DNA of 53,782 bases from Thiomargarita sp. (GCA_020721045.1 DYNN01000010.1:1-53782), one strand, 5' to 3'. Counted from the first letter of the stretch, positions 1 through 53,782 are shown. Numbers and translations: made by a program. Notes: a model not told the origin generated them from the sequence alone.

Positions 1-166
1 CATGAGATTTATATCTTATGGTAGGTTATGGTAGATAATTATTTACTATCTGTCATCCTTCAAACAGAGTGTTAAAAAATGAATTTTACCACAACCTTTT
101 GTTTATTCTAGTTTTAATAATAAAATATCACCAAATAACCCATTGACATGACTTCATTTTTGTCAA

Positions 167-1078
167 TTATAGTCGTTCAATCAATTGATGCCAAACGCTA
201 TTTTGTCGCCAAAATGTATTTAATTGTTTTCGTAAAGCGGGTGACAAGGGTTGTCGCTCAATAGGCAGGCTAAAAGCCTCTTTAACAGCCTTATAATACC
301 ATGTAAATTCTAAAGATTGTGAAGCACGAACAAAACCTAAAAATAGGCGAGAAGCTATTAAATAAATCGCATCAGGAAGGGGAAAATAACGACGAATAAC
401 CCAAATGGTATTGCGCGTAGGGTAATAGACTCGTCGCCAATTTGTTCGTCCTAACGCTGCTTGACGATGTACAACCCGACATTGTGGATCGTAATGAATT
501 TTATATTGACGACACATCACGCGAATTGCCACTTCAATTTCGTTTTGGTATAAGAAGAATTCTCCCGGATACCAACCAATGTCTTCAAATAAATCACGTC
601 GAATGGCAAAACCACAGCCAACAAACGCCATAGAGGGACCTGGTTCATCATTGTGCGGCGTGTGCCAACTATGAACAGCTTCACCGGTCAATGCTTCAAT
701 ACGACAAGCCACAATCCCAATATCTGGGCGAGTTTCCAAACATTGAATCATACGATCTAGGGTTATTGTATCAACTGGATGCGAATCATCATCTAAAACA
801 AGAATATAATCGCCGCGCGCTTGTTTAAAACCTTCGTTATAGCCAGCGATACCAATATTAGTAGGCAGTTGTAGCACTGTGATCCAATGGGTTTGTGTGT
901 GTAAAAATGCGCCCGTTCCATCACTAGAACCGTTATCGACTGCGATTACTTCGATATCTTGACGATTTTCCAACAATTTCTCAATACGTGCTAAAGTATA
1001 ACGCGTTTCACATAAACGATTGAAATTTAAGAAAACAATACTTAATTTAGGTTTGAGTGATTCAACCATATGACTCAT
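167..1078 (-). CDS. Family 2 glycosyltransferase
   Basis: A 303-residue GT-A fold glycosyltransferase, predicted to move a sugar from a nucleotide donor to a surface-glycan acceptor at the inner face of the membrane. The N-terminus has the GT2 pattern: a beta strand (LSIVFLNFNR, residues 12-21), the nucleotide-binding VDNGSSDGTG (47-56), and a metal-binding DDD (96-98) in VLDDDSH. The middle carries GCGFAIRRDLFEDIGWYP, typical of rhamnosyltransferase-like GT2 proteins. There is no membrane anchor. The start is the first of two close ATGs, with a purine-rich GAGAAAG just upstream. It is the last gene of a minus-strand run that starts with sixA, but a 190-bp gap separates it from the cyclo-ligase gene, so it may have its own promoter. 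Donor and acceptor cannot be read from sequence. Confidence 0.85.
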   Translation of the reverse strand: MSHMVESLKPKLSIVFLNFNRLCETRYTLARIEKLLENRQDIEVIAVDNGSSDGTGAFLHTQTHWITVLQLPTNIGIAGYNEGFKQARGDYILVLDDDSHPVDTITLDRMIQCLETRPDIGIVACRIEALTGEAVHSWHTPHNDEPGPSMAFVGCGFAIRRDLFEDIGWYPGEFFLYQNEIEVAIRVMCRQYKIHYDPQCRVVHRQAALGRTNWRRVYYPTRNTIWVIRRYFPLPDAIYLIASRLFLGFVRASQSLEFTWYYKAVKEAFSLPIERQPLSPALRKQLNTFWRQNSVWHQLIERL

Positions 1079-1268
1079 TACTTTCTCGATAAAGGGAGTA
1101 ACAAATTGTAACGAAGATAGTTAGTTGCAATTTACATTTTGAGTGGTCACTCGTCGCTTTGTTTTAACCACGAGCATAAGACACGCTGATCTTATTATAA
1201 TCCACTTGTCAATCATTCTCTATAGTTATTTTGACATGCGGTTGAAAGTGTGATACTTAAAGCTAAGT

Positions 1269-1841
1269 TTAGAATGTCCAGACTGTCTCTGCGGTCACAC
1301 AAAAATCCATTTTTATATCTAATTCATGGATATCGTCAATTTTGTCGATAGGTGGGAAGTGGGAAAGTCCTACTTTGGTCGTTTTGTGAGTACAGCGTGC
1401 TAAAAATCGATCATAAAATCCTTTCCCATATCCCACCCTAAAACCCTGTTGATCAAAGCAAATTAAAGGTAAAAGCACCATTTCAATCAATTTTTCTGGA
1501 AACGGTTGTCCATTGATGGGTTGTGGAACATGCCATTTATTTTCAACTAAAATAGTGGTAGAGGTTAAAATAAAATGGAACATTTCACAAGTATCGAAGT
1601 TACTTTTTGAAACGATTATATTGATGTGTGGATAATTTTGCTGAATAGCCTGAATAATTAGATAAGTATTAATTTCATTACGCTGCAAAATTGGCAGAAA
1701 AATGTGTAAATTATTTATCTTAGTTAAATCAAAATATTGCAAAAAATGGGTTGTAATAGCTTGGTTTTTATTTTGTAAGACATCAGGGGTTAATTTTTTT
1801 CTCTCAGCTAAAAATTGCTGGCGCAAAGCATCCTTTATCAT
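1269..1841 (-). CDS. fau: 5-formyltetrahydrofolate cyclo-ligase
   Basis: A 190-residue protein of the 5-FCL/YgfA family, a cytoplasmic enzyme that uses ATP to convert 5-formyl-THF to 5,10-methenyl-THF and so returns a storage folate to the one-carbon pool. The family signature GYGKGFYDRFL lies near residues 138-148, and the N-terminal K-D-x-LR-QQ...AERK helix is also typical. Length matches the family (about 180-200). It starts with ATG, 15 bp after the rraA stop, so it is very likely co-transcribed with rraA. In many gammaproteobacteria this gene sits beside zapA and 6S RNA; neither is seen here. Confidence 0.88.
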   Translation of the reverse strand: MIKDALRQQFLAERKKLTPDVLQNKNQAITTHFLQYFDLTKINNLHIFLPILQRNEINTYLIIQAIQQNYPHINIIVSKSNFDTCEMFHFILTSTTILVENKWHVPQPINGQPFPEKLIEMVLLPLICFDQQGFRVGYGKGFYDRFLARCTHKTTKVGLSHFPPIDKIDDIHELDIKMDFCVTAETVWTF

Positions 1842-1856
1842 CGTAATTTATTGACG

Positions 1857-2342
1857 TTACTGTTGAGCGAGTTGATTAGGCGCAACAATAACACCATCAA
1901 AATCGGCGTATAAATAATGCTTAGGGAAAAATGTAACACCCGCAAAAGTCACAGGTATATCAATATCCCCCCTACCGTGCTTGATGCTTTTTAGAGGATG
2001 TGTGTTTAATGCTTTGATACCAATCGGAATTTTAGAAATTTCTTCTGAATCACGAATACAGCCATAAACAATAATCCCTTGCCAACCATGATCAGCAGCC
2101 ATTTGGGCTAAGTTCCCACCGACCAAAGCGCAACGCAATGATCCGCCACCATCAATCACTAATACTTTATTATTACCATCAGTATTTAACAAATTTTTCA
2201 CTAATGCGTTGTCTTCATGTACTTTAACCGTGACAATTTCGCCGGAGAATAATTGCTTTAATCCGTAAGATTTAAAAATCGGATCAACAACCTTAATTGA
2301 TTCAGGATGTATATCACATAAATCGGCTGTGTAGTTAAACAT
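1857..2342 (-). CDS. rraA: RraA-family protein (regulator of RNase E activity A)
   Basis: A 161-residue RraA-like protein, the length of the E. coli protein. In E. coli RraA binds RNase E and masks its degradosome scaffold, lowering mRNA decay. Family members can also act as metal-dependent HMG/oxaloacetate aldolases, so the name alone does not settle the role. Visible signatures are VIDGGGSLRCALVGGNLAQ (about residues 63-81), GWQGIIVYGCIRD (86-98) and the C-terminal YADFDGVIVAP. A strong AGGAG lies about 5 bases before the ATG. It begins 8 bp after the aminotransferase stop, which points to one operon with the sugar genes upstream. Confidence 0.9.
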   Translation of the reverse strand: MFNYTADLCDIHPESIKVVDPIFKSYGLKQLFSGEIVTVKVHEDNALVKNLLNTDGNNKVLVIDGGGSLRCALVGGNLAQMAADHGWQGIIVYGCIRDSEEISKIPIGIKALNTHPLKSIKHGRGDIDIPVTFAGVTFFPKHYLYADFDGVIVAPNQLAQQ

Positions 2343-2350
2343 AACGGCTC

Positions 2351-3511
2351 CTACATAATAGTTCGTATCGCTGTAATAACTTTTTTAACTTCTGCATCTG
2401 TCATGCTAGGATAAATGGGTAAACTGACCGCACGTTGGTAAGTTGCTAAAGCAATAGGAAAATCTTCTGGTTTTAAATCGTATAATGTTTGCCAATAGGG
2501 GTGTATATGTAAAGGGATAAAATGCACACTGGTCCCAATACCCGCATCGTGCATTTGAGTGATAAAACTGTCTCGATCGAAAGATAATTTTTCTAATTGT
2601 AATTGAATCACATATAAGTGCCAAGCATGTCCAAAATGGTTTACTTGCGGGTGTAAGTAGGGCGTATTAATAGGCAAATCGACAAAAGCTTGGGTATATT
2701 GTGCGGCAATTTCTGCGCGTCGTTGATGAAATTGATCGGCTTTAGCTAATTGATGAATGCCGATCGCAGCCATAATATCGCTGAGATTATATTTATAACC
2801 CGCTGCCATCACTTCATAGTACCAACTCGGTGTGTGAGCAACGTTGTGTTTGAAAATATCGCGCGTGATGCCATGTAAACGCATCAGCCTCATTTTTTCA
2901 ATATAATCAGCATTATCGGAAACAATCATACCGCCTTCACCTGTTGCCACTGGTTTGGTCACGTAGAAACTATAAACAGTGATGTCACCGAAATTACCTA
3001 CTTTACGTCCATTATAAAGACTGGGCAACGCATGAGCTGCGTCTTCTATGACTTTAACTTGGTAAGTCCGCGCTAATTGTAGAATGGTGTCCATTTCACA
3101 CGCTTGTCCGGCAAAATGCACTGGGATAATGGCTTTGACATTCTTTTCCCGTTTTAGACACAGTTCTAGTTGATTAGGATCAAGATTGAAAGTTTTTGGA
3201 TCAATATCGACGAAGATCGGATGAGCACCCAAATAGCGTATAACTTCAGCGGTTGCAGTAAATGTGTAAGGTGAGGTTATCACTTTATCATTTGCTTGAA
3301 TGCCAATTGTTTCCAGCGCAAGATGTAATCCCGCTGTGCAAGAATTAACGGCTAACGCATGAGACGCGCCAATATAATCAGCAAATTCGCTTTCAAAACG
3401 TTTAACTTTAGGACCAGAAGTGAGCCATCCTGAACGCAAAGTATCGACGACTTCATTAATTTCTTCTTCACCAATACAAGGTAAAGCAAAAGGCAGAAAT
3501 TGTTCACTCAC
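2351..3511 (-). CDS. DegT/DnrJ/EryC1/StrS family sugar aminotransferase
   Basis: A 386-residue PLP-dependent aminotransferase of the DegT/ArnB/WecE class, which aminates nucleotide-linked keto-sugars for surface polysaccharides. The active-site lysine is Lys186 in SFYVTKPVATGEGG, and VIEDAAHA (154-161) holds the PLP-contacting Asp. The opening PCIGEEEINEVVDTLRSGWLTSGP is characteristic. The start is GTG at 3509-3511, directly abutting the TAG of the capsule-like gene upstream, so translation is probably coupled. The nearest relatives are likely ArnB/PseC-type enzymes; the actual sugar is unknown because no dehydratase or epimerase gene lies beside it. Confidence 0.88.
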   Translation of the reverse strand: MSEQFLPFALPCIGEEEINEVVDTLRSGWLTSGPKVKRFESEFADYIGASHALAVNSCTAGLHLALETIGIQANDKVITSPYTFTATAEVIRYLGAHPIFVDIDPKTFNLDPNQLELCLKREKNVKAIIPVHFAGQACEMDTILQLARTYQVKVIEDAAHALPSLYNGRKVGNFGDITVYSFYVTKPVATGEGGMIVSDNADYIEKMRLMRLHGITRDIFKHNVAHTPSWYYEVMAAGYKYNLSDIMAAIGIHQLAKADQFHQRRAEIAAQYTQAFVDLPINTPYLHPQVNHFGHAWHLYVIQLQLEKLSFDRDSFITQMHDAGIGTSVHFIPLHIHPYWQTLYDLKPEDFPIALATYQRAVSLPIYPSMTDAEVKKVITAIRTIM

Positions 3512-4783
3512 CTATTTAGCACCATTCATACAGTTATTTTTAATCTGTTGTAATGTATGTTTATCATAATAATACACATTACCATTAATTTGATATTCGT
3601 ATTTTAGATAAGCAATAAATTGTTCGATTAATCTGACATCTATCGCTGTATCCTCATTGATAGTTGCGAGTATAGCATTAACTAAGTTTGCTTGGGTACT
3701 ACTCACTGTAATTCCTGATATTTTATAGAAAGCGTTGCCTAGTACTAAAACTGATTTATGTTGTAACAATGCTTCAAAACCAACAGTGGAATTAATGGTT
3801 ATCACAAGACGTGCTTTTGCAATTAATTGTTGGCTATCAGATTGATTAATTAAACTATTTTTATGAAATCGGTAGTGATAAATGCCTTGTTCCATCGGAT
3901 GAATTTTAAATACTAAACGATACTGTTGTTGAATTTCAGGTGGTAATTGTTGATAAGCTGTTTCGACACAATCAATAAATTCTTGCATATCAATGAAATC
4001 TGAATGGACTAATACTTGAGTATCAGTATTCACTTGCAGTGGTATAAAAAAATAATGTAGCGGTATATCACTACAAATTTGGCATCGTGAATGAGTAGGT
4101 AGCAATAATTTTAAATAATTTAACCATTGATATTCCTTATTTTTCAATCGCACATTAAATCGCAAAAAATCACCAATACGATTAATTAGTAAAAAACATC
4201 CAAATAAGCTATTTATCTTAATTTTTTGCCAAATAGATTGAGAATAATCTTTAAATTCAAACGATTGTATTTTGCAATTTCGATAAAAATCTGATTCGGT
4301 TGATAAACTATTATAAGCATTAACGCCTTGTTTATCTACAGTAATTGTGCTAGGACGAAAAATACCAAATTCAGTCACTAGATAACGAATTTGTAATTGT
4401 TGGCAGATTTTAATAGTGAGTGCGTGTTGCCAGCGCAAATCATTATGCATCAGGACACAATCAATAGCGTGATGAATTAAAAATTGTTTTATAAAAGCAA
4501 TGTAACGCGCTTGATAACTAATTTCATCGGTTGACAACGCTCTATTTTCCCGTTTACGTGCTTGTTCAGAATATAATGTTTTGATATTTGAGGCTAAATC
4601 ATAATCGTCTGATTGATAGGGATAATTTTTAATGACATGATGAATATAAATTTTTTGACAGCGATGCAAATAAATAACAAAGCCAACGTTAAAAATAAAA
4701 GCATATACTTTTCCGTTGGCAATATAGTGGGCAACATCTTGTTCTAAAAATGAATAATTTGGTTCTAAAATAAGTAAATTCAC
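3512..4783 (-). CDS. KpsS-like capsule polysaccharide protein (putative GT-B transferase)
   Basis: A 423-residue protein I read as a member of the capsule-synthesis (KpsS/KpsC/LipB-like) group. The C-terminal half has VFKIHPMEQG (around 294-303) and, about 30 residues later, ITINSTVGFEALLQHKSVLVLG followed by FYKISG. This HP...STVG.EAL..GK.V..LG pattern is shared by KpsS-type Kdo transferases and related GT-B enzymes. The N-terminal half is divergent. No transmembrane segment is evident. The start is GTG, overlapping the sixA stop in a GTGA, so translation is coupled. Low-complexity K/Q/I-rich composition reflects the AT-rich genome. It could instead transfer another sugar or a phospho-alditol; only the fold-level call is firm. 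Confidence 0.62.
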   Translation of the reverse strand: MNLLILEPNYSFLEQDVAHYIANGKVYAFIFNVGFVIYLHRCQKIYIHHVIKNYPYQSDDYDLASNIKTLYSEQARKRENRALSTDEISYQARYIAFIKQFLIHHAIDCVLMHNDLRWQHALTIKICQQLQIRYLVTEFGIFRPSTITVDKQGVNAYNSLSTESDFYRNCKIQSFEFKDYSQSIWQKIKINSLFGCFLLINRIGDFLRFNVRLKNKEYQWLNYLKLLLPTHSRCQICSDIPLHYFFIPLQVNTDTQVLVHSDFIDMQEFIDCVETAYQQLPPEIQQQYRLVFKIHPMEQGIYHYRFHKNSLINQSDSQQLIAKARLVITINSTVGFEALLQHKSVLVLGNAFYKISGITVSSTQANLVNAILATINEDTAIDVRLIEQFIAYLKYEYQINGNVYYYDKHTLQQIKNNCMNGAK

Positions 4784-5286
4784 TTTAAATTACATAATAA
4801 CTTAGGTGATAATAACCACTGTAAATCGCCTTGCCCCTCTTCCACAACTTCGGTAAAACTCAATAAACACATACCGCCTTTTTTCAGAGGTAACCAAGTA
4901 TCCGTATGTCCGCTTAATAACCAACTACCCAATTCGCCTAAACCGGGTTTATGTCCTACCAAAGCAACAGTATGATGTGTATTGGCATGTTCCTGTAAGC
5001 AAGTTAAAACACTGGATGCAGAACCGCGTGGCGCTAAGGCGGTTAGGCTAATATTATGTGCATCAGGATAATATTGGTGTACTAAATCAGCCGTTTGCAT
5101 TGCGCGTGTCAGCGGACTGTGAACGATATAATGTATTTCTGACAAAATTGTCGTTAAGCCTTGTAAACTCTTACGCATTTTATTGATTCCCTTTTCAGTC
5201 AAAGGGCGTAAATCATCTACCTTACCAGTTAACGCAAAAGTGTTGTAATCTTCGGCAATTGCATGACGTATCAGTAATACTTGCAT
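4780..5286 (-). CDS. sixA: SixA-type phosphohistidine phosphatase
   Basis: A 168-residue member of the histidine phosphatase (RHG/phosphoglycerate mutase-like) family close to E. coli SixA, which removes phosphate from phosphohistidine proteins such as ArcB or the nitrogen PTS. The catalytic RHA motif is at residues 7-9 (His8), LTEKGINKM follows near 30-38, HSPLTRAMQTADL carries the second Arg pocket, and LVGHKPGLGELGSWLL holds the second catalytic His. AAGGAA lies upstream of the ATG. It is first in a minus-strand run with the polysaccharide genes, and its last bases overlap the capsule-like gene. Whether that linkage is functional is not clear. Confidence 0.85.
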   Translation of the reverse strand: MQVLLIRHAIAEDYNTFALTGKVDDLRPLTEKGINKMRKSLQGLTTILSEIHYIVHSPLTRAMQTADLVHQYYPDAHNISLTALAPRGSASSVLTCLQEHANTHHTVALVGHKPGLGELGSWLLSGHTDTWLPLKKGGMCLLSFTEVVEEGQGDLQWLLSPKLLCNLK

Positions 5287-5395
5287 TAATGCTTCATTCC
5301 TTGTTGACTAAATTCTCTATTTTACGGCAGTATTATAAACTAAAACCATTAGAATAATCAAAATCATGCTTTTCTTTTTCAAGCCCGCGTAAGTC

Positions 5396-5531
5396 CAATA
5401 GCATTAAGTTAAGGAAATTTTGCTTCTCCCTTTACTAAAGGGGGATTGAGGGGGATTTTTTATATTTCAATTACTTAAATCCCCCCTGCCCCCTTTAAAA
5501 AAGGGGGGGAACGCTTAACTTAATGGCATTG
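5396..5531. repeat. MITE-like inverted repeat with CCCCCTTT core
   Basis: A 136-bp element without coding potential. Outer 18-bp arms at 5396-5413 and 5514-5531 pair at 16 of 18 positions and include an exact 11-bp match (ATTAAGTTAAG with its complement). Inner arms at about 5427-5458 and 5478-5509 are imperfect complements, each with a run of five or more G/C plus a CCCTTT/AAAGGG hairpin of its own. The whole can fold into one long stem. G/C runs of this kind stand out in AT-rich DNA and suggest a small non-autonomous mobile repeat. It lies between divergent sixA and glyQ. Confidence 0.7.
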
Positions 5532-5534
5532 CCG

Positions 5535-5570
5535 CGTAGGTCCGATTACGCTACGCTAATCGGACCTACG
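5535..5570. repeat. Perfect hairpin repeat (14-bp stem)
   Basis: CGTAGGTCCGATTA (5535-5548) and its exact complement (5557-5570) enclose the 8-base loop CGCTACGC. A partial copy of the left stem, CCGCGTAAGTCCAATA, lies at 5385-5400 on the far side of the 136-bp element. There is no T-run after it, so it is more likely a dispersed palindromic repeat than a terminator. Confidence 0.7.
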
Positions 5571-5686
5571 TTCGCTCAAACTCAAAAGAATCATTACAGA
5601 TTATATTATTTAAAATACCCCCTCACACATTACACAGCCACTCAGTTATAATTGATCACTTTTACGTCAATTACTCAGAGGTTACA

Positions 5687-6577
5687 GTGTCCACCACATT
5701 TCAAACACTCATTCTCGCGCTCCAAGAATATTGGGCAAAACAAGGGTGTGTCTTACAACAACCCTATGACATGGAAGTTGGCGCAGGCACCTTTCACCCT
5801 GCCACTTTCCTACGCGCTATAGGTCCCGAACCTTGGAGCGCCGCTTATGTCCAGCCTTCTCGTCGTCCTACTGATGGACGTTATGGTGAAAATCCCAATC
5901 GACTACAACATTATTATCAATATCAAGTTGTTATCAAACCATCACCCCTTAATATTCAAGAACTCTATCTAGGCTCACTCAAACATTTAGGCATTGACCC
6001 GCTTACTCATGATATTCGCTTTGTAGAAGACAATTGGGAATCCCCCACACTCGGCGCTTGGGGACTGGGTTGGGAAGTGTGGCTCAATGGTATGGAAGTC
6101 ACTCAATTTACTTATTTTCAACAAGTTGGTGGTATCGAATGTCGTCCAGTTACTGGTGAAATTACCTATGGTTTAGAACGAATTGCTATGTATTTACAAG
6201 GTGTAGAAAGCGTATTTGACCTTGTTTGGACTGATGGTCCTTTAGGACGTATTACCTATGGTGATGTTTTTCATCAAAACGAAGTCGAAATGTCCACTTA
6301 CAATTTTGAATATGCACCAGTTGAACAACTTTTCAAATGGTTCGATGCTTATGAACAACAAAGTACACAGCTTATCGAAGTTGGTTTACCGCTGCCTGCT
6401 TATGAAATGGTGCTAAAAGCCTCTCATACCTTTAATTTACTAGATGCCCGTCACGCTATTTCAGTGACAGAAAGACAACGGTTTATTCTTCGTGTACGCA
6501 CATTAGCCCGCGCAGTGGCACAAGCCTACTATGATCGTCGTCAAGCACTCAATTTCCCTATGTGTAAGGAAGCCTAA
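5687..6577 (+). CDS. glyQ: Glycyl-tRNA synthetase alpha subunit
   Basis: A 296-residue alpha chain of the bacterial alpha2beta2 glycyl-tRNA synthetase, a class II enzyme that activates glycine. Its opening [17 protein letters not shown] and the motif [19 protein letters not shown] are diagnostic; class II motifs with [20 protein letters not shown] follow. Length compares with about 303 in E. coli. The start is GTG at 5687 with CAGAGG upstream; there is no in-frame ATG nearby. glyS follows after 2 bp, so both subunits are made from one message. Confidence 0.97.
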
Positions 6578-6579
6578 TT

Positions 6580-8655
6580 ATGTCAGAAACGCGTGATTTA
6601 CTTATTGAAATCGGTACTGAAGAACTCCCACCCAAAGCGTTGAGCAACTTATCAGAAGCATTTTCCTCAGGCATCTGTCGTGGCTTAGAACAACAAGGTA
6701 TTGAATACGCAATTGCTGAACCCTTTGCTACTCCACGTCGTTTAGCTGTGATAATTAAAGGCGTTGCCATCGTACAGCCTGATCGTTCCCTCGAAAAACG
6801 CGGACCCGCATTGGCAGCAGCTTTTGATAAAGACGGACAACCAACTAAAGCCGCCCAAGGATTTGCTCGTTCTTGTGGTGTCAGTGTGCAAGAACTTGAA
6901 CAATTAGAAACTGATAAAGGCTCTTGGTTAATTCATCGCAGTAGTCAAGCCGGTCAAGCCACTGCCACTTTAATTCCTGAAATTATTGAAGCTGCTTTAG
7001 CCGCACTCCCAATTCCTAAACGAATGCGTTGGGGCAATTTACCCTATGAATTTGTGCGTCCAGTGCATTGGGTCGTTATTTTATTTGGTCATCAAGAAAT
7101 TGAAGCTAAAATTCTGGGCATTCGCAGTGGACGTATGACTCGTGGACATCGTTTTCATCATCCAGAACCCATCGAATTAGCACAACCAAATGATTATATT
7201 AAATTATTAGAAGATAAAGGCTACGTATTTCCAGTTTTTTCTCTTAGACAAGAAAAAGTACGTTTATTAGTCGAAGAAGCCGCTGATTTGATTGATGGAC
7301 AGGCAGTGATTGATCCAGCATTACTCAATGAAGTCACCAGCTTAGTTGAATATCCCGTTGCAGTCACTGGCTGTTTTGATGAAAAATTCTTAGAAGTTCC
7401 TGCTGAAGCCCTGATTGCAGCGATGAAAGGACATCAAAAATATTTCCATGTGTTGGATCAGAATGGCAAATTATTACCGCGCTTTATTACTATCAGCAAT
7501 ATAGCCAGCACCCAACCGCATTTAGTTCAAGCAGGAAATGAAAGAGTATTACGTCCCCGTTTGGCAGATGCGGCTTTCTTTTGGCAACAAGATCGCGCTA
7601 AATCCTTAGAAAATCGCTTAGAACAATTAAAAACTGTGGTCTTTCAAAACGCACTTGGCACCTTATATGACAAATCCAAACGGGTGGCGGAATTGACCGG
7701 CTTAATTGCTAAACAACTGGGAGAAGACGAGTTACAAGGTATTCGTGCTGCTCAGTTAGCAAAATGTGATTTGATGACCAATATGGTAGGCGAATTTCCA
7801 GAATTACAAGGTATTATGGGTGAATACTATGCGCGTCATGATGGTGAATTGGAAAGTGTAGCCATTGCATTACGGGAACACTATATGCCACGTTTCTGGG
7901 GTGACGCGCTGCCAGCAACTCACTTAGGACAAGCCTTGTCGATTGCCGATAAATTAGATACCTTGATTGGAATTTTTGGCATTGGACAACCACCTACTGG
8001 CGATAAAGACCCGTTTGGCTTGCGACGTGCGGCATTGAGTGTATTACGTATCATGACAGAGTGCCAATTATTGCTCAATTTAAAAGGTTTACTCGACACT
8101 GCACAAGCCAGTTATCCTTCAGGAATTATTGCACCTCAAAGCAGTGAACAAGTATTTGATTTTATGTTAGAAAGATTACGCGGTTACTATCAAGATCAAG
8201 GCATTCCTTATGACAGTATTGATGCGGTATTAGCTTGTCGCCCAAGCAATCCATTTGATATTGCGCAACGGATTCATGGCGTGCAAGCATTTCGTCAATT
8301 GTCAGCAGCGGCAAGTTTAGCCAGTGCCAACAAGCGAATTCACAACATTTTGAAAAAAACTGAAGAGACTTATCCCGCACAAGCCGATCCAACTTATTTT
8401 GACCATAAAGCTGAAAGATTATTGTATGATCAAATAGATACAGTGGGTTCCGGCTTGAATCAGCTCTTAAATGATGGCAATTATACCGCTGCATTAGAAT
8501 CTTTAGCAAATTTGCGGGAGCCAGTGGATAATTTCTTTGATAATGTGATGGTTATGGCAGATAATGTAACTATTCGAACTAATCGTTTGGCATTATTGCA
8601 CTCGTTACGTGGATTATTTTTACAAATTGCTGATATTTCTAAGTTACAAATGTAG
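6580..8655 (+). CDS. glyS: Glycyl-tRNA synthetase beta subunit
   Basis: A 691-residue beta chain (E. coli 689) that binds tRNA-Gly and completes the alpha2beta2 enzyme. It opens with LLIEIGTEELPPKAL, a family hallmark, and contains ATPRRLAVII, KRMRWG, FVRPVHWVV and the HD-like DLMTNMVGEFPELQGIMGEYYA. The C-terminus has the anticodon-binding-like helical region (FFDNVMVMADN). It starts 2 bp after the glyQ stop. Nothing is missing or unusual. Confidence 0.97.
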   Translation: MSETRDLLIEIGTEELPPKALSNLSEAFSSGICRGLEQQGIEYAIAEPFATPRRLAVIIKGVAIVQPDRSLEKRGPALAAAFDKDGQPTKAAQGFARSCGVSVQELEQLETDKGSWLIHRSSQAGQATATLIPEIIEAALAALPIPKRMRWGNLPYEFVRPVHWVVILFGHQEIEAKILGIRSGRMTRGHRFHHPEPIELAQPNDYIKLLEDKGYVFPVFSLRQEKVRLLVEEAADLIDGQAVIDPALLNEVTSLVEYPVAVTGCFDEKFLEVPAEALIAAMKGHQKYFHVLDQNGKLLPRFITISNIASTQPHLVQAGNERVLRPRLADAAFFWQQDRAKSLENRLEQLKTVVFQNALGTLYDKSKRVAELTGLIAKQLGEDELQGIRAAQLAKCDLMTNMVGEFPELQGIMGEYYARHDGELESVAIALREHYMPRFWGDALPATHLGQALSIADKLDTLIGIFGIGQPPTGDKDPFGLRRAALSVLRIMTECQLLLNLKGLLDTAQASYPSGIIAPQSSEQVFDFMLERLRGYYQDQGIPYDSIDAVLACRPSNPFDIAQRIHGVQAFRQLSAAASLASANKRIHNILKKTEETYPAQADPTYFDHKAERLLYDQIDTVGSGLNQLLNDGNYTAALESLANLREPVDNFFDNVMVMADNVTIRTNRLALLHSLRGLFLQIADISKLQM

Positions 8656-8658
8656 CAA

Positions 8659-9594
8659 ATGACTGATTTTATACAATTACCTCCAACCTTATCGTTACCT
8701 GATCTGATCAAAGAATTAGAGGGTGAATTGTGCGTTAATGAACCCATGGCAAAGCACACCACGTGGCGCATTGGGGGCGTGGCAGATTGGTTTTATAAGC
8801 CGGCTCATTTGGAAGATTTGATGGCATTTTTATTGTGTTTACCTGATGATTATCCTCTTTTTTTCTTAGGATTAGGCAGCAATCTCTTAGTGCGTGACGG
8901 CGGCATTCGTGGTATTGTGATTTTAACGAGTGGTTTACTCAATGAAATCAATCAAATCGATGAAAACACATTACGAGTTGAAGCCGGTGTCAGTTGTGCC
9001 AAAATCGCTCGTTTTAGTGTTAAAGCTGGATTAACCGGTGCGGAATTTTTAGCCGGAATTCCGGGCACTTTGGGTGGTGCTTTAGCCATGAATGCTGGTG
9101 CTTTTGGTGGCGAAATATGGAAATTAGTTGGTAAAATCGAAGTCTTTGATCAACATGGACAACATTATTATCGTTCGCCAAATGATTATCAAGTGAGTTA
9201 TCGTTCAGTTAAAATGCCAGAAAATGAATGGTTTGCTGCGGCTAATTTAGTCTTGCAAGCCGACGCTGATGCGGCTACCATGGGACAAGCTAAAATTAAA
9301 GCCCTGTTACAGCGACGCAATGAAACCCAACCCATTGGTTTACCTAGCTGTGGCTCAGTATTTCGCAATCCGCCAGGCGATTATGCCGCTCGTTTGATTG
9401 AGCAAGCGGGTTGGAAAGGGCGTCATGTGGGAGATGCTTATGTTTCCGAAAAGCACGCTAATTTTATTATTAACCAAGATCAGGCAACTGCGGCAGATGT
9501 AGAAAAATTAATTGAGCAAATACAAATAGATATTGAAGAAAAATATGGAATTTCGCTCAAATTAGAAGTTCACATTGTCGGTGAAGCCATTTAA
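8659..9594 (+). CDS. murB: UDP-N-acetylenolpyruvoylglucosamine reductase
   Basis: A 311-residue flavoenzyme of peptidoglycan synthesis that reduces UDP-GlcNAc-enolpyruvate to UDP-MurNAc with NADPH in the cytoplasm. HTTWRIGG near residue 34, the FAD-binding LGLGSNLLVRDGGIRG, GIPGTLGGALAMNAGAFGGE, and the proton-donor serine region SCGSVFRNP are all visible. The ATG lies 3 bases after the glyS stop with no clear ribosome site, so it is probably translated by coupling. murB next to tRNA-synthetase genes is not the usual mur-cluster position. Confidence 0.95.
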   Translation: MTDFIQLPPTLSLPDLIKELEGELCVNEPMAKHTTWRIGGVADWFYKPAHLEDLMAFLLCLPDDYPLFFLGLGSNLLVRDGGIRGIVILTSGLLNEINQIDENTLRVEAGVSCAKIARFSVKAGLTGAEFLAGIPGTLGGALAMNAGAFGGEIWKLVGKIEVFDQHGQHYYRSPNDYQVSYRSVKMPENEWFAAANLVLQADADAATMGQAKIKALLQRRNETQPIGLPSCGSVFRNPPGDYAARLIEQAGWKGRHVGDAYVSEKHANFIINQDQATAADVEKLIEQIQIDIEEKYGISLKLEVHIVGEAI

Positions 9595-9628
9595 AATCAT
9601 TCAACTTACTCATTTTAAAGAAAATAAT

Positions 9629-11029
9629 ATGACAGTTCGTACACGATTTGCACCCAGTCCAACGGGTTATCTCCATATTGGTGGAGTACGTACCGCTTTG
9701 TTTTCATGGATGTATGCGCGAAAATATGGCGGTCAATTTATTTTACGTATTGAAGACACTGATCGCGAACGTTCAACGCAAGCTTCGGTTGATGCAATTT
9801 TAGAAGGCATGGCATGGTTGGATTTACAGCAAGATGAAGGTCCTTTTTTCCAAACTCAACGTTTTGATCGCTACTTTCAAGTAATTGAACAATTATTAGC
9901 TGAGGGCAAAGCTTATCGTTGTTATTGTTCCAAAGAACGTTTAGAAAATTTACGTAATGAACAATTAGAAACTAAGCAGAAACCACGTTATGATGGGCGT
10001 TGTCGCCATTTATCTTCACCACCAACAAATGATGCACCTTTTGTCATTCGCTTTAAAAATCCGCAAATTGGTGAAACTGTGGTAAAAGATTTAATTAAAG
10101 GCACAGTTATATTTAATAATCAGGAACTTGACGATTTAATTATTGCCCGTACTGATGGTACACCCACTTATAACTTTACTGTGGTTGTCGACGATTGGGA
10201 TATGGGCATTACACATGTGATTCGCGGTGATGATCATTTAAATAATACGCCCCGTCAAATTAATATTTTATCGGCATTAGGTGCAAAAATTCCTCAATAT
10301 GCGCATGTACCTATGATTTTAGGTCACGATGGACAACGGTTATCTAAGCGGCATGGGGCTGTCAGTGTATTAAATTATAAAGAAGATGGTTTTTTACCCG
10401 CAGCATTACTAAATTATTTAGTACGTTTGGGATGGTCACACGGTGATCAGGAAATTTTTTCTTTGACAGAAATGACAGAATTATTTGATTTAACTAAAGT
10501 TAATAGTGCGGCTGCTAGTTTTAATCCAGAAAAATTATTGTGGTTAAATCAACAATATATTAAAAATACGCCGCCTGAACAATTGGTGCCGCACTTACAA
10601 TTTCAATGTGATTTATTGGGTATGAATGTGGATTCATCGATTGATTTAGTTGAAATTGTTAAAGCACAAAGTGATCGCGCAAAGACAATGAAAGAAATGG
10701 CAGAAAACAGTCATTTTTTCTTTAGTGAACTGGTTGAATATGATGAAAAAGCGGTGCAGAAAAATCTAAAATCAGAGATTATTGCCCCATTAACAACATT
10801 AAGTGAACAATTAGCAAGTTTAGTTGATTGGCAACCCGCTTCAATTCACGCGGTGATTCATGCTGTAGCTGAACAATATCAATTGAAATTAGGTAAAATT
10901 GCACAACCTTTGCGCGTAGCAATCACTGGCAATACTACGTCGCCTTCAATTGATGTAACCGCATTTTTAATTGGTCAAAACCGCTGCATCGCCCGTATAA
11001 ACAAGGCATTGCAGTTAATATCAACATAA
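9629..11029 (+). CDS. gltX: Glutamyl-tRNA synthetase
   Basis: A 466-residue class I synthetase charging tRNA-Glu. The HIGH motif is in PSPTGYLHIGG just after the N-terminus, the KMSKS equivalent is RLSKRHG, and a C-Y-C ... C-R-H zinc site of the E. coli GluRS type is present near residues 100-127. An open frame extends upstream to a GTG at 9575 inside murB, but homology begins at MTVRTRFAPSPTG, so I take the ATG at 9629. It follows murB by 34 bp and probably shares its message. Confidence 0.95.
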   Translation: MTVRTRFAPSPTGYLHIGGVRTALFSWMYARKYGGQFILRIEDTDRERSTQASVDAILEGMAWLDLQQDEGPFFQTQRFDRYFQVIEQLLAEGKAYRCYCSKERLENLRNEQLETKQKPRYDGRCRHLSSPPTNDAPFVIRFKNPQIGETVVKDLIKGTVIFNNQELDDLIIARTDGTPTYNFTVVVDDWDMGITHVIRGDDHLNNTPRQINILSALGAKIPQYAHVPMILGHDGQRLSKRHGAVSVLNYKEDGFLPAALLNYLVRLGWSHGDQEIFSLTEMTELFDLTKVNSAAASFNPEKLLWLNQQYIKNTPPEQLVPHLQFQCDLLGMNVDSSIDLVEIVKAQSDRAKTMKEMAENSHFFFSELVEYDEKAVQKNLKSEIIAPLTTLSEQLASLVDWQPASIHAVIHAVAEQYQLKLGKIAQPLRVAITGNTTSPSIDVTAFLIGQNRCIARINKALQLIST

Positions 11030-11039
11030 TTTTTTTATC

Positions 11040-11684
11040 ATGACACCCTTAACTCGTTTTATAATCCGTGTGATATTGCTTGCGTTACCGATTTTTGGAT
11101 TATGGTGGATTAGCATACCCGTTATTTTATCAATACTTGCAGTACCCGTGAGTACATTGACTGCACATTGGTTTGAACGGGAACAAGTGACAATAGAAGT
11201 TACAGAAGAACGTTGGTTGGTACATACAAAAATTTTGGAAAAACAGCCAATTGGACAAACATCGCAAGTATTAGTGTTAAAGTTGGAAAAGAAGATGTTT
11301 ATCTCTTTTATTATGGGATTACCATTATTATGGATATTGTTGCTTGCTGCTTCAGGGACGTTAAAGGAAAAGTTGTGGAAATTATTGATAGGTAATATAT
11401 TTCTTAGTATTCCTATCATACTGACACTGCATATTAGGATCGTGTATTTTCTGGGTATTTTGATGTCTGGTGACAATGTGGGACAAATTTTAGTGATGGA
11501 CGGATTGTACCAAACAGTTCAACCTTATTCTGTTGAAATATTAGCGATTTTTAATGGATTTACCAAATTGATGGCTTATGTCAATTTTCTTGTGTTTCCA
11601 GCCGTTATCAGTTACTTCTTACACCGTGAGTTTGTTAGCCATTTATTAAAAAAATTAAATCAATGTCATGAAATTACGTCATAA
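11040..11684 (+). CDS. Multi-pass membrane protein of unknown function
   Basis: A 214-residue protein with four to five hydrophobic segments: about 7-40, 83-102, 112-145 and 165-195. A soluble stretch (45-80, rich in E/K/V) lies between the first and second. I do not recognise it firmly. The N-terminal layout faintly resembles the small membrane proteins found beside exosortase genes, but no exosortase is here. It begins 10 bp after gltX and its last 17 bases overlap the start of the PP2C phosphatase gene, so the two are likely translated together and may work together at the membrane. Confidence 0.6.
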   Translation: MTPLTRFIIRVILLALPIFGLWWISIPVILSILAVPVSTLTAHWFEREQVTIEVTEERWLVHTKILEKQPIGQTSQVLVLKLEKKMFISFIMGLPLLWILLLAASGTLKEKLWKLLIGNIFLSIPIILTLHIRIVYFLGILMSGDNVGQILVMDGLYQTVQPYSVEILAIFNGFTKLMAYVNFLVFPAVISYFLHREFVSHLLKKLNQCHEITS

Positions 11685-13509
11685 AACGGCTTTAATTGTT
11701 ATCATTACAATTACTTGTTTAATCAGCATGATATATGTCATGACTCGTTATATTTTGCTAAATAATATTAAGGAAGCTGAAAAACACCAAATTGAGCAAA
11801 AAGTAGATGGTTTTGTTAGTTTATTCAATAAGGTGCAATACAATTCTAGCACACCTTTTGCAGATTGGGCGCAATGGGATGATCCTTACTATTTTGTACA
11901 AGATCGTAATCAAGCATTTATTGATGAGAATTTAAGTTTGAATACTGTCGCTGTTTTAAAACTAAATATGATGTTATTCATTGATAAAAAAGAGCAATTT
12001 GTTCATGGCATTGGTTTTGACCAAGTTCGTTTGACGCTGGACATGCTACCGCCCGCTATACAACAAGTGATTCAACCAAATAGTCTTTTTTTAAAACATT
12101 CACATATTCGTAGCATTCACATGGGATTGTTATTATTGGAAGATAAGCTATTTTGGATAGTTACTTTGCCTTTACTGAAAAATGAAGCAAAAGGTGAAAT
12201 GATGGGAAATTTAGTTGTTGGACGTTATTTGGAAGACGATTTTTGGCAAGATTTGGTACAAGTCACGCATTTAAAACTGGAATTACACCGCTTAGATGAA
12301 TTAAATTTACCCACTGACTTTCAAATGGCACTGACGCAAATTTCTACAGATAACAAGATTATATCTATTCCACAAAATGATGAAATTATCGGGGGTTACG
12401 CAATAATAAATGATATTTATGACCATCCTGCGTTAATTTTACGTTTAGACGCACCTAGAATCATTTTTAAACATGGACAACAAAGTATTCGATATTTAAT
12501 TATTTCACTCGTGGTTGCTGGTTTATTATTTGTATTTATCGTATTGTTATTAATGGAAAAATTGATTGTATCACGCCTTGCTAACCTCAGCGCTGATGTT
12601 GAAAAAGTGGGTGTGAGTGGCGATTTATCCTTACGTGTGGCTATAGTTGGAAAAGATGAATTGTTAATTTTAGCCAATAATATCAATAAGATGTTATCTA
12701 AATTGAAACATTCACAAGATGAAATCGCTATTTTGAATCAAAAGTTACAAGTGGAAAATCTACGCATGGGGGCGGAATTAGAAATTAGCCGTCAATTGCA
12801 ACAAATGGTACTGCCTACACAGGAAGAATTAAGTAAAATTAAAGAGTTAGATATTGCTGCTTTCATGGTTGCAGCTGATGAAGTGGGCGGTGATTATTAC
12901 GATATTTTACAGCATGAAGGTTTGATTAAAATTGGCATTGGTGATGTGACTGGACATGGGCTTGCTAGCGGCGTTTTGATGTTGATGGTGCAAATGGCAG
13001 TACGGACTTTATTAATTAATGGTGTGACAGATCCAAAAATCTTTCTAGATGTGTTAAATCGTGCCATGTATAGTAATGTGCAACGGATGAATTCTGATAA
13101 AAATTTGACTTTGTTGCTTATTGATTATAACCAAGGCGTGTTACATCTCAGTGGACAGCATGAGGAAATTTTGTTGGTACGTCAAACAACGGGATTTGTA
13201 GAACGCATTGATACTTTCGATTTAGGTTTTATCGTGGGTTTAGAAGAAGATATCAGCGGTTTTATTACTAATATGGAAATTACTTTGCAGCTAGGTGATG
13301 GGATCGTTTTATACACAGACGGTATTACTGAAGCGATGGATATGGATAAAAATCAATATGGTATAGAACGTTTATGTGAAGTGATCAGTCGGTCTTGGCA
13401 TCAACCTGCAATTGCAATTCAACATGCAGTTATTGATGATGTGCATCGGTTTATCGGTCAACAGAAGGTGTTTGATGATATTACGTTGTTGGTGTTGAAA
13501 CAGCGTTAA
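11668..13509 (+). CDS. CHASE4-HAMP-PP2C (SpoIIE-type) membrane phosphatase
   Basis: A 613-residue transmembrane phosphatase. The N-terminus is a membrane segment (8-28) followed by a periplasmic CHASE4-like sensor with the signature FADWAQWDDPYYF (64-76). A second membrane segment lies near 275-296, then a HAMP linker (297-352), a short coiled coil, and a SpoIIE/RsbU-type PP2C domain from about 371 to the end. Metal-binding acidic residues are visible in ADEVGGDYYD, IGIGDVTGHG and LYTDGITEAMD. Such proteins sense an outside signal and dephosphorylate a STAS-domain anti-sigma-factor antagonist. No RsbW-like kinase lies beside it; the only STAS protein in the window is at 32160-32522. It overlaps the upstream membrane protein by 17 bases. 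Confidence 0.88.
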   Translation: MKLRHKTALIVIITITCLISMIYVMTRYILLNNIKEAEKHQIEQKVDGFVSLFNKVQYNSSTPFADWAQWDDPYYFVQDRNQAFIDENLSLNTVAVLKLNMMLFIDKKEQFVHGIGFDQVRLTLDMLPPAIQQVIQPNSLFLKHSHIRSIHMGLLLLEDKLFWIVTLPLLKNEAKGEMMGNLVVGRYLEDDFWQDLVQVTHLKLELHRLDELNLPTDFQMALTQISTDNKIISIPQNDEIIGGYAIINDIYDHPALILRLDAPRIIFKHGQQSIRYLIISLVVAGLLFVFIVLLLMEKLIVSRLANLSADVEKVGVSGDLSLRVAIVGKDELLILANNINKMLSKLKHSQDEIAILNQKLQVENLRMGAELEISRQLQQMVLPTQEELSKIKELDIAAFMVAADEVGGDYYDILQHEGLIKIGIGDVTGHGLASGVLMLMVQMAVRTLLINGVTDPKIFLDVLNRAMYSNVQRMNSDKNLTLLLIDYNQGVLHLSGQHEEILLVRQTTGFVERIDTFDLGFIVGLEEDISGFITNMEITLQLGDGIVLYTDGITEAMDMDKNQYGIERLCEVISRSWHQPAIAIQHAVIDDVHRFIGQQKVFDDITLLVLKQR

Positions 13510-13837
13510 GGCATAAAAAGTGGGCAAAAAAAACCAATCATAATAGACCAATTGCTTGATCCATATGATTGGAACGCACACTTTTACACGATTAATAAAG
13601 CCGAGAAAATAATCTCGCCAATAACTTTCCAAATTAGCGCGAAGTATTGTTTAAATTGCAGTTATTGCAACAAAAACAAACAATCTCTCTCTAATCAGTC
13701 GTTCAGAAAACGTGTTTCTATCGACTGGTAGTGATTATACTAGAGAAAATTTTGAGATGCAAGCGAAAATTTCTTAAATTTTAGAAAATAATTTTAAATA
13801 GCGGCATCTTATTGTTTCAAATATATTTTTAAATATA
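13510..13837. other. Intergenic gap with a weak inverted repeat
   Basis: A 328-bp AT-rich gap between the convergent PP2C and ribbon-helix-helix genes. A 9-bp inverted repeat, CCAATCATA (13534-13542) and TATGATTGG (13564-13572), follows the phosphatase stop but has a 21-base loop and no T-run, so it is only a weak terminator candidate. No toxin-like reading frame follows the small minus-strand gene, and no RNA gene is seen. Confidence 0.4.
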
Positions 13838-14035
13838 TTAATCGACATCATCTGGAATGTCGGTGTCAAAAACTTCCAGTTCATCTAAACCAAATATTAA
13901 TAAATCAGCCAATAGTGCGTCACGTCCGCTGACTTCATTTGTATTAACACTGACATAATCATTGCCGCGTTGAATTGCCAATTTTTCAAAACGTTCTATA
14001 ACATCATCAGGAAGTGTAATTGAGAGTGTTTTCAT
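13838..14035 (-). CDS. Small ribbon-helix-helix (CopG-like) protein
   Basis: A 65-residue acidic protein whose N-terminus (KTLSITLPDDVIERFEKLAIQRG) has the strand-helix pattern of ribbon-helix-helix DNA-binding proteins, which work as dimers and usually repress their own promoter. The C-terminal part ends in a very acidic tail (DTDIPDDVD), a layout often seen in antitoxins, where the tail contacts a toxin. No toxin frame lies on either side, so it is either a solitary regulator or the survivor of a broken pair. A TTTGCGAACTTT site lies 15 bases upstream of the start. Confidence 0.6.
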   Translation of the reverse strand: MKTLSITLPDDVIERFEKLAIQRGNDYVSVNTNEVSGRDALLADLLIFGLDELEVFDTDIPDDVD

Positions 14036-14050
14036 AGGGATAGTGTACAG

Positions 14051-14062
14051 TTTGCGAACTTT
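14051..14062. promoter_or_regulatory. Putative operator, copy 1 (TTTGCGAACTTT)
   Basis: Twelve bases that recur with one change at 14182-14193. This copy includes the short palindrome AGTT-TGCG-AACT and lies 15 bases upstream of the ribbon-helix-helix start codon, a position suited to autorepression. Binding is inferred, not shown. Confidence 0.35.
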
Positions 14063-14181
14063 ATCAGTATAATTGATAGTGTTGCTTCTGTCTCCTTAAT
14101 ATAAAAATAGATTAAACCAATGTTAGAATTATACTCAATTATTACCATTTTGCCATATAGTTGTATTAGTGCACACTGTCA

Positions 14182-14193
14182 TTTGCAAACTTT
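14182..14193. promoter_or_regulatory. Putative operator, copy 2 (TTTGCAAACTTT)
   Basis: Direct repeat of the 14051 site with 11 of 12 bases identical, 131 bp away and 61 bp before the first base of the hslV leader GTG. Both copies are preceded by an AGTGyACA-like stretch. If the small DNA-binding protein uses them, it could affect hslVU as well as itself. Confidence 0.3.
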
Positions 14194-14253
14194 CCACTAT
14201 TCATCAAATAAATCGTGTAAAATTCATTCAAATATATCACTGTGAGGTTTAGC

Positions 14254-14805
14254 GTGGAACAATTTGAAGGTACGACTATTTTATCTGTCCGTCGTTATGG
14301 GCAAGTTGCCATTGGTGGTGATGGACAGGTTTCTTTGGGAAATACGATTATGAAGGGAAATGCACGTAAAGTACGCCGTTTTTATCATAATAAGATGTTA
14401 GCCGGTTTTGCGGGTGGAACGGCAGATGCCTTTACTTTGTTTGAGAGATTTGAAAGCAAGTTAGAGAAACATCAGGGTAATTTGACTCGAGCTGCGGTAG
14501 AATTAGCTAAAGATTGGCGAACTGATCGTATGTTACGCCGTTTAGAAGCTTTATTGGCGGTCGCTGATGAAAATACTTCCTTTATTATTTCCGGTAATGG
14601 CGATGTGATTGAGCCAGAAGATAGCCTAATGGCGATTGGTTCTGGTGGTTCTTTTGCCCAAGCAGCTGCCCGTGCTTTGCTTGATAATACTGAATTGAGT
14701 GCAGTTGAAGTGGTTGAAAAAGCATTGCATATTGCAGCAAGTATTTGTATTTACACTAATCATAACTTGACTATTGAAAGCTTAGGCGTTGAGCAAAAAG
14801 CTTAA
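14254..14805 (+). CDS. hslV: ATP-dependent protease HslV peptidase subunit
   Basis: A 183-residue proteasome-like threonine peptidase that forms the double-ring core of HslVU (ClpQY) in the cytoplasm. The catalytic threonine is Thr7 in [13 protein letters not shown], so six residues must be clipped to expose it. The frame opens at a GTG at 14242, but the ribosome site GAGG (14244-14247) lies inside that extension and sits 6 bases before the GTG at 14254, which I take as the start. [30 protein letters not shown] and [17 protein letters not shown] match HslV throughout. hslU follows 20 bp later. Confidence 0.95.
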
Positions 14806-14825
14806 GGTAAAAAATTAAATAACTT

Positions 14826-16160
14826 ATGACTGAAATGACACCAAAACAAATTGTCAATGAACTAGACAAGCATATTATTGGTCAAAATGCAGCTAAACGA
14901 TCTGTTGCAATTGCGTTACGTAATCGTTGGCGACGAATGCAGATTGAACCTGTGTTACGTAGCGAAATTACGCCCAAGAATATTTTAATGATCGGACCCA
15001 CAGGGGTAGGTAAGACTGAGATCGCACGTCGTTTGGCAAAATTAGCTAACGCACCGTTTATCAAAATCGAAGCCACTAAATTTACTGAAGTCGGTTATGT
15101 TGGACGTGATGTTGAATCGATTATTCGTGATTTAGTCGATATTTCCATTAAAATGACGCGTGAAGAAGCGATGAATCGGGTACAAAATGAGGCGATGGAT
15201 GCTGCTGAAGAACGCATTTTGGACGCATTATTACCGCCCCCTCGTCATGTAAAACGCGATGAAACCATTGTGACCGATGAAGCTTCAACTACCCGGCAAC
15301 GATTTCGTAAAATGTTGCGTGAAGGTAAATTAGATGATCGTGAAATTGAAATTGAAGTCAGTGAAACTCGTATTGGCGTGGAAATTATGGCACCGCCTGG
15401 TATGGAGGAGATGACCAGTCAATTACAAAATATGTTTCAACACCTTGCAGGCGATCGTACTAAAAGTCGTAAATTATATATCAAAGATGCATTTAAAATT
15501 TTAAGAGATGAAGAAGCTGCAAAATTAATCAATGACGAAGATTTAAAATCCAAATCAATTGAACGTGTTGAACAACATGGCATTGTGTTTTTAGATGAAA
15601 TTGATAAAGTTACTAAACGTGGTGAAAGTAGCGGACCCGATGTATCACGAGAAGGTGTACAACGTGATTTATTGCCCTTAGTCGAAGGTAGCACGGTTAG
15701 CACCAAACATGGTATGGTTAAAACCGATCATATTTTGTTTATTGCTTCTGGTGCATTTCATCTGTCAAAACCTTCTGATTTAATTCCGGAATTACAAGGA
15801 CGCTTGCCGATTCGTGTGGAATTAAACGCGCTGACTGTCAGTGATTTTGTACGTATTTTAACTGAACCCGATGCATCTTTAACTGAGCAATACATTGCAT
15901 TAATGGCGACAGAAGGTGTTAATATTAGTTTTACAACCAATGGTATTACCTGTATTGCGGAGATGGCATGGCAAGTTAATGAACGAACTGAAAATATTGG
16001 TGCAAGACGTTTACATACGGTGCTGGAATGTCTTTTAGAAACAATTTCTTTTGAAGCTTCTGAAAGATGTGGTGAAACAACTGTGATTGATGAAGAATAC
16101 GTGAATAAACACTTACGCGATCTTGTAAATAATGAAGATTTAAGCCAATATATTCTTTAA
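14826..16160 (+). CDS. hslU: ATP-dependent protease ATPase subunit HslU
   Basis: A 444-residue AAA+ unfoldase (E. coli 443) that recognises, unfolds and feeds substrates to HslV. It begins with [17 protein letters not shown], has Walker [10 protein letters not shown] near residue 58, the pore loop GYVGRD near 90, an inserted I domain from about 110 to 240, Walker B VFLDEIDK near 256, and sensor-2 [13 protein letters not shown] near 390. It is co-transcribed with hslV and ends before a strong hairpin. Confidence 0.97.
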
Positions 16161-16167
16161 ATTGCAA

Positions 16168-16208
16168 TGCATTAGACTATTATTGACCGAATAATATGTT
16201 CTAATGCA
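16168..16208 (+). terminator. Hairpin after hslVU
   Basis: Outer arms TGCATTAGA (16168-16176) and TCTAATGCA (16200-16208) pair exactly, and inner arms TATTATT (16178-16184) and AATAATA (16190-16196) continue the stem around GACCG. ACGCATTTTT follows. It lies 8 bases after the hslU stop. A Rho-independent terminator or a 3' stabilising stem is likely. Confidence 0.65.
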
Positions 16209-16248
16209 CGCATTTTTCATAATACACTATTAATAAATAGGAATTATC

Positions 16249-16701
16249 GTGGAATCAACTCACTTTCTTATATCCCCTGTAGTATTAGCTATTATTGTAT
16301 TTTTAGGCATTTACTTGTTGTTCTTTCTCATTCGCGTCCTTGCAGACATGGCAATTTTTGGGATTGTATTAGGCTGCGCTGTCGCTGTTTATAGCATTCA
16401 AGGGTTTGAACTTTATGATGATTTTAGAAATTTTTTTGTCACCGATTTAAAAATAACAGCCAAATTGGGTTTAATCATTTCAGAACAGCCCGATGCAATA
16501 AGTTTAATTACCATGGCAGCAATAATTGGTTTAGTAGGTTTAGCAATTTGCTTACCTTTTCTACCTTTTTCAGAAACTTATCGCAAAATTTTAGGTGTAG
16601 AACGGTTATCTCGAGTTGAACAAGCCAAAATTCAAGCATGGATACGCAATGAAATTGAACTGGATCGTATAAAACATCAACGTGATGATGACAACGATTA
16701 A
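16249..16701 (+). CDS. Small membrane protein of unknown function
   Basis: A 150-residue protein I do not recognise. Hydrophobic segments lie at about 9-28, 31-50 and 83-104, so it is a three-pass inner-membrane protein, followed by a charged cytoplasmic tail (RKILGVERLSRVEQAKIQAWIRNEIELDRIKHQRDDDND). The start is GTG at 16249 with AGGA upstream. It abuts hisB: the hisB ribosome site begins 3 bases after its stop, so the genes are probably read together, although nothing in the protein suggests histidine synthesis. Confidence 0.65.
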   Translation: MESTHFLISPVVLAIIVFLGIYLLFFLIRVLADMAIFGIVLGCAVAVYSIQGFELYDDFRNFFVTDLKITAKLGLIISEQPDAISLITMAAIIGLVGLAICLPFLPFSETYRKILGVERLSRVEQAKIQAWIRNEIELDRIKHQRDDDND

Positions 16702-16713
16702 TTGGAGAGAATG

Positions 16714-17307
16714 ATGATTGAACGCACTGCTTGTGTTAATCGCAGTACTTTAGAAACTCAAATTACGGTGACCATCAACTTGGAGGGTACGGGTTGTAGC
16801 CAATTTGACACGGGGATTCCTTTTTTAGAACACATGTTAGAACAAATTACCCGACATGGTCTCATTGATCTCACGATTCAAGCTCAAGGCGATTTACACA
16901 TTGATGCTCATCATACGGTTGAAGACATTGGTATTACATTAGGACAAGCATTTGCGCAAGCATTGAATGATAAAAAAGGTATTCAACGTTACGGATATGC
17001 CTATGTGCCTTTAGATGAAGCACTTTCGCGTGTTGTTTTAGATTGTTCAGGTCGATCGGGTTTAGTTTATCAAGTTACTTTCCCACGTGCGCATATTGGC
17101 GAATTTGACGTAGATTTATTTTATGAATTCTTCCAAGCTTTTGTTAATCATGCACAAATAACTTTACATATTGAAAATTTATACGGCAGAAATGCCCACC
17201 ATATCAGTGAAACTATTTTTAAAGCATTTGGGCGTGCGCTACGCATGGCGATTACACCAGACCCACGTATGCAAAACATCTTACCGTCTACCAAAGGGAG
17301 TTTGTAG
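16714..17307 (+). CDS. hisB: Imidazoleglycerol-phosphate dehydratase
   Basis: A 197-residue monofunctional IGPD that dehydrates imidazole-glycerol phosphate in histidine synthesis. The metal-binding motifs [10 protein letters not shown] and NAHHISE, and [11 protein letters not shown], are present. Unlike E. coli HisB it has no N-terminal histidinol phosphatase. The frame opens at a TTG at 16702, but GGAG (16704-16707) lies 6 bases before the second of two tandem ATGs, so I start at 16714; this gives the usual family length. Confidence 0.95.
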
Positions 17308-17309
17308 TC

Positions 17310-17945
17310 ATGAAAACGGTTGCCATTATTGACTATGGCATGAGTAATTTACGTTCTGTGAGTAAAGCTTTAGAACACGTTGCGGATTCACAATGGCAAG
17401 TGATTGTAAGCGATCAAGCGGATACTATTTTAAAAGCTGATAAAGTGGTATTTCCAGGGCAAGGTGCTATTGGGAATTGCATGAATTTATTAAATAAAAT
17501 GGAACTTACCGCGGTTATTCAACAAACTTTAATGAATAAACCATTTCTAGGCATCTGTTTAGGTTTGCAAACATTAATGACATTGAGTGAAGAAAGTGGT
17601 GGCACGCAAGGATTTGGTTTTATCAGCGGTAAAGTGCGTCGTTTTTTAACGCCTTTGCTGAATGCGCGTGGAGAAACCTTAAAAATTCCGCATATGGGCT
17701 GGAATCAAGTCCACCAAACTGTGGATCATCCCTTGTGGCAAGGTATTCCTGAAAACAGCCGATTTTACTTTGTACACAGTTATTACGTTGATCCAGAAGA
17801 AAAAAGTGTGATTGCAGGTACAACAGAATATGGTACTGCTTTTACTTCAGTGATTGCTAAAGGTAATGTTTTTGCCATCCAATTTCATCCCGAAAAAAGT
17901 CAACACGCTGGTTTAACTCTGTTGAAAAATTTCTTAGCGTGGTAG
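17310..17945 (+). CDS. hisH: Imidazole glycerol phosphate synthase glutaminase subunit
   Basis: A 211-residue class I glutamine amidotransferase that supplies ammonia to HisF in histidine synthesis. The nucleophile is Cys83 in GICLGLQTLM, and the His-Glu pair lies in AIQFHPEKS near the C-terminus. HMGWNQV and FYFVHSYYVDPE are also typical HisH. It follows hisB by 2 bp. The expected partners hisA and hisF do not follow; mreB comes next after a 279-bp gap. Confidence 0.95.
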   Translation: MKTVAIIDYGMSNLRSVSKALEHVADSQWQVIVSDQADTILKADKVVFPGQGAIGNCMNLLNKMELTAVIQQTLMNKPFLGICLGLQTLMTLSEESGGTQGFGFISGKVRRFLTPLLNARGETLKIPHMGWNQVHQTVDHPLWQGIPENSRFYFVHSYYVDPEEKSVIAGTTEYGTAFTSVIAKGNVFAIQFHPEKSQHAGLTLLKNFLAW

Positions 17946-18039
17946 TTTTTAATACATGCCGATTTAACACTATTTAGTCTGCTTTTGATGGGCTTCAGAA
18001 ATGATTGAAGGAAATGCTGCTGTGTAACTTTAGTAATTA

Positions 18040-18048
18040 TGTTATACT
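18040..18048 (+). promoter_or_regulatory. Candidate extended -10 promoter for mreB
   Basis: TG at 18040-18041, one base, then TATACT (18043-18048) gives an extended -10 element in the 279-bp gap before mreB. No good -35 box is seen at the usual distance, as is common for extended -10 promoters. It would give a leader of about 170 bases. Confidence 0.4.
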
Positions 18049-18215
18049 AGCTCGATTTTGATTTAACAATAATAACAATTAAGTAGATGTTTAAGTTAAA
18101 ATTAATGAACCCAATCGTTGCGAAGTAATTTAGTGTGAGAAGTTTAGCAATTTTACCGAAATAATTTTTACTACGCTCACTCATTTAAAAAATTTAACAT
18201 AATCTTGAGGACTAA

Positions 18216-19277
<1,062 letters not shown>

Positions 19278-19328
19278 AACAGTTAGTAGGATGAGTGATG
19301 ATACTGTTCACTTATCAGTGACTTGTCT

Positions 19329-20303
19329 ATGATGAAACCGTTATTTATCCGTGGACCTTCTGCATTACGTTTGGCTTTTTTTGTACTAGCTTCAATTGTA
19401 CTGATGACCACTGATCAAATGGCTGCACCACATACTAATTATCTGAAAACGGTGCGTGCTCATTTGTCTACTTTGGTTTATCCATTACAATATCTTGTAG
19501 ATTTTCCCGTGACTGCTGGACAGTGGTTATCTAATGCTGTTGGTACAAGATTGCAATTGATCGTAGAAAATGAACAATTGCATGAAGAAAATTTACGTTT
19601 ACAAGCACAAATGCAGAAATTTATTGATTTACAAAGCGAAAATCAACGCTTACGTTCCCTATTAGGTTCTTCGCCTAAAACCGGGGAACGTGTGTTAATT
19701 GCCGAAGTACTTGCCATTGATCTTGATCCTTTCTCCCGTAAATTACTGATCAATAAAGGTTCTATGCATGGCGTCTTCAAAGGGCAACCGCTGATTGATG
19801 CACAAGGGATTATGGGGCAAGTAGTTCATGTGAGCCTTTTCTCTAGCTCAGTGATGTTAATTACTGATCCCAATCATGAATTACCCGTTCAAGTCGTTGA
19901 CAAAGGTTTAAGAACAATTGCCGCTGGTATGGGCGCGATTAACCGTTTAGCATTACTTTATCTACCTAATAATGCACCTATTGATGTTGGAGATTTATTA
20001 GTAACTTCCGGATTTGGTGGGATTTTTCCACCAGGCTATCCAGTTGGCGTTGTCATCGAAGTAAATCCTGATATTGCACAACCCTATGCTCAAGTACAAG
20101 CAATACCCAGTGCCACTTTAGAACGTAATCGTGAAGTGTTATTAGTATGGCCAGAAAATTTATCCCCACCTCTGATCGACGAAGAAATATTCAATGATGA
20201 CGATACGGAAGAACAGGTGCCGACCAACACCACAGCAGAAGAAATAATCACTCCGCCTAATATACCAACAGAAGAGTTATTTCCGTTAACTCCCCCCAAC
20301 TGA
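19329..20303 (+). CDS. mreC: Rod-shape protein MreC
   Basis: A 324-residue bitopic protein linking MreB to the periplasmic wall synthases. A cytoplasmic start is followed by one membrane helix (about 10-28), a coiled coil (about 70-115), and the beta-barrel MreC core with VIAEVLAIDLDPFSRKLLINKG-like sequence. The tail (from about 285) is acidic and proline/threonine rich. The frame opens at a TTG at 19323, but tandem ATGs at 19329 and 19332 are better starts; the ribosome site is weak, so coupling to mreB is possible. Confidence 0.93.
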   Translation: MMKPLFIRGPSALRLAFFVLASIVLMTTDQMAAPHTNYLKTVRAHLSTLVYPLQYLVDFPVTAGQWLSNAVGTRLQLIVENEQLHEENLRLQAQMQKFIDLQSENQRLRSLLGSSPKTGERVLIAEVLAIDLDPFSRKLLINKGSMHGVFKGQPLIDAQGIMGQVVHVSLFSSSVMLITDPNHELPVQVVDKGLRTIAAGMGAINRLALLYLPNNAPIDVGDLLVTSGFGGIFPPGYPVGVVIEVNPDIAQPYAQVQAIPSATLERNREVLLVWPENLSPPLIDEEIFNDDDTEEQVPTNTTAEEIITPPNIPTEELFPLTPPN

Positions 20304-20312
20304 GGAATAATT

Positions 20313-20795
20313 TTGGAAAAGCAACACGGTGGTTGGGTTATCATCATGACATTTTGCTTTGGTTTTATGTTAGTTGTGATGCCATTACCAAAATGGGCAG
20401 TGACTTGGCGACCTGATTGGATAGGCATGATACTCATATACTGGTGTATTGCCGTTCCACAGCGAGTTGGCATTGCCAGCGGTTGGTTAGTTGGGATCAT
20501 CTATGATATATTAACTGACACCTTACTTGGCTTACACGCCCTAAGTTTCTGCGTTTTAGCCTATATTGCCTCTAAACTACATCGTCGTATACGCATATTT
20601 CCTTGGTGGCAGCAAGCAAGTGTTGTTGGTATTTTGGTTGCATTGGTGCATTTGCCCGAAGTTTGGATACTCGGCATGTTAGGACAGCCGCCTATAGGTT
20701 GGTCATTTTTGCATCCTTCGGTAACAAGCATTGTCTTGTGGCGTTGGCTATTTATTATTTTACGAGACATACGTCGTTTTTATAAAGTAAATTAA
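20313..20795 (+). CDS. mreD: Rod-shape protein MreD
   Basis: A 160-residue inner-membrane protein (E. coli 162) of the elongasome. It is hydrophobic with about five helices and has RPDWIGMILIYWCIAVPQRVGI and GIIYDILTDTLLGLHALSF, which are MreD features. The start is TTG at 20313, preceded by GAGGA at 20302-20306, a good ribosome site at the right distance. It follows mreC by 9 bp. Confidence 0.93.
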   Translation: MEKQHGGWVIIMTFCFGFMLVVMPLPKWAVTWRPDWIGMILIYWCIAVPQRVGIASGWLVGIIYDILTDTLLGLHALSFCVLAYIASKLHRRIRIFPWWQQASVVGILVALVHLPEVWILGMLGQPPIGWSFLHPSVTSIVLWRWLFIILRDIRRFYKVN

Positions 20796-20812
20796 TTGAG
20801 TGGAGAACTATT

Positions 20813-21304
20813 ATGATACGTAATCTTCTTGCCCTTGCTGTTTTCACCCTATCCATTATCACAGTTCATGCAGAAACGATAGCTTTTGATATCGCGCAAA
20901 CTGTTATCAAAATGCCTATTTCAGAAGATGTATCGATAGATGAAGCCATTGAATCTATGCAATTGCGCGCTAACTCTTTGAATGTAAAACAAGTTTCTCA
21001 TCAACCGATGTACAAAGAATTTGAAGCTTTAGGACTATCGGATAACTTCAGAATCGAAATTTTTCAATTTTGCAATGCTAAAATCGCCAAAGCCATGATC
21101 GAATTTGATATGACTTTTGCTGCTTATATGCCTTGCCGCGTTGTTATCATGCAAGATAAAGCGGACAAAGGCTGGTTAATCATGATGAATCCAGAACTGT
21201 TTATTAATTCAGCACAATTACCACCAAAATTAAAAGCAGAAGCCAAAAAAATTCGTGATGATTTAATGAGCATTATTCAAGCAGGCGCAAACGGCGAACT
21301 GTAA
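20813..21304 (+). CDS. Secreted DUF302-family protein
   Basis: A 163-residue protein with a signal peptide (cut after VHA, about residue 20) and a DUF302 domain: IEIFQFCNAKIAKAMIEFDM, AAYMPCRVVIM and GWLIMMNPE are the family pattern. Two cysteines remain in the mature part. DUF302 proteins are small periplasmic or cytoplasmic proteins of unknown role, in some cases linked to sulfur or heme proteins. GGAG precedes the ATG, and it lies 17 bp after mreD, so it is probably on the mre transcript. A hairpin follows. Confidence 0.82.
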   Translation: MIRNLLALAVFTLSIITVHAETIAFDIAQTVIKMPISEDVSIDEAIESMQLRANSLNVKQVSHQPMYKEFEALGLSDNFRIEIFQFCNAKIAKAMIEFDMTFAAYMPCRVVIMQDKADKGWLIMMNPELFINSAQLPPKLKAEAKKIRDDLMSIIQAGANGEL

Positions 21305-21330
21305 AATATCGCTACATTAAAATCCTATTT

Positions 21331-21364
21331 AAATTTAGCACGATATTCAAACCGTGCTAAATTT
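21331..21364 (+). terminator. Hairpin after the mreBCD-DUF302 run
   Basis: AAATTTAGCACG (21331-21342) pairs exactly with CGTGCTAAATTT (21353-21364) around a 10-base loop. It lies 26 bases after the DUF302 stop. The stem ends in its own T-run, so a Rho-independent terminator is plausible. Confidence 0.65.
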
Positions 21365-21858
21365 GCGTTCATAAAAATCCTGTCTATATTAAATCTACTT
21401 TCATCACTTCTTCAAAAAAAATATTTAAAATCAATCTAGTTGCGCTCTTATTTTTTGTCCATAAACTGTTTTATAATAACTTCCATATTACTTTTATATT
21501 TTAAAATTAAAAATGACTACAGATAATACAAATCCTTTTAAAAGTCTGGTATCATTCAACAAGTAGTCATAAGTCAATTAGATCGAATAGTAGGAATCGA
21601 CGCAATATCATAGAAATAAGTAATCTAACTGATATTTAGAACCCGATAGTACAGTGATGAAACTGGCTAAATAAATACAAAAATTACGCAATTCAACTAT
21701 TTACCTGCAAATATACTGACGCATGAATAGTTTTATGACCACGCTTTCAATTGCGTAATTCCTAAAATTAATAAATCAGTTTTATGCTAATTTTTGGAAA
21801 GTTTCTTGCTTATCCCAAGAATTGACTTAAAACTAAAGCCATTTTAAAGGAAAATATC
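21365..21858. other. Intergenic gap with a possible gene remnant and an inverted repeat
   Basis: About 490 bp before sqdB. At 21513 a short frame (17 codons) would continue for another 20 codons if one base were added near 21548, giving a 33-residue peptide; this may be a decayed gene. At 21682-21760 lies a structured inverted repeat. TATAAT occurs at 21472-21477 without a convincing -35. No known RNA gene is seen. Confidence 0.4.
21682..21760. repeat. Two-tier inverted repeat
   Basis: AATTACGCAATT (21682-21693) pairs exactly with AATTGCGTAATT (21749-21760). Inside, AACTATT (21695-21701) pairs exactly with AATAGTT (21726-21732). The element ends 98 bp before the sqdB start and has no coding potential. 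It may be a small mobile repeat or a leader structure. Confidence 0.5.
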
Positions 21859-23025
21859 TTGAAAATCATGATTTTAGGCGGTGATGGTTTTTGCGGTTGG
21901 CCCACATCACTACATCTTTCTAATATTGGACATGAAATTGTTATTATCGACAACTTATCACGCCGCAAAATTGACGTAGAACTCGCTGTCGATTCTTTAA
22001 CACCTATCACTTCGATTCATAATCGTTTAGCTGCATGGAAAGCGATTACTAATAAACAAATCAAGTTTTATGAATTTGATTTAGCTGAAGAATATTATTT
22101 ACTACTCGAAACGATCAAAACTGAACAACCTGATATTATCGTACATTTTGCTGAACAACGCTCTGCACCTTATTCTACTAAATCAGAGCGTAATAAACGT
22201 TACACCGTCAACAACAATTTAACCGCCACCCACAACGTACTTTGCGCAATTGTTGATTCTGGTTTAGATATCTATTTGATTCATTTAGGTTCTATTGGTG
22301 TCTATGGTTATCACACTACCAAAATGCAAATTCCTGAAGGTTACTTAACAGTACAAGTGGCAGCGCGTGATGGAACTTCTGTACAGCAAGAAATTTTATA
22401 TCCATTTGATACAGAAAGTATTTATCACATGACTAAAGCACAAGACCAAATGTTTTTCCATTACTATAATCGTAATAATAGTATAAGAATTACAGATTTA
22501 CATCAAGGCAATGTTTGGGGTACACAAACACAAGAAACGCGTTTAGATGAACGTTTAATCAATCGCTTCGATTATGATGGTGTGTATGGTACTGTTTTAA
22601 ATCGTTTTATTATTCAAGCCGCTGTTGGTTACCCCTTGACTGTCTATGGGAGCGGTGGACAAACTCGCGCTTTTATTCACATTCAAGACACGGTGCGTTG
22701 TATCGAATTGGCTGTTAATAATCCACCACCCAAAGGTGCGAAAGTGCAAATTTTTAATCAAACCACCCAAACACACCGGATTAAAGAGTTAGCCGAAACG
22801 ATGGCAAATATTGTTAAAGGGACTAAAATCAACTATATAGAAAATCCCCGCGGCGGTATTGAAGACAGTGAAAATGATTTTTTCGTGGCAAAAGAATGTT
22901 TTCCCGCTTTAGGATTAAATCCGATTTTGTTGGAAAGAGGCTTGATTGACGAAGTGTCTGAAATTGCAAGTAAATATCGACATCGCTGTGATCACAGCAA
23001 GATTTTACCACCCAATTGGACGTAA
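21859..23025 (+). CDS. sqdB: UDP-sulfoquinovose synthase (SqdB/SQD1 type)
   Basis: A 388-residue extended short-chain dehydrogenase that joins sulfite to UDP-glucose to give UDP-sulfoquinovose. It tracks plant SQD1 closely: GGDGFCGWPTSLHLS (7-21), DSLTPITSIHNRLAAWK (45-61), VHFAEQRSAPYS, TDLHQGNVWGT, RFDYDGVYGTVLNRF, and GYPLTVYGSGGQTRAF. The YxxxK pair is Tyr189 and Lys193 in YHMTK. The catalytic Thr of SQD1 is replaced by Ser145, a conservative change. The start is TTG with AAAGGA 7 bases upstream. It pairs with an unclassified protein at 23094 rather than the usual GT4 SqdX/SQD2. Confidence 0.88.
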   Translation: MKIMILGGDGFCGWPTSLHLSNIGHEIVIIDNLSRRKIDVELAVDSLTPITSIHNRLAAWKAITNKQIKFYEFDLAEEYYLLLETIKTEQPDIIVHFAEQRSAPYSTKSERNKRYTVNNNLTATHNVLCAIVDSGLDIYLIHLGSIGVYGYHTTKMQIPEGYLTVQVAARDGTSVQQEILYPFDTESIYHMTKAQDQMFFHYYNRNNSIRITDLHQGNVWGTQTQETRLDERLINRFDYDGVYGTVLNRFIIQAAVGYPLTVYGSGGQTRAFIHIQDTVRCIELAVNNPPPKGAKVQIFNQTTQTHRIKELAETMANIVKGTKINYIENPRGGIEDSENDFFVAKECFPALGLNPILLERGLIDEVSEIASKYRHRCDHSKILPPNWT

Positions 23026-23093
23026 TTTTATATTATCCGCCAATAAATTACGATTTTAATTAATAATTCCAGTTAAATAAACCAGTTACTCAC

Positions 23094-24242
23094 ATGCAAA
23101 AATACAAAACTTATCTGCACTACCTGATTGCTAAAATATACAAAGATCAACGGCGGCGACAAATTGCAAAGATTTTCTCTTGGCAACCCTTACCTCCTTT
23201 GGAAGACGGATGTACCGCAATTATTGGCATGTGTTCGCGTTTGCCTCATTTACTTGCAGCAAATTTGCACTGTCTCGAGCAATGTCGATGGACTCAATTG
23301 AAAGCAGTCATTATTACTGTAGATGCTGAAAAATCGTCATTACCTGATAATTTTGCAGCAGAAATTATTGCCAAATTCCCTAAATTGCACATCAGTTTTT
23401 ACTATTACACACCCGAACAAGCACAATATACGGTAAAAGCAAAAGACCCCTACGTGTATTCATGGTTGTCTTGGTGCACCTGTCTAAATCATGTCACGAC
23501 AAAGCATGTGCTTATTCATGACTATGATGCTTTAATTTTAAGTGGGTTAGAACAACGTTATCAAGCCTTTGTTGATTCTGCAGCTAAAATTCAAGGTATT
23601 ATGTGGTATAAAAGTGAAGGTTTACAAGAAACGGATCGTTTAGCCACGACCTTTGAAGCCTTTGCTGATGCCACTTGGATACGCTCATTTCCACCTGTAA
23701 TGAGTTACAATCGAGTAGCGATTCATCAGGGACGACAAGTTAATTTTGATACTTTTTTGGAAATTCAAGCACTGCACACACCTGAATCGCAACGCACGAT
23801 AATGCCAATGACACATGCGGAATTGTCACATCCTTCTCAAATGATTACGCAATATATGCGATTTAAAAACACGCCGGCTAAATCACAAGCTTGTTCTGCG
23901 ATTATCATGATCCCTTTTTTCCATCAACTTGCCGGGCAAACAACAGCAATTGAGCAAGCGACAGTCGCATTACAACAACAAAATCCTTATGATATTGAAC
24001 TGGTTGGTGATGGCGTACGATTTAATTTAGCACAGTTGACTACTAAAGCCGTTGATTTTATTCTTAAATTAATTATACAAGTCTTAGTCGTACAACAAAC
24101 ACCCCCTTTTAAAGCGTTAATTGACTATGGTAAAGAATTGTATAGAATCACGCATACCCCTGAAGAATTAGTCTGGAAAGGCGATTTTACCGATGCACAG
24201 AGACAGTGGATTGCTGCAGCCATGCAGATTGACACTGTTTAA
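23094..24242 (+). CDS. Glycosyltransferase-like protein, unclassified
   Basis: A 382-residue soluble protein I cannot assign to a family. The N-terminal half looks like a GT-A fold: a strand-turn start (CTAIIGMCSRLPHLLAANLHCLEQC, 40-64), a second strand (LKAVIITVDAE), and HVLIHDYDALIL at 138-149 with a DxD-like metal site (Asp143, Asp145). The C-terminal half has no recognised motif. It begins 68 bp after the sqdB stop on the same strand, so transfer of sulfoquinovose is the natural hypothesis. That is inference from position. A hairpin ends the unit. Confidence 0.55.
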   Translation: MQKYKTYLHYLIAKIYKDQRRRQIAKIFSWQPLPPLEDGCTAIIGMCSRLPHLLAANLHCLEQCRWTQLKAVIITVDAEKSSLPDNFAAEIIAKFPKLHISFYYYTPEQAQYTVKAKDPYVYSWLSWCTCLNHVTTKHVLIHDYDALILSGLEQRYQAFVDSAAKIQGIMWYKSEGLQETDRLATTFEAFADATWIRSFPPVMSYNRVAIHQGRQVNFDTFLEIQALHTPESQRTIMPMTHAELSHPSQMITQYMRFKNTPAKSQACSAIIMIPFFHQLAGQTTAIEQATVALQQQNPYDIELVGDGVRFNLAQLTTKAVDFILKLIIQVLVVQQTPPFKALIDYGKELYRITHTPEELVWKGDFTDAQRQWIAAAMQIDTV

Positions 24243-24253
24243 TGAAATTTTGA

Positions 24254-24282
24254 GAAGCGCATGATTTCACGCTATGCGTTTC
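24254..24282 (+). terminator. Hairpin after the sqdB pair
   Basis: GAAGCGCAT (24254-24262) pairs with ATGCGTTTC (24274-24282), with one G-U pair in RNA, around an 11-base loop. It starts 11 bases after the stop of the glycosyltransferase-like gene; a T-rich tract begins about 10 bases further on. Confidence 0.55.
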
Positions 24283-24411
24283 TTGAGATAACTTTTTCTC
24301 ACCATTTTACGCCTTCCTCAACAAAAGAATAATCTCGTGACATTGTAAATTTAACGGTGTAGACTTATCTTTTAAAGATATAGAATTATAGCTTCACCTT
24401 ATTATATTGAG

Positions 24412-24421
24412 ATAAGCTTAT
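24412..24421. promoter_or_regulatory. Perfect palindrome ATAAGCTTAT upstream of ilvI
   Basis: A 10-bp perfect palindrome 50 bases before the ilvI start. A second dyad, TATCTTTTAAAGATA, lies about 30 bases before it. Either could be a regulator site for the ilv operon, but both are AT-rich and could be chance. Confidence 0.25.
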
Positions 24422-24470
24422 TCTACAATTTTCATTTTTATTTTTGTAATGAATAGGATGCCGAAATAAT

Positions 24471-26189
24471 ATGGCTAGTGAGACTGAAAGATTAACTGGT
24501 GCCGAAATTCTTATACGATGTTTGGCAGCAGAAGGTGTTGAATTTGTGTTTGGCTACCCAGGGGGTTCAGTTTTACACATTTACGATGCGCTTTTTAAAC
24601 AAGACAAAATCCAACACATTTTGGTGCGTCATGAACAAGGGGCAACCCATGCCGCTGACGGCTATGCGCGTTCAACCGGTAAACCTGGTGTTGTTTTAGT
24701 GACCTCAGGACCCGGTGCAACCAACGCAGTCACCGGTATTGCAACAGCTTATATGGATTCCATTCCTATGGTTGTGATTACCGGACAAGTACCTACTTTT
24801 TTAATTGGTAATGACGCTTTTCAAGAAGTCGATTCTGTTGGAATTACGCGCCCTTGTGTCAAACATAACTTTCTGATTGATGACGTTAAAAAATTAGCCA
24901 GTACGATCAAAAAAGCATTTTTTATTGCCACTTCAGGTAGACAAGGTCCCGTTGTTATTGATATTCCTAAAGATATTACAGCACATTTTGCTGATTTTGT
25001 TTATCCAGAAACCATGGAAATGCGCTCCTACAAACCTATCGTTGTAGGACATCCGGGGCAGATTCGTAAAGCGGCTGAACTCATTTTATCAGCTAAACGC
25101 CCGATGATTTATACGGGTGGCGGGGTGATTAGTGCAAATGCGTCTGAACAATTGATTGAATTTACTCGTTTATTAGGTTATCCCATCACCCAAACACTGA
25201 TGGGTTTAGGTTCATATCCGGCAACAGATTCTCAATTTGTCGGCATGTTAGGTATGCACGGCACTTATGAAGCTAACATGGGCATGCATGAATCTGACGT
25301 ATTGATTGCGATTGGTGCACGCTTTGACGACCGAGTAACAGGCGATTTACCTAAATTTTGTCCTGATGCTAAGATTATTCATATTGACGTTGATCCCTCT
25401 TCGATTTCTAAAACAGTCAGAGTGGATATTCCGATTGTAGGATCAGTTGAACAAGTCTTGCAAGATTTAATCAACGCCATTCGTGACACTGGGCAAAAAC
25501 CTAATGCCGATGCGCTATCTACTTGGTGGATGCAAATTAATGCATGGCGAGCTAAAAACTGCTTACGTTACGATCGCAACAGCGAATTGATTAAACCGCA
25601 ATTCGTTATTGAAAAATTATACGAAGTCACTCAAGGAGATGCATTTATTACCTCCGACGTGGGACAGCATCAAATGTTTGCAGCGCAATTTTATAAATTT
25701 GATAAACCACGACGTTGGATTAATTCGGGCGGCTTGGGCACAATGGGCTTTGGACTACCGGCAGCTATGGGTGTACAACTAGCTTACCCAAATGCGCCAG
25801 TTGTCTGTATTACTGGTGAAGCCAGCATTCAAATGTGTATCCAAGAATTATCGACTTGCAAACAATTTGACTTACCAATCAAAGTGGTAAATTTAAACAA
25901 TCGTTACATGGGTATGGTACGACAATGGCAAGAAATGTTCTACGACAAACGTTACTCTCACTCCTACATGGATGCTTTACCCGACTTTGTAAAATTAGCC
26001 GAAAGCTATGGACATGTCGGTCTTAGCATTACAAAACCTGCTGACGTTGAAGGTGCTTTACGTGAAGCATTGGCAATTAAAGATCGTTTAGTATTTATGG
26101 ATTTTATTATTGATCAGACCGAAAACGTTTATCCAATGGTTACAGCGGGTAAAGGACAACATGAAATGCTTGAAAGGGAGTTAGCCTAA
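24471..26189 (+). CDS. ilvI: Acetolactate synthase large (catalytic) subunit
   Basis: A 572-residue ThDP- and FAD-dependent enzyme that makes acetolactate or acetohydroxybutyrate, the first shared step to Val, Leu and Ile. The activating Glu is in VRHEQGATHAADGYAR. The C-terminal ThDP/Mg motif reads ITGEASIQMCIQELSTC ... NLNNRYMGMVRQWQ. Classical ThDP motifs have GDG here; a Glu (GEG) version is common in some gammaproteobacterial IlvI, while the Ala is unusual. It has a partner small subunit 1 bp downstream, which marks it as the anabolic, feedback-regulated type. Confidence 0.96.
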   Translation: MASETERLTGAEILIRCLAAEGVEFVFGYPGGSVLHIYDALFKQDKIQHILVRHEQGATHAADGYARSTGKPGVVLVTSGPGATNAVTGIATAYMDSIPMVVITGQVPTFLIGNDAFQEVDSVGITRPCVKHNFLIDDVKKLASTIKKAFFIATSGRQGPVVIDIPKDITAHFADFVYPETMEMRSYKPIVVGHPGQIRKAAELILSAKRPMIYTGGGVISANASEQLIEFTRLLGYPITQTLMGLGSYPATDSQFVGMLGMHGTYEANMGMHESDVLIAIGARFDDRVTGDLPKFCPDAKIIHIDVDPSSISKTVRVDIPIVGSVEQVLQDLINAIRDTGQKPNADALSTWWMQINAWRAKNCLRYDRNSELIKPQFVIEKLYEVTQGDAFITSDVGQHQMFAAQFYKFDKPRRWINSGGLGTMGFGLPAAMGVQLAYPNAPVVCITGEASIQMCIQELSTCKQFDLPIKVVNLNNRYMGMVRQWQEMFYDKRYSHSYMDALPDFVKLAESYGHVGLSITKPADVEGALREALAIKDRLVFMDFIIDQTENVYPMVTAGKGQHEMLERELA

Positions 26190-26190
26190 C

Positions 26191-26685
26191 ATGCGTCACA
26201 CAATTTCACTACTACTAGAAAATGAAGCTGGCGCATTATCCAGAGTTGCCGCCTTATTTTCAGCACGCGGTTATAACATCGAATCACTAACTGTTGCTCC
26301 AACCCAAGACCCAACGATGTCACGCATGACTATTGTGACACGCGGTTCAGACGGGGTTATCGAACAAATTACTAAACAATTGAATAAGTTAATTGACGTC
26401 ATTAAATTGGTTGACTTGACTGAAGGTACTAATATCGAGCGTGAACTATTATTACTCAAAGTGAAAGCTGCCACCAATAATCAGCGTGAAGAAATTAAAC
26501 GATTGGTTGATATTTTTGGCGGACGGATTATTGACGTCGGAGAAGCTAACTATACCATTGAATTAACAGGCAAATGTGGTAAAATTGATGCTTTTATCAA
26601 AGCCATTGAAGAACCACTGATTATAGAAGTTGTACGTTCTGGTGTCTCTGGAATTTCAAGAGGTAACAAGAGCTTACACATTTGA
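26191..26685 (+). CDS. ilvH: Acetolactate synthase small (regulatory) subunit
   Basis: A 164-residue ACT-domain regulator (E. coli IlvH 163) that binds the large subunit, raises its activity and confers valine feedback. It opens with RHTISLLLENEAGALSRVAALFSARGYNIESLTVAPT, the ACT ligand-binding fold. ATG lies 1 bp after the ilvI stop, with GGGAG inside the ilvI end as ribosome site. ilvC and leuA, often next, are absent. Confidence 0.96.
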   Translation: MRHTISLLLENEAGALSRVAALFSARGYNIESLTVAPTQDPTMSRMTIVTRGSDGVIEQITKQLNKLIDVIKLVDLTEGTNIERELLLLKVKAATNNQREEIKRLVDIFGGRIIDVGEANYTIELTGKCGKIDAFIKAIEEPLIIEVVRSGVSGISRGNKSLHI

Positions 26686-26726
26686 TTCCTTTCTCTTTTC
26701 ATCAACGAAAAGAAACATGATTAAAT

Positions 26727-26753
26727 CATCTCAGGAAGCCATTTTCTGAGATG
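26727..26753 (+). terminator. Hairpin after ilvIH
   Basis: CATCTCAG (26727-26734) pairs exactly with CTGAGATG (26746-26753) around an 11-base loop, 41 bases after the ilvH stop. The following tract is T/A mixed rather than a clean T-run, so its strength as a terminator is uncertain. Confidence 0.5.
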
Positions 26754-26785
26754 GTTAGATTATAATATCACTACTATCCTGCTCA

Positions 26786-27385
26786 ATGAAAATACCTTTT
26801 GCCACATCGCAACGCGGTTTTACTTTATTAGAAATGCTGATTGTTCTAGTCATTGTCAGTATTATCAGTTTGTTATTATTACAAGGTATTTCATACGTTC
26901 TTTATTTACGCTACCAATTTATTGATCATCTTAAACAATTACAACAAAATACATTACAAGAATATTGGTTTCGCAGTTCTACGCAAGGGATTATTACTGA
27001 TTATTACGAAAGCGATTATATTTTTAAAGGAAATAGTAAAGAATTCAGTGGATTAACTTTAGCTTCTTTAGAAGAGGATGTAGGTGTACCGCTACCATTT
27101 TCTTGGCAACTGGTGCCGCAATCGGATCAAACTATTTTACGTTATCGCAACCAACTCGGGATAGAATGGGATATTTTTACCAGTGAAGGCGAGACTACAT
27201 TTCGTTATTTAGATGATGAAGGCAAATGGCATTCTGAATGGACCCCCAAATTAGGCACTGACATTCCGCAAATTCCTCGTTTTATCTCATTTGAAGGTCA
27301 TAGAAATCAAACACCTATCATATGGTTAGTTAAATTATCCGAAGATGATAGAACGCGTCGTGATATACGATTAGAAGATTGGTAA
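26786..27385 (+). CDS. Type IV pilin-like / pseudopilin protein
   Basis: A 199-residue protein with a prepilin leader: cleavage is expected in QRG|FTLLEMLIV after Gly11, leaving Phe1 and the conserved Glu5, followed by a 20-residue hydrophobic helix that anchors pilins in the membrane. The globular part (about 40-199) is acidic and matches no family I recognise; it could be a type II secretion minor pseudopilin or a type IV pilus minor pilin. No gsp or pil gene lies beside it. The ATG has no clear ribosome site. It is followed after 71 bp by the ATPase subunit D gene on the same strand. Confidence 0.75.
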   Translation: MKIPFATSQRGFTLLEMLIVLVIVSIISLLLLQGISYVLYLRYQFIDHLKQLQQNTLQEYWFRSSTQGIITDYYESDYIFKGNSKEFSGLTLASLEEDVGVPLPFSWQLVPQSDQTILRYRNQLGIEWDIFTSEGETTFRYLDDEGKWHSEWTPKLGTDIPQIPRFISFEGHRNQTPIIWLVKLSEDDRTRRDIRLEDW

Positions 27386-27456
27386 CACGGTAAAATGATT
27401 AACATAAATGGTAATAAGATGATTTACTCAAACCAAAAACGACCAATTTACTCATT

Positions 27457-28083
27457 ATGAATACAACAAAACGTTTAAAAGTTCCACCGACCAAAAGTAC
27501 CTTGCTCAATTTAAAAAGAAAAGTTACTTTTTTAGAACAAGGACATACACTATTAGAGCGAAAAAAAGAATTATTAACTCGCCTAGTTTATGAACGATTA
27601 AGACAATACCGTACTTTGCGTAAAGAAGCTAAAATTGCCGTTGAAACTGCTTATTATTGGTTAGGTGTGACGCATATGCGCATGGGCAGTCATGCTTTAC
27701 AACAAGCAGCACTGGGTGCCCAACTACCTTTAGCCGTTAAAATTTTGCCGCGTAGCAGTATTGGCGTGCAATATCCTGCTGTGACCGCAGAACGTCTGCC
27801 ATTACAACCAGTTGGCTTAATGGGGACTGAAACTAGTTTTGATGAAACACGTCGCTATTTAGCCGATATGGTTGTTTTATTAGCCCGTTTAGGTGAAGCT
27901 GAAACTGCATTATGGCGTTTATTAGAAGAACAGAGAAAAACTCAAAAGCGAGTTAATGCTTTGAAATATAACGTAATTCCTCAATATAAAGAAACGATTC
28001 ATTTTATCAATGCTACTTTAGAAGAAGAAGAACGCAATACTTTGTTTCAAATAAAAATATTAAGAGAGAGAAAACGGGCGTAA
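27457..28083 (+). CDS. V/A-type ATPase subunit D, isolated
   Basis: A 208-residue subunit D of the V/A-type ATPase, the central-stalk coiled coil that turns inside the A3B3 head. The N-terminal helix VPPTKSTLLNLKRK...EQGHTLLERKKELL and the C-terminal helix KTQKRVNALKYNVIPQYKETIHFI...LEEEERNTLFQIKILRERK match Thermus and Chlamydia subunit D closely, including the RVNALE/K...VIP block. Normally it sits in an operon with A, B, E, I and K; none is here. Either the operon is split in this genome or this is a stray copy. Confidence 0.88.
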   Translation: MNTTKRLKVPPTKSTLLNLKRKVTFLEQGHTLLERKKELLTRLVYERLRQYRTLRKEAKIAVETAYYWLGVTHMRMGSHALQQAALGAQLPLAVKILPRSSIGVQYPAVTAERLPLQPVGLMGTETSFDETRRYLADMVVLLARLGEAETALWRLLEEQRKTQKRVNALKYNVIPQYKETIHFINATLEEEERNTLFQIKILRERKRA

Positions 28084-28185
28084 CTGTATTTTTGCCAAAT
28101 ATTTATAACGATATACTATTTCCCCCTTCATCAAAGGTAATCTAGGAGAGATTTAAAAATCAATCACTTACAACGCGTTATATAT

Positions 28186-28830
28186 TTAATTTTTGTGAGC
28201 ATAGTATCGGTACTGTTTTAATTGAATAGGTTCGCGCCCTTGTTGTATACGCCATTGATTTGTATCACGTAATGAATAAATACAACCACAATATTCTTGA
28301 GAATAGAACTGTTCTTGTTTAGCAATTTCAAGCATACGCTGCGAACCGCCCTGTTTGCGCCAGTTATGTGTCCAATAAGTTAAATCCGTATAACGATTGG
28401 CAGCACGCTCACCACATTCATTGACTTGCTGCATATTTTTCCAACGCGAGATGCCCAACGAACTGGTAAAAATTTTAAATCCATGTTCATGTGCATACAA
28501 CGCTGAACGTTCTAATCGCATGTCAAAGCAGGCAGTACAACGTTGTCCGCGTTCTGGCTCATACTCTAAACCCTTAGTTCGCGTAAACCAATTATCTGGA
28601 TCATAATCGGCATCAATGAAGGGAATTTTGTGTTTTTCCGCAAATCTTATATTTTCTTGCTTACGTATTTCGTATTCGTTTTTTGGGTGAATATTGGGAT
28701 TGTAAAAAAATACGGTGTATTTCACTCCAATACTTTGTAATGATTGCATAATTTCTCCAGAACAAGGTGCACAACAAGAGTGGAGTAATACTTTTTTCTC
28801 ATGATTGGGTACGGTTAATGATATGGACAT
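28186..28830 (-). CDS. queH: Epoxyqueuosine reductase QueH
   Basis: A 214-residue QueH (formerly DUF208) that reduces epoxyqueuosine to queuosine in tRNA with an iron-sulfur cluster, a non-homologous replacement for QueG. The vicinal cysteines are Cys19-Cys20 in [12 protein letters not shown], with further cysteines in [13 protein letters not shown] and [24 protein letters not shown] is also diagnostic. It is the last gene of the STAS-export-kinase block but is separated from it by 51 bp and has its own CGGAAA ribosome site. Its function is unrelated. Confidence 0.93.
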
Positions 28831-28881
28831 GATTTTTCCGAAAATTTTTAATTTATTGTAAAGCTTGCTGAAATATTAAAG

Positions 28882-30996
28882 TCAGAACAGTCTGGATAAC
28901 CAACTGCGTTGTACTTTTTTACCAGTTGCATATTCTTTGAGTAAATCTGAAAAATAGCCATCACCTTTATAAACTTTTACCCGATTAATGATAGCACCTA
29001 CAGAAGGTGGATTTAAACGTTCCAATAAATGTGCGGCTCGTTTTAATTCGCTGGGTTCAACATGTTCAGCTTCAATAATCAATAAGATACAATCGGCAAT
29101 ATCTCCTAATAATTCTGCATCGGCTGATAATAAAATGGGCGGGCTGTCTAATAAAATTAGATCATATTGACTTTTTAATTGGGTCAAAATTGCGTTCAGT
29201 TGCCCTGCTGTAGCCATCAAATGTCGTTGCGCAACAGGTCCTACTGGTAAACGATCTGGCATAGAATCAGATGCAGGAATGATTAAGGCATTAAGCATAT
29301 TTAAAGAGACCGTCGGATAACTGAGCACACTATGTAAACCACCTTGAGCATGACCATTGTAACGATTATCTGGATTAAAGGCGTTTAATTCAACAGCTAA
29401 AGCACGTAAACCTAATAAATTCAAATGATGTGCTAATTCTAAAACCAAAGTTGTGGTACCACTACCCGGTTTCACTGGTGTTAAAGCAAAGCACCTATTT
29501 TTATGTTGATTTTTCTCTCGATAAAAAGTAAAAGCTAAACGCCGTAGTTGATCTAAAGTAAATTGTTGAGTAATTTCATTTTTACGCTCAAAAATCCAAG
29601 CCAATGGTGCAAAACCTAGAATTTTTTGAACCTCATTAGGCGTACGAATGCGTCGATCAATAATATCAATTAACATCGGTGTGGTTATACCTAAACCTAA
29701 CGCAATCACAATGACTAATAATGCTAATTTTCGACTTCCAGTACCCATTGCTACCGTTGTGGGTGTGGCTGGTGTATCCAATCGGGCAAAACCTGGTGAG
29801 TGAGATTCAATAGTCAAGAAATCAATTCGATTGCTTATTTGACGCAGTTGCTCATAAGCACGCTCCAAATCACGACTGATCAATAACGCTTCATTATAAC
29901 GACTGGCGTAATAAGTGGCTTGTTTTTGTTGTAGAGAAACCTCATTAGCTAGGGCTTTTTCTATACTACTTGCTTGTTGAATTGTGGCTTTATGCTTATC
30001 TATCAATTGTTGACGTGTTTCAGCTAAAGCCGTATTAGTTGCTTGCACTAAATCATGTTTTAACTTGTTAATTTCTTGTTCAGCCCGTTGTCGTCCGGGA
30101 TGATCTGGCGTCATATTCAGCGTTTCTGTGGTTAAATCAGCCTGTCTTTGCATGATTTTAGATTTGAAATTTTTTAATACGCTGTCTTCAGCCACAATTT
30201 GTTGGGCTAATGAATCTAATACTGTATTGCCCTTATCATCACGTTTATATAAGGCAGATAAAGCGGCTTCTGCTTCAACACGACGTTGTCGACTTGCAAC
30301 TTGGCTTGAAGTGCTATCAATGAGAATTTTATCATAAGGATTTAACACACCCTCTTTAAAAGTTGTTACACCTAATTCTTGGGCAATTTTAGTACGTTGT
30401 TCATTCCATTGTGGAATTAAATTAGAGAGTTGATCACGTCGGTTTTTTAAAGTTGTAATACGACCATCACTATCGTACAAATTTTCAGACTGAGATTTGC
30501 GCAAATAAATATCGACAATTGCGTTTAAAATAACGTCTAGCCCCTCTGGATTTTCATTTTCTAAAGTTACTGTAATCAATGGATTACGTTTAGAGCTAGA
30601 AGTATCCATTGCCTCTTTTAACCGTTTTAACGCTTTTTTATCTTCTTCACCCGATTTAACCCACAATGATCTAATTATAGGTAGTTGCAATGCTTCTTGT
30701 AACACATCCTCACGCATCAGCATATGCTCTTGTTGTGCTGAATACAGTAGATATTCTTGCCCTCGCAAATCTGTACTTCTTTCATCCAAATTACTGGCAG
30801 ATTGGGCAGAAATTAAAATCATGGCGCGTACCATATAGCTGGGTTTACCCTTTTCTATGGCAATGGGTATACCAATGGAAATAATGGCTGTCACTATAAG
30901 AAATATAAGCCATTTATGGTTAAGCAAACTGACTAAAGGCTTAAAACGCCCAGTTGCAATGGCTGAATCTGACGATTGAGTAATAGAAGAAGACAT
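28882..30996 (-). CDS. Wzz/Wzc-like chain-length protein with defective BY-kinase domain
   Basis: A 704-residue inner-membrane protein of the polysaccharide co-polymerase class. Two membrane helices (about 28-48 and 425-445) bracket a large periplasmic Wzz region with a long coiled coil (about 180-400). The cytoplasmic C-terminus is a BY-kinase-type P-loop domain, but Walker A reads KPGSGTTT at about 508: the lysine-serine of GKS is Thr-Thr. Walker A' (normally LLIDADLR) reads LAVELNAFNP, losing the catalytic Asp. Walker B LILLDSPP is intact. There is no tyrosine-rich tail. It is likely a structural chain-length regulator without kinase activity. It begins 2 bp after the Wza-like gene. Confidence 0.85.
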   Translation of the reverse strand: MSSSITQSSDSAIATGRFKPLVSLLNHKWLIFLIVTAIISIGIPIAIEKGKPSYMVRAMILISAQSASNLDERSTDLRGQEYLLYSAQQEHMLMREDVLQEALQLPIIRSLWVKSGEEDKKALKRLKEAMDTSSSKRNPLITVTLENENPEGLDVILNAIVDIYLRKSQSENLYDSDGRITTLKNRRDQLSNLIPQWNEQRTKIAQELGVTTFKEGVLNPYDKILIDSTSSQVASRQRRVEAEAALSALYKRDDKGNTVLDSLAQQIVAEDSVLKNFKSKIMQRQADLTTETLNMTPDHPGRQRAEQEINKLKHDLVQATNTALAETRQQLIDKHKATIQQASSIEKALANEVSLQQKQATYYASRYNEALLISRDLERAYEQLRQISNRIDFLTIESHSPGFARLDTPATPTTVAMGTGSRKLALLVIVIALGLGITTPMLIDIIDRRIRTPNEVQKILGFAPLAWIFERKNEITQQFTLDQLRRLAFTFYREKNQHKNRCFALTPVKPGSGTTTLVLELAHHLNLLGLRALAVELNAFNPDNRYNGHAQGGLHSVLSYPTVSLNMLNALIIPASDSMPDRLPVGPVAQRHLMATAGQLNAILTQLKSQYDLILLDSPPILLSADAELLGDIADCILLIIEAEHVEPSELKRAAHLLERLNPPSVGAIINRVKVYKGDGYFSDLLKEYATGKKVQRSWLSRLF

Positions 30997-30998
30997 AA

Positions 30999-32135
30999 TT
31001 ATTCGAAACCTTGATTGGCGGCTTTTTCATTTTCTAAATCAATGCGTTCGGCATCAAGACGCTCTTGTTGTTGATCAAGCACCCGGCGTTGTTTATCAGC
31101 ACGGATAGATTCAATATCCGCATAAATACCCAAAATTGTGCTAAATGGTGTGAGAAATTTAATTGCGTAATTAATTTTAGCAATCGTATTTGTTGGTACA
31201 TAGATAATATCATTTTCTTGTAGCGCAATATTTAACCGTTGATTTGGCGTAATAATTTCGTCTAAAGCCAATTCTTGATTGATACCTTCATTAGGACGAA
31301 TAATATTAATCCGATTGGGTGCTGCGTCAATCGTTGGACCACCGGCTTTTGCTAATGCTTCAACAAAAGACATATTGGGCGTCAGACGTAATGCACCCGG
31401 ATTTTTGACTTCACCCAGTACATAAATTAATCTTTCTTCAACATCAGGAACATAAAGAATATCATTACGTTGCAGCATTAAATTCAATGATAAATCCTTT
31501 CCTTTTAACAAGGGTTCTAATTCAATCCATGCCACTTGTGATCGACCTCGAAAAATAGCGCAACGAGTAAATGGTAAGCTTTGTCCATTTTCTAAACCAG
31601 TGGGTTCAACAAAACCGCCTGCTAACGAAATCGCCTCTAACACCGTTGGAGCAGTCATTTCAAAACGAATTTCACCCGGTTTTTTGACTCGACCCAACAC
31701 TAAAACACGATTAGAGTAATAACGATTTACTTTGATTGTCGTTTTCAGATCAACATAATATTTTTTCAAGGCAACATTAATTTGCTTAGCAGCTTGTTGT
31801 CGCGATAAATGAGCAATGTTGTAATTACCAACAATCGGTAAAGTGATATTACCATCGGGACCAATTGTATGTGTACCAGATAATTCGGGATAACCCCAGA
31901 CATCAACACTGATTTCATCGCCAGTGCCCAGTAAATAATCATGGTTATCGTCTGCATTAGTGGCTTTAAAAGTGGCTAATGGATCAGGCGGCGTTAAGGT
32001 AATTTCTTCCCGAGGGGATGGTAAAGTAAATTGTTCAGGCAGAGAAATTGTTGTGCTACAACCACCTATTAAATTGCTGCTTACCCATAAGCAAGCTACC
32101 AATAGGATGTGGTTAACTAAAGGGGAAATTTGCAT
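30999..32135 (-). CDS. Wza-like outer-membrane polysaccharide export lipoprotein
   Basis: A 378-residue polysaccharide export protein. It has a lipoprotein signal with lipidation at Cys26 (NLIGGC), a poly-export domain opening with YLLGTGDEISVDVWGYPELSG (about 67-87), then two SLBB repeats: GEIRFEMTAPTVLEAISLAGG and, later, GALRLTPNMSFVEALAKAGG. The C-terminal 40 residues are highly charged (DKQRRVLDQQQERLDAERIDLE) and probably form a helix. Proteins of this type form the outer-membrane channel for capsule or exopolysaccharide. STAS lies 24 bp upstream and the Wzc-like gene 2 bp downstream. Confidence 0.92.
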   Translation of the reverse strand: MQISPLVNHILLVACLWVSSNLIGGCSTTISLPEQFTLPSPREEITLTPPDPLATFKATNADDNHDYLLGTGDEISVDVWGYPELSGTHTIGPDGNITLPIVGNYNIAHLSRQQAAKQINVALKKYYVDLKTTIKVNRYYSNRVLVLGRVKKPGEIRFEMTAPTVLEAISLAGGFVEPTGLENGQSLPFTRCAIFRGRSQVAWIELEPLLKGKDLSLNLMLQRNDILYVPDVEERLIYVLGEVKNPGALRLTPNMSFVEALAKAGGPTIDAAPNRINIIRPNEGINQELALDEIITPNQRLNIALQENDIIYVPTNTIAKINYAIKFLTPFSTILGIYADIESIRADKQRRVLDQQQERLDAERIDLENEKAANQGFE

Positions 32136-32159
32136 AAATTGTAACTAATCGTGCGAGTA

Positions 32160-32522
32160 TCATGGATGGGTATGATGTGTTTTCTTTTGGGCACAATACG
32201 CAACTGCCGCATTTTCATCAAGATAAATAAAAAAAGTATATTGTAATTGAGTCAATTCAATTAAAGCGCGTACTTTTATAGTTGGATTTAATAATAACAC
32301 ATCACCTTGACAATATTGAGCCCGTTTTAATACAGAGACAAAAGTGGATAATCCTTTAACATCGATAAAATTTAATGAACTCAAGTCGATAATTAAATAG
32401 GGTGATTGTTGCGTTATTAATTGATTTAACTGATATTTTACTTCTTGCACTTCAGAACCCAGTAAGCTGCCAAAAAATTGTGCAATTTGTACACTATTAA
32501 CTGAACGACACTCCACATGCAT
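32160..32522 (-). CDS. STAS-domain protein lacking the phosphorylatable serine
   Basis: A 120-residue single STAS domain of the SpoIIAA/RsbV type, normally an anti-sigma-factor antagonist switched by serine phosphorylation. LIIDLSSLNFIDVKGLSTFVSVL (43-65) aligns with the SpoIIAA region FMDSSGLG; the phosphorylated Ser58 of SpoIIAA corresponds to Val55 here, and the next Ser to Lys56. The protein therefore cannot be switched in the classical way. It heads the operon with the Wza- and Wzc-like genes, as sypA heads the syp locus of Vibrio fischeri. Role in controlling export or synthesis is inferred. Confidence 0.8.
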   Translation of the reverse strand: MHVECRSVNSVQIAQFFGSLLGSEVQEVKYQLNQLITQQSPYLIIDLSSLNFIDVKGLSTFVSVLKRAQYCQGDVLLLNPTIKVRALIELTQLQYTFFIYLDENAAVAYCAQKKTHHTHP

Positions 32523-32663
32523 CTCAATTATTCCTGTTAAAATTAAAATAAACTTTGGCTTCTTCTGAGGTTATTCAATTCAATATGATAAAGTGATACA
32601 TTGACGCACAGCAAATATGAGACCAAATTAAAACAATTAGTTATCGTATGTAAATTGACTATG

Positions 32664-32797
32664 TCACCTTACGCACAACAGTGTTTGTAGGGTGCATAAA
32701 CGCAGTGTCATGCACCAAGCAATTTCAACATCACAAAGGTGTATGACGCTTCGCTTATACACCCTACAAGCTACAAAATTTTGTCTGCGTAAGGTGA
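32664..32797. mobile_element. MITE with terminal inverted repeats and direct-repeat flanks
   Basis: Terminal repeats TCACCTTACGCA (32664-32675) and TGCGTAAGGTGA (32786-32797) are exact complements. Inside, 31-base arms at 32686-32716 and 32738-32768 pair at 26 positions and include TGTAGGGTG...CACC, a motif of widespread bacterial hairpin repeats. TGACTATG flanks both sides (32656-32663 and 32799-32806), as expected for a target duplication of 8-9 bp. No reading frame is present, so it would depend on a transposase elsewhere. Confidence 0.75.
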
Positions 32798-32987
32798 GTG
32801 ACTATGTCATGAAGCATTCATCAATTTTTCTCTTAATGAAGCTAAGTTTACTATATATATTACAATAAATACTAAAAAAAATTAATCTATAAAAAAACCA
32901 TGTCCATAGAAGATTTTATCATATACGTGTTTTGTTGTGTTGCGATTACCCTATCGAGACGGCTGGTCGAAATAACATGATGCAGTA

Positions 32988-32993
32988 TATAAT
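32988..32993 (+). promoter_or_regulatory. Candidate -10 box for the hybrid kinase gene
   Basis: TATAAT, a perfect -10, lies 36 bases before the ATG of the hybrid kinase. The matching -35 region is poor (TGGTCG), so an activator may be needed. Confidence is limited because the region is AT-rich. Confidence 0.4.
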
Positions 32994-33029
32994 GGTGTCA
33001 AAATAAACTTTAACTTTCCTTTAAAAATC

Positions 33030-36000
33030 ATGCGTATTCATTCAAAATTATTATTAAATTCCACAATTACTGTATTTTGTCTGATTTTAATTGGCGGGAT
33101 TGGGCTTTTTTTTACCCATAATGTTGCACATATTTCAATGTCTATGGTCGAAACTGAAGCTTTACCCATTGCCACAATTGATGAATTGAAGAATTCTGTT
33201 TGGGAAATTTGGCTTAAATTAATCGTGCACACCAGTGTGTCCGATGTGGAAACGATGCAACAATTGGAGAAGGAAATTAGTGTATTAGAAAATAAAATTA
33301 CTTTACAAATTAATATCTTAGAAAAAAAATATCTTACTCACTTTGAAAATAAAAGCGATCATCTAAAAAATTTACAGTTATTTGAAGAACATTGGCAAAA
33401 ATTTCAACAATTGGCTGATAAAGTTTTGCAATTAAGTCAAGATTTTACCAAAGAAGATGCTTTAAATCTGATTTTACAGAAAGAACATGAAGATTATGAG
33501 CAAGTTATTGAATCGTTGCGTTCTTTAATTACTCAACATCAAACAAATATGAGTATATTGCGTAATCAGGCGATGAACGCACGAGAAAATGCAATGACGG
33601 CAATTATTACGCTTACACTACTTATCAGTTTGATCGCGCTTTGGTTAATTAATCGTTTTGGACATAGCTTAATCCAACCGTTATTTGCAGTCAGTAATCA
33701 GTTAAAATCTTTGTCGCTTGGGCAATTAGCGGAAGAAGTTATCGTTTATCATGGGCAAGACGAAATGTCAGAATTGATTAATTCTACACAACAATTAAAT
33801 GAAAACATGAAAATGATCATCTGCCAAGCAAATGCGATTGCTGAAGGTAATTATAATAATGAAATCAATCTTTTATCAAATTCTGATCGCTTAGGATTGG
33901 CATTAACTAATATGACGTATACGTTGCAAAATGTTATTACTCAAGCCCGTGCCATTGCCGAAGGTGATTATAGTCGAGAAGTTAAGATATTATCTGAGCA
34001 AGATCAATTAGGTAAAGCCTTACTTGATATGGTGCATACCCTACGACAGGTGACAGATAGAAATAATGAACAAAATTGGTTGAAAAGTGGATTGACTCAA
34101 TTACATGAACGATTGCGGGGCGAACAAGAGATTCAGTTGTTAGCGAAAAATACCATCGATTTTTTGACCACCTACTTGAAGGTTTCAGTGGGTTTATTTT
34201 ATTTGTTGCAAAATGAACAAAAGCCTTATTTACAATTTGTTGCAAGTTATGCTTACACCACATCCAATACTACAATTGATAAATTTTTTGTGGGTGAAGG
34301 TCTGGTTGGGCAAGCGGCTTTGGAAGGTAAACCGATTATACAAGCACTGTCGGACGATGTTTATTCGCATATCGTGCAGTCTAATTTATCAAAAGTCGCG
34401 CCGCGCTATGTGATTTTGTTACCATTTTCTTATGAAAAACAGGTAAAAGGTGTCATAGAATTAGGGTGTTACCACACATTAACTGATATTCAACATGAAT
34501 TACTCGAGCAAGCCATGCCCAATATTGGGATTGCGATTAATGGAGCAGAATCGCGGGTAAAAATGAAAGTGCTGTTAGAACAAAGCCAATGTCAAGCTAA
34601 AGAATTACAGGTTCAGCAAGAAGAATTACAAACTACTAATGAAGAATTGCAAACCCAACAAGAAGAATTACGTCAAGCAAATGAAGAACTTGAAATACGT
34701 AGTCGTGATTTGGAGCGGCAAAAAAATGAAGTGCGTAGTAAAAACTCTGTCTTAGAACAAACTCAAAAAGAAATTCAAACGAAAGCAAAGGAATTGGAAT
34801 TAGCCAGCAAATACAAATCCGAATTTTTGGCTAATATGTCACATGAATTACGTACTCCATTGAATAGTCTATTAGTTTTAGCACAATTGTTAACAGAAAA
34901 TAAAGCTAAAAATTTAACTGATAAGCAGGTGGAATACGCACAGACAATTCATAGTGCCGGTTCTGATTTATTGATTTTAATTAATGAAATCCTAGATTTA
35001 TCGAAAATTGAATCGGGTAAAGTTGAAATGAATCACGAGGATATTTTCTTAACTCCACTGGTTTCTTCAACTAAACAAAAATTCCAACCTTTGGCAGATC
35101 AAAAACAGTTACAATTTACTTTACAATTGGCTGATGATGTTGCAAATACCAAGTTACATACCGATGAACAACGATTAAAGCAGATTATTAATAATTTACT
35201 TTCTAATGCGTTTAAATTTACAGCAAAAGGTGAAATTAAGCTTAATATTCAATTGGTTGATAAAAACATTTGTCAAAAATTTAAGGTATCACAATGTCTT
35301 GCAATCAGTGTCAGCGATACGGGTATTGGTATTCCTGAAGATAAACAAAAGGTTATCTTTGAAGCGTTTCAACAAGTAGATGGTACTACCAATCGTCGTT
35401 ATGGTGGTACAGGTTTGGGTTTATCGATTTCTCGTCAATTAGCGCGTCTTTTGGGTGGCGATTTAGTGGTTCAGAGTGTTGAAAATAAAGGCAGTACTTT
35501 CACCCTGTATCTACCTTATGTAACTGCTGCAACCGCGCCAATCAAAAAAATAGTACAACCACTTGAATTACCAAATAATATTTCATTAAAATCAGAAGTG
35601 ATAGCACTTACACCGACTATTTCTATTTATCCTGATGATCGTGGTAATTTACAAGAAAACGATAAAGTCATTGCTATTATTGAAGATGATCATAATTTTC
35701 TCAATATTCTCATAGAATTAACTCATGATAAGGGTTTTAAATGTATTGCGGCAGATGATGGCAAATTAGGTTTACAATTAATAGAAGAATACTTGCCTGA
35801 TGCGATTATTTTGGATGTCAAATTGCCATCAACCGATGGTCTAACGGTCATGGAAAAACTTAAAGATAATCCGGCTACACGTCATATTCCGGTACATTTT
35901 ATTTCCGGACAAGAGCAAGATAATCAAGTAAAAAAAATGGGGGCAATTGGCTTTTTGCTAAAACCGACCAATACCAGTGAATTAGCGGATGCATTTAAGA

Positions 36001-36833
36001 AAATTGAACAATTCATTACTACCGATTTAAAGCAATTATTAGTAATTTGCGATAATGAGATGCGTTGTCAACAGATTATTAATTTGGCGGGTGGTGATAA
36101 TATTCAGGCAACAGTTGCAATTTCTAAATTAATTACTTTGCAAACATTAAAAAGACAATCATTTGACTGTATTATTTTGGATGTGGACTGTGAAAAGGGT
36201 ACAACAATTCAGTTATTAGATCAATTACGTACAGAAATTGAAGTGCCACAAACGCCTGTTATTCTTTATGCTGAACGTGAGTTGACTGATAGTGAATTAG
36301 CCATATTACATCGCTGTGAAGATAGTTTACCGATTAAAGCTGTGCAATCGCCTGAACGCTTATTAGATGAAACAACATTATTTTTACATCAAATCGAAGC
36401 GCGTTTACCTAAAGAAAAACGCAATTTATTGAACATGGTACACGATAAAGAAGCGATTTTTCGTGGTAAAAAAGTCTTGTTAGTCGATGATGATGTTCGT
36501 AACAGTTTCGCTTTGATGACCTATTTAGATGGCAAAGAAATCGAAGTGATTGTGGCAAATAATGGCAAAGAAGCATTGATAATGTTAGAAGAACACGCCG
36601 ATATTAATATCGTACTTATGGATATTATGATGCCAGAAATGGACGGTTACGAAGCTATGCAACATATTAGAAAACAACCAAAATATCGCAAATTACCTAT
36701 TATCGCATTGACTGCAAAAGCCATGAAAGGTGATAAAGCCAAATGTATTGAAGCGGGCGCTAGTGATTATTTAGCGAAACCTGTGAGTACGGAAAAATTG
36801 CTATCTTTAATGCGAGTTTGGTTGTATCAATAA
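33030..36833 (+). CDS. Hybrid sensor histidine kinase (4HB-HAMP-GAF-HisKA-HATPase-REC-REC-REC)
   Basis: A 1267-residue membrane kinase. TM1 (8-28) and TM2 (about 190-210) enclose a helical-bundle sensor. A HAMP domain is followed by two tandem HAMP-like units (each with A-IAEG-NY/DY...L-L-MTYTL/MVHTL). A GAF domain (about 370-510) and long Q/E coiled coil (515-590) lead to HisKA with His605 in SHELRTP and a HATPase (NLLSNAFKFT, DTGIGIP, GGTGLGLS). Three receivers follow: REC1 with Asp929, a degenerate REC2 (Asp1051 kept, acidic pocket and switch residues poor), and REC3 with Asp1198. No HPt or output domain is present, so phosphate must go to another protein. It diverges from the STAS-export operon. 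Confidence 0.92.
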   Translation: MRIHSKLLLNSTITVFCLILIGGIGLFFTHNVAHISMSMVETEALPIATIDELKNSVWEIWLKLIVHTSVSDVETMQQLEKEISVLENKITLQINILEKKYLTHFENKSDHLKNLQLFEEHWQKFQQLADKVLQLSQDFTKEDALNLILQKEHEDYEQVIESLRSLITQHQTNMSILRNQAMNARENAMTAIITLTLLISLIALWLINRFGHSLIQPLFAVSNQLKSLSLGQLAEEVIVYHGQDEMSELINSTQQLNENMKMIICQANAIAEGNYNNEINLLSNSDRLGLALTNMTYTLQNVITQARAIAEGDYSREVKILSEQDQLGKALLDMVHTLRQVTDRNNEQNWLKSGLTQLHERLRGEQEIQLLAKNTIDFLTTYLKVSVGLFYLLQNEQKPYLQFVASYAYTTSNTTIDKFFVGEGLVGQAALEGKPIIQALSDDVYSHIVQSNLSKVAPRYVILLPFSYEKQVKGVIELGCYHTLTDIQHELLEQAMPNIGIAINGAESRVKMKVLLEQSQCQAKELQVQQEELQTTNEELQTQQEELRQANEELEIRSRDLERQKNEVRSKNSVLEQTQKEIQTKAKELELASKYKSEFLANMSHELRTPLNSLLVLAQLLTENKAKNLTDKQVEYAQTIHSAGSDLLILINEILDLSKIESGKVEMNHEDIFLTPLVSSTKQKFQPLADQKQLQFTLQLADDVANTKLHTDEQRLKQIINNLLSNAFKFTAKGEIKLNIQLVDKNICQKFKVSQCLAISVSDTGIGIPEDKQKVIFEAFQQVDGTTNRRYGGTGLGLSISRQLARLLGGDLVVQSVENKGSTFTLYLPYVTAATAPIKKIVQPLELPNNISLKSEVIALTPTISIYPDDRGNLQENDKVIAIIEDDHNFLNILIELTHDKGFKCIAADDGKLGLQLIEEYLPDAIILDVKLPSTDGLTVMEKLKDNPATRHIPVHFISGQEQDNQVKKMGAIGFLLKPTNTSELADAFKKIEQFITTDLKQLLVICDNEMRCQQIINLAGGDNIQATVAISKLITLQTLKRQSFDCIILDVDCEKGTTIQLLDQLRTEIEVPQTPVILYAERELTDSELAILHRCEDSLPIKAVQSPERLLDETTLFLHQIEARLPKEKRNLLNMVHDKEAIFRGKKVLLVDDDVRNSFALMTYLDGKEIEVIVANNGKEALIMLEEHADINIVLMDIMMPEMDGYEAMQHIRKQPKYRKLPIIALTAKAMKGDKAKCIEAGASDYLAKPVSTEKLLSLMRVWLYQ

Positions 36834-36902
36834 AGATTGACAGGTAGTAAAATTAGCTTTTATTAATCATTTTTGGTAAAAACAGGATTGGAGTAATTTA
36901 TT

Positions 36903-37289
36903 GTGAGTCGTGAAATTATTACAACCCCTCATGCGCCACAAGCGATAGGGACTTATTCGCAAGCCGTTAAAGTTAATAATACGGTTTATTTATCCGGACA
37001 AATCCCATTAGACCCTCAAACAATGGAAATTATTGCAGGCGATGTTGCTACACATATTCATCAAGTATTCAAAAACTTGCGCGCTGTGGCACAAGCTGCT
37101 GGTGGAGATTTGCAAGATATTGTGAAATTGTCAATTTTTCTGACCGATTTGAGTAATTTCGCGTTAGTTAATCAAATTATGGCAGAATATTTTTCAACAC
37201 CTTATCCAGCACGTGCAGCAGTGGGTGTTGCCGCATTGCCTAAAGGTGTAGCTGTGGAAATGGATGCGGTGATGGTTTTATCGATTTAA
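36903..37289 (+). CDS. ridA: RidA family enamine/imine deaminase
   Basis: A 128-residue RidA (YjgF/YER057c/UK114) protein that hydrolyses reactive enamines and imines formed by PLP enzymes, for example from threonine or serine. GTYSQAVKVNNTVYLSGQIPLDP is the family opening and the substrate-binding Arg lies in YPARAAVGVAALPKG. The start is GTG with GGAG 9 bases upstream. In a genome with biosynthetic IlvI this protects branched-chain amino acid synthesis. A hairpin follows before trkH. Confidence 0.94.
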   Translation: MSREIITTPHAPQAIGTYSQAVKVNNTVYLSGQIPLDPQTMEIIAGDVATHIHQVFKNLRAVAQAAGGDLQDIVKLSIFLTDLSNFALVNQIMAEYFSTPYPARAAVGVAALPKGVAVEMDAVMVLSI

Positions 37290-37294
37290 ATTCA

Positions 37295-37323
37295 AAATGG
37301 TGCGTATTACTAACGTACCATTT
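37295..37323 (+). terminator. Hairpin after ridA
   Basis: AAATGGTGCGT (37295-37305) pairs with ACGTACCATTT (37313-37323) with one G-U pair, around ATTACTA. It starts 5 bases after the ridA stop and ends in TTT. Confidence 0.55.
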
Positions 37324-37368
37324 CTTAAAGCAATGCTCCCTTCTAATTACTTGTATTCATGAATCGTT

Positions 37369-38817
37369 ATGCAATTTAAAGCCATTCAACAGATATTAGG
37401 CTTATTGTTGATGCCCTACAGTTTCACTCTAGTTCCACCGATGTTGGTGTCAATTTGGTATGAAGATGGCGCGCTTCTCATATTTATTATCGTTTTTTCT
37501 ATCATGTTTATGAGCGGATTCACTCTTTGGTTTCCTGTTAGACATGTTAGGAAAGAACTATTTTTACACGATGGTTTTCTAATTACGGCTGCTTTCTGGA
37601 TTGTTTTAAGTTTAGTCAGCGCATTGCCTTTTTTATTCAGCCCCAACTTAAATTTAGCTCAATCAGTATTTGAAGCCATCTCCGGTTTTACGACGACAGG
37701 GGCAACAGTTATTAGTCACGGTTTAGAACAATTACCAGAATCTATTTTATATTATCGGCAACAATTACAATGGATTGGTGGTTTAGGCATTATCGTGTTT
37801 GCTGTTGCTGTATTACCGATGTTAGGGATTGGTGGTATGCAACTTTACCGTGCTGAAGCCTCAGGTCCTATGCATGATGACAAACTCACACCGCGTATTC
37901 GACACACAGCAGTATTTACACTCTATGTTTATATCACGCTGACAATGGCATGTGCATTGGCTTATTGGTTAGCCGGTATGACGCCATTTGATGCGATTGC
38001 CCATAGTTTTACTACCTTATCAACAGGCGGCTTTTCAACCCACGATGCCAGCTTAGGATTTTTTGATAGTCCAACAATTGAAATTATTGCTATTTTTTTC
38101 ATGATATTAGGTAGTTTAAATTTTACAGTTCACTTTGTTGCTTGGCAAAAATTAGATTTAAGTCATTATTGGCATGATATTCAAGGCAGAGTTTTTGTGT
38201 TCATTGTAATTGCACTCATCGCAATTATTGTCGCCATTTTACTAGCAGAAGGGGTTTATACTGACTTCTGGACAGCTCTGCGTTATGCCAGCTTTCAATT
38301 GGTTTCAATGATTAGTACCACTGGTTATTTAACCGCTGACTTTAGTCTTTGGCCCTCTATTTTACCCATTATCATTTTGGGAAGTGGTTTTATTGGAGGG
38401 TGCGTTGGTTCTACAGCAGGTGGATTTCGCGTTATTAGATTGATTTTATTATATAAACAAGCAATGCGCGGTATCAAACGCTTAGTGCATCCTAGCGCAA
38501 TTATTACAATTAAAATAGGACGTAAGCGTGTTTCAGATAACGTCGCTCAAACAGTCTGGGAATTTGCCATACTTTATATTGCCAGCTATCTTTTTCTATC
38601 AATTGCGTTTATGGCAACGGGAGTAGACGCCACTACCGCATTTTCAGGTGTGGGCACATGTTTTAACATGGCGGGTCCCGGATTAGGAAGTGTTGTATTT
38701 AGTTTTGGTCATATTAGTGATACAGGTTTATGGATTTTAAGCTTTGCTATGTTATTAGGAAGATTAGAAATTTTCACATTATTAGTCTTATTAAGCCCAA
38801 CTTTTTGGCAACGGTAA
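37369..38817 (+). CDS. trkH: Trk-type potassium uptake channel TrkH
   Basis: A 482-residue inner-membrane K+ channel subunit (E. coli 483). The four selectivity-filter loops are visible: SGFTTTGATV, TLSTGGFSTHD, ISTTGYLTAD and FNMAGPGLGSV. The gating loop region GCVGSTAGGFRVIRLI is present. TrkH needs the cytoplasmic NAD-binding TrkA ring for control; trkA is not in this window. It stands alone between ridA and the CheY gene. Confidence 0.95.
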   Translation: MQFKAIQQILGLLLMPYSFTLVPPMLVSIWYEDGALLIFIIVFSIMFMSGFTLWFPVRHVRKELFLHDGFLITAAFWIVLSLVSALPFLFSPNLNLAQSVFEAISGFTTTGATVISHGLEQLPESILYYRQQLQWIGGLGIIVFAVAVLPMLGIGGMQLYRAEASGPMHDDKLTPRIRHTAVFTLYVYITLTMACALAYWLAGMTPFDAIAHSFTTLSTGGFSTHDASLGFFDSPTIEIIAIFFMILGSLNFTVHFVAWQKLDLSHYWHDIQGRVFVFIVIALIAIIVAILLAEGVYTDFWTALRYASFQLVSMISTTGYLTADFSLWPSILPIIILGSGFIGGCVGSTAGGFRVIRLILLYKQAMRGIKRLVHPSAIITIKIGRKRVSDNVAQTVWEFAILYIASYLFLSIAFMATGVDATTAFSGVGTCFNMAGPGLGSVVFSFGHISDTGLWILSFAMLLGRLEIFTLLVLLSPTFWQR

Positions 38818-39033
38818 ATCTAAACAGCATTTATTAACTTATCAGGCACAAAAAAAAGAAATGCTAATTATCTTGCAGAAAAGCGATTTCAATGCTTGGC
38901 TTAAATTACATTTGATGGCAAAATGTTAGCAGTGGGCGTGGTCAATGTGACAGAATTGTAAGTGATGTCTTAATCAACGAAATGAATCTACGGCAAACTT
39001 TTATTTTTTATCACTGTTAAGCGAATTAAGCGT

Positions 39034-39039
39034 TATAAT
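39034..39039 (+). promoter_or_regulatory. Candidate -10 box for the cheY-cheC pair
   Basis: TATAAT, a perfect -10, 46 bases before the CheY-like start in a 268-bp gap. No clear -35 is seen at 16-18 bp. Confidence 0.35.
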
Positions 39040-39085
39040 AACACCAAAATATCATGAAAATATTAATTTATTTAGGAAAATAAAT

Positions 39086-39442
39086 ATGCCATCTCAGACT
39101 ATATTGGTCGCTGACGACAGTCGTGTATCTCGGATGCTAATACGGGCAATCATTACTCAAGCCAATGCACAAGCTGAAGTAATCGAAGCCAGTAACGGAG
39201 AAGAAGCATTAAGCAAAACAGAATCCATAGAGATTACAATGGCAACTTTAGACTTAAATATGCCGGGCATGGATGGTTTATTGTTAGCTGCCGAACTGTT
39301 GGAACGCTTTCCTAAAGCGAAAATTGTTTTACTCACCGCAAATATCCAAGAAGCAGTCCGAAAGAAAGCAGATGCGCTAGGGATTGGATTTATTTCTAAG
39401 CCAATCACTGAGGAAAAAATTTTAGCCTTTATTAAAGGATGA
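39086..39442 (+). CDS. Stand-alone CheY-like response regulator
   Basis: A 118-residue single receiver domain. The acidic pocket is Asp10-Asp11, the phosphoacceptor is Asp56 in ATLDLNMPGMDG, the switch Thr is in VLLTAN (about 84), and Lys is in FISKPI (about 106), so all active residues are kept. No output domain. GGAAAA precedes the ATG. The next gene is a CheC-type phosphatase overlapping or abutting its stop, so the pair likely forms a phospho-switch in which the phosphatase resets the regulator. The kinase could be the nearby hybrid kinase or a Che system elsewhere. Confidence 0.93.
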   Translation: MPSQTILVADDSRVSRMLIRAIITQANAQAEVIEASNGEEALSKTESIEITMATLDLNMPGMDGLLLAAELLERFPKAKIVLLTANIQEAVRKKADALGIGFISKPITEEKILAFIKG

Positions 39443-39447
39443 TCATT

Positions 39448-40053
39448 ATGCAGCTAACAGAGTTGCACCTCGATGCGATTGCTGAATTACTTAATATTGG
39501 TATGGGACAAGCAACTGATTCATTAAGCCAAATTCTTAATGAAGAGGTTAAATTATCTGTTCCTAGTGTACAGTTATTGTCCCGCGTAAGTGCTGCTAAT
39601 AATATAGATAACGGAAAAGCCATACCTATTGTTGCGGTTAAACAGCATTTTGACGGTCCATTTTGGGGAGACGCGCTCTTATTATTTCCGCAAAACAAAA
39701 GTTTGGAATTAGTACAAGCGATTGTTAAAGAAAGAGTTTCTCAAGAAGAATTACTTGAATTAGAACAAGACGCACTTAATGAAATTGGTAATATCATTTT
39801 AACGTCTTGTTTAAGCAGTTTGGGCAACATCCTGACCCATGAAGTGATTAGCAGCGTACCCTCATTTATTTCTGGACCCGCGATTAAAATCATCAACGAC
39901 ACCGGTAAAGACGAAGAAGATGTCGTTATGTTTCTGCGAATGGATTTTGAACTGCACATCAAAGATATCTACGGCTATGTTGCTTTTATCTTAGAAGTCG
40001 CCGCTGTTGAGCGTTTTAAAGAAAGTATCGATAAATATATTGGGTTAATCTAA
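39448..40053 (+). CDS. CheC-type CheY-P phosphatase
   Basis: A 201-residue CheC/CheX/FliY-family phosphatase. Both active-site helices are complete: Asp9-x3-Glu13-x2-Asn16-x22-Pro39, and Asp108-x3-Glu112-x2-Asn115-x22-Pro138. This two-site layout is that of CheC. No CheD lies beside it. The frame opens at an ATG at 39439 overlapping the CheY stop, but AAGGA (39435-39439) is 8 bases from the ATG at 39448, which I prefer. Its last 9 bases overlap the thyX end in convergent orientation. Confidence 0.9.
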   Translation: MQLTELHLDAIAELLNIGMGQATDSLSQILNEEVKLSVPSVQLLSRVSAANNIDNGKAIPIVAVKQHFDGPFWGDALLLFPQNKSLELVQAIVKERVSQEELLELEQDALNEIGNIILTSCLSSLGNILTHEVISSVPSFISGPAIKIINDTGKDEEDVVMFLRMDFELHIKDIYGYVAFILEVAAVERFKESIDKYIGLI

Positions 40054-40752
40054 CTCATTAGAAAACAAATATTTTTCCGCGGCTATTGCAGTCCAAGGTA
40101 ATAAAGGTTTGAAAAAATGTGACCAAATTGCATCAGCATAGACACGAATTTCATACTGCGCGTGCTGATGTCGTCTTAATAATAGAAAGTGCAATAAATT
40201 ATGCGCATCAACACTACAAATAAAAGTGGTATAAATATTTTGCGGTAGTAACATGCGCGCTTGCTCCCTAGCAACACCGTTATCTATCATATAGTTATAT
40301 ACAGCCACGGCATGATTGACCACTTCATTAAGAGACTCTTGACAAAAAGTTTGCAGTTCGGTATCAGCCACACCCTCACTGGCTTGTTTACTGCTTTCAT
40401 GTTGCAATCGCCATTGTTCTGGCATATAAAAATCAATTTTTTCAGAAGTATAGCGACGTGACACTTCATTAACCGACATATAATGCCAAGTTCTATGCCG
40501 TTGCCACTGTCTAGCTACAAATAATGGACATTTTATCCGAAATTTGAACTGTACCATTTCAAAAGGCGAAGTGTGTTTATTTTTCATGAGATAATTTAGC
40601 AGCTTTTCGTCTGACTCGTCACCTTTGCTTTCGCCTAAATAAGATACCCGCGCTGCATTCACGATTGCCAAATCATTACCCATCATCTCTTGTAATTCAA
40701 CATATCCCTGATCTAATAAAGTGATTGTTTTATTTTCAATAGTGGAATCCAT
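40045..40752 (-). CDS. thyX: Flavin-dependent thymidylate synthase ThyX
   Basis: A 235-residue FAD-dependent enzyme that methylates dUMP to dTMP using methylene-THF and NADPH, without making dihydrofolate. The ThyX motif RHRTWHYMSVNEVSRRY (RHRx7S) is intact, followed by NEVSRRYTSEKIDFYMPEQW. Many gammaproteobacteria use ThyA instead; whether thyA also exists here cannot be seen. ATG at 40752. The 3' end overlaps the CheC-type gene by 9 bp on the opposite strand. Confidence 0.95.
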   Translation of the reverse strand: MDSTIENKTITLLDQGYVELQEMMGNDLAIVNAARVSYLGESKGDESDEKLLNYLMKNKHTSPFEMVQFKFRIKCPLFVARQWQRHRTWHYMSVNEVSRRYTSEKIDFYMPEQWRLQHESSKQASEGVADTELQTFCQESLNEVVNHAVAVYNYMIDNGVAREQARMLLPQNIYTTFICSVDAHNLLHFLLLRRHQHAQYEIRVYADAIWSHFFKPLLPWTAIAAEKYLFSNELD

Positions 40753-40859
40753 TTTTTACTCTATGATTTTGATATTAGTAGGAATTATATCACAGATTTG
40801 CTATTTGATAAACTATTTAAAGTTGGTTAGATTGTGGGAAACGCATCTACTTATCCGAT

Positions 40860-42842
40860 CTATAAATTTTGAAAACCTGAGGAATTAGCACGCATTTCCA
40901 TCAGCTCTTGCTTATAACCGCCTGATAAAATAGGAAAACGACACCAAGTTTTAGGATCAAGATTTTCATCATCTAAATGAAAACTGGGCGCATAACGTTC
41001 CCGTTTCCATTGATTACGTGTCCATAGATTAAAAAAGCGTTCAATCCAAACCAGCAATTGTTCATCACTATGTTCTTCATATTGACTGCGCAGTAAGTGA
41101 AAAATTTCTTGTGGCGTTCGACGATCACGAATCGCTGCTTTTTCAATCATATTCAACAGAGGATACGGCATTAAGTCATCTTCATCCGTTTGAGTGCGTT
41201 CTAAAGGGCGTAACTCGGCAGTAGGTGCTTGTTGATTGATTAATGCAAGAGCTGGAATGGGTCCAAATTGTACTGGACCTTGTGATTCTAACCAACGCAA
41301 CCATTGTCGAATAAAATCCTTATCAATACCCGCTAATGGACTCAAACCGCCGCTAGTATCGCCATCCATGGTCGCATAGCCCAATGCCGCTTCTGAACGA
41401 TTGCTAGTGGCTAACAATAAAGCATTGCGTAAATTTGCCAATAACCATACGCCTGGAGAGCGTACACGTGCTTGCACATTTTGTAAAGCAAGATCGTCTT
41501 GTTCCCAAGTCAATGGGCGTTTTATCGCATTGGCAACCATATTAATGTAGTTTTGATAGAGTGCGTTCACATCAAATTCTAAATAGTCAGCGCCGATGTT
41601 TTTTGCTAAAGTAGCTGCTGCTCTTTTAGTAGTTATGCTTGAATTTTCAGTTGCTTGATAAACACAGGTAAGTAATAAATTAACAATATCGGCAATTGTT
41701 GCATTATGAGGTGCTTTAATACCTAATTTAGTACAAAATGCTTCTATACCCAATTCATCAGCACCCAGTTCTACCATCAATCTTACTAAACAGGCAATTG
41801 CCGCGGAATCTGCTCCACCACTGAGTGAAATAATAAAGCCTTTAGCATGACTTTTTCTTAAATAATCAAATAATCCTAAACTGACAGCGCGCATAAATTC
41901 TTCTTCTTTAATTGAAGGACTTAGCTCCCATGAAGGCGAAATAACGTTGTTAATTTGCGGAAAATAAAGCGGATAGTTAAAAGGAATAAAAATACGTGTG
42001 TCTAAATTGGGTACACAATCACCGGTTCTGGCTTGTGCCATACGGGTTAGATCGACATCGACTAATGCGGAAATAATATTTAAGTTATTGAAACTAAAGC
42101 GTTTACTTTTGGCTGCTAATTGTCCATGAGTCGCAATCATTGCATCACCATCGTAAATAATGCGTCCAGATTCATTACCCAATAGATTGGTATAAACGTA
42201 ACTGACACTAAAAGCGCGCGAACCTTCCAAGACAAATCGTTCTCTCACTACATGTTTATCAAAAGCAAAATGGCTGGCACTGGGATTGAGAATAATATCT
42301 ACGCCGGTTTGGGCAAGATGAATTCCCGGACGATTTGCTACCCATGCTTCCTCACAAATTTCAAAACCAATCCGAACACCACCACAATTAAAATAAATAT
42401 CGCCTAAGGGATAACGTTGATTTTGTATTTCAATTTCAACAAAAACGTTTGGTGGCCAAGCCTTAAACCAACGGGGTTCATAGTGAATTCCATCACCTGC
42501 CAGATGTTTTTTAGCTACAAAACCACAAATTTGTCCATCAGCCAGCAAACAAACCGTATTGTAAATGCGATTTTGATAACTTAAAGGTAAACCCACAGCA
42601 ACGATAATATCTTTTGTTTTGGGCACAATTGATTTCAAGACGCGCTGGGATTGGGCTAAGGTGCTGGGTGCTAAAAAGGTGTCTTCACAACCATAACCAC
42701 TGATACATAATTCAGGTAAACATAATATACTGATTTTTTGGGATTTTGCAATTTCAATCGCTTGTTCAATGCGCTGTTGATTACCCTCCCAATCTAAAGG
42801 GGTTTGATTCAACACGGCAGCCCCAATGCTCACATATTTCAT
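40860..42842 (-). CDS. nadE: Glutamine-dependent NAD+ synthetase
   Basis: A 660-residue two-domain enzyme that amidates nicotinate adenine dinucleotide to NAD+. The N-terminal nitrilase-type glutaminase (about 1-300) has the Glu in LPELCISGYGCEDTF, the Lys in KKHLAGDGIHYEPRWF and the Cys in FEICEEAW. The synthetase domain (about 310-660) has the P-loop SLSGGADSAAIACLVRL. An upstream in-frame ATG at 42893 would add 17 hydrophobic residues, but homology begins at MKYVSIGAAVLNQ, with GGAA just upstream, so I start at 42842. This is the long form (like Mycobacterium NadE), not the ammonia-only short form. Confidence 0.95.
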   Translation of the reverse strand: MKYVSIGAAVLNQTPLDWEGNQQRIEQAIEIAKSQKISILCLPELCISGYGCEDTFLAPSTLAQSQRVLKSIVPKTKDIIVAVGLPLSYQNRIYNTVCLLADGQICGFVAKKHLAGDGIHYEPRWFKAWPPNVFVEIEIQNQRYPLGDIYFNCGGVRIGFEICEEAWVANRPGIHLAQTGVDIILNPSASHFAFDKHVVRERFVLEGSRAFSVSYVYTNLLGNESGRIIYDGDAMIATHGQLAAKSKRFSFNNLNIISALVDVDLTRMAQARTGDCVPNLDTRIFIPFNYPLYFPQINNVISPSWELSPSIKEEEFMRAVSLGLFDYLRKSHAKGFIISLSGGADSAAIACLVRLMVELGADELGIEAFCTKLGIKAPHNATIADIVNLLLTCVYQATENSSITTKRAAATLAKNIGADYLEFDVNALYQNYINMVANAIKRPLTWEQDDLALQNVQARVRSPGVWLLANLRNALLLATSNRSEAALGYATMDGDTSGGLSPLAGIDKDFIRQWLRWLESQGPVQFGPIPALALINQQAPTAELRPLERTQTDEDDLMPYPLLNMIEKAAIRDRRTPQEIFHLLRSQYEEHSDEQLLVWIERFFNLWTRNQWKRERYAPSFHLDDENLDPKTWCRFPILSGGYKQELMEMRANSSGFQNL

Positions 42843-43052
42843 AAAAATTCCAATCGGGTGCAGAAAAATTAAAATTAGGGCGTATTGTATCACTTAACCT
42901 GAGTAATACCGTTATATGAGACATTTTTAAGGTGATGTTCAATGAAATAATTTACTTTTATCTCTTCTCATTAGTCTCAACTTTTGCTAAGTTGCAACTT
43001 TGTGATCCACCCGATGTATTCCCATATTACTTTAACTGAAATTAGAATAATA

Positions 43053-45089
43053 ATGCCAAACTATAACACTGAAAACATTAGAAATATTGCTTTAGTAGGT
43101 CAAAGTAGCTGCGGAAAGACCACTTTAGTAGAAACGTTACTTTATCATACCGGTGCAATCAGTACGCAAGGTAATATCGAAAGTGGCAGCACTGTTTGTG
43201 ATTTTGATCCGTTGGAAAAAACATATAATCATTCACTAAGTGCATCGATTGTCAGTTTTGATCAAGAAAGTACCCACGTTAATCTAATTGACACCCCGGG
43301 TTATCCTGACTTCATCGGTCACACTTTAAGCGTATTTCCAGCAGTTGAAACAATTGCTATTGTTATCAACGCTCAAACCGGTATCGAAATGATGACGCGA
43401 CGTTTACTAGAGTGGGCAGCTAAACGTAAATTGTGTCGTATGATCATTGTTAATAAAATTGATGCACCTGATGTTAATTTGGAACAGTTAGTTAATGATA
43501 TTAAAGAAGTTTTTGGTAATGAATGTTTGCCACTTAACTTACCTACCAAACAAGCCACAGCAGTTGTCGATTGTTTTTTTAATCCTGAGGGCGAATCTGA
43601 TTTTAACACGGTTGCCACTGCTCACACTGAAATTATCGACCAAGTAATTGAAGTTGATGAAAAATTAATGGAAATGTATTTGGAACAAGGGGAAGAATTA
43701 TCGCCAAAACAATTACATGAACCGTTTGAAAAAGCTTTACGTGAAGGACACCTAGTACCGATTTGTTTTGTCTCAGCACGCACGCAAGCAGGTATTCCTG
43801 AATTATTACAAGTGATTACTCAATTAATGCCCAATCCTTTAGAAGGCAATCCACGTCCATTTGTCAAAGGTGCGGAACCTTTTGCGGTTTATCCCGATCC
43901 TAATTTACATGTAGTGGCACACGTTTTTAAAATCACGACTGATCCTTTTGTTGGCAAATTAGGCATATTCCGCATCCATCAAGGTATAATTACCAAAGAC
44001 AGCCAATTATTCGTTGGTGATGGCAAAAAACCGTTTAAAGTAAGTCACTTATTTAAATTACAAGGCAAGCAACAAGTTGAAATCGATCGAGGAATTCCGG
44101 GTGATATTTGTGCGATTGCTAAGGTTGATGCGTTACATTTTGATGCGGTCTTGCATGATTCTCACGATGAAGACTATATCCATTTGACTTCATTGGAATT
44201 TCCTATTCCCATGTATGGATTGGCTATCACAACTAAAAAACAAGGTGATGAGCAGAAAATTGGCACTACTTTGCAAAAATTAGAAAGTGAAGACCCTTGT
44301 TTAATTGTTGAACATCACGCAGCTTTGAATGAAACAGTTATACGCGGTATTGGTGAATTACATTTGCGAGTTTTGTTAGAACGGATGCAACAACAGTATC
44401 ATGTTGAAGTAAATACGCATTCTCCTAAAATTCCTTATCGTGAAACCGTAAATCAAGTAGGAGAAGGGCATCATCGTCATAAAAAGCAAACGGGTGGTGC
44501 TGGACAATTTGGTGAAGTTTTCTTACGTGTAGAACCTTTGGCACGTGGGCAAGGATTTGAATTTACAAATGCTGTTGTAGGTGGAGCAATTCCGGCAGTT
44601 TTTATTCCTGCTATTGAAAAAGGTGTGCATCAAGTATTAGAAAGTGGTGCCATTGCTGGTTATGTGATGCAAGATGTTAAAGTAACAGTTTATGATGGTA
44701 AATATCATCCAGTTGATTCCAAAGAAGTTGCTTTCGTTTCAGCTGGGAAAAAAGCTTTTTTGGACGCGATTCATAACGCAAAGCCAACGATATTAGAACC
44801 GATTGTTGCCGCAAAAATTGTCATACCAGAATCTTGTATGGGCATTATTACCGGTGATTTATCTAGTAAACGTGGACGAATTCAAGGAAGCAATATGAGT
44901 AGTGATGGCATGGTGATTGTGAAAGCAGAAGTGCCACTCAGTGAATTAACCAATTATTCAATTGAATTAAAATCAGCGACCGGTGGACAAGGCTTTTATA
45001 CAACAGAATTCAGTCATTATGAGAGTGTACCGATGAATATTCAACGTGAGTTAGTTGCACAATATAAACCGTCGGAAAGTGATGATTAA
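43053..45089 (+). CDS. EF-G-like translation GTPase (EF-G-2 type)
   Basis: A 678-residue paralogue of elongation factor G, resembling Thermus EF-G-2. GTP-binding motifs are present: GQSSCGKTTL (G1), DTPGYPDF (G3) and NKID (G4). Switch I, which in EF-G reads ERGITI, is replaced by YNHSLSASI, so the magnesium-binding Thr is missing. Domain IV begins at RETVNQVGEGHHRHKKQTGGAGQFGEV, and the C-terminus has GMVIVKAEVPLSELTNYS...TGGQGFYTTEFSHYE. The frame opens 23 codons earlier, but the homology starts at MPNYNTENIRNIALVG. Family function is uncertain: ribosome-dependent GTPase with poor translocation. It stands alone. Confidence 0.9.
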   Translation: MPNYNTENIRNIALVGQSSCGKTTLVETLLYHTGAISTQGNIESGSTVCDFDPLEKTYNHSLSASIVSFDQESTHVNLIDTPGYPDFIGHTLSVFPAVETIAIVINAQTGIEMMTRRLLEWAAKRKLCRMIIVNKIDAPDVNLEQLVNDIKEVFGNECLPLNLPTKQATAVVDCFFNPEGESDFNTVATAHTEIIDQVIEVDEKLMEMYLEQGEELSPKQLHEPFEKALREGHLVPICFVSARTQAGIPELLQVITQLMPNPLEGNPRPFVKGAEPFAVYPDPNLHVVAHVFKITTDPFVGKLGIFRIHQGIITKDSQLFVGDGKKPFKVSHLFKLQGKQQVEIDRGIPGDICAIAKVDALHFDAVLHDSHDEDYIHLTSLEFPIPMYGLAITTKKQGDEQKIGTTLQKLESEDPCLIVEHHAALNETVIRGIGELHLRVLLERMQQQYHVEVNTHSPKIPYRETVNQVGEGHHRHKKQTGGAGQFGEVFLRVEPLARGQGFEFTNAVVGGAIPAVFIPAIEKGVHQVLESGAIAGYVMQDVKVTVYDGKYHPVDSKEVAFVSAGKKAFLDAIHNAKPTILEPIVAAKIVIPESCMGIITGDLSSKRGRIQGSNMSSDGMVIVKAEVPLSELTNYSIELKSATGGQGFYTTEFSHYESVPMNIQRELVAQYKPSESDD

Positions 45090-45111
45090 GGCGTAATCAA
45101 ACCCACAAAGT

Positions 45112-45145
45112 CATTCCCCACTTTAACAAAGGGGGAATGCTTTTA
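45112..45145. terminator. Bidirectional hairpin between EF-G-like gene and rpoC
   Basis: CATTCCCC-A-CTTT (45112-45124) pairs with AAAGGGGGAATG (45128-45139) with one bulge around a 3-base loop, followed by CTTTTATA on the plus strand. It separates convergent genes and can serve both. The core resembles the G/C-run hairpin near 5427-5509. Confidence 0.6.
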
Positions 45146-45203
45146 TAATCAAAATAACTCTTACTTAAAAAGACGCTTTCTTTTTGGTGCTTTCTCTACT
45201 GCT

Positions 45204-48200
45204 TTAGTGGTTTTGGTTATAATTGTCAGTTGCAATTGAAGCGGCATCATCTAGTACTTGGACGGCTGCTTGACGAGGTTGTGCGCAAGCACGGCGTTCC
45301 TGATGATACGCTAAACCGCTGCCAGCTGGAATTAAGCGACCGACAATCACATTTTCTTTTAGACCACGTAAATCATCACACTTACCACTAACCGATGCTT
45401 CAGTTAATACTCTGGTAGTTTCTTGGAAAGAAGCCGCAGAAATAAATGATTCCGTTGCTAAAGAAGCTTTAGTAATTCCTAGTAAAATAGGTTCCCAAGT
45501 CGCGGGTATTTTACCTTCCATATTAAGAACCCGATCATTTTCTTCCGCCAACTTAGCCCGTTCTACTTGTTCACCCGGTAATAATTGGGTATCACCCGGA
45601 TCAAGAATCATAACTTTACGCAACATTTGACGTACAATAACTTCAATATGCTTATCATTAATCTTAACCCCTTGTAAACGATAAACATCTTGCACTTCAT
45701 TAACGATATAGTTAGCTAAGGTACTTACACCTAATAAACGTAAAATATCGTGAGGATTTGGTGCACCTTCAACAATTTCCTCACCGCGTTCCACGTGTTC
45801 CCCTTCAAACACACTCACATGACGCCACTTAGGAATGCTAATTTCTTCTTGATTACCGTCGCGATCTGTAATAATGATTCGCTGTTTAGTTTTCGTGTCT
45901 TTGCCGAAGCTGATTGTACCACTTCGCTCAGCTAAAATAGCAGGTTCTTTGGGAATTCGGGCTTCAAATAAGTCAGCAACACGCGGTAAACCACCAGTAA
46001 TATCACGCGTTTTAGAAAATTCTTGTGGCACCCGCGCGATTTCATCACCAATTTTTACTGCCATTTCATGTTCAACTTTGATAATTGCCCGTGGCGGTAA
46101 GAAATAGGAAGCGGGGATTTCTGTACCTGCAAAAAAGACATCGTTTCCTTGCTCATCTACTAATTTAACCATTGGGCGTAAGTCTTTAGCATGAGCGGGA
46201 CGTTGTTTAGGATCGATGACGATAATACTGGTTAATGCTGTAAATTCATCAACATGACGGTTAACGGTGACGCCTTCAATAACGTCAATGAAGTTAATTT
46301 GACCGGCAACTTCAGTAATAATCGGGTGAGTGTGTTCGTCCCAGTTAGCAACACGTTGTCCAGCTTCAACATTATCCGCATCTTTAACGTTTAAAACTGC
46401 GCCATAAGGTACTTTATAACGTTCTCGTTCACGCCCAAATTCATCGAGAATACAAAGTTCTCCCGAACGAGAAACAGCGACAGATTGTCCAGATTCACGC
46501 TGAATTAATTTAATATTATCTAATTTAACCAAACCTTTAGACTTAACTTCAATATTATTAACAATCTTACCACGGGAAGCGGCTCCACCAATATGGAACG
46601 TACGCATAGTCAATTGTGTACCGGGTTCACCGATAGATTGGGCGGCAACAACACCCACTGCTTCACCGGTATTCACTACGTGTCCACGCGCTAAATCACG
46701 TCCATAGCATTGAGCGCAAATTCCATAACGTGCTTCACAAGTGATGCTAGAACGAACCTTAATCCGATCAATACCGAGTTCTTCTAAACGTTCAACCCAA
46801 TCTTCGTTAAGTAAAGTTCCTGCTCTAATTACCGGTTCAGATTGATCAACAAGTAACACATCTTCAGCAACGACGCGCCCTAACACGCGATCATGCAGGG
46901 TTTCAATCACGTCTCCACCTTCAACTAGGGGAGTCATTTCTAAGCCTTTTTGGGTGCCGCAATCCCGTTCCAAAATAACCAAATCCTGCGCAACATCGAC
47001 CAAACGACGGGTTAAATAACCAGAATTTGCAGTTTTCAAAGCCGTATCAGCCAAGCCCTTCCGCGCACCATGCGTAGAAATAAAGTATTGCAATACGTCT
47101 AACCCTTCACGAAAGTTTGCTTTAATCGGTGTTTCAATAATAGAACCATCAGGTTTAGCCATCAAACCACGCATACCCGCTAATTGACGAATTTGTGCTG
47201 CAGACCCCCGTGCACCTGAGTCTGCCATCATGTAAATCGAATTAAAAGAAGGCTGTGTTGTTATTTTACCTTCTTTATCAACAACATTTTCAGTACCCAG
47301 TTGCTTCATCATCGATTTAGCTAATTTATCATTGGTATGCGACCAAATATCAATGACTTTGTTATAACGTTCACCGTTGGTAATTAAGCCAGAAGCATAT
47401 TGTTCTTCGATTTCTTTCACTTCAGCATCAGATACACCGATAATTTGCGGTTTATCATCAGGAACTACCATATCCTCAATCCCAATCGAAATCCCTGCAC
47501 GCGTCGCAAAGCTAAAACCGGTATACATCAATTGATCGGCAAAAATAACCGAACCTTTTAAACCGATACGACGATAACAAATATTAATCAAACGAGAAAT
47601 AGCTTTTTTAGTTAAATTACAATCGATAACATCAAAAGGTAAACCTTCTGGCAAAATATCGGATAGTAAAGCGCGTCCCACCGTTGTTTCACGACGTATC
47701 AGTTGAGAGTACTTTTCACCTTGTTGATTGAATAAAGTTTCTTTAATGCGTACAGTAACTTTAGCATTTAAGGAAACAACACGATTCTCATAAGCTAAAC
47801 GCGCTTCTTTAACGTTGGCAAACTTCATCCCTTCGCCTTGCGCACCAATTCGTTCGCGCGTCATCGAATATAAACCCAACACTACATCCTGAGAAGGCAC
47901 AATAATTGGTTCACCATTAGCAGGCGACAACACATTATTAGTCGACATCATCAATGCACGTGCTTCTAGTTGTGCTTCAATAGATAACGGAATGTGCACA
48001 GCCATTTGGTCACCATCAAAATCAGCGTTAAAAGCAGTACAAACCAATGGGTGTAATTGGATTGCTTTACCTTCAATGAGTACAGGTTCAAAAGCTTGAA
48101 TACCCAAACGATGCAAAGTAGGCGCGCGATTTAACAAAATCGGATGTTCACGAATCACTTCTTCCAAAATGTCCCAAACTTCAGGTCCTTCTTTTTCAAC

Positions 48201-49400
48201 CATTTTTTTAGCAGCTTTAATCGTTGTTGCTAAACCTCTCAATTCTAATTTGCTGAAAATAAATGGTTTAAAAAGTTCCAACGCCATTTTCTTAGGTAAA
48301 CCACATTGATGTAAACGCAAAGTAGGACCCACGACGATAACTGAACGCCCCGAATAATCCACCCGCTTACCTAACAAATTCTGGCGAAACCGCCCTTGTT
48401 TACCTTTAATCATGTCCGCTAAGGACTTCAATGGTAACTTATTACTACCCGTGATAGCGCGCCCACGCCGACCATTGTCTAGTAAGGCATCTACAGCCTC
48501 TTGCAGCATCCGCTTCTCATTACGTACAATAATATCTGGCGCATTCAAATCTAATAAACGTTTCAATCGATTATTTCTATTAATAACACGACGATACAAA
48601 TCATTCAAATCAGAAGTTGCAAATCGTCCGCCATCCAAAGGTACCAAAGGACGCAATTCAGGTGGTAAAACGGGTAAAACTTTCAACACCATCCATTCAG
48701 GACGATTACCAGAATGTAAGAAAGATTCTAGTAATTTTAAACGTTTACTTAGTTTCTTAATTTTAGATTCAGCTGTAGCTGATACTAATTCTTCACGCAA
48801 TCGATTGACTTCACTGGGTAATTCAATGGTGCGTAACAATTCATAAATTGCCTCAGCGCCCATACGTGCATCAAATTCATCGCCGTGTTCTTCTAAAGCA
48901 TCTAAATACGCTTCTTCACTCAATAATTGTCCACGATCCAAAGCAGTCAAACCCGGATCAATCACTACATAGGCTTCAAAATACAATACTCGTTCAATAT
49001 CACGCAACGTCAGGTCCAACAACAAACCCATGCGAGAAGGCAAAGATTTCAGATACCAAATGTGAGCAACTGGCGAGGCTAATTCGATATGACCCATGCG
49101 TTCGCGGCGAACTTTAGTTTGCGTCACCTCAACACCACACTTTTCACAAACCACACCGCGATGTTTTAACCGCTTATATTTGCCGCATAAACATTCATAA
49201 TCTTTCACTGGACCAAAAATTTTCGCACAAAAAAGCCCATCCCGTTCAGGCTTAAAAGTCCGGTAATTAATAGTCTCTGGCTTCTTAACTTCACCGTACG
49301 ACCAAGAACGAATTTTTTCTGGAGAAGCAAGCCCAATACAAATTCTATCAAACTCTTCCACATGTCCTTGGCTATTCAAAAAATTAAGCAAATCTTTCAT
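45204..49400 (-). CDS. rpoC: DNA-directed RNA polymerase beta' subunit
   Basis: A 1398-residue beta' subunit (E. coli 1407). The N-terminal zinc site is in [13 protein letters not shown]...CEKCG, the active-site Mg loop is NADFDGDQ, and the bridge-helix and trigger-loop region includes [17 protein letters not shown] and [10 protein letters not shown]. The second zinc site lies in [20 protein letters not shown] with AGAGGAAG upstream. It follows rpoB by 111 bp. The whole protein is intact. Confidence 0.98.
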
Positions 49401-49423
49401 AGCACTATTCTTCCTCTTGTCTA

Positions 49424-49506
49424 AATCAGGATTATCAGAATTAAAGAATTCACAGAATAAATAACAAATTCATCCTGAAAATCTTAAAATCCAGCTAATC
49501 CTGATT
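49424..49506. repeat. Inverted repeat in the rpoB-rpoC spacer
   Basis: AATCAGGATTA (49424-49434) pairs exactly with TAATCCTGATT (49496-49506), with 61 bases between. It spans most of the 111-bp spacer, from just after the rpoB stop to about 24 bases before the rpoC start (minus strand). In RNA it would form a long-range stem around the spacer. A processing or stability role is possible. Confidence 0.5.
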
Positions 49507-49511
49507 CTGAT

Positions 49512-52500
49512 TTATTCAAGTTCGATATCAATACTCAGCGAACGGATTTCCTTGACCAAAACATTAAAAGATTCCGGCATACCCGCTTCCATACGATGAT
49601 CACCATCTACGATATTTTTGTACATTTTGGTACGCCCATTAACGTCGTCTGATTTCACGGTCAGCATTTCTTGCAAAGTATAAGCAGCACCGTACGCTTC
49701 CAATGCCCACACTTCCATTTCACCAAACCGTTGTCCGCCGAATTGCGCCTTACCCCCCAAAGGTTGTTGAGTAACCAAACTATAAGGACCCGTCGAACGT
49801 GCGTGCATTTTGTCATCTACTAAGTGGTTTAATTTCAACATGTACATATAGCCAATAGTAATCGGTCTTTCAAACGCTTCGCCTGTTCTACCATCATATA
49901 AAGTCGTTTGCCCTGAAGTGGGTAAGCCTGCCAATGCTAACATCGCTTTAATTTCTTCTTCTGTTGCTCCATCAAAAACAGGCGTTGCCATAGGCACACC
50001 TTCACGTAAACGTTGAGCCAATTCTAAAATTTCTTGATCGGAAAATTGGTCTAATTGTTCTCGTTGACTATCTGCCGCAACTCCTTCAATCGGATTATAA
50101 ATTCTTTCCAAAAAAGCGCGTACTGTGCCAATGGCTTCTTGTGCACGTAACATTTCGTTGATTCGGTGCCCCAATTCTTTAGCTGCCCAACCCAAGTGTG
50201 TTTCTAAGACTTGTCCAATATTCATCCGTGAAGGCACACCTAATGGATTTAACACAATATCGACTGGACGACCATCTGCGGTATAAGGCATATCTTCAAT
50301 TGGCACAATCATAGAAACAACCCCTTTATTACCATGACGACCTGCCATTTTATCACCGGGTTGAACGCGTCGTTTAACGGCTAAATACACTTTGACCATC
50401 TTTAGCACACCAGGCGGTAAATCATCACCACTGGTTAATTTTTTACGTTTCTCTTCGTATAAATCATCAGAACGCTCTCTTTCTAATCGTAACTGTTCTT
50501 GTGCCGTTTCAAGTTGTTCATTTATCTCAACTTTCTTCATGTTGATTTCAAACCATTGATCATGCGGCACTAAAGCATCCAAATATTCTTTAGTAATTTT
50601 ATGTCCTGAATGTAAACCGCGTGGCGCACTGATAACTTCTTGATCTACCAGTAGTTTCTCTAAACGTTGGTAAAGATCGGCTTCAACAATGCGCAATTTA
50701 TCGCGTAAATCTTTACGAATTTTGCTCAATTCCATGTGTTCAATATGCAATGCACGAGAATCTTTAACGACACTGTCGCGGGTAAAGACTTGTACATCAA
50801 TCACAGTTCCGTTAGTCCCGGAAGGTACACGCAACGAAGTATCTTTAACATCAGAAGCTTTTTCACCAAAAATGGCGCGCAACAATTTCTCTTCTGGCGT
50901 TAATTGCGTTTCGCCTTTAGGTGTGACTTTTCCGACTAAAATATCGCCGGGTCTTACTTCAGCACCGATAGAAACGATACCCGCCTCATCCAATTTACTC
51001 AAAGCCGATTCACTGACATTGGGAATATCAGCGGTAATTTCTTCAGGACCTAATTTAGTATCCCGTGCCATACAACTGAGTTCGACAATGTGAATAGAAG
51101 AGAATCGATCTTCACGTACCACTTTTTCAGAAATCAAAATTGAATCTTCAAAGTTATAACCATTCCAAGGCATAAAGGCAACCAACATATTTTGTCCTAA
51201 TGCCAATTCCCCTAAATCAGTAGATGCACCGTCTGCTAACACATCGCCTTTAGCAATGATATCGCCTTTATTCACCAAAGGACATTGATTAATATTAGTA
51301 TTTTGGTTTGAACGTAAATATTTAGTAAAATTGTAAATATCAACACCCGATTCGCCAGGTTCGGTTTCATGATCATTAACACGCACAACCACCCGTGCCG
51401 CATCAACAGAATCCACCAAACCACCACGTCTCGCCACAATACAAGTCCCTGAATCAACTGCCACAGTGCGTTCCATACCAGTACCCACTAACGGTTTTTC
51501 GGCTCTTAACAAAGGCACTGCTTGTCGCTGCATATTAGAACCCATCAAAGCACGGTTCGCATCATCATGTTCTAAAAATGGAATCAAAGATGCCGCTACA
51601 GAAACGATCTGCTTAGGCGACACATCCATATAATCGATTTTATCACTGGTAGCAACAGTAAATTCATTCTCACTACGTACTGCAATTAAATCATCGGTAA
51701 AAATACCTTTTTCATTCAAATTTGCATTAGCTTGTGCAATTACAAATCGTCCTTCTTCAATTGCGGATAAATAATCAATTTGATTAGTGACCCGACCATT
51801 ATCAACTTTGCGATAAGGGGTTTCTAAAAAACCATACTTATTAGTCCGCGCATACACCGCTAATGAATTGATCAAACCAATGTTTGGTCCTTCAGGCGTT
51901 TCAATTGGGCAAACACGTCCATAATGCGTTGGATGAACGTCACGCACTTCAAAACCTGCACGTTCACGCGTCAAACCACCAGGACCTAAGGCTGAAACAC
52001 GTCGTTTATGCGTAATTTCAGACAGCGGATTATTTTGATCCATAAACTGTGATAATTGACTAGAACCAAAAAATTCCCGAATCGCAGCAGAAACAGGTTT
52101 AGCATTAATCAATTCTTGTGGCATTAAACTATCTGATTCTGCTACAGTTAAACGTTCTTTAACCGCACGTTCTACCCGAACTAAACCAATACGAAATTGA
52201 TTTTCTGCCATTTCACCTACGCTACGTACCCGTCGATTACCCAAATGATCAATGTCATCCACAATACCTTTACCATTACGGATATCAATCAAAGTGTGCA
52301 CAACATCTAAAATATCTTCAGTTGATAATACACCCGGTCCTAAAATTTCTGGACGACCAACACGACGATTAAATTTCATCCGACCAACGGCTGATAAATC
52401 ATAACGATCAGTAGAAAAAAACAGATTATTAAACAAACCCTCCGCTGCTTCAGTCGTTGGCGGTTCACCAGGTCGCATCATGCGATAAATTTCAATTTGT

Positions 52501-53624
52501 GCTTCTAACGTTGAGGCAGTTGGATCAATGCGCAAAGTATCAGAAATATACGGTCCGTGATCTAAATCATTCACATATAACGTTTTGAATGTACTTATGT
52601 TATTGGTAACTAAATTTTCTAAAACTTCCTCAGTAATCTCGTCATTGGCTTTAGCTAACAAAGAAGTACCATCTTCATTGATTATATCGTGCGCCAATAC
52701 TTTACCCAGCAAATATTGCGTAGGTACACTTAAAGACGTGATATTAGCTTCTTGTAACTTCTTGATATGTCTTACAGTAATGCGACGACCTAATTCGACA
52801 ATCATTTCACCATTGCTGTCTTTAATATCAAAACTTGCCAATTCACCGCGTAAACGTTCTGGCACTACTTCCATGCGAATTTCATCACCAATGCGCACAA
52901 AAGTATTGGTATCAAAAAACAATTCCAGCATTTTCTGATTGGAAAAATCCAAAGCACGCAGTAAAATAGTCGCAGGTAACTTACGTCGTCTATCAATACG
53001 CACAAATAAACAATCTTTATGATCGAATTCAAAATCTAACCAAGAACCACGATAAGGAATAATTCGCGCTGAAAATAATAATTTACCAGAAGAATGGGTT
53101 TTACCCCGATCATGGTCGAAGAATACCCCCGGCGAACGATGCAATTGAGAAACAATCACCCGCTCAGTACCATTGATGATAAAAGTACCGGTTTCGGTCA
53201 TTAAAGGCACTTCACCCATATAAACTTCTTGCTCGCGAATATCTTTAACCGCTTTATTCTTAGAATCTTTATCATACAAAACCAAACGTACTTTAACCCG
53301 TAACGAGGCGGCGTAAGTCATTCCGCGTAATTGACATTCCTTAACATCAAAACTTGGTTTGCCAAGGCGATAGCTGACATATTCAAGTTCTGCATTGCCC
53401 GAATAACTGGTAATAGGGAATACTGAGCGAAACGCTGCATGCAGCCCCATCTCCTCAAGTGATTCAGCGGGGACATCAGCTTGTAAAAAACGACGAAAAG
53501 AGTCAAGCTGAATGGTCAGCAAATTGGGTACTGGCATATCTCTAATGCCAAGTCTAGTTAAAATACTAGAACGCTTACCAAAATTTTTACGAAGACGCTT
53601 TTTTTCAGTGAAAGAATAACTCAT
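49512..53624 (-). CDS. rpoB: DNA-directed RNA polymerase beta subunit
   Basis: A 1370-residue beta subunit (E. coli 1342). The start resembles E. coli ([15 protein letters not shown]), the rifampicin-binding region reads [25 protein letters not shown]...LGPGGL, and [16 protein letters not shown] and [13 protein letters not shown] are core motifs. The frame opens with a GTG at 53630, but GGGAG sits 5 bases before the ATG at 53624 and would collide with the GTG, so the ATG is taken. The rifampicin cluster shows [12 protein letters not shown] as in sensitive enzymes. rplL and others should lie upstream outside the window. Confidence 0.98.
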
Positions 53625-53782
53625 AGACACTCCCAGATTCAGTTGTCAGTTATCGATGCTAATCAAGAGTTCAATAGTGGTTGCTAAATCAACGTTTGTC
53701 ATTTATTATGGTAAAATGGTTTGATACAACTGCTTCAAAAAACATATTTAAATGTATGTATTTGATAATTCGCTTTCTGTTG
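53625..53782 (-). promoter_or_regulatory. Leader upstream of rpoB (rplL-rpoB type spacer)
   Basis: 158 bp of AT-rich DNA before rpoB at the window edge. It carries the rpoB ribosome site (GGGAG, 5 bases from the ATG) and no reading frame. No convincing hairpin or promoter is seen, and the upstream gene is cut off by the window. Confidence 0.4.

Follow-up and report, generated by a model that had tools for sequence, protein, structure and literature searches.

Ser58 of SpoIIAA and Ser56 of SypA each sit in a D-S-S-G-type motif. Ser56 is the residue via which SypE controls the STAS protein SypA, which is active when unphosphorylated, including in its S56A form (PMC4517449). SypA is reported to act below transcription, and its target is unknown (PMC10120452, PMC11112999); the targets of STAS-only proteins are varied and often unknown (PMC8256260). 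In the syp and eps loci, the published order is A (STAS), B, C (Wza) and D (Wzc) (PMC5801674). For the Wzc-type component, E. coli Wzc remains octameric when its Walker box lysine is mutated (K540M; PMC8285477), and the BY pseudokinases EcpK and HfsB have been proposed as scaffolds, with fused examples also listed (PMC12004946). We found no paper in an open-access library on a STAS–Wza–Wzc unit in Beggiatoa-type bacteria.

Here, we describe such a unit in Thiomargarita sp. The window, i.e. the whole stretch of DNA analysed, comprises 53,782 nt (GCA_020721045.1 DYNN01000010.1:1-53782), and coordinates count from its start (Table 1). The initial annotation had described STAS, export lipoprotein and Wzz/BY-kinase-like genes in this order on the minus strand, facing a hybrid kinase, and the ORFs are as placed there. 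Because the intergenic gaps are 24 bp (STAS/Wza) and 2 bp (Wza/Wzc), the three genes fit a single operon; promoter and terminator scans gave results no better than shuffles. It is also correct that no glycosyltransferase follows Wzc: the gene directly downstream is queH, while many relatives have a GT2 glycosyltransferase there instead.

Table 1. Features at and around the STAS–Wza–Wzc operon of the window
Feature	Length	Position	Strand	Domains and remarks
queH, epoxyqueuosine reductase, not in module		28186..28830	-	PF02677
Wzc-type polysaccharide co-polymerase, PCP-2a layout	704 aa	28882..30996	-	BY-kinase-like C-terminal half, degenerate
Wza/OPX-type outer-membrane polysaccharide export lipoprotein	378 aa	30999..32135	-	Poly_export + two SLBB (Pfam)
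STAS single-domain protein	120 aa	32160..32522	-	PF01740, E=8e-13
Short inverted-repeat (MITE-like) element, STAS/hybrid-kinase intergenic region		32664..32797	.	
Hybrid histidine kinase, divergent	1267 aa	33030..36833	+	4HB_MCP-HAMP-GAF-HisKA-HATPase_c-3xREC (Pfam)

The MITE-like element (region 32656-32809) has terminal inverted repeats TCACCTTACGCA and an inner 32-nt inverted repeat; it is flanked by a direct TGACTATGTCA at 32656-32666 and 32799-32809, which looks like a target duplication. The window further encodes a V-type ATP synthase subunit D homologue (27457-28083, +), a CheY-like protein with a CheC/CheX-type phosphatase after it (39086-40053, +) and a second polysaccharide gene set with GT2, a DegT aminotransferase and a PF05159 capsule protein (167-4783, -).

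The STAS, Wza-type and Wzc-type genes stand in the same relative order as in Vibrio fischeri syp and V. diabolicus eps, and the likeness to the syp locus drawn earlier is a fair one, minus SypB (order as in PMC5801674). Nevertheless, there are distinct differences. The operon lacks sypB, SypE and adjacent glycosyltransferases, with its synthesis genes dispersed, and its STAS protein has no equivalent of SypA Ser56. The gene order and its detachment from synthesis genes are confirmed, but switching of the syp type is not supported.

The loci of relatives were found by an alignment scan of genome contigs, as a single-protein scan gave none. Besides the window's own genome, 18 of 35 same-family genomes encode a full-length Wzc ortholog (44-52% identity), and agreement in contigs and coordinates identified five more Wzc-positive genomes (L124=G060, L111=G057, L110=G058, L117=G059, L101=G061). 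The Wza–Wzc pair occurs in 24 of the 42 genomes of the family, and the named relatives with Wzc are Thiomargarita, Thioploca, Beggiatoa, Parabeggiatoa, Halobeggiatoa, Albibeggiatoa and Marithrix. Outside the family, a class-wide draw yielded full-length Wzc relatives only in G176, G108 and one Bryobacterales MAG; all remaining genomes of the draw gave at most 62 bits, mostly to the kinase domain only, and the family clade is fully supported against these three in the Wza–Wzc tree. Wza precedes Wzc, directly or nearly, in every locus where both are visible; in one (L037) a TonB-receptor ORF lies between them. STAS is found directly in front of Wza in 11 family loci (at least ten genomes), and the STAS–Wza–Wzc order is kept in two of the outside relatives (G108, G176). 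As Wza and Wzc stand together in all visible loci, with STAS preceding in 11, the gene order is far beyond chance, and the neighbourhood conservation on which the earlier reading had been made to depend does hold among relatives. STAS is missing from at least eight genomes that retain Wza–Wzc, so export in those genomes does not depend on it.

The hybrid kinase fares differently. Among the relatives, G022 alone has its ortholog close to the operon, some 4 kb from Wza, and none was seen there in the loci of the others; we therefore rejected the kinase as a conserved part of the module, in which its membership is doubtful, and the shared syp-type regulation suggested earlier is not supported. 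By Pfam, the kinase has no HPt domain. In G019, a 2381-aa protein with several glycosyltransferase domains directly follows Wzc (L045:2208-9353, -). The Bryobacterales MAG (L120) has Wza–Wzc in a contiguous glycosyltransferase cluster without STAS, its Wzc being 34% identical; transfer or mis-binning is possible.

The Wza protein has a lipobox, LIGGC, whose Cys26 is invariant in the family alignment, and thus combines the Poly_export, SLBB and lipobox cysteine of OPX/Wza export lipoproteins. Its match to TIGR03027/EpsE is below the cut-off, and in the window's genome it matches only itself.

The Wzc-type protein has the PCP-2a layout, a periplasmic co-polymerase fused to a BY-kinase fold, as in E. 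coli Wzc. Its top Foldseek matches are cryo-EM structures of Wzc and Wza–Wzc, including the K540M P-loop mutant; the AlphaFold model of the cytoplasmic half, in which many residues have pLDDT <70 and pTM is 0.35, was too weak for an assessment of the pocket. The kinase motifs are degenerate. The window protein reads VKPGSGTTT at the P-loop and VELNAFNPD at Walker A', and it has no C-terminal Tyr cluster; it thus naturally lacks the lysine that K540M removes in E. coli Wzc, as well as the Tyr-rich tail. Within the family, the P-loop is VKPGGGTTT or a close variant and Walker A' has changed from LIDADMR to VELNAFKPD; the P-loop of the outside relatives reads EAGVT, GSGVT or RGGTS. The P-loop Lys, Walker A' Asp and Tyr tail are absent from all Wzc orthologs inspected, whereas other Wzc proteins of the class have these motifs. 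Walker B (LLDTPP, DxPP) is retained, and family Wzc proteins have a Lys five residues before the missing P-loop Lys position, presumably at the signature Lys site of deviant Walker A motifs. Since P-loop Lys, Walker A' Asp and Tyr cluster are all gone, window-type Wzc looks like a fused BY pseudokinase, with the motif loss predicting inactivity. The call of a Wzz/BY-kinase-like protein was right as to the fold, but had overlooked the missing active kinase motifs. EcpK/EpsV, HfsB/HfsA and the fused V. vulnificus VV1_2305 likewise have a BY-kinase fold that has lost Walker A, Walker A' and the Tyr tail; compared with such pseudokinases, the window Wzc is fused to the PCP in one polypeptide, keeps Walker B and is linked to STAS.

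The STAS protein has the anti-sigma-antagonist fold: its AlphaFold2 model has a pLDDT of 94, and the best Foldseek match is SpoIIAA (1tid). Its TIGR00377 match of 42 bits is under the 53-bit cut-off of that model. A sulfate-transporter STAS, which would have spoken against the earlier annotation, was considered and rejected (SulP 28 bits, SpoIIAA 57; the gene is a stand-alone domain), and the protein groups with anti-sigma-antagonist rather than SulP STAS. In fold it resembles, and in sequence it is closely related to, the STAS component of RsbU-RsbW-RsbV-type switches (SpoIIAA/RsbV, HsbRDA, BtrUWV, HmpUWV). The phosphosite differs. Where such proteins have F-D-S-S-G-L, the window STAS aligns FIDVKGL, the phosphoacceptor Ser being replaced by Val, and in all 11 family STAS proteins at the operon this position is taken by Ala, Val or Ile, whereas Ser occupies it in almost every other partner-switch STAS protein obtained from the class. 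As judged from the alignment, family STAS proteins at the operon are probably not phosphorylated, though other residues could be phosphoacceptors. The 11 Ser-less proteins form one group, with a weak support of 50, and are scattered over the entire Wza–Wzc tree; the simplest history is that the serine was lost once, early on, and that several lineages then lost the whole gene. The window's genome encodes other STAS domains on other contigs (SulP, MlaB-like, MlaE-fused), and no other anti-anti-sigma STAS was found in it.

Neither a SypE-like nor an RsbW-like protein is encoded next to the window operon, and no RsbW-type kinase was seen beside the 11 family STAS loci; two of their contigs (L036, L124) start just upstream of STAS, so a neighbouring gene is possible there. 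A clear stand-alone RsbW is missing from the window's genome, where the best listed PF13581 matches lie in large histidine kinases. An RsbW-like gene occurs elsewhere in four genomes of the 11 loci (G015, G019, G032, G060), and inspection of those in G032, G060, G015, G019, G033 and G018 found no STAS of the window type nearby. Two Marithrix genomes (G003, G027) have a Ser-type STAS and RsbW elsewhere, adjoining a priming transferase. Most of the other retrieved Ser-type STAS genes of the class adjoin an RsbW-type kinase and a PP2C phosphatase. Relatives keep PP2C-RsbW-STAS(DSSG), while the family operon is without the phosphoserine, adjacent kinase and phosphatase. G108 has a complete partner switch in five overlapping ORFs, REC-PP2C, RsbW, STAS (FMDSSGL), Wza and Wzc, although the exact overlaps are approximate because longest-ORF starts were used; G176 has a Ser-type STAS-Wza-Wzc without adjacent RsbW. 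Complete PP2C-RsbW-STAS switches are also present at L127, L128 and L129, the latter two preceding a different Wza-type gene and a protein of ~470 aa without a Pfam match. Separately, the window encodes a CHASE4-HAMP-SpoIIE PP2C phosphatase (11668-13509, +), one of only two SpoIIE matches in its genome.

The remaining Wzx/Wzy components appear to be encoded away from the operon. In G176, flippase, Wzy, acyltransferase, GT2, GT4, Wzc, Wza and STAS form a contiguous cluster. In the window's genome, homologues of synthesis genes lie on four other contigs and are likely partners of the window operon: C25 carries Wzy (458 aa) and flippase (538 aa), C158 acyltransferase and nucleotidyltransferase, C174 a priming-transferase fusion together with a GT4-like gene, and C189 GT2. 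A Wzy homologue is present in 23 of 24 Wzc-positive family genomes, the sole exception being 63% complete, and in 1 of 18 Wzc-negative genomes (G018), with a Fisher p of 1e-9 that is inflated by species relatedness. At ortholog level, GT2 occurs in 19 Wzc-positive and no Wzc-negative genomes, adjoining Wzc in about half. In the closed genome G002, Wzy is 1.0 Mb from Wzc, which, together with the four contigs, bears out the suggestion of an export module detached from synthesis.

From the conservation, motif losses, co-occurrence and dispersal seen in these sequences, we consider it reasonably probable that the operon is a pseudokinase export arm of a dispersed Wzx/Wzy system with STAS as a phosphorylation-independent partner. 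The system would produce an exopolysaccharide in the Beggiatoa/Thiomargarita group, with the Wza lipoprotein as outer-membrane channel, the Wzc-type protein as inner-membrane co-polymerase, and flippase, polymerase and transferases encoded elsewhere in the genome. As the Wzc-type protein appears to be a BY pseudokinase, tyrosine autophosphorylation would not drive its assembly cycle. The STAS protein would descend from the antagonist of a PP2C-RsbW-STAS switch, such as still stands ahead of Wza–Wzc in G108; in the family, the phosphoserine would have gone, along with the adjacent kinase and phosphatase genes, and several lineages would later have lost the STAS gene altogether. It is now most likely a constitutively 'unphosphorylated' partner and, by analogy with SypA, would be in effect a natural S56A-like form. 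We infer that it probably docks on the cytoplasmic pseudokinase domain, favouring the assembled co-polymerase; gene adjacency is what suggests this link. A more specific version, in which STAS has replaced tyrosine phosphorylation as the controller of Wzc, from an ancestral Ser-switch (as in G108) to a permanent subunit that binds the pseudokinase directly, is a tentative proposal.

Alternatively, STAS could be a functionless leftover of the lost partner switch, still translated because it leads the operon. Its loss at the operon in several Wza–Wzc lineages agrees with this, as does the divergence of the L042/L045 pair, in which STAS is 45% identical compared with 69-73% for Wza and Wzc. However, the STAS ORF is intact in all 11 loci, the modelled fold is of high confidence, the core residues are invariant in the alignment, and dN is much lower than dS in both pairs with estimable dS (a third pair is saturated), so that we regard a relic as unlikely. 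Rather improbable is a new partner outside export, such as an anti-sigma factor or cyclase, with the promoter merely shared: the varied targets of STAS-only proteins (PMC8256260) would allow it, but the link to Wza–Wzc persists across the family and two outside relatives. A compact syp-type locus, in which, as in Vibrio fischeri, a SypE/RsbW-like enzyme controlled by the hybrid kinase opposite would switch STAS at its serine, is very improbable despite the syp A-(B)-C-D-like order (PMC5801674), the divergent kinase with its G022 ortholog and the PP2C phosphatase in the window, given that the SypA-type serine is absent 11 times out of 11, SypB is lacking, the window's genome has no clear RsbW and the kinase was not seen near the operon in other relatives' loci.

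The giant sulfur bacteria of this group are known for sheaths and mats. The reading of a pseudokinase export arm with a STAS partner would give them a Wzx/Wzy pathway that keeps its export genes in a conserved operon and has its polymerase and transferase genes dispersed. With the phospho-switch decayed, the persistence of STAS beside Wza and an apparently kinase-dead Wzc through long divergence makes the co-polymerase a reasonable candidate for the STAS target; if STAS does bind the pseudokinase, this would identify the target so far missing for SypA-like STAS proteins.
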